DNA of 38,125 nucleotides from Oceanispirochaeta sp. (GTDB taxonomy: Bacteria > Spirochaetota > Spirochaetia > DSM-2461), in contig NZ_JAQIBL010000277.1 of NCBI RefSeq assembly GCF_027859075.1, forward strand, positions 1-38,125, written 5' to 3'. Within the stretch, counting starts at the first letter, position 1, and each line of letters begins with the position of its first letter. Below, one piece after another: positions 1 through 38,125 of the stretch. The position numbers and the translations under genes were made by a program. Under the pieces are notes generated by a model. It saw nothing but the letters and a program-made list of their open reading frames with translations, did not search any database and was not told where the DNA came from.

Positions 1-291
1 GCGCTCTCTTTAGACGATGATGAATTGACTCTTGATTCTGATGAGCTCTCATTGGACGAAGATGAATTGACTCTTGAATCTGATGAGCTCTCTTTAGACG
101 AAGATGAATTGACTCATGAATCTGATGAGCTCTCTTTAGACGATGATGAATTGACTCTTGATTCTGATGCGCTCTCTTTAGACGAAGATGAATTGACTCT
201 TGATTCTGATGAGCTCTCATTGGACGAAGATGAATTGACTCTTGATTCTGATGAGCTCTCTTTAGACGAAGATGAATTGACTCTTGAATCT
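1..291 (+). repeat. 42-bp tandem repeat array inside the acidic protein gene
   Basis: Units beginning gatgaattgact start at 19, 61, 103, 145, 187, 229 and 271, an exact 42-bp period. Bases 1-18 are the tail of an earlier unit and the last copy ends near 291, so about seven copies are visible and the array continues left of the window. The period is a multiple of three, so copy-number change keeps the reading frame. Copies differ at only a few bases, which suggests recent expansion or ongoing homogenisation. Confidence 0.95.
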
Positions 292-1791
292 AAAGAAATG
301 ACCCTTGATGACTTGGAAGATCTCTCTTTTGATTCTGAAGAACCTTCATCAGAGGATGAAGAACTTATCCTTGATTTAACTGCCGATTCAGATCTCTCCC
401 TTGACGAACTGAAGGATGAAAGTGATGATCTGATGACGGAAGAAGTCTCTTTAGATGATTTCGATTTTGATAATGAAGAAGGATCACAGACTCCAGTTCT
501 TGATGTTTCCCTGGATGACATTGAAGAAGTCTCATTGGATGATTTTACCGCTGAAATGGATACCGTCTCTGAAGCCGTTACAGATGAAGAAGAATCAGAA
601 GATTTTAATTTTGATCTGCAGCTCTCTGATGAAAATGGTGCAAATTATGATGAAGGTGAAATTGTAGATTTAAGTGATTCTGATGATTCATTGGAAAAAA
701 GCAAAATTACAAATATAGATGATTTGGATAGTGATGAAATTACAAATATAGATGATATGGATATTGATGAGATTACAATTTCCGATGATCTGGAGGAGTT
801 CTCCGACGATGAGATCTCTCAACCTGCAACAATTAATCTGTTGGATGTTGATAGAGACAATATAATTGACAATATAGATCTTGATTCATCAACTCTTCCG
901 GAAATCCATGATTTTGACGATCTTGAAATAAACAATGCCCTGCCGAATATTATTGAATCAGATGATGAGATCACTCTTGACATTTCCGATATGGATAATG
1001 ATATGAAGGATGAATCAGATGATTTTGATCTTGAAGAACTTGAAATTGAAGATTCTCTGGAATTAGATACTGATATGAAGGATGAACTTGATTCCATTGA
1101 TACAATTCTTGAGGAATCTGACACTTTGATGGATGATGATCTTCCAGGTACAGAAGAGATCGATTTAAACTCATTAGAAGCCTTGGCCATTCCAGAAGAA
1201 GCTGATGTCATTCATGAAGAAGATGCAGATAGTATTGAAATTGATCTCGATGAAATCCCTGATACAATTTCAGGGGCTTTTTCAAACGAATTTAATTCGG
1301 ACATGGATGATGCCGAAGAAGAAGATGTTATTTCAATTGATCTTCCCCAGGAAATCAGTTCTGAAATAGAGGAAGAATTAAGTGAGCCTGAAGAAATCAT
1401 TGATCTGGACATAGAAGAAGTTCCTGAAGAATTTGGTTTTACTAGTGAAATTCCTGCAGAAGAAGAAACTGAAGAGATTATTCACGAGTTAATTGATGAA
1501 GCCAATCCATCTGAAGCATCAAAGCATGAGGCTGCACCACAACAGGATAAAAGCAGTGATAAAGAAGTGTCTCCTGCAGATCTTAAAGAGAGATCATTTC
1601 TCGATGATGCCAACAATAGTGCCAGTTTAAAAAAGCTTCCTCCCGCATTAAGAGAAGAAATAAGAGAAATCCTAACCTATATGGATCAACTACTGGAATC
1701 ACTTCCAGAAGAAAAAATACAGGAATTCGCTCGGAGTGAGTATTTTGAAGTCTATAAAAAGATTTTTGAGGAACTCGGTATCACCAGCTGA
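1..1791 (+). CDS. Asp/Glu-rich repeat protein, 5'-partial
   Basis: The reading frame is open from the first base, so the true start lies outside the window; 596 codons are visible. The first ~97 residues are a 14-residue acidic repeat of the type DELTLDSDELSLDE. The middle (to about residue 500) stays extremely acidic, with a shorter 11-residue repeat (ITNIDDxDxDE) near residues 236-257. The last ~60 residues differ: they are predicted helical and amphipathic (LPPALREEIREIL, then EKIQEFARSEYFEVYKKIFEELGI) and look like a small folded domain. No signal peptide or membrane segment is visible in this part. It overlaps the next gene by one base (TGATG), so the two are translationally coupled. The function is unknown. 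Acidic low-complexity proteins of this kind are often scaffolds or cation binders, but nothing here proves that. Confidence 0.8.
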   Translation, partial: ALSLDDDELTLDSDELSLDEDELTLESDELSLDEDELTHESDELSLDDDELTLDSDALSLDEDELTLDSDELSLDEDELTLDSDELSLDEDELTLESKEMTLDDLEDLSFDSEEPSSEDEELILDLTADSDLSLDELKDESDDLMTEEVSLDDFDFDNEEGSQTPVLDVSLDDIEEVSLDDFTAEMDTVSEAVTDEEESEDFNFDLQLSDENGANYDEGEIVDLSDSDDSLEKSKITNIDDLDSDEITNIDDMDIDEITISDDLEEFSDDEISQPATINLLDVDRDNIIDNIDLDSSTLPEIHDFDDLEINNALPNIIESDDEITLDISDMDNDMKDESDDFDLEELEIEDSLELDTDMKDELDSIDTILEESDTLMDDDLPGTEEIDLNSLEALAIPEEADVIHEEDADSIEIDLDEIPDTISGAFSNEFNSDMDDAEEEDVISIDLPQEISSEIEEELSEPEEIIDLDIEEVPEEFGFTSEIPAEEETEEIIHELIDEANPSEASKHEAAPQQDKSSDKEVSPADLKERSFLDDANNSASLKKLPPALREEIREILTYMDQLLESLPEEKIQEFARSEYFEVYKKIFEELGITS

Positions 1792-2735
1792 TGGGACTAT
1801 TAAACAGAGCCAAAGATTCTCAAACTGAAATTGAAAACAACATTTGGAATCAATTTTTTAACAAGGTAGATTCCCTTGACACAGGAATTGATTTTGCTGC
1901 AGTTCTATTTCGGTATTTAACCGAGTATCTTGAAATTGAAAAGGCTGGCCTTTTTTTAAGTTCTGATAATTTCTCTTCATATAATTGTCTTCAATCAAAG
2001 GGTTATGATAAGACGACAACAAATCGTCTAAGACTTGATAACAAAGTTTTTGACTCTGATGTTTTCAGTATCTTAAAAATGCATAACAAACCTCTTTGTT
2101 CAACAGAAGTTCCTTCATTTTTGAAAGATTATATGTCCACCCGTGAATTTGGACTGCTTGAAGAGATATACTGGTTGCCCTTTTTTGCTGAAGAGAATCT
2201 ATTTTCAGTCATAATGATCACTCAATGGAATAATTTTGCAGCAGAGAATTGGAATGAATCATTCAAAATTATCAGTTCCCGTTATTCAAAAAAAATATAT
2301 AACAGCCGCAAGGCTTTAGTTGTAAATACTGAAGATTCAGCAAGAAAGCCTCAGAAGGAAGTTATTGAATCGGCCCTAAGAAGATATAATGGAAAAGACA
2401 TCACCATCATAAAGGTAAATCTTATGTCACTGGTAAATCTTTTATCAGGAATTAAAGACGGCTTATCCCATTTGAATATCAAGAAGGAAGTTCTTTCTGT
2501 TTTCAGGACTATGGCAGGACCGCAACAGGAAATTCTTGAGGTTGAGAACAATCAGATCCTATTATTCCTGGACAATATACGTATACCTGATAAGAATCTT
2601 TTTCTTCATCAGTTATCTGCATCTTTGCCTTTACTATTTCAGGATCTTGATGAACCGCCCCATCTTGACGTTGTTGAGTATGCTAATCCTTTGAATGAAA
2701 TTGAAAGAGAAGAACTCTTGAGAGTATTATTGTAA
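1791..2735 (+). CDS. GAF-like domain protein
   Basis: This is a 314-residue soluble protein with no signal peptide. Residues ~15-175 have the pattern of a GAF-like sensory domain (FAAVLFRYLTEYLEIEKAGLFL, later LPFFAEENLFSVIMITQW). Residues ~195-310 form a second alpha/beta region with alternating strands (DITIIKVNLMSLVNLL, then ILEVENNQILLFLDN), which could be a degenerate GGDEF-type fold, though this is weak. No catalytic motif is evident. The start ATG overlaps the stop of the acidic-repeat gene by one base, and the next gene begins one base after its stop, so the four genes 1-5885 are clearly one operon. The ligand and role are unknown; a regulatory or scaffolding role linked to the DUF115 proteins is inferred from context. 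Confidence 0.6.
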   Translation: MGLLNRAKDSQTEIENNIWNQFFNKVDSLDTGIDFAAVLFRYLTEYLEIEKAGLFLSSDNFSSYNCLQSKGYDKTTTNRLRLDNKVFDSDVFSILKMHNKPLCSTEVPSFLKDYMSTREFGLLEEIYWLPFFAEENLFSVIMITQWNNFAAENWNESFKIISSRYSKKIYNSRKALVVNTEDSARKPQKEVIESALRRYNGKDITIIKVNLMSLVNLLSGIKDGLSHLNIKKEVLSVFRTMAGPQQEILEVENNQILLFLDNIRIPDKNLFLHQLSASLPLLFQDLDEPPHLDVVEYANPLNEIEREELLRVLL

Positions 2736-2736
2736 A

Positions 2737-4239
2737 ATGGACTTGGAGAAGAGCCGTTCTGGGACTCCAACCGCTAGAATCAATAATAAATATCTTCATT
2801 CCAGGTATGACCCTGTGAAGGAAGCGCACCAATATATTAAGCATTGGATGCAGAATGAGAATTATTCAAAAAATAAATTAATCATTGTTCTAGAGCCTGG
2901 ATTGGGGTATCTACTTAAAGAACTTTATCATTTTCATCCAAAAAGACTGATTTTCTCTGTATTTTTCAGCCAGGAAACCTTCAGGTACTGCAATGACATA
3001 GGTCTTCTCGAAAACATAATCACCTACACTCCTGATATGAACCAAAAAATCTCCGGCATTCTTGACCAAAACTTCGGTCACCTTCCAATCAGGAATATTT
3101 CATTTATGGAATGGTCTGCTGCTGGTCTTCTGTTTCCTGCCGACTGTCTTAGAATAAGAAAAAAGATTCTAGACCATTTGAAAATCATGCAGGGGAACGA
3201 AATGACAAAAAATCATTTTTCTCAGCGCTGGCTTATCAATGGGATAAGAAATTTTATACGCTTTGATTATTCATATACCATCTCTTCCAAAATCGATTTA
3301 CCCGTCATACTGGCTTCTTCTGGTCCATCTCTGGAAAGACACATTCAACGAATAAAAGAGTTTGAATCTTCTTATATAATATCAGCACTGCCCTCTTCTC
3401 TTTCTATTTTAAAAGAGTATGGGATTGTTCCGGACCTGTTATTTACGACAGATCCGGGTTTTTATGCCCGGGAGCATCTTAAATTCCTTGATTCCCGTAC
3501 CATTTGTATTGCTCCTATTACAGCTTCATTTTCTGATAGTGATAATTTAATTTCAGGCATTAATCAGGACAGCTTTATTGAATCTCTTCTCTTCCGTTCT
3601 GGAGAACTACCATTCCTTCCCGAAATGGGCACAGTCGCCGCTTCAGCTCTACTGTTTTTGAAAAGAATTTGCAATGAGACCATCTATATTGCCGGAATGG
3701 ATTTTTGCATCCAAGATATAAAAATGCATGCAGAACCCCACTCATTTTCTCCATATATACTGAATAATGAATCCCGTTTAAATCCGGGAATCACATCATT
3801 TTTTAATCGTGCCACCAACATGGCCTCTAAAAAGGAAGGAAGATATAGATTTTCTAAAAACATGGACACTTATGCCGCCTGGTTTAGAAAGCAAAGCTTT
3901 GATGAGAAAGTATTCAGACTTGAACCGGTATATGTCGATCTTCCAATAAATACAATGAAAATGATTCCTTCTTTGCCAAAAACGCTGAGAAAAAATATTC
4001 AAATTAAGAAATCTACTGGCTATCCCAAATTAGAGACAAGAATGAATAGAGTGTCAGATCTAAGAAAAACATGGATCAAGGATATTCAAAATTTCAAGGA
4101 AAGGGATATAATTTCAAATCCTCTTGAAAAATTACTGTCTGAGTACCTCCCTGAATCTGGTCTTTCAAAATTGAATGAAAAAGACCGTTTTCTCGACAAG
4201 ATGGATAGGCTTATTGATAAGGTAGGCTCTCTTCTATGA
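2737..4239 (+). CDS. DUF115 / Maf-like (MptE-like) protein, first copy
   Basis: This 500-residue protein resembles the DUF115 family (PF01973), which includes motility accessory factors (Maf) that transfer nonulosonic sugars to flagellin and archaeal MptE pterin pyrophosphokinases. The family core is visible: a nucleotide-binding-like strand and turn PVILASSGPSLERHI at residues ~187-201, then GIVPDLLFTTDPGF at ~229-242. The N-terminal part has the LHSRYDPVKEA motif that its neighbour shares as LHSRFDPVKEG. No transmembrane segment is seen. It begins one base after the GAF-like gene and shares an ATGA overlap with the second DUF115 gene. In a spirochaete, flagellin or another surface protein would be a plausible acceptor, but the substrate cannot be read from the sequence. 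Confidence 0.75.
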   Translation: MDLEKSRSGTPTARINNKYLHSRYDPVKEAHQYIKHWMQNENYSKNKLIIVLEPGLGYLLKELYHFHPKRLIFSVFFSQETFRYCNDIGLLENIITYTPDMNQKISGILDQNFGHLPIRNISFMEWSAAGLLFPADCLRIRKKILDHLKIMQGNEMTKNHFSQRWLINGIRNFIRFDYSYTISSKIDLPVILASSGPSLERHIQRIKEFESSYIISALPSSLSILKEYGIVPDLLFTTDPGFYAREHLKFLDSRTICIAPITASFSDSDNLISGINQDSFIESLLFRSGELPFLPEMGTVAASALLFLKRICNETIYIAGMDFCIQDIKMHAEPHSFSPYILNNESRLNPGITSFFNRATNMASKKEGRYRFSKNMDTYAAWFRKQSFDEKVFRLEPVYVDLPINTMKMIPSLPKTLRKNIQIKKSTGYPKLETRMNRVSDLRKTWIKDIQNFKERDIISNPLEKLLSEYLPESGLSKLNEKDRFLDKMDRLIDKVGSLL

Positions 4240-5885
4240 ACAGTATAGTATTGAATAAAAATCTTCTCTGTCTGGCAACGACATCACCCGAGGCTGTTAC
4301 ACAGATCAGTCATAGCAAAGACTCGGTAGATATAAGTTTCATTACGGCCCGAGATGGTCATCTCATTCCAGTATTACAGGGCGCACAAGGGGAGAAACCT
4401 CTTCATTCCCGATTTGATCCTGTAAAGGAAGGGTTCCGTTTTTCGAACCAATATACCTCAAAGGGCACTGTTCTGGCCTATGGGATGGGGGGAGCCTTTC
4501 ATTTACTTCCTATGCTGTCTAATCCCAACTTAACCAGTCTGATCATCATTGAGACTGAACCAGAAATTATGAGGGCCCTCTTAAGCCGTATTGATTTCAG
4601 CCCTCTTTTACTTGATAAAAGGGTCACTCTCTGGATATCCGATAATCCTAATGATTTCAGATCCTACCTCCTGTCAAAGTATATACCCGTTTTATCAGGA
4701 GACCTGCAAAGTTTAAGTCTGCGGACCCGGGTAGAAAGCAATACACACTTTTTTCATAGAGTGGCTATGGTTGTTAAAGAAGCCATCTCTACCATTACTG
4801 ATGATTATACAGTGCAGACACATTTTGGAAAAAAGTGGTTTGTAAACACACTCACAAACTTGAAGGCTTCTGAAGAAACAACCCTGACATTGAATCCAGC
4901 GAATAGTGTTCAGATCACGGCGGCAGGCCCCAGTCTGGAGAAACAACTGGATCATTTGATTCTCTACAGAAATGAATCGACACTCATTGCTACAGATACT
5001 TCCCTGCCGGTACTGCTGAATCATGGTATTAAACCTGATATGGTCATCTCCATTGACTGTCAGCATATTAGCTATCACCATTTTATGCAGGGTTATCCTG
5101 AAGATATTCCATTGGTTCTGGATCTAGCCTCACCTCCATTTTTAACACGTATTGCAAAAAAACACCTTTTCTTTACCAGCGATCATCCCTTCTCCAACTA
5201 TGTGAGTAGAAAATTTCGAAGTTTTCCAAGAATTGATACATCCGGTGGCAATGTAACTCATGCGGCTTTAAGTCTGGCCGAATCACTTGGAGCAAAAAAA
5301 ATAAGCCTCTATGGAACTGATTTTTCTTATCCTTATGGGAAACCCTATTCAAGAGGCAGCTATATTTTCCCATATTTTCAGAAGAGCAGCACAAGAACCA
5401 ACGGTATTGAGAGTCAGTTTCTTGGCTTTGTCCTTCATAATAAATCTTTAAATCGAGAAGATCTTTCTGGTGGCTTCCGTTATATATCAAAGCCCATGAT
5501 TCATTATAAAACGAGTCTTGAAAATAAAGCCAACTCTATGAATGCTTTTGTTGAAAATATCAGAGGGGATGGTGTTTCACTAAATCTGGTGAATAAAAAA
5601 CCAGGGAAATCATATGGATTTCGAATGATGAGTGCAGGACAATCCTTTCAGAGCCGCAGTGATTTTTTAAATGATTTTGCCCGGGAAATCAGAGAGTTTC
5701 CTGAAATAGAAAATTCACTGAGTGAATTCCTTGATTCTCTGAGTCTGGATCAGAAAGGAACCTTGATGTCGATGCTGCCGGCGGCGGCCCATTTTAGAAA
5801 AAATTGTGATTCAGGTGAAGATGCATTGAATCGTGCCAGAAAATGGACATTATCCCTCCTGGACAGAAAAGTTTTTTACGAATAA
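4236..5885 (+). CDS. DUF115 / Maf-like protein, second copy
   Basis: This 549-residue protein is a diverged paralogue of the preceding gene. It has the same N-terminal LHSRFDPVKEG motif (near residue 55), the DUF115 turn AAGPSLEKQLDHL at residues ~228-240, and the partner strand GIKPDMVISIDCQH at ~264-277. A further segment (HAALSLAESLGAKKISLYGTDFSYPYGKPY) matches the family's later Gly-Thr-Asp region. The ATGA overlap with the upstream gene implies coupled translation, and the pair may form a heteromer or act on two substrates. Its 3' end overlaps that of the convergent MEMO gene by 10 bases. Assignment to DUF115 is fairly secure; the role as a flagellin-modifying Maf enzyme is inferred. Confidence 0.75.
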   Translation: MNSIVLNKNLLCLATTSPEAVTQISHSKDSVDISFITARDGHLIPVLQGAQGEKPLHSRFDPVKEGFRFSNQYTSKGTVLAYGMGGAFHLLPMLSNPNLTSLIIIETEPEIMRALLSRIDFSPLLLDKRVTLWISDNPNDFRSYLLSKYIPVLSGDLQSLSLRTRVESNTHFFHRVAMVVKEAISTITDDYTVQTHFGKKWFVNTLTNLKASEETTLTLNPANSVQITAAGPSLEKQLDHLILYRNESTLIATDTSLPVLLNHGIKPDMVISIDCQHISYHHFMQGYPEDIPLVLDLASPPFLTRIAKKHLFFTSDHPFSNYVSRKFRSFPRIDTSGGNVTHAALSLAESLGAKKISLYGTDFSYPYGKPYSRGSYIFPYFQKSSTRTNGIESQFLGFVLHNKSLNREDLSGGFRYISKPMIHYKTSLENKANSMNAFVENIRGDGVSLNLVNKKPGKSYGFRMMSAGQSFQSRSDFLNDFAREIREFPEIENSLSEFLDSLSLDQKGTLMSMLPAAAHFRKNCDSGEDALNRARKWTLSLLDRKVFYE

Positions 5886-6700
5886 ACAATGGATCCATAT
5901 CCCACAAAGTCAACATCACCCGAATCATACATATCATAGCTGTAACGTTGATCAATGATACTGCCGCAGCTGATTCCTGCAGCCTGTGCAAAACCGCAAG
6001 CTCCCAGGGCTGCACCGGCAGAACAAGCCGTTTGATGAGTTGACACACTTTTCAAAGCCGACTTTTCATTCATGGACTTTAAAGTGTCCAAAAAATCCCG
6101 ATCAAGACGCTTTATTTTTTCACGTGCTGATTGTCCGGTACCATAGTCAGTATAAGCAAAACGGGAACCATAATGTGAAAGATCTGTGGATCCCAAAAAA
6201 AATGCGTTGATTTTATTTTTTCTGCAGTAATTATAACACTCCCCACCCCAGAGGGAGGCTGAGAGGTTTGGTGCCAGTCTGACAGGCAATATCTTCAGAT
6301 TCGGGCGTAAATATTTGATGAGAGGAAGATAGATTTCAACAGTATTATCAATTTCATGATCATCAGTAAAATAGGAGCATAGGCCTTGTGCTGCCTCTGA
6401 GGACAGAGACAGAGAGCCGAAAGGAGTCTCAAAGGAGGAATAGTTCAGGAGTCGCGGTTGAGACGTTGAAGTCAGATGCCCACCAGCGATTATAAGGAGT
6501 TCCGTCTCTTCAGGGATGCACTGGACCAGGGTATTAGCCAGTTCTCCTGAATAAGCCCAGCCGGCATGAGGTCCGAAGCCGGAGATGAAATGTGCCTTTT
6601 CATCATGAAAGACTGATTTCCAGCTGTTGATTTGTTTTTCCGCTAATTCCTTATTATGGGGATACCAGCCCTCAGGAAGTAACATTTTCCTTCTGTCCAT
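5876..6700 (-). CDS. amrB: MEMO / AmmeMemoRadiSam system protein B
   Basis: This 274-residue protein belongs to the MEMO1 family, non-haem metal proteins related to extradiol dioxygenases. Family landmarks are visible: GPHAGWAYSG near residues 43-52, AGGHLTSTSQP near 72-82, an EIDNTVEIYLPLIKYL segment (usually EHSLEVQLPFL in the family), STDLSHYG near 171-178, and a TACSAGAALGACGF stretch carrying the conserved Cys. The usual partners, an AMMECR1-domain protein and a radical SAM enzyme, are not in this window. The ATG at 6700 has a good site (AGAGG seven bases upstream). The gene is convergent with the DUF115 operon and divergent from the next gene. Biochemical function in bacteria remains poorly defined. 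Confidence 0.85.
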   Translation of the reverse strand: MDRRKMLLPEGWYPHNKELAEKQINSWKSVFHDEKAHFISGFGPHAGWAYSGELANTLVQCIPEETELLIIAGGHLTSTSQPRLLNYSSFETPFGSLSLSSEAAQGLCSYFTDDHEIDNTVEIYLPLIKYLRPNLKILPVRLAPNLSASLWGGECYNYCRKNKINAFFLGSTDLSHYGSRFAYTDYGTGQSAREKIKRLDRDFLDTLKSMNEKSALKSVSTHQTACSAGAALGACGFAQAAGISCGSIIDQRYSYDMYDSGDVDFVGYGSIVYS

Positions 6701-6720
6701 AAAAAATCCTCTAAAAAATA

Positions 6721-8265
6721 ATGCACAAAACTTTTTTTCTGCGTATAATGTTTACTATGAAAAAGGCAATTACAACTGTACATACAATTATAGTAATTTT
6801 GGGATTATTAGCAACTGCAGGATGGTCTTCTTACTATCTATATAATCAGCGTCAGTTCAATTCAGTGAACAACACTTCACGCATACCTACTTTGGTTAAA
6901 GATGTGTCGTCTTCATTGCAGTCAAGCCAAGCCCTTTATGATAAAGAGTTTGGTAATGATATCAAAAGGATATTTACTGAGAACCAGGATATTGTTGCAT
7001 TATCAGTATATTCCTATGATACGGGAATTGAGTATTTTTATAGCAGGAATGGTCAGGTTAGTATTGTCAATAAAATTGATGAATTGAGTCAAAATCCTAA
7101 ATACAAAGGTCTGTCATTTTCAAACAGTATCGGGTCAATGCCATTATCTTTAAAAGATAAACCAGGGACTAATATTGATATTATCTTTACTGTCCTTCCG
7201 CGAACATCTATTTTTTATGTTCTTAAGATTTCACTTCTTGCAGTCATTATACTTTTTGTCATTACACTAATTCTGATTGTGGCCTTTAGCTTATCCAGGA
7301 CGAAGGGACAGGATGAGTCCCTTTCAGATTGGGAACAAGAAGAGACTGATCAAGAAGTCTCTCAGGATTCTTCAGACTTAGAGGACGACTCCTTTTCCGA
7401 TGATGTATTTGACAAGTACGACAATGATTTGTCTGCTGATCAGGATTTATCACTGCCTGGTGGTGATTTTAATAATGACTCTGATTTTTCAATGGATGAT
7501 GATTTTGGATTAGATGAACTGGATAAGGATCAAAAAGATGATATGGATTTTGACATTCAGGATGATTTTTCAACTGATGATATGAATCTGGAAGACAGTA
7601 TTCCTGATATTCCTGATTCAGAAGATCTTATGGGTATGGATCATGAAGAGATGCCCATGGATGATGGTGATGATTCGGATGATGACTTTAGTTTTCCTGA
7701 AGAAGAGAGTCTTTTTGATGAAATGTCATCTGATGATTTGGATCTGGAAGATAATTCATTTGATTCCTCTGAGACTGATCAAGCCGCGCCTTCATTGTAT
7801 AATCCTGACACAGGTTTGGGATGGGAATCTTTTCTGGAAGAAAGACTGGGACTCGAACTCGAAAGATCCGCATCATTTGATCAAGACCTTGTTTTAATGA
7901 TGATAAAAAACGAATCTGATAATAGTAGTGATATGGATAAAATTTTGAAAATTATCAAGGAAGTATATACATACCACGATTTGATTTTTGAAGCCGGTAA
8001 GGATAGCCTGGCTCTGATAGAACCCAATAAAGATCTTGATGAAGCCATTATTGATGTTCAGTCTCTGTTCAAAAGAATGGAACAGGAAATGGATATCAGC
8101 AGTTTGAACTGCGGTTTGTCATCCAGGAATGGACGGTTGATCACAGGTAAGAGGCTGATAAAAGAAGCTGATACTTCTCTGAATAAGTCGGATGAAGAAA
8201 ATCCGATTGTCGGTTTTCGATCTGATCCTGAAAAATTCAGAGAGTTTTTGAATCATTCTTCCTGA
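6721..8265 (+). CDS. Membrane protein: sensor-like domain, acidic linker, degenerate GGDEF-like domain
   Basis: This is 514 residues from the first ATG, or 502 from the more likely ATG at 6757 (MKKAITTVHT). There is a membrane segment at residues 17-39, then an extracytoplasmic domain of ~120 residues (Cache/PAS-like in size, identity uncertain), and a second membrane segment near 165-190 (SLLAVIILFVITLILIVAF). A long Asp/Glu/Ser linker follows (~195-370), and then a C-terminal domain that follows the GGDEF plan: NPDTGLGWESFLEERL resembles the DPLTGLxNRR start, and IFEAGKDSLALIE sits where the R-x-GGDEF strand should be. CGLSSRNGR with a later LIKEADTSLNKS matches the tail of the fold. The GGDEF signature is gone, so cyclic-di-GMP synthesis is unlikely; a ligand-binding or purely structural role is inferred. 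The linker is compositionally like the acidic protein at the left edge. Confidence 0.7.
   Translation: MHKTFFLRIMFTMKKAITTVHTIIVILGLLATAGWSSYYLYNQRQFNSVNNTSRIPTLVKDVSSSLQSSQALYDKEFGNDIKRIFTENQDIVALSVYSYDTGIEYFYSRNGQVSIVNKIDELSQNPKYKGLSFSNSIGSMPLSLKDKPGTNIDIIFTVLPRTSIFYVLKISLLAVIILFVITLILIVAFSLSRTKGQDESLSDWEQEETDQEVSQDSSDLEDDSFSDDVFDKYDNDLSADQDLSLPGGDFNNDSDFSMDDDFGLDELDKDQKDDMDFDIQDDFSTDDMNLEDSIPDIPDSEDLMGMDHEEMPMDDGDDSDDDFSFPEEESLFDEMSSDDLDLEDNSFDSSETDQAAPSLYNPDTGLGWESFLEERLGLELERSASFDQDLVLMMIKNESDNSSDMDKILKIIKEVYTYHDLIFEAGKDSLALIEPNKDLDEAIIDVQSLFKRMEQEMDISSLNCGLSSRNGRLITGKRLIKEADTSLNKSDEENPIVGFRSDPEKFREFLNHSS
6744..6759 (+). promoter_or_regulatory. Candidate -10 box placed for leaderless initiation
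   Basis: A perfect TATAAT lies at 6744-6749, seven bases before ATG 6757, and there is no Shine-Dalgarno sequence before that ATG or before the ATG at 6721. Transcription would begin at or next to the A of ATG 6757, which supports that codon as the real start on a leaderless mRNA. The -35 region (ATGCAC at 17-bp spacing) is poor, so this is only a candidate. Confidence 0.4.
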
Positions 8266-8283
8266 TCTGGAATAAAACCTGAT

Positions 8284-8328
8284 AAAAAAAGGCTGTGTGC
8301 GATAAGTATCGCCTCACAGCCTTTTTTT
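8284..8328. terminator. Bidirectional rho-independent terminator
   Basis: A long stem pairs 8290-8303 (AGGCTGTGTGCGAT) with 8308-8322 (ATCGCCTCACAGCCT) around an AAGT loop, with one small bulge. It is flanked by A7 on the left and T7 on the right. It sits between the convergent GGDEF-like gene and the RNase Z gene and can serve both; the RNase Z stop codon lies inside its tail. Confidence 0.93.
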
Positions 8329-9259
8329 ATTCCTCATAAGGAATTTCAAGCCTCATTCTATCCCGGCATAAAAATGTATCAGGAAAAATTTCACGGGCTT
8401 CTTTTAACAGATTTTTCAATTCTCTTTCAGTGTATCGAGGACTGTAGTGTATGAGCCCCATCTTTTTAATATTTCCTGCTTTTTCTGCTATCGTTGCTGC
8501 CTGCTGAGAAGTGAGATGTTTCTTTTCTCTTGCCGAAGCAGCGAGGGAACGATCGAACATGCCCTCACAGATAAATAGATCCGATCCGGCAACTTCTTCT
8601 GCCAGAGCAGGGACAAAGGAAGTATCAGTCACAAAACTGAATTTCCGTCCCTTTCTTGTACCGCCCATCACCTGGACAGATTCGACCAGGGTTCCATCTG
8701 TCAGTTCTACAGTCTGACCGTTTTGCAGCTGTGACCACATAGGACCACAAGGCACTCCCGCCTCTTTCGCTTTTTCAGGAAAGAAGACACCTGGCCGATC
8801 CTTTTCTTCCAGAATATATCCGACACAAACCTTGGAATGATTCAAGGGAACAGAGCGAATAATCAGTTCATCCGTCTCGTATACAATCCCTGGTTTTTCC
8901 GGTTCCTCTATTTCCTTGATGATAATATCGTAGTTTACATACATATCAAGAACCTGTCGGCTTGTTTCTATATATTCTTTTATCCTGGGTGGACCGATGA
9001 TCGTCAGTGGCTCGGTCCGCTCAACCTGTGACGAGAGCATAAGAATACCCGGCAAACCTGTAATATGATCGGCATGGGTATGAGAAATAAAAATTGTGGT
9101 TATTTTTTTCCATCTGAGATTCAACATTCGCAGAGAGACCTGAGTCCCTTCGCCGCAATCAAAAAGAAATAAGTCCCCTTCTCTTCTTAAGAGAACTGAT
9201 GTCAGGTTTCTACCGGGCAGAGGCATCATTCCCCCCGTCCCTAAAACAAATACTTCCAT
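8327..9259 (-). CDS. rnz: Ribonuclease Z
   Basis: This is the tRNA 3'-processing endonuclease of the metallo-beta-lactamase superfamily, 310 residues, a normal length. The zinc motif SHTHADHITGLPG (HxHxDH) is at residues ~61-73, preceded by FDCGEGTQ. Later landmarks are FVTDTS, CEGMFD, HLTSQQAATIAEKAG and HYSPRY, which carry the remaining metal ligands. The frame is open up to 9358, but homology begins at MEVFVLGTGGMMPLPGRN, so the ATG at 9259 is chosen; the 33 extra codons are hydrophobic and not family-like. No strong ribosome site precedes 9259. The gene is divergent from cardiolipin synthase and convergent with the upstream sensor gene. Confidence 0.92.
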   Translation of the reverse strand: MEVFVLGTGGMMPLPGRNLTSVLLRREGDLFLFDCGEGTQVSLRMLNLRWKKITTIFISHTHADHITGLPGILMLSSQVERTEPLTIIGPPRIKEYIETSRQVLDMYVNYDIIIKEIEEPEKPGIVYETDELIIRSVPLNHSKVCVGYILEEKDRPGVFFPEKAKEAGVPCGPMWSQLQNGQTVELTDGTLVESVQVMGGTRKGRKFSFVTDTSFVPALAEEVAGSDLFICEGMFDRSLAASAREKKHLTSQQAATIAEKAGNIKKMGLIHYSPRYTERELKNLLKEAREIFPDTFLCRDRMRLEIPYEE

Positions 9260-9325
9260 AATGAACAGAAAAATAGCAAAAAAATCAGATAAAGGGAAGT
9301 TGTCTTTCCTAATGATCGTAAATTC

Positions 9326-9355
9326 TTGATCTATTGACTGCTCATAAAGTAGAAT
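9326..9355 (+). promoter_or_regulatory. Candidate promoter of cardiolipin synthase
   Basis: TTGATC at 9326-9331 and TAGAAT at 9350-9355 are separated by 18 bases. This would place the transcript start just before the AGGAG ribosome site at 9364-9368, giving a very short leader. A TTGACT at 9334 is an alternative -35 but has no good -10 at the right distance. Confidence 0.35.
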
Positions 9356-9373
9356 CATAGATCAGGAGTACCA

Positions 9374-10828
9374 ATGTTATTATCAGTTCTGAATTATTTG
9401 TACTATGTGAACATTCTTATAACTTTTGTAGCCGTCATTTTTATTTTGCTTTCTAATAAAGAAAGTGAATCTACCATCGCCTGGCTGCTGCTTATTATAG
9501 TTCTTCCAGTATGGGGACTCATCTTCTACATACTCCTGGGTTTGGATGTTAAAAAACATAAGGTGATACAGCGAAGACCGGAAGAGTTGTTTGCCGAAAG
9601 GCTGCATCCCCTGCTGCAATCCCAGAAAGAACTGATCCACAACAGTGAAGTGGGAGACAGTGAATCTCTGACTGATGTGCTGAAAAGTATGAATCTTCTT
9701 CTCAATGCCAATCAATCTGCTTTGACAATTGATAATCGTGTCAATGTATTTTATTCAGGAGAAGAGCTCTTCCAGCATCTCCTTCGTGAATTGAATGATG
9801 CCCGGGAATCCATTCATATGGAGTATTTCATATGGAAATCGGATGAGCTCGGTCAGAAAATCAAAGATGTACTGATAAAAAAGGCTCGGGAAGGAGTAGA
9901 AATAAAACTAATATTTGATGGATTGGGTTCATTTGGGAGAATATCTTTTAAATATAAGCGTGAACTAAAAGATGCAGGGGTCCAGTTCAGCTATTTTAAG
10001 GATTTGAACCGCTTTATAGCCCGTCTGAAGATCAATTACAGTAATCACAAGAAGATTGTCATCATTGACAGCAGGATTGCTTATACGGGCGGTATGAACA
10101 TCGGAACCGAATATATAGACGGTGGAAGTAATTTTGAATCCTGGAGGGATACCCATGTCAGGCTTCAGGGAACGTCAGTCAAAATCCTTCAGACCATTTT
10201 TTTGACCGACTGGTTCAATTGCGGCTATGAAATGTTAGTGCAGGACAACTTCTTTCCGGAGGAAACAGAAAATATTCACGGTATTCCCATGCAGATTGCC
10301 GTGAGCGGACCCGATTCTCAATGGAATTCTATAGAGCTGTTGATATTTAACATGATTTCCAATGCTAATCATGAAGTTTATATTCAAAGCCCCTATTTTA
10401 TTCCTGATCTGGCCATCATGAGGGCCATGGAATCAGCCGCTATGAGCGGCATTAAGATCACCCTCATGATGGCAGGCATTCCAGACAAAAGGATTGCCTG
10501 GTGGACTGCCTACACCTATTTTGAGCCCTTGTTGAGAGCGGGTGTCCGTATCCTTCACTACATGGGTGGTTTTCTTCATTCCAAGGTGGTGATCATGGAC
10601 AACATCGTCAGTACCACAGGGACATGCAATATGGATATAAGAAGTTTCAGATTGAATTACGAGGTGAATTCTGTTTTTTACGATCAGAATATCACACAAG
10701 AATTGAAGGATCACTGTTTAAAGGATGAAGAAAAGTGCAGGGAGATTCTCATTGACGAAATCATGTCTTTGAAAATCTCCCAGAAACTGAGGAACTCTGT
10801 TTGCAGACTGTTTTCTCCCCTTATGTAA
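9374..10828 (+). CDS. cls: Cardiolipin synthase (phospholipase D family)
   Basis: This 484-residue membrane enzyme condenses phosphatidylglycerol to cardiolipin. Two N-terminal membrane segments (residues ~6-27 and ~36-55) are followed by two PLD HKD motifs: HKKIVIIDSRIAYTGGMNIG near residues 218-237 and HSKVVIMDNIVSTTGTCNMD near 397-416. Length and order match ClsA-type bacterial enzymes. The ATG is preceded by AGGAG five bases away. The gene ends three bases before the stop of the convergent thioredoxin reductase fusion, with no obvious terminator between them. Confidence 0.95.
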   Translation: MLLSVLNYLYYVNILITFVAVIFILLSNKESESTIAWLLLIIVLPVWGLIFYILLGLDVKKHKVIQRRPEELFAERLHPLLQSQKELIHNSEVGDSESLTDVLKSMNLLLNANQSALTIDNRVNVFYSGEELFQHLLRELNDARESIHMEYFIWKSDELGQKIKDVLIKKAREGVEIKLIFDGLGSFGRISFKYKRELKDAGVQFSYFKDLNRFIARLKINYSNHKKIVIIDSRIAYTGGMNIGTEYIDGGSNFESWRDTHVRLQGTSVKILQTIFLTDWFNCGYEMLVQDNFFPEETENIHGIPMQIAVSGPDSQWNSIELLIFNMISNANHEVYIQSPYFIPDLAIMRAMESAAMSGIKITLMMAGIPDKRIAWWTAYTYFEPLLRAGVRILHYMGGFLHSKVVIMDNIVSTTGTCNMDIRSFRLNYEVNSVFYDQNITQELKDHCLKDEEKCREILIDEIMSLKISQKLRNSVCRLFSPLM

Positions 10829-10831
10829 GAC

Positions 10832-12115
10832 TCAGCTCAATTCCCTGGATATGGCAATGGCGGCAATGGTTCCGTCAGAGACTGCAGTTGTGATCTGTCT
10901 GAACTTTTTTGTTCTGATATCTCCCGCTGCATATATATCCGGTAGATTAGTCAACATATCCTCATCGGTGACAAGGTAACCAAATTGGTCTTTCTTCAGT
11001 GTCTCAGGGAAGCCTGTCAGATTCGGTAAGAATCCTACAAATACGAATATTCCATTTGTATTAAGGGTTTTTCTTTCCTTGCTTTTCAGGTCTTCAACGA
11101 CAACAGACATATCCATGGAACCATTCTTTATGAATTCCCTGGGCTCATGCTCAAAAAGAATATTGATCTTTTTATTGTTAAAAATCTCTTCCTGAGCCTG
11201 CTTGTTGGCCTGTAGTTCTGCAAACTGATGAATTATCGTGATGGATTTTGCAAATTTTGCAATGAAAAGAGACTCCTCAATGGCGCTGTTCCCACCACCG
11301 ATGACAATGACATCTTTGTCTTCAAAATACTTGGCATCACAGGTTGCGCAATAGGAAATACCATTCCCTCCATATTCTACTTCACCGGGGACACCCAGTG
11401 GTCGTGGTGAAGATCCTGTAGCAATAATAATTTTATTTGCTTTTATGGTTTCAACACTGTCAATTAGAATTTCTTTTTTAACCAGATCAATGGAACTGAC
11501 ATCGACAGCTGGTCTGAAATCCACACCGGCACCCTTGGTTTGTTCACTCATATAATGAGCCAGCATGAATCCCGGCTGAGGTTCGATAAATCCGGGATAA
11601 TTGGAGACCTGATGTGTGGTTGACATATATCCCCCGGTCAGTGCGATATCAATAATGACTGTCTTCAGATGAGCCTGTCCCAGGTAGGTTGCTGCAGTGA
11701 GACCCGCAGGACCACCCCCTAGAACGGCAACATCGTACTCGGTCGTGAAAGTTTTAATGCTGTTGTGAATTCCGGCCGCCAATTCAGGTCCAACCATTTT
11801 ATCTAGGTTTTCAACGATGGCTGAGCGTTTGATCCCACCGGTTTGACGATCAGCTATTTCATTTCCATTCTCAAAATATAATAAAGTCGGAGAGCTTGAA
11901 ACTCCCAGTTCTTCACTCAGTTCTCTGTTTCCCTGTCTGAATACTTTAACAAATTTCAGATCATTGCCATACAGTTCACTTAGAGCCGTAAATTTGGAGG
12001 CCAGAGCCTCACAGGGGGGACATTCAGTGGAATAAAAGTCAACAACAACTTTTCCTCCACCCAGTACTTCAGATTTCCATGCATCCGCATTCAATTCTTT
12101 AATTTTTCCAGCCAT
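10832..12115 (-). CDS. Thioredoxin-thioredoxin reductase fusion protein
   Basis: The protein has 427 residues and two modules. Residues 1-110 are a thioredoxin fold with active site C32-P-P-C35 (CPPC rather than the usual CGPC) and the cis-proline at S75-P76. Residues ~125-427 are a thioredoxin reductase-like flavoprotein with FAD motif GGGPAG (133-138), redox pair C256-A-T-C259, and NAD(P) motif GGGNSA (273-278). The segment after the second Rossmann fold reads IIHQFAELQANK where NADPH-specific reductases have HRRxxFR, so NADPH preference is doubtful. The gene starts 12 bases after the radical SAM gene, with an AGGAG overlapping that gene's stop. It probably supplies thiol reduction or oxidation to the peptide pathway upstream; that role is inferred from the operon. 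Confidence 0.88.
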   Translation of the reverse strand: MAGKIKELNADAWKSEVLGGGKVVVDFYSTECPPCEALASKFTALSELYGNDLKFVKVFRQGNRELSEELGVSSSPTLLYFENGNEIADRQTGGIKRSAIVENLDKMVGPELAAGIHNSIKTFTTEYDVAVLGGGPAGLTAATYLGQAHLKTVIIDIALTGGYMSTTHQVSNYPGFIEPQPGFMLAHYMSEQTKGAGVDFRPAVDVSSIDLVKKEILIDSVETIKANKIIIATGSSPRPLGVPGEVEYGGNGISYCATCDAKYFEDKDVIVIGGGNSAIEESLFIAKFAKSITIIHQFAELQANKQAQEEIFNNKKINILFEHEPREFIKNGSMDMSVVVEDLKSKERKTLNTNGIFVFVGFLPNLTGFPETLKKDQFGYLVTDEDMLTNLPDIYAAGDIRTKKFRQITTAVSDGTIAAIAISRELS

Positions 12116-12127
12116 TTTCAGTCTCTC

Positions 12128-13441
12128 CTATTCTTCAAAATACATCGATAAACCCAAAGACATGAGTTCTTTTACAGGGCGGCAGTCCGGTTTTAGAATA
12201 TTTCCAGTCCTGTTTTTGGCGACAGCGGCACAACCTCCACCACAGGCTAGCTGGACCGAGCAACTCCTGCATTCTTCAATGGAACAGACATCCCGTTCCT
12301 GCCATTGTTCAATCAATTCTTCATTAAGTTTTATTTCTGGGAAAAATTGCCCTAATTCTTCCCCTTCCTTGCCCACTGTAGCAGTACATGAATAAATTTG
12401 TCCGCTGTAATCAAAGGCCCACTCAGTCTTTCCTCCCGGACAGGAATCAAAAAGAGGGTCCGGGAGTTCTCCCTGTTCAAAAAGAAAGCGGGATAAGGAA
12501 AAAGTGGGTCTATGAAATTCAAGGATTTCCGGATGATCCTGAAGCAGTAGATAAATGTGTTCATACATACTGATTCTGCTGAAGAGGAATTCCTGCTCTT
12601 TTTGGCAGGAATGTAGCTCATAATTTCTTCCCAGCTGTGTTTTAAACAGACTCGAAGCGGTCCATCCTTTCTGGATGGCATGATTGGCCAGTTCGGGCAG
12701 GCTGTCAATATTCTGTTTATCCAGAACAACTCTCAGGTTGACGGGTATCTGATTTTCAAGACAGAGACTGACTGCATCTGAAACGATATTAAATGTTGAC
12801 CCTCCCCCTTTCAAGGGACGTCTTATATCATGCATGTCCCTGGGCCCATCAATGGTCAGCTGAATTTCCCGTATTCTGGATTTTTTCAGACGGGGAAGAT
12901 AGGATTCCAGAGAGAATCCGTTTGTAACGATGGCGATAGAAAGACCACGCTCATCGGCTTTATCCAGAAAATATTCAATTATTTTTCTATGATTTTCCGA
13001 TGGGAGAAGTGGTTCTCCCCCGAAGAGGGTCAGATAAAAATCACTGCCTACAAATTTTTGATCAAGATAGGCGTAAAAAGCATCAATGACCTCTTTTTGA
13101 TCCTGAGGTCTGGAATCTTGTACGTATTCCCCCTGATAACAATAGGTGCATTTAAAGTTACAACTGTAATCGGGTACATAAAAAACCTGTATTTCTGCTT
13201 TTTCCTGCTGGTCGCTAATCTCCAGATATGAGTTACGGAACAGAGTTTTTTCTTTTTCTTCATCCATATAGTAACCCTTTTCAATAAAGGGAGCCGGGTC
13301 TTCAAGCTTATCATTCTGAAATTGAAGGGCCATTGCCGAATCAAGGAGATCAGCCTCTCCGCTAAGGGGATTCAGGATATACCAGGATTCTGAATCTTTT
13401 AATTGCGCTGTGATTGTATGAAGTGATTTTCTAAGTTGCAT
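12128..13441 (-). CDS. Radical SAM/SPASM peptide maturase
   Basis: This 437-residue enzyme has the radical SAM cluster motif C94-x3-C98-x2-C101 (CNFKCTYC) followed by FGGEPLL, which fits SAM binding. The C-terminal third (~residues 330-425) is a SPASM domain with many Cys: DSCPGG, YSCTAT, VCSIEECRSC, ACGGGC and a final DC, enough for two auxiliary iron-sulphur clusters. The N-terminal ~85 residues (WYILNPLSGEADLLD) resemble the small recognition domain found at the front of peptide maturases, which is an inference. It lies directly downstream of a 31-codon Cys-containing peptide gene, separated by an attenuator, and upstream of the thioredoxin-reductase fusion. The likely reaction is a radical crosslink (for example thioether) on the peptide; the exact chemistry cannot be told. 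Spacing from an AAAGGA site to the ATG is normal. Confidence 0.9.
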   Translation of the reverse strand: MQLRKSLHTITAQLKDSESWYILNPLSGEADLLDSAMALQFQNDKLEDPAPFIEKGYYMDEEKEKTLFRNSYLEISDQQEKAEIQVFYVPDYSCNFKCTYCYQGEYVQDSRPQDQKEVIDAFYAYLDQKFVGSDFYLTLFGGEPLLPSENHRKIIEYFLDKADERGLSIAIVTNGFSLESYLPRLKKSRIREIQLTIDGPRDMHDIRRPLKGGGSTFNIVSDAVSLCLENQIPVNLRVVLDKQNIDSLPELANHAIQKGWTASSLFKTQLGRNYELHSCQKEQEFLFSRISMYEHIYLLLQDHPEILEFHRPTFSLSRFLFEQGELPDPLFDSCPGGKTEWAFDYSGQIYSCTATVGKEGEELGQFFPEIKLNEELIEQWQERDVCSIEECRSCSVQLACGGGCAAVAKNRTGNILKPDCRPVKELMSLGLSMYFEE

Positions 13442-13453
13442 TTGAATTCCTTT

Positions 13454-13476
13454 AAAAACCGGGCCTTACGGCCCGG
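13454..13476 (-). terminator. Attenuator/terminator between peptide and maturase genes
   Basis: On the - strand a perfect 7-bp GC stem, CCGGGCC / GGCCCGG, closes a GTAA (GNRA-type) tetraloop (stem arms 13470-13476 and 13459-13465) and runs straight into TTTTT. It starts seven bases after the peptide gene's stop and ends just before the AAAGGA site of the radical SAM gene. This placement would let most transcripts stop after the peptide, giving much peptide and little enzyme, as in many RiPP operons. Confidence 0.85.
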
Positions 13477-13483
13477 AACATTA

Positions 13484-13579
13484 TCAGTCGTGGCATCCTG
13501 CAACAACTGGGGAAATCTTAGCACAGCACTGAGCTGTCTTTATTGTCATTCCCGTTTTTTTGCGGATCAGAGATTTCAT
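13484..13579 (-). CDS. Candidate RiPP precursor peptide, 31 aa
   Basis: This short gene reads MKSLIRKKTGMTIKTA followed by QCCAKISPVVAGCHD and TGA. A perfect AGGAGG (13588-13593) lies eight bases before the ATG, the strongest ribosome site in this operon. The basic N-terminal half would be the leader; the C-terminal half carries three Cys (CC and a later C) and would be the modified core. It starts 24 bases after the methyltransferase stop and is followed by an attenuator and then the SPASM maturase. Small size, Cys pattern, strong initiation and position next to a maturase all fit a precursor. No database family is recognised. The alternative, a non-functional leader peptide regulating the maturase, is less likely given the Cys content. 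Confidence 0.75.
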   Translation of the reverse strand: MKSLIRKKTGMTIKTAQCCAKISPVVAGCHD

Positions 13580-13603
13580 AGACTCTACCTCCTATTTTAA
13601 TAT

Positions 13604-14248
13604 TTAACAGCAACATTTCCCGGCTTTAAAACCAGTCAATGTGAAACTGACTACACTGATTTTCCCTTTTTCATAAGGCTTGCTCTCTTCAAGAATATTC
13701 ACCTGAGTAAAACCGGCTTCTTCGAGAAGAGAGAGGTACACTTCTTTCGTGACAGCTCCGGCCCAGCATTCTGAAACTGCAACAGGATCATTGGCATATT
13801 CCAGAGGAACCGTCTCGGAAGAATAGATATCACTGATGGTGAAACGTCCACCTGTTTTTATAACCCTGTAAATCTCGGCCCAGGCTTTACTCTTATTTTC
13901 AATATGATTGAGTACACAATTTGAAATAACCAGGTCTACAGTTCCACATTTAAGGGGAAGAGTTTCCAGATCTGAGTGAATAAACTCAACATTTTTGATT
14001 CCCAGCTTTTCGGCTGTTTTTTTGGCTTTTCTGATCATTCCATCTGAGAGATCAATACCGTATACAAACCCATTCGGTCCTACCTGATCGGCCATTCTCA
14101 GGACATCATTTCCTCGTCCACTTCCCAGATCAAGGCAGGTTTCTCCTTTTTCCGCTCCGGCAAACTGAATGGCTTTACCGCAAGAAAGGCAACAATCACT
14201 GTCGGCCAATTCTGTATATCGTATATTGATTGCGTCGATACTTTTCAC
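13604..14248 (-). CDS. ArsM-like SAM-dependent methyltransferase with Cys-rich termini
   Basis: This is a 214-residue class I methyltransferase. The SAM-binding loop LDLGSGRGNDVL is at residues 39-50 and the acidic GIDLSDGMI strand follows. The order VISNCVLNHIENKSKAWAEIYRVIKTGGRFTISDI, then ECWAGAVTKEVYLSLLEEAGF, is close to arsenite methyltransferases, including Cys positions used there for arsenic. Unusual are an N-terminal CCxxC (C19, C20, C23) and a C-terminal CCC as the last three residues. It starts with GTG at 14248, eight bases after AAAGGA. As first gene of the RiPP-like operon it may methylate the peptide, or act on a metalloid or other soft nucleophile. Its true substrate is open. 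Confidence 0.8.
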   Translation of the reverse strand: MKSIDAINIRYTELADSDCCLSCGKAIQFAGAEKGETCLDLGSGRGNDVLRMADQVGPNGFVYGIDLSDGMIRKAKKTAEKLGIKNVEFIHSDLETLPLKCGTVDLVISNCVLNHIENKSKAWAEIYRVIKTGGRFTISDIYSSETVPLEYANDPVAVSECWAGAVTKEVYLSLLEEAGFTQVNILEESKPYEKGKISVVSFTLTGFKAGKCCC

Positions 14249-14268
14249 AATATGATTCCTTTCTTTTT

Positions 14269-14297
14269 ATTATAAGGGTTGGTAAATGCAAAGTCAA
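14269..14297 (-). promoter_or_regulatory. Promoter of the RiPP-like operon
   Basis: On the - strand TTGACT (14292-14297) and a perfect TATAAT (14269-14274) are separated by exactly 17 bases. Transcription would start near 14262, about 14 bases before the GTG start of the methyltransferase. It is the only strong promoter seen upstream of the operon. Confidence 0.85.
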
Positions 14298-14316
14298 TAT
14301 TCAACATATTCTATAT

Positions 14317-14367
14317 ATAACTTAGCAAAATATGATGGGATTAGTCAATTCTTTTTTGTTAAGTTAT
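14317..14367. promoter_or_regulatory. Inverted repeat between divergent genes (candidate operator)
   Basis: ATAACTTAGCAAAA (14317-14330) and TTTTGTTAAGTTAT (14354-14367) are inverted copies matching at 13 of 14 positions, 23 bases apart. They lie upstream of the RiPP-like operon's -35 box and close to the start of the divergent lipoprotein gene, so a shared regulator could bind here. No known family of binding sites is recognised. Confidence 0.45.
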
Positions 14368-14404
14368 GGATATTTCATACTTCTCATGACATATTACATT
14401 AAGT

Positions 14405-15203
14405 ATGTATAAGATTATATTCCGTATATTCCTAATTTTGACTCTCATTTCATGTCAAAGTCTTTCAATGGATGAAAAAAAATCTGTAGTATCAGTTGAA
14501 AACACAGGACAGATCTATCCTGAATCCCTGGGAACTGAAGTATCCCGGGTTATTGAAGAGACTGAGAGACTCATAGAACGCTTTGATGCATTTGAATATC
14601 AGGAGAGACGAAATATCGATGATAGAGACTGGTTGATGTCCTTTATAAATTTCAATGCTGACAGAGATCAGTTCCTGGTTCAGTTTCTCTATGAAAATTT
14701 AAAATACAGAGACTGGAGCAGTGAGGAAAAAAAAAGAGTATCTGAATCATTTTATAACCATCGACAAGGATGGAGTTCAAGATGGTCTTTTAATACAGAA
14801 ACGAAATGTTATCTGGGAAGAGATTTCCTATTTGCTGGATAATAGTATGCTCTTTCTGGACACCCCCTGGATAGTGAGGGACTTTTATGATGAAAGAACT
14901 GAATTTAATTACTGGTATTTAATCTACCTTGCCAGAGTCCGCTACCCTCATTGGATGGAAGAAAGAATACTTCCCGGCATGCTCGAATTGATTCCGGAAG
15001 ACAGAATCACTGGTGTCAGTTATTTGTGGATAAAAAATCCAGACAGCCTATGTTCCATGGAAAATGAAATTGTGACCACAGGCTATCCCTGGAACAGTCT
15101 GCTCTATCTTATGGATCTAAATACATTTCTACAGAAAGAAATTGAAATCATCAACCCTTCAGAGTCAGATTTCATTCTACAGAATCAGGGATGTTTATTC
15201 TGA
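14405..15203 (+). pseudogene. Lipoprotein gene interrupted by a frameshift at an A9 run
   Basis: The first frame begins with a lipoprotein signal (MYKIIFRIFLILTLISC, lipobox LISC, Cys17) and continues sensibly to about residue 108. It then degenerates and stops at 14842. The downstream part (natural-looking sequence such as VIWEEISYLLDNSMLFLDTPW, to the stop at 15203) is in the +1 frame. The switch falls at nine A residues (14727-14735); with eight A the two parts join as SSEEKKEYLNHFITIDKDG, giving one protein of ~265 residues. The cause may be true decay, a homopolymer sequencing error, or transcriptional slippage. The product is unrecognised; it is divergent from the RiPP-like operon and has no clear ribosome site at the ATG. 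Confidence 0.7.
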
Positions 15204-15205
15204 AA

Positions 15206-15234
15206 GGAGAATCCTGAAATAAGGATTCCCCTCC
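15206..15234. terminator. Probable terminator between lipoprotein gene and livF
   Basis: GGAGAATCC (15206-15214) pairs with GGATTCCCCTCC (15223-15234) around an eight-base loop, with a small bulge. It sits between two convergent gene ends, 35 bases apart. The T-run is weak in both directions, so termination strength is uncertain. Confidence 0.5.
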
Positions 15235-15237
15235 GGA

Positions 15238-15948
15238 TTAAATTCCCAGATATGCCTTTTTAACATCTTCGTTGGAAAGCAGTTTGTCTGCATTATCGGT
15301 CATACTGATACGACCTGTTTCAAGAACATACCCTCTGTGGGCTATCTTAAGTGCCATATTGGCATTCTGCTCCACCAGGAAAATAGTCGTATTATTCTCT
15401 TTGTTGACTTTTTTTATAATATTGAAAATCTGCTGTACAATCAGAGGTGCCAGCCCCAGAGAAGGCTCATCCAGTAGAAGCAGACGGGGCCTGGCCATCA
15501 AGGCTCTGGAGATAGCCAGCATCTGCTGCTCTCCACCGCTTAATGTTCCACCCTGCTGGTTTCTTCTTTCTGCCAGTCTTGGGAAAAGGTCATAGATATA
15601 AGTTATGTCTTTTTTTATCTCTTCTTTATCATTTCTGAGAAAGGCTCCCATATCCAGATTTTCTTTCACAGAGAGTTGAGGAAAAATACGACGCCCCTCG
15701 GGAACCTGAGAGATTCCTAATGAGACAATCTTATCAGGTGACATGGATGAGATATCCTTTCCTTCAAATTCGATAGCCCCTGATCTAATGGGAACGACGC
15801 CGCTGATGGACATCAATGTCGTTGACTTTCCTGCGCCATTGGCACCGATGAGGGTAATAATCTCACCTTCGGAAACATCAATGGAGATATCCTTCAAGGC
15901 ATGAATATTACCGTAGTAAGTGCTGATATTTTTAATTTTAAGCATCAA
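15238..15948 (-). CDS. livF: Branched-chain amino acid ABC transporter ATPase LivF
   Basis: This 236-residue cytoplasmic ATPase is one of the two that drive LIV-type import. It shows Walker A GANGAGKST (~residues 35-43), signature LSGGEQQMLAISRAL, Walker B LLLLDEPSLGLAP, and the LivF-typical VEQNANMALKIAHRGYVLETGRI. Its ATG lies inside the 3' end of livG (11-base overlap). It is the last gene of the liv operon. Confidence 0.96.
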   Translation of the reverse strand: MMLKIKNISTYYGNIHALKDISIDVSEGEIITLIGANGAGKSTTLMSISGVVPIRSGAIEFEGKDISSMSPDKIVSLGISQVPEGRRIFPQLSVKENLDMGAFLRNDKEEIKKDITYIYDLFPRLAERRNQQGGTLSGGEQQMLAISRALMARPRLLLLDEPSLGLAPLIVQQIFNIIKKVNKENNTTIFLVEQNANMALKIAHRGYVLETGRISMTDNADKLLSNEDVKKAYLGI

Positions 15949-16732
15949 TATCCTCTCCCAGATAGGCTTTTATGACTTCTCTGTTATTTTTTATTTCCTG
16001 AGGAGTGCCTTCTGCTATCATTTTTCCATAATCGACGACATAGATCCGCTCAGACAGAGACATGACGAGACTCATATCATGTTCAATAAGGAGGATGGAA
16101 ATGTCTTCATCCGTTCGCAGCTTCTTAATCAGATGAACAAGGTCTTTTGTTTCCTGAGGATTCATGCCGGCAGCCGGTTCATCCAGTAGTAGGAGGAAGG
16201 GATTGGTCGCCATGGCTCTGGCGATTTCAAGCCGTCTCTGAGCACCATAGGGAAGATTTTTGGCTATTTCATTGACGAACATTTCAAGCCCTATCTTCTT
16301 TAGAATTTCATAGCAGTCATCAATCACCTGCGTTTCTTCAATCCGGTTTTTTTTAGTTCTGATAACAGAACTGAGAATTCCTGATTTCAAGGACTGATGC
16401 CGGCCGATCATCACATTTTCAAGAACAGACATATTACTGAATAATCTTATGTTCTGAAAGGTTCTTGCCAGCCCCTTTCCGTTGATAACATTTGGTTTAA
16501 GGCCGTTTAATATCGATGATTTTCCATTGGGAATGTTCACCTTGATCTCACCATGAGTCGGGACATAAACACCGGTTACACAGTTGAAGAATGTTGTTTT
16601 TCCGGCACCATTGGGACCGATAAGGGCTACGATCTCACCCTTTTTAATGTTCAAACTGACATTATCAACAGCCCGGAGACCTCCGAAAACCATGGACAGG
16701 TCATTGACTTCCAATATGGGGGCTTCACTCAT
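15938..16732 (-). CDS. livG: Branched-chain amino acid ABC transporter ATPase LivG
   Basis: This 264-residue ATPase has Walker A GPNGAGKTT (~residues 38-46) and the LivG hallmarks FNCVTGVYVPTHGEI and GLARTFQNIRLFSNMSVLENVMIG. The signature region is degenerate, LPYGAQRRLEIARAM, as is usual for LivG, and Walker B is LLLLDEPAAGMNPQE. The ATG overlaps the livM stop (ATGA). It pairs with LivF on the LivH/LivM membrane core. Confidence 0.96.
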   Translation of the reverse strand: MSEAPILEVNDLSMVFGGLRAVDNVSLNIKKGEIVALIGPNGAGKTTFFNCVTGVYVPTHGEIKVNIPNGKSSILNGLKPNVINGKGLARTFQNIRLFSNMSVLENVMIGRHQSLKSGILSSVIRTKKNRIEETQVIDDCYEILKKIGLEMFVNEIAKNLPYGAQRRLEIARAMATNPFLLLLDEPAAGMNPQETKDLVHLIKKLRTDEDISILLIEHDMSLVMSLSERIYVVDYGKMIAEGTPQEIKNNREVIKAYLGEDIDA

Positions 16733-17955
16733 GCCTCACCCTCCTGTGATTTATTCTTATCAGCCGCAAATTTGTAGGATTTTCTGACCTTTGGAATTAT
16801 CCCGCCTGGCCTGAAAATCATCATGAGAACAAGGGCGATACCAAAAATAAGCATTCTATACTGTGAAAAGGCTCTGAGATATTCCGGCGTGAGTATGAAT
16901 AGCAGTGCACCCACAATAACCCCCGGTATGGAACCCATACCACCGATGACAACAATACAAAGAATAACAATAGACTCCCAGGTCGTGAAACTGGCAGGGT
17001 TGATGAATGTCGTTTTGGCAGCAAAGAGGACACCCATAATCCCGGCCCATAGGGCTCCCATGGAAAATGCCGTCAGCTTGGCTCTTGCAATATCAATACC
17101 CATGGACTGGCAGGCAATCTCATCCTCCCGCATGGCTTCCCAGGCACGGCCCATCTTTGAACTTTCCATTCTTCTGATCACGAAAATTGTCAGGATCGTA
17201 AGTCCGATCGCTATAAAATAGGTGAAGTTTGTGACTTGGGCCAGGTTCAGTTCCTTTCCGAAGAAATCCGGTCTGGGAATATTGGCGATACCGCTGGGAC
17301 CAAAAGAAAAATCATTCCAGTTTTCAAGAATAAGACGGACCATTTGTCCAAAGGCCAGGGTCACTATTGCCAGATAGTCTCCCCGGAGGCGAAGGATGGG
17401 GAAACCAAGGATGATCCCGAATAAGGCACTCAGGATGGCGCCCAGGGGAAGACAAACCCAGAAACCTAAACCAAAATGGTAAAACAGCAGCCCATAGGTA
17501 TAGGCGCCGACGGCATAAAAAGCCGCATATCCGAGGTGAAGCAAACCGCCAAAACCAACAACGATATTCAATCCTAATCCAAGAACGACATACATCAAGG
17601 CTGTGGTCAGGATGCTTGTCTGGTACATGGACATGATAAAGGGATATAGAAGGACAATCAGAATTAAAACAGCCATGGAAGAATATCGGTCATTCTTTTT
17701 CTCCATGTATTTGCTGATTTTTTCTGTAAGAGGGTTTCTACTTGTACTTGATCCTTTCCTATCTCTTCTTTCAAGAAGATATTTCCAGAGGATGGATAGG
17801 AAAAAAGATCCTACTCCCACATAGAGGAGATTCATCCAGCGCCAGATGACTGTGTCTGTTATGGTATTTACTTTCATGACAAGGAGTGGAAATGTCAGAA
17901 ACATAAACCATAAAGAAGTCAAAAAGGCTCTTTTTAATTCTTTAATACTAAACAT
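16729..17955 (-). CDS. livM: Branched-chain amino acid ABC transporter permease LivM
   Basis: This 408-residue permease is of the long LivM type: an N-terminal extension of ~95 residues with two extra membrane segments precedes the core. The core starts near SMAVLILIVLLYPFIM and shows LGLNIVVGFGGLLHLGYAAFYAVGAY, LRLRGDYLAIVTLAFGQMVRL and the EAA-like AMREDEIACQSMGIDIARAKL loop that contacts the ATPases. It starts 24 bases after livH. Confidence 0.94.
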   Translation of the reverse strand: MFSIKELKRAFLTSLWFMFLTFPLLVMKVNTITDTVIWRWMNLLYVGVGSFFLSILWKYLLERRDRKGSSTSRNPLTEKISKYMEKKNDRYSSMAVLILIVLLYPFIMSMYQTSILTTALMYVVLGLGLNIVVGFGGLLHLGYAAFYAVGAYTYGLLFYHFGLGFWVCLPLGAILSALFGIILGFPILRLRGDYLAIVTLAFGQMVRLILENWNDFSFGPSGIANIPRPDFFGKELNLAQVTNFTYFIAIGLTILTIFVIRRMESSKMGRAWEAMREDEIACQSMGIDIARAKLTAFSMGALWAGIMGVLFAAKTTFINPASFTTWESIVILCIVVIGGMGSIPGVIVGALLFILTPEYLRAFSQYRMLIFGIALVLMMIFRPGGIIPKVRKSYKFAADKNKSQEGEA

Positions 17956-17979
17956 TATTGTGTCTCTCTTTTATGGGAA

Positions 17980-18888
17980 TCAGACTTTTTCATTTTCTTT
18001 TCTACCGAGAAGCCCTGAAGGTTTGAAAATCAGAATGAGAATCAGGATGATAAAGGCAAAAGCATCTTCATAATCACTAGAGATATAACCTGTACCGAAA
18101 CTCTCGGTCAGCCCTAAAATAAAGCTTCCCAGGACGGCACCGGGTACACTTCCTATTCCTCCCAGTACAGCCGCGACAAAGGCCTTTATTCCCGCTATAA
18201 AACCGATGTAGAAGTTTATCTGCCCGGTATGTGAACTGATAAGCACGCCGCCCAGGGCTGCCGTGGCTGAACCGATTAGAAAGGTCATAGAAATAACATT
18301 ATCCACATTGATTCCTACCAGTTGAGCCATCTGCTTATCCTGGGATGTGGCTCTCATGGATTTACCCATTTTTGTAAACTGTATAAGCAGTGTTAAAAGA
18401 ATCATTACCACCGCTGTTGATATCAGGATTAACAGCTGTGTTGTGCTGATAAGGTGCTCGATGAGAGCCAGAATTTTTAATCTTGGTAATAAAGTGGGAA
18501 AAGGAAGAAAATCTGAGGTTTGTGCCAACAGAACATAATTCTGAAAAAAGATGGACATACCGATGGCACTGATCAGAGCGGAAAGACGAGGGGCATTTCT
18601 CAAGGGACGGTAAGCCAGTTTTTCAAGAGTGACTCCATAGGCTGCTGAATAAATGATAGCAGCAATTGAAGCAATCACAAAAATAAGTACGGGGTTCATA
18701 CCTGTAAAAGAAAGAGCACCGCCGATAATGAGAGCAGTAAAAGCGCCAATCATATAAATTTCACCATGGGCAAAGTTTATAAGTTTGATAATACCGTAAA
18801 CCATGGTGTATCCCAATGCAATCAATGCATAGATACTCCCTCTGGTAAGCCCGCCCAGTAGAAGGGCAAAAAAGTATTCAAAATTCAT
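17980..18888 (-). CDS. livH: Branched-chain amino acid ABC transporter permease LivH
   Basis: This 302-residue inner membrane permease has the typical start GLTRGSIYALIALGYTMVYGIIKLINFAHGEIYMIGAF and the late motifs MAQLVGINVDNVISMTFLIGSATAALGGVL and AAVLGGIGSVPGAVLGSFILGL. An AGGAG lies upstream but at a rather long 12-base distance from the ATG. It is separated from the binding-protein gene by a long hairpin, which may tune expression downward relative to it. Confidence 0.95.
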   Translation of the reverse strand: MNFEYFFALLLGGLTRGSIYALIALGYTMVYGIIKLINFAHGEIYMIGAFTALIIGGALSFTGMNPVLIFVIASIAAIIYSAAYGVTLEKLAYRPLRNAPRLSALISAIGMSIFFQNYVLLAQTSDFLPFPTLLPRLKILALIEHLISTTQLLILISTAVVMILLTLLIQFTKMGKSMRATSQDKQMAQLVGINVDNVISMTFLIGSATAALGGVLISSHTGQINFYIGFIAGIKAFVAAVLGGIGSVPGAVLGSFILGLTESFGTGYISSDYEDAFAFIILILILIFKPSGLLGRKENEKV

Positions 18889-18923
18889 GAATTAATACAG
18901 CTCCTATTTTTTGAAATACCTGT

Positions 18924-18969
18924 TCACAAACCGAAAGCAGATACCATTGGTATCTGCTCCGGTTTGTGA
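18924..18969 (-). terminator. Intercistronic hairpin between binding-protein gene and livH
   Basis: TCACAAACCG (18924-18933) and GCAGATACC (18937-18945) pair with GGTATCTGC (18949-18957) and CGGTTTGTGA (18960-18969), a 19-bp stem with a small internal loop and a 3-base terminal loop. No T-run follows directly, so it may stabilise the upstream mRNA or partly attenuate rather than fully terminate. Such hairpins commonly follow periplasmic binding-protein genes. Confidence 0.75.
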
Positions 18970-18985
18970 GATTAATTCTGAGAAC

Positions 18986-20104
18986 TTACTTCAGTTGTAT
19001 GTAAGCTCCGTTCTGAACCTGGTATACGGCAAAGCCCACACCGATAGCATCGCCATTTTTATCAAAGCTGATTTTTCCAAGAGGAGTCTCTACATACTCA
19101 CTCTTAAGAGCAGCATCAATGGCAGCATACTCGGTAGAACCGGCTTTTTCGATAGCATTGATCACAGCAACAGTGGCAGCATAAGCATTCAGGAAAAAAG
19201 CACCGGGCTCTTCTCCGTATTTTGCCATAAGATCTTCAGTCGCTTTGATAGCCATGGGGTTGGATGTTGTATCAACAGGACCGGTTGCGTATACACCTTC
19301 TGCATATTCTGCAGCTACCTTGATAAAGGTATCGTCTTTAACACCATCATCAGACAGGAAGGGGATATCCAGGTTTTTCTTTCTCATCTGGCTGATCAGT
19401 TTAGAAGCTTCGGGGTGGTAACCACCAAAGATCAGAGCCTCTGCACCAGAATTGGCAATTTTGTTGATGATGGCAGAATAATCTACTGCACCAACCTGAA
19501 TTCCTTCAAATAGAACAACTTCCACACCAGATTTTGTCTCCAGAAGTGCATTACAGAATTCGGCAAAACCTTTTCCGTAGTCACCCTTGTCATGGAGGAC
19601 AGCTATTTTCTTTAGTCCCAGTTTATCAACAGCAAAAGCGACTTCAACATCAGCCTGAGCGTCATCGGGTGCAATTGTTCTGAAAAAGTTAGGATAATCT
19701 CCACTCTTTGTCAGAGGAGGGTTTGTAGCAGAAGGAGACATGGTGATAATCTGCTCATTCTTATAGATTCCCAGGGCTGCTTTGGTAGCACCGCTGCAAA
19801 TATGACCTATAACAGCAATAACATTTTCACCTACAAGTTTTGCAGCCGTATTTGTAGCTACTTCAGGTTTACAAACGTCATCTTCAATGACGAGTTCAAT
19901 CTGTTTTCCCAGTACTCCGCCCTTGGCATTGTACATATCCACAACAAGCTCTGCGGCTTTGATGGAAGGAATTCCGTAAGATGCGAGGTCTCCCGAGTGA
20001 GCCCCTGCAACGCCGATCTTAATGGTATCAGTTTCTCCCTGGCCATTGGCAAAAGCACCAAGCGCAACGAAAGAAATGAGTAATAATATTAATAACTTTT
20101 TCTT
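18986..20104 (-). CDS. livK: Branched-chain amino acid ABC transporter substrate-binding protein (start codon altered)
   Basis: This is the periplasmic Leu/Ile/Val-type binding protein. The first in-frame ATG (19942) is far too late: upstream, without a stop, the frame encodes IKIGVAGAHSGDLASYG and KAAELVVDMYNAKGG, which are conserved in the family. Before that is a good signal peptide, KKLLILLLISFVALGAFA. No ATG, GTG or TTG exists in frame back to the stop at 20168. The codon expected to start (20102-20104) reads AAG, with an AAGGA ribosome site seven bases before it; ATG would fit perfectly. Starting there gives 372 residues, the usual length. Either the start was mutated, a base is misread, or a rare codon such as ATT (20117-20119) is used. 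First gene of the liv operon. Confidence 0.85.
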   Translation of the reverse strand, partial: KKKLLILLLISFVALGAFANGQGETDTIKIGVAGAHSGDLASYGIPSIKAAELVVDMYNAKGGVLGKQIELVIEDDVCKPEVATNTAAKLVGENVIAVIGHICSGATKAALGIYKNEQIITMSPSATNPPLTKSGDYPNFFRTIAPDDAQADVEVAFAVDKLGLKKIAVLHDKGDYGKGFAEFCNALLETKSGVEVVLFEGIQVGAVDYSAIINKIANSGAEALIFGGYHPEASKLISQMRKKNLDIPFLSDDGVKDDTFIKVAAEYAEGVYATGPVDTTSNPMAIKATEDLMAKYGEEPGAFFLNAYAATVAVINAIEKAGSTEYAAIDAALKSEYVETPLGKISFDKNGDAIGVGFAVYQVQNGAYIQLK

Positions 20105-20126
20105 TTTGTTATCCTTAATCCGGTTT

Positions 20127-20152
20127 CTAACCTGATATTTATTAAAGGTTAG
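20127..20152 (-). promoter_or_regulatory. Hairpin in the 5' leader of the liv operon
   Basis: CTAACCT and AGGTTAG (arms 20146-20152 and 20127-20133) form a perfect 7-bp stem with a 12-base AT-rich loop. It lies right at the predicted transcript start and just upstream of the AAGGA site. It could be an RNA stem or a dyad for a DNA-binding regulator. Confidence 0.4.
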
Positions 20153-20158
20153 ATTATT

Positions 20159-20187
20159 TTTATAGGGTTAAAAACTCAAATTGTCAA
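20159..20187 (-). promoter_or_regulatory. Promoter of the liv operon
   Basis: On the - strand a perfect TTGACA (20182-20187) and TATAAA (20159-20164) are exactly 17 bases apart, a near-consensus sigma70 promoter. The transcript would start near 20151, about 47 bases before the presumed start codon. Confidence 0.9.
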
Positions 20188-20299
20188 TGTTGAGTTTTTA
20201 TCGTAGCATAATTCGTGATAATAGCACAATTATTTGTAATAATTCTTCTTTTCCACTCAAATCACCTTATGAACATTCGCATTTCAGAGTCAACATTGA
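20184..20299. repeat. Perfect inverted 10-mers around the liv promoter
   Basis: TCAATGTTGA (20184-20193) and its exact reverse complement TCAACATTGA (20290-20299) lie 96 bases apart. The first overlaps the liv -35 box, and each is itself nearly palindromic. A looser relative (AATGTTGATA) occurs near 20358. They could be operator half-sites, but chance is possible in AT-rich DNA. Confidence 0.35.
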
Positions 20300-20570
20300 T
20301 TTTTTTAACGGATTAGTCGAAGCAATATCATGAAAAAGTAGGATTTTACTGTTAAATAATGTTGATAAATTTTTTAGAAACCTTTGAAATAAACCAGATT
20401 GTACCTATATTTCTTATAAAATATATTTTATTTCATATAAAAAAATCAATTAAATACATATTTGTTGTTTAATTTGGTTTGTCTATTTTCTTAATTTACT
20501 AATTAATAAACATTCTTTTCTTATTTGAAGATTTTGAAAAATTGATTTGCTTGATAATAACGAAGTTGTC
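20194..20570. other. AT-rich intergenic region without a gene
   Basis: About 380 bases lie between the liv promoter and the purine operon terminator. No ORF with a ribosome site, no tRNA-like cloverleaf and no clear structured RNA could be seen. It is very AT-rich with long T and A runs and contains only the inverted 10-mer noted separately. Confidence 0.6.
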
Positions 20571-20596
20571 AAAACCACCCCGATATTAAGGGGTGG
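20571..20596 (-). terminator. Terminator of the purine operon
   Basis: On the - strand CCACCCC and GGGGTGG (arms 20590-20596 and 20575-20581) form a perfect 7-bp GC-rich stem with an eight-base loop, followed by TTTT. It lies 20 bases after the purD stop. Confidence 0.88.
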
Positions 20597-20615
20597 GTAA
20601 TTGATCCTGTTTATA

Positions 20616-21866
20616 TTAAAAAGAACCACCGATATCCCGGCGGTAGACACTATTCCTGAATCGGATTCTGGCTACATCCCGATAACAGGCTGTTCTGGCA
20701 CTCTGAAGATTAGTTCCGTTGGCTACTACATTTAAAACCCTTCCGCCTGACGTCAGAAGCACAGAATCCTTTAATGCAGCTCCTGCAATAAAAATATCAC
20801 TTTGGCAATCGGTAATACCCTCAATGGGAATCCCCTTTTCATAGGGTCCGGGATATCCTCCCGATGCCATGACAACGCAACAGCAGCTTCCCACTTTCCA
20901 CGTCAATTCTGTTGTATCCAGATTACCGGAAAGGGTATTTTCAATGAGTTCCAGCAGATCTGAATCAAGGAGTGACAATACTGCCTGTGTTTCGGGATCC
21001 CCCATCCTCAGATTATATTCTAATAGATAAACCCCTCTCTCATTGATCATCAGCCCAAAGAAGATGACCCCGGGAAACTGAAGGCCTTCCATTTTAAGAC
21101 CCTTGAGAGTGGGGAGTAGAATATCTTTTCGGAAAGTATTCATGACAGCCTCATTGATATGCGGATTAGGAGCAACCACCCCCATTCCGCCGGTATTAGG
21201 GCCGGTCTCCCCTTCTCCAATCTTTTTGTGATCCTTGGCACTGAGGAGGGGCAGTATTGTTTTGCCGTCATAAAAGGAGAGAATAGAGGCCTCCACTCCT
21301 TCCAGGAATTCCTCAATGACAATGCTGTCCCCGGCTGTACCGAATTCTTTTTCTTTCATCAGCAGATTGAGAGCCAGCCTGGCTTCGTCCTTATCCTGAC
21401 AAATGAGTACACCCTTCCCCGCAGCCAGTCCATCCGCCTTTAAAACAACAGGATAATCACAGCCTTCCAGGTAGTGTGCGGCTGGATCAATGGAATTGAA
21501 GTTTTTATAGGCCGCTGTTTTTATGGAATATTTCTGCATGAACTCCTTGGCAAAACACTTACTTCCTTCCAGAAGAGCGGCTGCCTTGTGAGGTCCCAGG
21601 ACCGGGATTTTCTTTTCTAAAAATTTATCTGCTATTCCAGATACCAGCATGTCCTCTGAACCGGGTAATGCCAATCCTATGCCATTCTCACCGGCAAAAT
21701 CGGCCAGTTCCTGAATATCAGTGATGGGGATATTCTCACAACCGGCTTCACCGGCGGTACCGCCGTTTCCCGGAGCACAGTAGATTTTGCTGACTCTATC
21801 ATTCTGCAGAAGCTTTTTGATCAGGGCATGTTCTCTTCCGCCGCTTCCTGTTACAAGTATTTTCAC
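20616..21866 (-). CDS. purD: Phosphoribosylamine-glycine ligase (GAR synthetase)
   Basis: This 416-residue ATP-grasp enzyme makes GAR from phosphoribosylamine and glycine, the second purine step. It begins with MKILVTGSGGREHAL and APGNGG, has the ATP-grasp core YPVVLKADGLAAGKGVLIC, the GPNTGGMGVVAPNP motif and the metal-binding EYNLRMGDPETQ. The length is normal. It is the last gene of the operon, 12 bases after purH. Confidence 0.97.
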   Translation of the reverse strand: MKILVTGSGGREHALIKKLLQNDRVSKIYCAPGNGGTAGEAGCENIPITDIQELADFAGENGIGLALPGSEDMLVSGIADKFLEKKIPVLGPHKAAALLEGSKCFAKEFMQKYSIKTAAYKNFNSIDPAAHYLEGCDYPVVLKADGLAAGKGVLICQDKDEARLALNLLMKEKEFGTAGDSIVIEEFLEGVEASILSFYDGKTILPLLSAKDHKKIGEGETGPNTGGMGVVAPNPHINEAVMNTFRKDILLPTLKGLKMEGLQFPGVIFFGLMINERGVYLLEYNLRMGDPETQAVLSLLDSDLLELIENTLSGNLDTTELTWKVGSCCCVVMASGGYPGPYEKGIPIEGITDCQSDIFIAGAALKDSVLLTSGGRVLNVVANGTNLQSARTACYRDVARIRFRNSVYRRDIGGSF

Positions 21867-21878
21867 CTGGTTTTTCCT

Positions 21879-23378
21879 CTAGTGTTTAAAATGGCGCATT
21901 CCAGTGAAAATCATGGGAATGCCTTTTTCATTACAGGCCTTGATTGAGTCTGCATCCCGAATGGATCCTCCCGGCTGTATGATGGCCCTGATGCCTTTTT
22001 CAGCACAAAGGACAACCACGTCATCAAAGGGAAAAAAAGCATCCGAAGCCAGGATTGTTCCCTCTCCGGCTCTTTCAATGGCTTGCTGTGCGGCCCAGAT
22101 TCTATTTGTCTGTCCTGTACCGATTCCTGTGGCTTTTCCGTCTTTAACAACAACTATGGCATTTGATTTGACATGTTTGACGACTTTCTGTCCAAAGATC
22201 AGATCTTCTTTGAAGGCTTCTTCGGGTGCTGCATCTGTGACTACTTTAAAATCCTGGGAGAAACTCAGGTCTGCATCCTGGACCAGTATTCCACCATCCA
22301 CCTTGACCACATCCAGGGGATCCGATGGTTGGGCACTGGTTTGAATGATTCGGAGGTTTTTTTTCTTCTTCAATACTTCCATTGCTTTTGCCGAGAAGGA
22401 GGGAGCCACAACAATTTCAAGAAATGTTTTCACCATTTCGATAGCCGCGTCTTCTGATACTTCCCCATTGATAGCCACAATACCTCCAAAGATGGAAATA
22501 GGATCACAGTCGTAGGCTCTTTTATAGGCATCTGCCGCATCCTTACCCAGGGCTACACCACAGGGAGTTGAATGTTTCAAACCACAGCAGACCATGCTGT
22601 CAAATTCGTTGACAATCTTCCAGGCTACATCCATATCCCGGATATTATTGAAAGAGAGTTCTTTGCCTCCCAGCTGTTTAAAATCGGCAAAGGCTCCACC
22701 GCCCCATGTATTGGTGTAAAAGGCGGCCTTCTGGTGAGGGTTTTCTCCATAACGAAGGTCCATGTTCTTGGAATAGGAACCATTCAGGAATGCCGGCATG
22801 GCGTCTCTTCCAAGAAAAAACTGGCTGATTGCCCCATCATAGGCAGATGTCAGGTTGAAGACCTTTCCTGCCAGGATTTTCCTGGTTTCAAAACTGACAT
22901 CTCCCCTGTTTTCCATCTCTTCCATAACGCTTTTATAATCTTCAGGATTACAGATGACGGTCACATCCTGGAAATTTTTCGAAGCCGAGCGGAGCATGGT
23001 GGGTCCTCCGATATCGATGAATTCGACTTTTTCTTCAATGCTCTTGTCTGTATCTACTTCATCAAAGAAGGGATACAGGTTGACAACAACCATGTCGATG
23101 GTTTCGATCCCTTCTTCTTTCAATGTAGACATGTGTTCTTCATTATCCCGAATTGCCAGTATCCCTCCATGAATCACTGGATGAAGTGTCTTCACACGTC
23201 CATCCAGCATTTCCCGGCCACCTGTCACGGCTGCGACTTCAAGAGGGTTTAGCCCCTGCTCCTGAAGGTACTTGAATGTTCCGCCGGTGGAGATGATTTC
23301 CCAGCCTTTTAATTTAAGGAATTGTCCCAATTCCAAAATACCATCTTTATTAAAAACACTGATAAGAGCTCTTTTCAT
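21879..23378 (-). CDS. purH: Bifunctional AICAR transformylase/IMP cyclohydrolase
   Basis: This 499-residue bifunctional enzyme performs the last two steps to IMP. The N-terminal cyclohydrolase (MGS-like) domain shows [24 protein letters not shown] and [22 protein letters not shown]. The C-terminal transformylase shows [27 protein letters not shown] (the catalytic Lys-His pair) and [10 protein letters not shown]. The start codon overlaps the purN stop (ATGA). Confidence 0.97.
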
Positions 23379-23977
23379 ACTTCCTTTCCCCGTTTCAATT
23401 CTTTATTTGATGTTTTTATGATCTTTGAAACAGCATCCACCAACAGCTGGTGTTCCTGTTCTAAAACCCTCTTTTGCAAAGTTTCGGGATTGTCATTGGA
23501 TAATACCGGGACTTCCCTCTGCAGAATGATATCTCCCGTGTCTATGCCTGTGTCTACAGTGTGAACGGAACAGCCGCTCGTCTTCCGCCGGTCATCAAGC
23601 ACGGCCTGATGAACCTTAATTCCGTACATACCCCTCCCTCCAAAATCCGGAAGCAGTGAGGGATGAATGTTGATGATCTTTCCCTTCCATTGACTGATAA
23701 AGGCAGTACTGAGTATGGACAGGAATCCAGCCAGAACAATCAGGTCCGTGTTCCGGGGGATCCTTTCAAGAATTACATCGGAAAGTTTATTTCCCCATTC
23801 TTTTCTGTCAACAAGACAGGTTTTAATATTCGAGACTTTTGCTCTTTTCAACCCGAAGGCTTCTCTGTCGGCAATGACGGTTGTGATTTCAGCCTCCAAT
23901 TGACCTGACTGAACGGCGTCAATCAAAGATTGCAAGTTCGACCCTCCACCGGAGACCAATACGACTATATTAAACAT
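23375..23977 (-). CDS. purN: Phosphoribosylglycinamide formyltransferase
   Basis: This 200-residue folate-dependent GAR transformylase has the N-terminal [16 protein letters not shown], catalytic [14 protein letters not shown] (Asn, His) with [20 protein letters not shown] near the C-terminus (Asp). It overlaps purM by 13 bases and purH by 4, so translation is tightly coupled. Confidence 0.96.
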
Positions 23978-24966
23978 ATCTTCTTATCGGATTTTATTAT
24001 TTGACCCAGTATGGCCACAGATTCACCAAGAGTCTCAAGGGTGGAGACAATCAGCTCTTTTTGTTCTGCTCTGACAATCAGAATAAAGCCCACACCCATA
24101 TTGAAGGTTCCCCACATTTCTTCATCAGGAACACCTTTTCCCCGGAGCCAATCGAATATTGGAAGAACGGGTACTGAATCTTTCATGATTTTACCACAGA
24201 GTCCCTCGGGAATTGTTCGAGGAAGATTTTCAGGAAGACCTCCTCCCGTGATATGAGCCATTCCGCTGATGTGTTCAAAATGGGATTCTAACAATTTAAG
24301 CACATTTCTGACATAAACACGGGTTGGTTTCAAGAGTTCTTTGTAAACAGGCTCTCCCTGGAAGTCTTCATCCAGATCAGTGACAAGAGAGCGTATGAGA
24401 CTGAAACCGTTGCTGTGTACACCGCTGGATGCGAGTCCGAGGATGATATCACCCTCCTCCACGTCCTTTCCATTGATGATTCTATCCCTTTCAACGGCAC
24501 CGACACAAAAACCGGCCATATCATAGTCGCCGTCTTTATAGAAACCCGGCATTTCTGCGGTTTCTCCTCCCACAAGGGCACAATCTGCGTCCTTACAGGC
24601 TTCGGCCATTCCCATAACAATTTCGCTGGAGACATCAGAATCCAATTTTCCACAGGCCAGATAATCCAGGAAAAAGAGTGGTTTGGCTCCCTGGCATAAA
24701 ATATCATTGGCACACATGGCAAAGCAATCCTGCCCCACAGTATTGAAAATCTTTTTGGTAAAGGCGATGGCAAGCTTTGTTCCCACACCATCGGTCCCTG
24801 AAACCAGAACGGGATTCTTATAATCCTTCAGGGCATAAAGAGAGGCGAAACTGCCTAATCCGGTAAGAACATTCTCATTATGAGTTTCAGTCACCTTTGA
24901 TTTGATTTTATCAACAGCTTTGTACCCTTCTTCTTTATCTACACCAGAATCTTTATATGTGTGCAT
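23965..24966 (-). CDS. purM: Phosphoribosylformylglycinamidine cyclo-ligase (AIR synthetase)
   Basis: This 333-residue enzyme makes AIR from FGAM. It shows MHTYKDSGVDKEEGYKAV, GSFASLYAL, SGTDGVGTKLAIA, VGGETAEMPGFY, GLASSGVHSNGFSL, HITGGGLPENLPR and MWGTFNMGVGF, the full set of family motifs. Start MHTYKDSGVD is the normal family start. It is 33 bases downstream of purF. Confidence 0.97.
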   Translation of the reverse strand: MHTYKDSGVDKEEGYKAVDKIKSKVTETHNENVLTGLGSFASLYALKDYKNPVLVSGTDGVGTKLAIAFTKKIFNTVGQDCFAMCANDILCQGAKPLFFLDYLACGKLDSDVSSEIVMGMAEACKDADCALVGGETAEMPGFYKDGDYDMAGFCVGAVERDRIINGKDVEEGDIILGLASSGVHSNGFSLIRSLVTDLDEDFQGEPVYKELLKPTRVYVRNVLKLLESHFEHISGMAHITGGGLPENLPRTIPEGLCGKIMKDSVPVLPIFDWLRGKGVPDEEMWGTFNMGVGFILIVRAEQKELIVSTLETLGESVAILGQIIKSDKKICLI

Positions 24967-24999
24967 TCATTCCATTCCTAATTCAATATTTTCTTAAAT

Positions 25000-26397
25000 T
25001 CAGTTATTGGGTGTCAAAGGGTATGTCCCCGTGAGACATCCGTTGCAAAAATGCATTTCTTCAGTACTCAAGGCTCTTGTCAAACCGTCCAGGCTGATAT
25101 ATCCCAGGCTGTCGGCTCCAATTTCCCTGCATATTTCTTCAACATCCCTGCCTGTGGCGATCAATTGTTCCGTGTCGGGAGTATCAATACCAAAATAGCA
25201 GGAGTACTTAATGGGCGGGGATACGATTCCAAGATGAACTTCCGAGGCTCCTGCTTTTCTCATGAGAGCCACCAGATGACGGCTTGTGGTTCCTCTGACG
25301 ATGGAATCATCGATGAGGATCACCCTTTTTACTTCTACAACCGATTTAACAACATTCAATTTTACGGATACGGCTTTCTCCCTTAATTCCTGGGAGGGAG
25401 AAATAAAGGTTCTACCGATGTAACGGTTTTTAATAAACCCCATCTCGAAGGGGATTCCCGAGGCTTCAGAATAACCTATGGCCGCGGATATTCCAGAATC
25501 GGGCACGGCGACAACCATATCGGCGTCAATAGGATTTTCCTTGAAATATTCAGCACCGCATCTCTTTCTGGCCTGCATGACATTAATGCCGTCAATCTGA
25601 CTGTCTGGCCGAGCAAAATAGATATCTTCAAAAATACAGGTTGAAAGTTTGGATGAGCTGTCGTATCCCAGGGATGTTACCCCCTTTTCATCAATAACGA
25701 CAATTTCCCCGGGTTCCAAATCCCTTACGAATTCGGCACCCACTGTATTCAGGGCACAGGATTCAGAGGATAGAATCCAGGCATCATCCAGTTTTCCAAG
25801 ACAAAGGGGACGGATTCCATAAGGATCCCTGACACCTATCAGTTTGTTATCGATAAACAATACGATGGCATAAGAGCCTTTTATGGCTCCGGCGGCTTCT
25901 CTCACAGCCTTTTCAATTCCCTTAACTGCCCCCCGGGCAATCATGTTGAGAATGACCTCGGTATCGCTTGTCGTCTGAAAGATGGCACCCCCATCTTCCA
26001 TGAGTGATCTTATAATTTCTGAATTTACCAGATTTCCATTATGGGCGACTGCCAGGGATCCCAGTTTGCAATGACCTTCCAGTGGCTGTGCATTTGCCAG
26101 ATCGCTATTTCCGGTTGTTGAGTAGCGGACATGACCGATGGCTGCATTTCCGGTTTTTAATTCGATAATGGCATCATTCTTGAACACTTCAGTCACAAGA
26201 CCCATACCTTTGCGAGTCGTCAATACGCCGCCACTGCTGATTGTGATACCGGCACTTTCCTGCCCACGGTGCTGCAGACCAAGGAGTCCAAGATAGGTCA
26301 TCTCGCCAACAGGATATTCTTTGGGAGAATAAACACCAAAGACTCCGCATTCTTCATGAAGCTTGTCATCCCCGGGAAATTCTTCGGAAGGCATCAT
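25000..26397 (-). CDS. purF: Amidophosphoribosyltransferase, Fe-S type
   Basis: This 465-residue enzyme commits PRPP to purine synthesis. The catalytic Cys is in EECGVFGVYS near residue 17, after a short propeptide that the family removes. The glutaminase part continues with QHRGQESAGI and HNGNLVNS, and the PRPP loop is RVILIDDSIVRGTTSRHLV. Cys residues at STCIFEDIYFARPDS, YSCYFGIDTP and FCNGCLTG match the [4Fe-4S] ligands of the Bacillus-type enzyme. It starts five bases after purC. Confidence 0.97.
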   Translation of the reverse strand: MMPSEEFPGDDKLHEECGVFGVYSPKEYPVGEMTYLGLLGLQHRGQESAGITISSGGVLTTRKGMGLVTEVFKNDAIIELKTGNAAIGHVRYSTTGNSDLANAQPLEGHCKLGSLAVAHNGNLVNSEIIRSLMEDGGAIFQTTSDTEVILNMIARGAVKGIEKAVREAAGAIKGSYAIVLFIDNKLIGVRDPYGIRPLCLGKLDDAWILSSESCALNTVGAEFVRDLEPGEIVVIDEKGVTSLGYDSSSKLSTCIFEDIYFARPDSQIDGINVMQARKRCGAEYFKENPIDADMVVAVPDSGISAAIGYSEASGIPFEMGFIKNRYIGRTFISPSQELREKAVSVKLNVVKSVVEVKRVILIDDSIVRGTTSRHLVALMRKAGASEVHLGIVSPPIKYSCYFGIDTPDTEQLIATGRDVEEICREIGADSLGYISLDGLTRALSTEEMHFCNGCLTGTYPLTPNN

Positions 26398-26402
26398 ATG
26401 AT

Positions 26403-27122
26403 TTATCCCTTTTCCACTCTGGAAAGTATTTCTCTATAGGCTTGCTGTACATCACCAAGGTCCCGTCTGAATCTGTCCTTATCCAGTTTCTGATTTGTTT
26501 CCTTGTCCCAGAATCGGCAGGTATCTGGACTGATTTCATCTGCAAGAAGAAGTGTGGCATCAGCTGTTTTTCCGAATTCTATTTTGAAGTCGATGAGACG
26601 GATGCCCTGTTTGTCAAAAAACTCTGTCATAATGCGGTTTACATCTGCGGTTATGGCATAAATTTGTTTAAGTTCATCATACGTACTCAAACCCATGGCG
26701 ACGGCATGATGATCGTTGATCAGAGGATCACCAAAAGCATCATTCTTATAACAAATTTCAAAAACGGTATTAGGAATCTCCGTCCCTTCCTCAATGCCCA
26801 GTCTTTTTGCCATGCTGCCTGCAATCACATTACGGACTATGACTTCAAGGGGGATAATGGTAACTGCCTTACAGAGCTGATCCCGATCATCCAGTTTTTC
26901 AACAAAATGAGTGGGAACCCCTTCTTTTTCCAGGATCTTGAACAGAGCTGTTGTAATGGCATTATTAAAAATACCCTTATCCGCAATCTGTCCCTTCTTT
27001 TCACCGTTAAATGCTGTGGCATCGTCTTTATAGCTGACAATGACATAAGCGGGATCATTTGTGGCATAGACTCTTTTAGCCTTGCCCTCATACATCATTT
27101 TCTCTTTGCGGATCTCTTTCAT
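26403..27122 (-). CDS. purC: SAICAR synthetase
   Basis: This 239-residue enzyme joins CAIR and aspartate. The motifs [54 protein letters not shown] and [15 protein letters not shown] are all present. The ATG overlaps the purE stop (ATGA). Confidence 0.97.
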
Positions 27123-27598
27123 AATTCAACCCCTTCGCTGTTGTCGGCGATAAATTTTTCTTTCATTTCTTTTCTGAAACGAATCAGTTTTTCTTTAAGC
27201 TCTGGATATTTTACTGCCAGGATTTGTACACCCAGCATGGCGGCGTTATAGGAATTATTGATTCCGACAGTAGCCACGGGGATGGCTTTGGGCATCTGCA
27301 CGATAGAAAAAAGAGAATCCATGCCATGGAAAGCAGCATCCAGAGGCACTCCGATGACGGGGAGAATGGTTTGGGAAGCCACGACTCCAGGAAGATGGGC
27401 AGATAATCCGGCTCCTGCAATTATAAATTCACAGCCCTCTTCTTCCAGACGTCTGATTACTTCTGTCAGTTTTTCCGGCACTCTATGGGCAGACAGAATA
27501 TGAGCTTCGTATTCAATACCGAATTCCTTGAGACAGACGGCAGCGCCTTTCATTTTATCCTGATCAGACCTGCTGCCGAAAAAAATTGCACATTTCAC
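27119..27598 (-). CDS. purE: N5-CAIR mutase / AIR carboxylase PurE
   Basis: This 159-residue protein shows [54 protein letters not shown] and [25 protein letters not shown]. The AHLPG and SIVQMP segments look like class I PurE (N5-CAIR mutase), which needs PurK, yet no purK is in this operon. Class II (direct AIR carboxylase, known in some spirochaetes) cannot be excluded by eye. It starts with GTG, eight bases after GGAGG. Confidence 0.94.
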
Positions 27599-27619
27599 GT
27601 ATTACTCCTCCTTCCGAAA

Positions 27620-30600
27620 TTATTTGAAATACCTGACAGCCGATTCAAAAAGTGGCTGATTTTTTTCACCGGGAATATTCATGAAATTATCCCCGGAAAA
27701 ACGTTCTGTATGACCCATTTTCCCCAGAATTTTTCCACAGAGAGAACTGATGCCTTCAATGGCCAGATCTGATCCGTTAGGATTGTAGCGTGGATTCAAG
27801 CTACTGAGGCCCTGGTCATCACAGTACTGAAAGGCAATTTGCCCCTTCTTTTGTAGATCCGCCAGAACCGATGGAGAAGTACTGAAGCGTCCCTCTCCAT
27901 GAGAGATCGCTATCTGATGGAGATCTCCGGCTTCCATATTCTGAAGCCAGGGAGAAAGTTCACTAACCACTCTGGTGGTGACCATCCGGGAAATGTGTCT
28001 ATTGTTCATATTTCTGGCCAATGTGGGAGAATCAGAATTCAGTGTCCTGACCTCCCCATAAGGCAATAGCCCCGACTTGATGAGTGCCTGAAATCCATTG
28101 CAGATGCCCAGGATAAGACCATCCCGGTCCAACAGATCCTGTATGGCCTGTGAAACCAATGGATTTGTGAGAACATTGGCGATAAATTTCCCAGAACCAT
28201 CAGGTTCATCTCCCGCAGAAAACCCACCCGAGAGCATCAGAATCTGTGAGGAATTAATTCCCTTGACCATCTGCTCCAGACTCACCAGCACATCTGAACG
28301 GCTTCTGTTACAGAATACGGAGCTCAATGTGGTGGCGCCGGCATTCTGGAAAGAACGTTCCGTGTCGTACTCACAGTTGGTTCCAGGGAATACAGGGATA
28401 AAGACCCGGGGAGCCAGGGATAGAGGGGGCTTTTTCCATTCAGACCTTCTCTTGTACAAAGGCAGAGTACAGTCATTCGAGTCAGTGATATCCGGATCGT
28501 CTGTGAAGATCATATTCAGCGGCTTTTCCCAGATGAGTAATGCCTCTTCCAGGGATACTGAAAAATCCTGGAATCGAAGCTCATCTTCGGGGATTGTCTG
28601 ACCCAGGACGATTAGCTGAGGATGAAGAACGGCGAGATCTGGATCCTCAGATTCGAAAAGGATATCCCCTTTCCCTTTGTCAAAAAGAAAGACCCTCTCA
28701 TCTGACATCTCAAATCCGATGCCGTTTCCTACAGCCATCCTGAAAATCTGAGCGGCAATTCCGCCTTCTTTCACTGTCGAGGCTGATTTTATCTTTCCCA
28801 TTCGATTCAAATCTTCGATCAGATCGAATCCTGATTTCAATTTCTCCCAGACAGGAAGATGATACTCATCCTGGACAAGGGGGAGTAAATAAACGGTATG
28901 ACCGGCTTTTTTGAATTCTGAAGAGACAATGGTATCAATTTTTGATGTTGTCACAGCAAAAGAAATCAGGGTGGGAGGGACATGTATGTCATGGAAAGTA
29001 CCGGACATACTGTCTTTACCGCCGATGGCGGGAATATCCAACTCTTCCTGAGCAGAAAGTGCTCCCAATAATGCCGAAAAAGGAAGTCCCCAGTTTTCAG
29101 GATCTTTTCCCAGCCGTTTGAAATATTCCTGAAAACTCAATCGGGCTTTGCGCCAATGCCCCCCTGAAACAACCAGTCGCGCCAGAGAGGACACCACAGC
29201 ATAGATACTGCCGTGATAGGGGCTCCACCTGGAGAGTCCCGGATCAAAACCGTATGCCATAAGGCTGCAGGTCGTTGTTCTGCCCTTCTGTACGGGTAAT
29301 TTGTGAATCGAGGATTCCGACTCGCTCAGTTGGTATTTTCCACCGTAGGGCATCTGAACCGTTGATGCACCGATGGAGGCATCAAACATCTCGACCAAGC
29401 CTTTTTGGGAACAGACATTCAAGCTGGAGAGGGACTGTTTGAATGATTCCTTATCTATTGTTTTCATCACTGTAAAAGGATTCTCGTCCCAGTTGATCAT
29501 CCCGATGGAGACATCCGTGGTCTGCCTGACACCGTTTGTATCCAGAAACCCCCGGTCCAGATCAACAATGCTCTGACCTCTCCATTTCAGAATCAGGCGA
29601 TTGTTCCCGGTTACATCTGCGACATAACTGGCATCCAGATTTTCATCAGCGGCAAATTGAATCATCCGGTCCTTGTCGGCGGGATTGACAACAACGGCCA
29701 TTCTTTCCTGGGATTCAGAGATGGCCAGTTCGGTCCCGCTCAGCCCCTTGTATTTTGTGGGAATCCTGTCCAGGTCGATGCATAACCCCGGGCTGAGCTC
29801 TCCAATAGCGACTGATACCCCGCCGGCTCCAAAGTCATTGCATTTTTTGATGAGACCGGTGACATCGGGATTCCTGAAAAGCCTCTGAATCTTACGTTCC
29901 TCCGGAGCATTTCCTTTCTGTACTTCTGCACTGCAGCTTTGAAGGGACTCACTGCTGTGCTCTTTAGAAGACCCCGTGGCTCCTCCGCATCCGTCCCGTC
30001 CTGTCTTACCACCGATCAGGATGATAACATCACCGGGGACAGGTGTTTCTCTACGGACCATGAACTCAGGCACGGCTCCTACAACGGCGCCTACTTCCAT
30101 TCTCTTTGCTTTGTAACCGGGGTCATAGATCTCACGGACAAAGCTAGTTGCCAGACCGATCTGATTCCCATAGGAACTAGAACCCCGGGCTGCGGTTCTG
30201 GTGATGTATTTCTGGGGAAGTTTACCGGGGATTGTGTTCTCCATTTTTTCTGTTGGATCAGAGGCTCCTGTGATCCTCATGGCCTGATACACATAGGACC
30301 GACCCGAAAGAGGGTCTCTGATGGCTCCGCCAATACAGGTGGAGGCTCCCCCGAAGGGTTCAATTTCAGTAGGATGATTATGGGTCTCATTCTTAAACAT
30401 CAGGAGCCAGGGTTCGTCTTTTCCGTCAACATCCACCTGGATTCTAACACTGCAGGCATTTATCTCCTCAGAGACATCCAGGTCATCCAGAAGGCCTTCT
30501 TTTATTTGTCTTTTCCCAGAGATGGTGGCCATATCCATGAGAGTCAGTGGTCTGTCATTACGCCCGCAGAGACTGCGGATACTGATATAATGATCCAGAG

Positions 30601-31384
30601 TCTTTTGTAGAACTATCTGGAATCTGTCTTCGGGTAGAATGATTTTCTTGATTTCAGTTTCAAAGGTGGTGTGACGGCAGTGATCCGACCAATAGGTATC
30701 GAGGACCCGGATCTCGGTCTCTGTGGGAGACCGTTTTTCAGTCTCTGAAAAATAGTTCTGACAGTACAATACATCTTCTGCCGACATCGCCAGTCCCATA
30801 GAACGGCGAATCCCTTCTGGGGCGGCTGTATTAAAATCCTGGAGAACTGGAACATCAGAGGCCAGGGAACCAAGGTCAAAGAGTGAATGTCCCTTGAGAT
30901 CTTTTTCTCTGGCTTCCACCGGATTGATGCAGTATTTCTTGATGTGTAGAAGATCATCATCCTTGAGCGTCCCTTCAATGACGATGAGGCGACTGGTTCT
31001 GACAACACCCGTCCAGTCGGGATATACTAGATGAATACATTGAGCCGCAGAATCTGCCCGCTGGTCAAATTGACCCGGAAGATATTCTATGCCAAAGGAA
31101 TGCCCATCCCCGGGTAATTCATCAAGGATGATATCCGATGGAATTTCAGAAAATACCGAAATGCTGATCCTGGCTAGACGGGGGGCATCAAGCTCTGTTA
31201 ATTCGTATATGTTGATGATCCTGATTCTTGAGATACTCCGGATTCCAAGAGTTTCAACAAGATCTGATTTCAGAGCTTCTGCTTCATTGTCACGGCCGCT
31301 TTTTTTTTCTACAAAAACACGGGAAAAATCACTCATACTGTGATGCATTCCTTTTGAAGCCGAAAGCATGTCTTCCGGTTTCAC
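27620..31384 (-). CDS. purL: Phosphoribosylformylglycinamidine synthase, single-chain
   Basis: This 1254-residue fused FGAM synthetase includes both the synthetase and the glutaminase domain, so separate purS and purQ are not needed. The synthetase shows TYWSDHCRHTTFETEI, FKNETHNHPTEIEPFGGA and CIGGAIRDPLSGRSYVYQAM in the first half, and KDSMSGTF later. The C-terminal glutaminase has VFIPVFPGTNCEYD, LILGICNGFQALIKSG (nucleophile Cys) and ISHGEGRF (His and Glu). The long frame starts with GTG at 31384; the first true ATG is 15 bases downstream and other ATGs follow, so the exact start is uncertain. First gene of the operon, controlled by the riboswitch upstream. Confidence 0.96.
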   Translation of the reverse strand: MKPEDMLSASKGMHHSMSDFSRVFVEKKSGRDNEAEALKSDLVETLGIRSISRIRIINIYELTELDAPRLARISISVFSEIPSDIILDELPGDGHSFGIEYLPGQFDQRADSAAQCIHLVYPDWTGVVRTSRLIVIEGTLKDDDLLHIKKYCINPVEAREKDLKGHSLFDLGSLASDVPVLQDFNTAAPEGIRRSMGLAMSAEDVLYCQNYFSETEKRSPTETEIRVLDTYWSDHCRHTTFETEIKKIILPEDRFQIVLQKTLDHYISIRSLCGRNDRPLTLMDMATISGKRQIKEGLLDDLDVSEEINACSVRIQVDVDGKDEPWLLMFKNETHNHPTEIEPFGGASTCIGGAIRDPLSGRSYVYQAMRITGASDPTEKMENTIPGKLPQKYITRTAARGSSSYGNQIGLATSFVREIYDPGYKAKRMEVGAVVGAVPEFMVRRETPVPGDVIILIGGKTGRDGCGGATGSSKEHSSESLQSCSAEVQKGNAPEERKIQRLFRNPDVTGLIKKCNDFGAGGVSVAIGELSPGLCIDLDRIPTKYKGLSGTELAISESQERMAVVVNPADKDRMIQFAADENLDASYVADVTGNNRLILKWRGQSIVDLDRGFLDTNGVRQTTDVSIGMINWDENPFTVMKTIDKESFKQSLSSLNVCSQKGLVEMFDASIGASTVQMPYGGKYQLSESESSIHKLPVQKGRTTTCSLMAYGFDPGLSRWSPYHGSIYAVVSSLARLVVSGGHWRKARLSFQEYFKRLGKDPENWGLPFSALLGALSAQEELDIPAIGGKDSMSGTFHDIHVPPTLISFAVTTSKIDTIVSSEFKKAGHTVYLLPLVQDEYHLPVWEKLKSGFDLIEDLNRMGKIKSASTVKEGGIAAQIFRMAVGNGIGFEMSDERVFLFDKGKGDILFESEDPDLAVLHPQLIVLGQTIPEDELRFQDFSVSLEEALLIWEKPLNMIFTDDPDITDSNDCTLPLYKRRSEWKKPPLSLAPRVFIPVFPGTNCEYDTERSFQNAGATTLSSVFCNRSRSDVLVSLEQMVKGINSSQILMLSGGFSAGDEPDGSGKFIANVLTNPLVSQAIQDLLDRDGLILGICNGFQALIKSGLLPYGEVRTLNSDSPTLARNMNNRHISRMVTTRVVSELSPWLQNMEAGDLHQIAISHGEGRFSTSPSVLADLQKKGQIAFQYCDDQGLSSLNPRYNPNGSDLAIEGISSLCGKILGKMGHTERFSGDNFMNIPGEKNQPLFESAVRYFK

Positions 31385-31423
31385 TGAATAAATTTCCGTA
31401 CTGAATAAAGCTTATCCAAATCT

Positions 31424-31457
31424 AAAAACAAACAGTGTCTTAACACTCTTTTAGAGT
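31424..31457 (-). terminator. Candidate riboswitch expression platform
   Basis: On the - strand two overlapping hairpins are possible: ACTCT-AAA-AGAGT, and then AGTGT-TAAG-ACACT followed by GTTTGTTTTT. They share bases and so exclude each other, as a terminator/antiterminator pair would. The stems are only 5 bp, so the assignment is tentative. Confidence 0.4.
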
Positions 31458-31479
31458 AGAATACAAGAGGAATCCATTG

Positions 31480-31547
31480 ACTTATAGTTGATCCTTTACG
31501 GGGATCAGTAGAAACTCTCGAAACCATATTATTCGGAATATATAAGC
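31480..31547 (-). ncRNA. Purine riboswitch (guanine type)
   Basis: All aptamer parts are present on the - strand. P1 pairs GCTTATA with TATAAGT, P2 has arms around the loop ATATGGT, and J2/3 is GTTTCTAC. P3 pairs GATCC with GGATC around a CCGTAAA-type loop, and J3/1 is AACTATA. The C in J3/1 at the position that pairs with the ligand (AAC-TATA, against GAT-TATG in adenine riboswitches) indicates guanine/hypoxanthine. It lies ~95 bases before purL and should shut the purine operon off when guanine is plentiful. Confidence 0.93.
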
Positions 31548-31572
31548 TTTATCTTTTCAGGCCCCTACACTA

Positions 31573-31607
31573 ACATGTTCAATATTTAAGTTCAACATGT
31601 CTGACAA
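31573..31607 (-). promoter_or_regulatory. Candidate purine operon promoter with overlapping dyad
   Basis: On the - strand TTGTCA (31602-31607) and TATTGA (31579-31584) are 17 bases apart, which would place the transcript start ~25 bases before the riboswitch. A dyad, ACATGTT N14 AACATGT (31573-31600), covers the spacer and -10, as a repressor operator would. The -10 is not strong. Confidence 0.5.
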
Positions 31608-31843
31608 GTCATTATGGTGGAATGTGGAGGAGGTTCCAAAGCTTTTTAAGCCAGCATTAAAGAAGAGTCAATCCTCTGAAACACTGGAAGATCATTCCAT
31701 AAATATACAGATATTAATACAAAATTGTAGGAAAGAGAGAGAAAACAGATATATAATGAGTAATTTATTCGAAACAGCTACAAATCGCCTCTTATTTCTG
31801 GTATAAATATTAAAAACAAATTGTAATCAAATGGAGTTCACCT
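31608..31843. other. Intergenic region before the amino acid importer
   Basis: About 240 bases lie between the purine promoter and the binding-protein gene. A TATAAT occurs at ~31755 and TATAAA at ~31802, but no well-spaced -35 was found. A 69-codon frame from 31597 lacks a ribosome site and family-like sequence and is not called. The importer promoter must be here, but it could not be fixed. Confidence 0.5.
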
Positions 31844-32593
31844 ATGAAAAAATTATTATTACTTTCATTGATTCTTATTCTCAGCGCAACTGCTGTATTT
31901 GCCGGAGGACAGAAAGAAGTCAGCAATGTCATCGTCATCGCCTCGGATGCAACATGGCCTCCCATGGAATTCCTGAATGAAAATAAAGAGATCATCGGTT
32001 TTGATGTAGATATGCTCAAGGCTGCAGCAGAAGCCGGTGGTTTTGAAATAGAAATCGTCAACACAGCATGGGATGGAATTTTTGCCGGTCTGGCGAATGG
32101 CAACTACGATGCCGTATGTTCCTCCGTAACGATTACTGAAGATAGAAAAGCTGCCATGGATTTTTCAATACCCTATATCAACGCAGGTCAGGTCCTAATC
32201 GTTGCAAAAGATTCCAAGGGAATCACAACTCTTGCTGATATGTCAGGGAAATCACTGGGTGCTCAGATTGGAACAACCGGTGCCATTGCCATAACTGATG
32301 CTGGAAATGTCGAACTGAAAACCTACGATGAACTGGGACTGGCCATCGAAGATCTGGCCAATGGTAATATCGACGGTGTCGTTGCAGACAGTCCTATTGC
32401 GGCTGACTATGTTCTGGGAAATGATACCTATAATTCCAAACTGAAAATCGTTGGTGATCCTTTCACCGATGAATTTTACGGTGTGGCTGTCAAAAAAGGG
32501 AATTCTGAAGTTCTTGATAAACTGAATGCAGGTCTTAAAGCCGTCATCGAATCCGGTAAAAGAGATGAGCTGATCACTAAATGGCTTCGATAA
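31844..32593 (+). CDS. Polar amino acid ABC transporter substrate-binding protein
   Basis: This 249-residue periplasmic protein is of the family 3 (GlnH/HisJ/ArtJ) type. The signal peptide MKKLLLLSLILILSATAVFA has probable cleavage after A20, and no lipobox Cys is present. Mature motifs are IASDATWPPMEFLNENKEIIGFDVDMLKAAAEAGGF and SSVTITEDRKAAMDFSIPY, followed by the second lobe ADMSGKSLGAQIGTTGA. GGAG lies seven bases before the ATG. The exact amino acid (Gln, His, Arg or other) cannot be told. Its stop overlaps the permease start. Confidence 0.93.
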   Translation: MKKLLLLSLILILSATAVFAGGQKEVSNVIVIASDATWPPMEFLNENKEIIGFDVDMLKAAAEAGGFEIEIVNTAWDGIFAGLANGNYDAVCSSVTITEDRKAAMDFSIPYINAGQVLIVAKDSKGITTLADMSGKSLGAQIGTTGAIAITDAGNVELKTYDELGLAIEDLANGNIDGVVADSPIAADYVLGNDTYNSKLKIVGDPFTDEFYGVAVKKGNSEVLDKLNAGLKAVIESGKRDELITKWLR

Positions 32594-33375
32594 TTGATAA
32601 CAACCATAACAAAATTGAAGTAACTGATGGAGCCCTTATACCCGGTAAAGGGAATAAGGGGCTCTTTTCTTCCTGGCAGATTACTTTTTTCGGGGCGATT
32701 CTGATCATCATTCTCCTCCCTGTTTTGAAGCCGGATCCTTACTGGAGGATATTGAAATTCCTTCCAGACGGGATTCTGGTTACTTTTCAGGTAACAATCA
32801 TGTCCATCATCTGTGCCACCTTCATCGGACTGCTCACGGGACTTGGCCAAATTTCCAGGAATGTAGTTTTTAACAGAATTGCTACAATTTATGTCGAATT
32901 AATCAGGGGCATCCCCCTCCTGGTTCAGTTGTTCTATATCTATTTTGCTTTGGGTAAATTTCTGAATATTCAGGGTATGGTTGCGGCCGTCATAGCCATG
33001 GCAGTCTGTTACGGTGCCTATATGGGAGAGATTTTCAGGGCGGGAATTCTATCTATCCCCAAGGGACAGATGGAAGCAGCCATAGCACTGGGAATGTCCA
33101 GGGGCCAGGCGATCAGGCTGATCATCCTGCCTCAGACCATGAGAATAATACTTCCTGCCATTGGAAACGAGTTCATTGCTCTTCTGAAAGACTCGTCCCT
33201 GGTTTCGGTGCTGGCAATATCCGATCTGCTGCGCAGAGGACGTGAGTTTGCGTCAACGACTTTCCTTTATTTTGAAAGTTATACGATGGTGGCTCTGGTC
33301 TATCTGGTGTTCACACTCTTTTTATCCAGACTTGTGGCTATAATGGAAGAAAGGATGGCTCTCCGTGGAAAATAG
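32581..33375 (+). CDS. Polar amino acid ABC transporter permease
   Basis: This 264-residue inner membrane protein is of the HisM/GlnP class. An N-terminal cytoplasmic tail of ~30 residues precedes a first membrane segment ([16 protein letters not shown]), then the permease core [41 protein letters not shown], and the EAA loop [29 protein letters not shown]. It is probably a homodimer, since only one permease gene is present. The start overlaps the binding-protein gene by 13 bases. Confidence 0.94.
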
Positions 33376-34096
33376 AATCAGTATAAGAAATGCCGTTAAG
33401 GATTTTGGTATTGTCATGGCTCTGAACGGAACCAGCCTGGAGATCAAGAGCGGTGAAGTTGTCCTGATTATCGGTCCTTCCGGCAGCGGTAAAAGCACCC
33501 TTCTGCGAAGTGTAAACCGTCTTGAAGTTCTGACTTCGGGTGAAATATTCATTGATGGTGACAGTGTCACTAATCCCGATTCGGATATCCGACTCATTAG
33601 AGAAGAGGTCGGGATGGTCTTTCAGGACTTCAACCTTTTCCCTCACTTGTCAGTACTTGAAAATATTTCTATTTCTCCCCGGCAGGTAAAAAAAGAACCC
33701 AAAGAATCTGCACTTCAGAATGCCATGCGTTTGCTGAAGCAGGTGGGACTGGAAGAAAAGGCCGAGTCTTATCCCGGGGAGCTTTCGGGAGGACAAAAGC
33801 AGAGGGTTGCCATAGCCAGAGCCCTGGCCATGAATCCCAAGGTCATGCTTTTTGATGAACCCACATCGGCATTGGATCCAGAAATGGTCAAGGAAGTTCT
33901 GGATGTTATGCTCGATCTGGCAAAGAATGGAATGACCATGATGGTTGTATCCCATGAAATGGGTTTTGCCAGGGCCGCTGCGGACCGGGTTATCTTTATG
34001 GATGAAGGTCAGATTGTCGAAGAAGGCACACCTTCTGATCTATTTGATCATCCTAAAGAAGAGCGTACAAAGCAGTTTTTAAAGCATATTCTTTAA
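33365..34096 (+). CDS. Polar amino acid ABC transporter ATPase
   Basis: This 243-residue GlnQ/HisP-type ATPase has Walker [10 protein letters not shown] (~residues 36-44), Q-loop [20 protein letters not shown], signature [18 protein letters not shown], Walker [17 protein letters not shown] and H-loop [22 protein letters not shown]. It starts with GTG inside the permease 3' end (11-base overlap), with AAGGA upstream, and ends before a strong terminator. Confidence 0.96.
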
Positions 34097-34115
34097 AAGT
34101 TATGTAATTATTGTG

Positions 34116-34148
34116 AAAAGGGCGTTGCAAAGGCAATGCCCTTTTTTT
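34116..34148 (+). terminator. Terminator of the amino acid importer operon
   Basis: GGGCGTTGC (34120-34128) pairs with GCAATGCCC (34133-34141), with one G-T pair, around an AAAG loop, and is followed by T7 (34142-34148). The upstream AAAA allows stem extension and weak function in the other direction. Confidence 0.95.
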
Positions 34149-34170
34149 AAATCTGTATCTGCTGGTTCAT

Positions 34171-35925
34171 ATGACTAAAATATTTTATAATGCTCCTATG
34201 CTGAAAGAATACAGAACTCTTATGCCCTACTACAAAAAATACCGATTCCAGTATCTCTTCGGACTCCTCTGTCTGGTCATTACCAATGCCGGCCAACTCA
34301 TGATTCCCCAATACATCCGTCTCAGTCTAAATTTGATGACCGAAGACAAGGCCACAGCTGAATCCATCCTGAAGCTGGTTTTAGCCTTGGCCTCAGTGGC
34401 TTTTGTCATTGCTCTGGGACGGTTTTTCTGGAGATTCTTTATCAATGGAGCCTCCCAAAAAATTGAAAAGAACCTGAGAGGTCAGATTTTTTATCATCTT
34501 CTTGAAATGAGTTCCTCTTTTTTCGGCCGTCATAAGACGGGAGACATAATGGCGAGGATGACAAACGATATGAGAGCCATCAGGATGGCCAGCGGTATGG
34601 CTCTGGTGGCCTTTGTAGATGGATTATTCATGACCCTGGCCATCCTGTGGATTCTGTTTTCCCGGTACCCGCGACTGGCCATGATAACCATCATTCCTCT
34701 GCCGGTCATCACCGTCATGGTTCTCTTTGCTGGATCCCTTCTGGGGGAAAAATTCAAAGAAGTTCAGGAGCGTTTTTCAAATTTAACATCCACTGTTCAG
34801 GAATCAATGAGCGGCATCAGGGTTATAAAAACATTTAACAGGGAAGATTATGCCCTGGGGAACTTTGAAGAAGATAATAAACGTTATATTCAGGCGAATA
34901 TTTCTCTTGTTAAAATATGGGGAATGATGATGCCCGTCGCAGGATTTCTAACAGGTCTGACAGCCTGCCTGCTCCTTTTCTTCGGTGGACGCATGGTGAT
35001 CTGGGGAGAACTGAATCCTGGAGATTTTGTGGCCGTTATGGCCTATCTGGGAATGCTGGCCTGGCCCATGATGGGAGCTGGTTTTACAGTCAACCTCATA
35101 CAGCGAGGCGCCGCCTCTCTTAAGAGGATCAATAGCATCCTGGATGAGCCAGCTGAAATTGCCAACCAACCTGATCCCACTCAGGTTGGCCCATTCCAGA
35201 GTCTCTCCATCAAAAATCTCGATTTTCATTACAGCAATGAAAGTATTATTAATGATCTGACCCTCTATATCAAGGCGGGAGAATCTCTGGGAATATTGGG
35301 CAGAACGGGAAGTGGTAAATCAACTCTTATCAATCTGCTGCCCCGGATTCTTGAAAGCCCGAGAGGATGTATCCTGTATAATGGCCTGGAAATTCATGAC
35401 CTTGAACTTTCAGCACTGAGAAAGACCATATCACTCATACCTCAAGAAACATTTCTATTCTCTGCCAGTATTATTGAAAACATCCGTCTTGGAAAAAAAG
35501 ATGCTCCACTGGATAAGATTCAGGAGGTGGTTGAATTGACCACATTGGATAGAGATCTGAAAAATTTCCCCAAAGGTCTGGAGACACAGGTGGGAGAAAA
35601 AGGTATTTCCCTCTCGGGGGGACAGAAACAGAGGATAGCCCTGGCAAGAGCCCTCATTGCAGATCCTCAGGTACTCATTCTGGACGATGCCCTCTCGGCG
35701 GTAGATACAAAGACCGAAGAGTTTATCCTCTCCCGTTTTTTTAAAAAAAGAAAAGGACTAACGAATATTTTGATTTCCCATAGAGTGTCTACACTGATGA
35801 ATGCCGACAGTATTATCGTGTTGGATAAGGGAAGGATAATTCAAAAGGGGCATCATGACGATTTGATACTCCAGGATGGGTTGTATCAGAAAATATATAA
35901 GCTTCAATCATTGGATAAATCATGA
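34171..35925 (+). CDS. Heterodimeric ABC exporter subunit with degenerate site (BmrC/YheI-like)
   Basis: This is 584 residues from the first ATG, or 575 from the ATG at 34198 (MLKEYRTLMPYYKKYRF), which fits the family better. Six membrane segments are followed by an ATPase domain with Walker A GRTGSGKST (~377-385), signature [17 protein letters not shown] (~478) and Walker B VLILDDALSAVD (~502). The residue after the Walker B Asp is Asp instead of the catalytic Glu, the mark of the degenerate half in heterodimeric exporters such as TM287/288 and BmrCD. It shares an ATGA overlap with its partner gene. Substrates are unknown, most likely drugs or lipids. Confidence 0.92.
   Translation: MTKIFYNAPMLKEYRTLMPYYKKYRFQYLFGLLCLVITNAGQLMIPQYIRLSLNLMTEDKATAESILKLVLALASVAFVIALGRFFWRFFINGASQKIEKNLRGQIFYHLLEMSSSFFGRHKTGDIMARMTNDMRAIRMASGMALVAFVDGLFMTLAILWILFSRYPRLAMITIIPLPVITVMVLFAGSLLGEKFKEVQERFSNLTSTVQESMSGIRVIKTFNREDYALGNFEEDNKRYIQANISLVKIWGMMMPVAGFLTGLTACLLLFFGGRMVIWGELNPGDFVAVMAYLGMLAWPMMGAGFTVNLIQRGAASLKRINSILDEPAEIANQPDPTQVGPFQSLSIKNLDFHYSNESIINDLTLYIKAGESLGILGRTGSGKSTLINLLPRILESPRGCILYNGLEIHDLELSALRKTISLIPQETFLFSASIIENIRLGKKDAPLDKIQEVVELTTLDRDLKNFPKGLETQVGEKGISLSGGQKQRIALARALIADPQVLILDDALSAVDTKTEEFILSRFFKKRKGLTNILISHRVSTLMNADSIIVLDKGRIIQKGHHDDLILQDGLYQKIYKLQSLDKS
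34186..34200 (+). promoter_or_regulatory. Candidate -10 box for leaderless exporter mRNA
   Basis: A perfect TATAAT at 34186-34191 lies six bases before ATG 34198, with no Shine-Dalgarno before that ATG or the one at 34171. It suggests transcription starting at the initiation codon. The -35 region (TGGTTC at 17-bp spacing) is weak. Confidence 0.4.
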
Positions 35926-38009
35926 AAGTACCTGAAGAAAACGAAAAGGACATCGATTCTCGGATCATAAAAAAGCTCATGAAATTTACGGATAAATACA
36001 GGCATTGGTTTATTCTGGCCATTGCAGCACTCATTTTATCAACCGTTGCCGAATTAGCACTTCCTGTCATCCTGCAGCAGAGCATTGACAGGAATATCAT
36101 GGCCCACTGGACCTGGATAAGCGCTGACCTGGAAGTGACAGAGAAACTAGTCGAAGGTCATGACAATTACAGAGACAAAGAAAACAGGGTCTTTATCCTG
36201 GAAAGTGAATTAAGGGGAATCAACAGCAGAGAAAGAACTCTTTATCAGGAACAGGGCATGATGGCCGACGAGAGCTGGTATGTATTTCAAGGAGATAGTG
36301 TTAAGGATCAGATCCTGGGGGAAATGAATCAAATCGTTTCTCTTGAAAAGGGAAAAACCGCCGTTCCTCATAGTATATTGAAGTCTCTGGATCAGGAAAA
36401 TTATAAATCTATCAGAGCTCAGGATGTTATGGTACTCAAAAAAAGAGCCTGGCAATATTTTATGCTGTTGCTGGTTATTCTAGTGTTCACATTCCTTCAA
36501 ATATTTTTAATGTCCTGGACCAGCCAGGGAGTTATGAAAGATATCCGGTCCACCATGCTCTCTCATATCATGAAACAATCATTGAGTTACCTGGGAGAAA
36601 CACCCATCGGGTCACTGGTTTCCCGCATAACCAGTGATGTGGAAACCATTAATGAGTTCTTTACATCTGTGACCATCTCCATCCTGAAAGATATCGCCAT
36701 TATGGCGGGAGTTCTTGTGACTCTCTTCTTCCTCAACCCCCTACTTGCATTGGTCACTCTATTGACCATACCACCTGTTTTGCTGGCATCCTTCATCTTC
36801 AGAAAGATGGCCCGCAGCGCATTCCGCAGACAAAGGCATTGGATTTCCAGAGTCAATAGTTTTTTGTCAGAACATGTCTCGGGGATGGAGGTGATCCAGA
36901 TTTTCGGGCGGGAAAAAGAAACCCGTGATCAATTTGGTGAAGATAATGAAGAATTGCTCAAAGCCTCCATGTCGGAAATGTATATTTTTGCCGTCTTTAG
37001 ACCACTGGTCGATCTGTTCAGTTCTGTCACTCTGGCAATTGTCATCTATGCGGGAGCCGCCATGCTGAACCGCCATATCCTCTCATTGGGAATTCTGATT
37101 GCTTTTATTGATCTGATACAGAAATTTTATAGACCTGTTATGGATATGAGTGAGAAATTTTCAATCATGCAGTCTGCCATGGCCGGAGGAGAGCGTGTCT
37201 TTTCACTGCTTGAAGAGAGTTACGAGATTTCTGATAAGGGAATAAATACCCCGGAAGAGAAAATCGAGGGAAAAATCGAATTCAAGAATGTTTGTTTTTC
37301 CTACAAGCCGGGAGAACCGGTGATCAGAGATCTCAGTTTTGTTGTACACCCTGGAGAAACCGTAGCCATTGTCGGATATACAGGGGCAGGAAAGACAACG
37401 ATAGCCTCCCTGGCTACCCGTCTTTGGGATATCGACTCAGGAACCATTCTTTTAGACGAGACCCCCCTGGAAGACTACAGCCTGGCCTATCTCAGACAGT
37501 CGATTCAGGCGGTACAGCAGGATGTTTTTCTTTTTTCAGGAACAATAAAAGAAAACATTACCCTGGGCAGCCCGATCGATGATGCCACCCTGATGAAGGC
37601 TGCCGAAACCGTACAGGTTGACCGGTTCATAGACACTCTGGATAAGAAATATAATACAGAGCTTCAGGAACGGGGGAAAAATCTCTCTGGTGGACAGAAG
37701 CAACTCTTGTCTTTTGCAAGAGCCGTTGCCCATAATCCTGTTGTTTTGATCCTGGATGAAGCCACTGCCAATATTGATACTGAAACGGAAAAACTCATCC
37801 AGAAAGCCATGGATAATCTGCTCATCGGCAGAACCTCCCTGGTCATCGCCCATAGAATCAGCACCATCATGAAAGCCGACAGAATTCTTGTATTGTCTGA
37901 AGGCAGGCTGGTGGAATCAGGAAGTCATGAGGAACTGCTTACCCGGGAGGGATTGTATTATAACCTTTACAATTATCAGTATGCATCATCTGAAATGAAT
38001 GGAATTTAG
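35922..38009 (+). CDS. Heterodimeric ABC exporter subunit with canonical site (BmrD/YheH-like)
   Basis: This 695-residue partner is ~110 residues longer than the first because of an insertion between membrane segments 1 and 2 (~residues 50-165, rich in Glu and Lys). This matches the extracellular domain seen in BmrD/LmrD-type subunits. The ATPase domain has Walker A GYTGAGKTT (~484), signature LSGGQKQLLSFARAV (~587), canonical Walker B VLILDEATANID (~608) and H-loop LVIAHRISTI. With the first subunit it should form one active and one inactive ATP site. Confidence 0.93.
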   Translation: MKVPEENEKDIDSRIIKKLMKFTDKYRHWFILAIAALILSTVAELALPVILQQSIDRNIMAHWTWISADLEVTEKLVEGHDNYRDKENRVFILESELRGINSRERTLYQEQGMMADESWYVFQGDSVKDQILGEMNQIVSLEKGKTAVPHSILKSLDQENYKSIRAQDVMVLKKRAWQYFMLLLVILVFTFLQIFLMSWTSQGVMKDIRSTMLSHIMKQSLSYLGETPIGSLVSRITSDVETINEFFTSVTISILKDIAIMAGVLVTLFFLNPLLALVTLLTIPPVLLASFIFRKMARSAFRRQRHWISRVNSFLSEHVSGMEVIQIFGREKETRDQFGEDNEELLKASMSEMYIFAVFRPLVDLFSSVTLAIVIYAGAAMLNRHILSLGILIAFIDLIQKFYRPVMDMSEKFSIMQSAMAGGERVFSLLEESYEISDKGINTPEEKIEGKIEFKNVCFSYKPGEPVIRDLSFVVHPGETVAIVGYTGAGKTTIASLATRLWDIDSGTILLDETPLEDYSLAYLRQSIQAVQQDVFLFSGTIKENITLGSPIDDATLMKAAETVQVDRFIDTLDKKYNTELQERGKNLSGGQKQLLSFARAVAHNPVVLILDEATANIDTETEKLIQKAMDNLLIGRTSLVIAHRISTIMKADRILVLSEGRLVESGSHEELLTREGLYYNLYNYQYASSEMNGI

Positions 38010-38125
38010 CAGCCTGTCGGACTTAATCATTATTGTTCTATTTTTGATCTTTTTCATCTCTTCTTCGTCACTCAATTGTCAAATATGCTCGATATTCTCC
38101 TCATTCGTTCCTAAAATAGAAGAAA
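38010..38125. other. Right-edge intergenic stretch
   Basis: No gene is visible in the last 116 bases, and no terminator hairpin follows the exporter stop. On the - strand a TTGACA occurs near 38075-38080, but there is no clear -10 at the right distance before the exporter gene. It may be the edge of the next feature outside the window. Confidence 0.4.

Follow-up and report, generated by a model that had tools for sequence, protein, structure and literature searches.

Organisation of the locus

The window, a stretch of 38,125 nucleotides of Oceanispirochaeta sp. DNA, carries on its minus strand, in order, a promoter and the genes for an ArsM-like SAM methyltransferase (MT), a 31-residue peptide, a radical SAM/SPASM enzyme and a thioredoxin–thioredoxin reductase (Trx-TrxR) fusion. 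The near-consensus sigma-70-type promoter (TTGACT-17-TATAAT, 14269–14297) matches 11 of 12 consensus positions and precedes the MT gene (13604–14248; GTG start, 214 residues). An AGGAGG ribosome-binding site (13588–13593) lies 8 nt ahead of the ATG of the peptide gene (13484–13579), which encodes MKSLIRKKTGMTIKTAQCCAKISPVVAGCHD and ends in TGA followed by TAA. Between this gene and that of the SPASM enzyme (12128–13441; 437 residues) lies a terminator- or attenuator-like hairpin (CCGGGCC-GTAA-GGCCCGG-TTTTT, 13454–13476) with a 7-bp G+C stem and a T5 tract, and the fusion gene (10832–12115; 427 residues) follows. The operon described in the first-pass annotation, with a strong promoter and co-directional genes that include a Cys-containing peptide behind AGGAGG, was thus confirmed in coordinates and content.

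A scan of the region gave nine promoter-like sites, of which this promoter was the best, and four terminator-like sites, compared to 7.2 and 3.3 in shuffled sequences, so that both calls rest on the quality of the signals and on relatives. Each of the four genomes of the window's genus that bear the cassette has the hairpin, as does a minority of relatives elsewhere. An attenuator ahead of the maturase, as initially proposed, therefore holds for the window, its genus and some relatives; being absent from most loci, it was rejected as a general feature of the cassette. No structured RNA at the locus was matched in Rfam.

A conserved three-Cys peptide adjoins the SPASM gene

We collected SPASM homologues of about 50% identity or more whose upstream DNA was intact, yielding 105 loci, some of them duplicated, with 98 distinct DNA cores. 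The peptide gene adjoins the SPASM gene in every testable homologue and is kept in every complete homologous locus, whereas a missing Cys peptide upstream of such maturases had been named at the outset as a result that would refute a RiPP. A short precursor gene and a modifying enzyme are hence conserved together, which is a general hallmark of RiPPs. Distant SPASM homologues (26–31% identity; L109, L110 and L136–L138) lack the peptide, showing that the peptide signature belongs to the SPASM clade of the cassette.

Across loci, the peptides comprise 30–45 residues. They open with a basic segment, MKSLxKKK, which a variable linker joins to a near-invariant C-terminal core of 15 residues, [Q/L]CCAKxSxxxxGCHD-stop (QCCAKxSxxxxGCHD in the window, 13487–13531). 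This is a leader–core architecture, with the N-terminal segment as the putative leader. Nine residues, including the three Cys, are invariant over the 98 distinct 45-nt cores and synonymous codons vary freely; on this sequence evidence, the peptide is under purifying selection. No NCBIfam or Pfam model covers it. A DNA pattern for the peptide matched 25 times in 98 spirochaete genomes, once per genome and always in a genome that also has the SPASM gene, and the reversed pattern gave no match in the same genomes; this control and the synonymous variation led us to reject a chance peptide. The window's TGA stop, together with the existence of ArsM-type selenoproteins (PMC13188914), could suggest a misread selenoprotein, with selenocysteine at the TGA behind GCHD or in place of a core Cys. 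This reading is refuted, and its probability is close to nil, since stop codons are mixed over the loci (TAA 70, TGA 22, TAG 13) and the three Cys are encoded by TGT or TGC in 98 of 98 cores.

Co-inheritance and distribution of the cassette

All four parts are restricted to one common set of 27 of the 98 spirochaete genomes (SPASM enzyme 27, peptide 25, cassette-type MT 25, Trx-TrxR fusion 26), the few absences lying at contig ends. No peptide match was found without an adjoining SPASM gene, and no testable SPASM gene of the clade without the peptide. Searching DNA of another phylum with the peptide pattern alone revealed eight more cassettes, in which the core A, K and S recurred although the pattern did not demand them; in one of the eight, the gene order was rearranged and the four parts were retained. 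Members occur in Spirochaetota, Bacteroidota, Ignavibacteriota, Elusimicrobiota, Acidobacteriota and a deltaproteobacterial MAG. Between the three enzymes, pairwise distances are correlated (Mantel r 0.81–0.83); outside the window's genus, the enzymes are about 50–60% identical to those of the window, and the core is nearly invariant between phyla. This near-unchanged recurrence suggests a ribosomal peptide product with a fixed structure, so far uncatalogued.

A plasmid-borne element was rejected, as neither peptide nor maturase was matched in 72,556 plasmids, and so was a defence island, for which PADLOC gave only superfamily-level matches (pVip, through the radical SAM core, and mad2, through the MT). 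Two cassette hosts, Carboxylicivirga linearis FB218 and Marinilabiliaceae bacterium A049, appear to be isolates, which opens the cassette to direct testing.

The SPASM enzyme resembles peptide maturases

The third gene product is a radical SAM/SPASM enzyme. The radical SAM motif CX3CX2C (Cys94/98/101) and the seven-Cys SPASM motif (C334-X12-G-X4-C352, C391-X2-C394-X5-C400-X3-C404, C420) are complete, with residues 97–100% conserved in the family alignment, and Cys279 is additionally invariant. The AlphaFold model (pLDDT 92) has CteB (5wgg/5why) as its best Foldseek matches, over the whole length. CteB carries an N-terminal RRE in its structure (PMC8172795). The N-terminal domain of our enzyme, β-rich and then helical, has no RRE or PqqD match in Pfam; its predicted secondary structure and the overall Foldseek similarity are consistent with a candidate RRE. 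The enzyme falls far below the cut-off of every named NCBIfam maturase (best 132.5 bits, compared to 525).

It is conceivable that the peptide acts unmodified, as a metallothionein-like or redox peptide, and that the SPASM enzyme has another target: three Cys, His and Asp could hold a metal as they stand, and nearly the whole peptide is core. We consider this improbable, given that peptide and SPASM gene were never found apart in testable cases, that the conserved N-terminal segment and variable linker resemble a leader preceding a core, and that the SPASM fold is of the peptide-maturase type.

The methyltransferase retains the arsenic-binding Cys triad of ArsM

In an alignment to 4kw7 and 4fr0, Cys23, Cys111 and Cys161 of the MT coincide with the As(III)-binding C72, C174 and C224 of CmArsM, and the triad is invariant in 98 of 98 alignment rows. 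Its AlphaFold model (pLDDT 92) is matched best by As(III)-bound ArsM (4fsd). The profile match to NF008823 (6e-58, 196.4 bits, cut-off 263) covers profile positions 58–233 of 272; the C-terminal tail is Cys-rich (GKCCC), as in most members, and His115 and Trp162 are invariant residues specific to the family. By these sequence measures, the MT represents a short subfamily of its own, which scores under the ArsM cut-off and lacks the C-terminal part of ArsM. Since all three As(III)-binding Cys are kept, methylation of the peptide is not the sole reading, and the substrate of the MT may be a bound metalloid or another soft electrophile rather than the peptide.

Taken further, these features would suit a metalloid module. 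In this scheme, As(III), Sb or Se would be carried by the three-Cys peptide and, in bound form, methylated by the MT; the peptide would owe its binding shape to the SPASM enzyme, and the reductant known from arsenic methylation would come from Trx-TrxR. ACR3 is somewhat commoner in cassette genomes (20/27 versus 32/71, p=0.013, uncorrected for phylogeny), but this link is weak and none of the ACR3 matches adjoins a cassette. Canonical ArsM is not associated (5/27 versus 12/71, p=1), and no ars-type gene was recognised among the identified recurrent neighbours; we therefore rejected an arsenic operon and, weighing in the divergence of the MT from ArsM, regard the metalloid module as rather unlikely.

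A dedicated Trx-TrxR fusion

The fusion (PF00085 and PF07992) joins an N-terminal thioredoxin, with CPPC at residues 32–35, to a C-terminal thioredoxin reductase, with CATC at residues 256–259; both motifs are invariant in the family alignment. It matches TIGR01292 at 4e-87 (291.8 bits, cut-off 343.5) and, at E≤1e-100, is confined to cassette genomes among the 98 spirochaetes.

Neighbouring genes and candidate partners

In the window, the cassette is flanked by a PLD-family gene and two short ORFs, in line with the first-pass annotation, which had seen no adjoining exporter or protease; neither these nor an immunity gene occurs among the recurrent neighbours of the cassette. An exported ranthipeptide or sactipeptide, with an antimicrobial or signalling role, would fit a Cys peptide encoded beside a SPASM enzyme, with the ranthipeptide maturase CteB as nearest solved relative. 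However, the peptide is short with no obvious cleavage site, its core does not diversify and it is single-copy in the genomes counted, which, along with the missing export-type genes, leaves this alternative little chance and makes a cofactor-like or thiol-carrying peptide inside the cell more likely than an antibiotic. The product is probably used inside the cell; this placement follows from the lack of a conserved export-type neighbour, and export could be handled by a transporter encoded far away.

Bacteroidota copies often come with added periplasmic-type Trx lipoproteins, DUF302 and the membrane protein DUF6132, which may hint at a cell-envelope role. In spirochaetes, DUF1847 occurs in 21/27 cassette genomes and 6/71 others (p=4e-11; at genus level, 14/19 versus 2/36), making it a candidate partner or client of the product.

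Proposed product and mechanism

The conserved peptide, the absence of any model for it, maturase scores under all NCBIfam cut-offs and a literature search that found no description of cassette or peptide together support the original view of an undescribed RiPP-like operon. A keyword check of a RiPP survey of Bacteroidales gave no mention of thioredoxin or arsenic.

On balance, we think it likely that this RiPP-type cassette makes one fixed, conserved Cys peptide by radical crosslinking, soft-atom methylation and Trx-TrxR reduction, for use as an intracellular cofactor or thiol carrier. The RRE-like domain of the SPASM enzyme would bind the MKSLxKKK segment, and the 5'-deoxyadenosyl radical would build at least one bond in the core, most likely one or more Cys-thioethers as with CteB and PapB, for which the conserved Ser, Lys, His or Asp could be the acceptors. 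At least one thiol would stay free and form the functional group of the product. The MT would pass methyl to a thiol-held soft atom, be it a sulfur of the peptide or a bound metalloid, and the NADPH-driven fusion would keep peptide, MT or both reduced, the product staying in the cell rather than being exported as an antibiotic. More tentatively, the product could be a previously unknown intracellular thiol cofactor or metalloid carrier, built on the 15-residue core, crosslinked by radical chemistry, methylated by, or together with, the ArsM-type enzyme, cycled by its own Trx-TrxR and serving clients such as DUF1847.

Conserved, non-diversified RiPPs such as PQQ and mycofactocin proved to be cofactors. 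In the cassette, nine invariant core residues and three dedicated enzymes have been kept across several phyla, yet the peptide is uncatalogued in NCBIfam and Pfam, and the cassette would link three seldom-connected fields, namely the radical SAM chemistry of peptides, methylation of the arsenic type and redox control by thioredoxin.

Comparison with known systems

Ranthipeptide or SCIFF systems (CteA-CteB with thermocellin, Tte1186, PapA-PapB with freyrasin) share with the cassette a SPASM enzyme with two auxiliary clusters, an N-terminal domain that in the cassette is a candidate RRE, and an adjoining short Cys peptide, CteB being the closest solved structure. SCIFF peptides have about six Cys per 45-residue region, and PapB joins Cys to Asp or Glu (PMC8172795; PMC9413430). 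The cassette peptide, in contrast, has a fixed core of 15 residues with three Cys, short of about six, and comes with an obligate MT and Trx-TrxR; its maturase reaches 89.8 with SCIFF (cut-off 425) and 113 with PapB (cut-off 340). The best-scoring NCBIfam families, TIGR04463 (rSAM_vs_C_rich) and NF038107 (CefB), are maturases of C-rich peptides with cut-offs of 525 and 600, compared to about 132 bits for our enzyme.

With ArsM/AS3MT, the MT shares the fold and the As(III)-binding Cys, but it is shorter, has its own invariant His and Trp, and belongs to a cassette not linked to arsenic genes. The fusion has the domains and active-site motifs of TrxB and other Trx-TrxR fusions, from which it differs in its N-terminal Trx, CPPC instead of CGPC, a score under the TIGR01292 cut-off and its confinement to the cassette.

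Cofactor-type RiPPs such as PQQ and mycofactocin encode a single conserved precursor core once per genome and keep their product instead of diversifying it. Although its enzymes differ from theirs and DUF1847 is no more than a candidate partner, the cassette is like them in having a single invariant core across phyla, present once in each of the genomes counted.

Organisation of the cassette

The window's minus strand carries an operon whose elements the first-pass annotation had all described correctly: a promoter (TTGACT-17-TATAAT, 14297-14269) as the first element, a 214-aa ArsM-like SAM methyltransferase gene (MT) with a GTG start (14248-13604), a 31-aa peptide gene with an AGGAGG (13579-13484), a G+C hairpin with T5 between the peptide and maturase genes (13476-13454), a 437-aa radical SAM/SPASM enzyme gene (13441-12128) and, last in order, a 427-aa thioredoxin-thioredoxin reductase fusion gene (Trx-TrxR, 12115-10832). 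Promoter-like and terminator-like sites are no more frequent in this region than in shuffles, and the cassette promoter is distinguished by its quality rather than by site frequency. All four genomes of the genus that bear the cassette share the hairpin, as do a minority of the loci elsewhere. About 20 kb away, the plus strand, opposite to the cassette, carries a large gene whose product has ABC_membrane and ABC_tran domains (34171-35925), followed by another large ORF (34171-38009 together); the ABC-domain gene is not among the recurrent cassette neighbours elsewhere.

A conserved Cys peptide precedes the maturase

The same annotation had proposed a RiPP-like operon, which predicts a conserved short Cys peptide upstream of homologous maturases. 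We sampled SPASM homologues as the best 80 loci from 84,980 species genomes and, separately, from 98 spirochaete genomes, with some loci common to both samples. The peptide was found: a short ORF ending in [Q/L]CCAKxSxxxxGCHD-stop precedes every homologue of at least ~50% identity with intact upstream DNA (105 loci), and the loci without it are four that are truncated close to or within the SPASM gene and two with distant homologues. Nine residues (C, C, A, K, S, G, C, H and D) are invariant across 98 distinct 45-nt cores while their codons differ, and the only other near-fixed position is the Q (97 of 98). The N-terminus, MKSL[IV]xKK, is also conserved, and a linker of variable length gives peptides of 30 to 45 aa; three further Bacteroidota cassettes carry the same core. 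The peptide gene is thus real and under purifying selection.

Peptides at loci L145-L147 and L149 have an extra CC ahead of the core (L149, MKLLTRVRKACCTPEKTAQCCAKASRLVAGCHD). Distant SPASM homologues at L136 (reverse strand, ~1279) and L110 (reverse strand, ~1316) lie near different short Cys peptides, such as ...PWICVGYVDCIGKCDSICSPVVQLD and ...IAGGGCYMVKHCPQNLI, which possibly represent other RiPP families.

The four parts are inherited together

In the 98 spirochaete genomes, the clade SPASM enzyme (27 genomes), the peptide DNA pattern (25; control 0), the short cassette-type MT (25) and the fused Trx-TrxR (26, with hits at E<=1e-100) are all confined to the same 27, and parts are absent where contigs start or end within the cassette. 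As an unbiased test, we took the phylum to which a deltaproteobacterial MAG belongs and searched 189 of its genomes for the DNA pattern CC-8 residues-GCHD-stop; eight of the nine matches fall within cassettes, all carrying A, K and S at positions that the pattern left free, and the ninth has TGG at the stop position and no cassette gene nearby. Across 84 non-redundant loci, the distances computed for each of the three enzymes correlate with one another (Mantel r 0.81-0.83). The tree mostly tracks phyla; in a few cases, rows from Spirochaetota, Ignavibacteriota and Bacteroidota fall among other groups, which binning error or transfer could explain.

At L149 (G365:C149, 1-5000), one of the eight cassettes from this pattern search, MT, peptide and Trx-TrxR form one operon and the SPASM gene adjoins it convergently, so gene order can change with all four parts kept. 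At L108 (G035:C261), the SPASM gene is broken by a stop and a frame change, either an assembly error or a decaying copy, and the peptide and MT are intact.

Neighbouring genes

Genes for export, proteolysis or immunity are not among the recurrent cassette neighbours. Among the best 80 loci, DUF302 occurs near 28 (within 300 bp in 26 cases), DUF6132 near 26 and DUF1847 near 18; other recurrent neighbours are thioredoxin lipoproteins, Crp-type regulators and a Fer4 protein. DUF1847, a Cys-rich protein, is present in 21/27 cassette and 6/71 other spirochaete genomes (p=4e-11, uncorrected for kinship), in 14/19 genera with and 2/36 without the cassette (p=2.5e-7, genus collapse being the only ancestry correction) and in 16 of 26 further cassette genomes from the best-80 loci. 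In genomes G009, G010, G027, G028, G042, G054, G055, G067, G089 and G094 it lies directly downstream of Trx-TrxR and is likely a fifth gene of the cassette. Bacteroidota have an extended version of the operon: loci including L033, L045, L062, L079 and L041 place a thioredoxin lipoprotein gene between MT and peptide and often also carry DUF6132 upstream and DUF302 immediately after Trx-TrxR. Across the 98 spirochaete genomes, ACR3 is weakly associated with the cassette and canonical ArsM is not.

Enzymes and proposed chemistry

The SPASM enzyme has CX3CX2C and all seven Cys of the SPASM motif; its AlphaFold model (pLDDT 91.8) matches CteB best, over almost the full length, and the modelled N-terminal domain, which no domain model matches, is consistent with an RRE. 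An extra, near-invariant Cys279 (~12605-12607, minus strand) does not belong to the standard SPASM ligands and sits within a GRNYELHxC motif. In MT, Cys23, Cys111 and Cys161, all invariant, align to C72, C174 and C224 of CmArsM, of which C174 and C224 contact As(III) in ArsM (PMC10190100); As(III)-bound ArsM is the best match of the AlphaFold model, and most members have a Cys-rich C-terminal tail. The CPPC of the Trx domain and CATC of the TrxR domain are invariant or almost so.

By analogy with CteB and PapB, we infer that the SPASM enzyme modifies the peptide core, probably forming a Cys-thioether, and that at least one peptide thiol stays functional. The Trx-TrxR fusion would use NADPH to keep the peptide and/or MT reduced, and MT would methylate either sulfur or a thiol-bound metalloid. 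The product is expected to be an intracellular cofactor-like or carrier peptide, possibly a new cofactor class, given a core that does not change between phyla and is present in one copy per genome counted, with no conserved exporter.

MT belongs to a short subfamily distinct from ArsM, in which His115 and Trp162 are invariant, and it scores under the ArsM cut-off; the SPASM enzyme falls far under that of the named NCBIfam maturase families (best score 132, cut-off 525). The cassette lies outside the named maturase families, SCIFF peptides and curated ArsM on each one's tested criteria, and it would work like SPASM RiPP systems, agreeing with those general RiPP criteria that could be tested.
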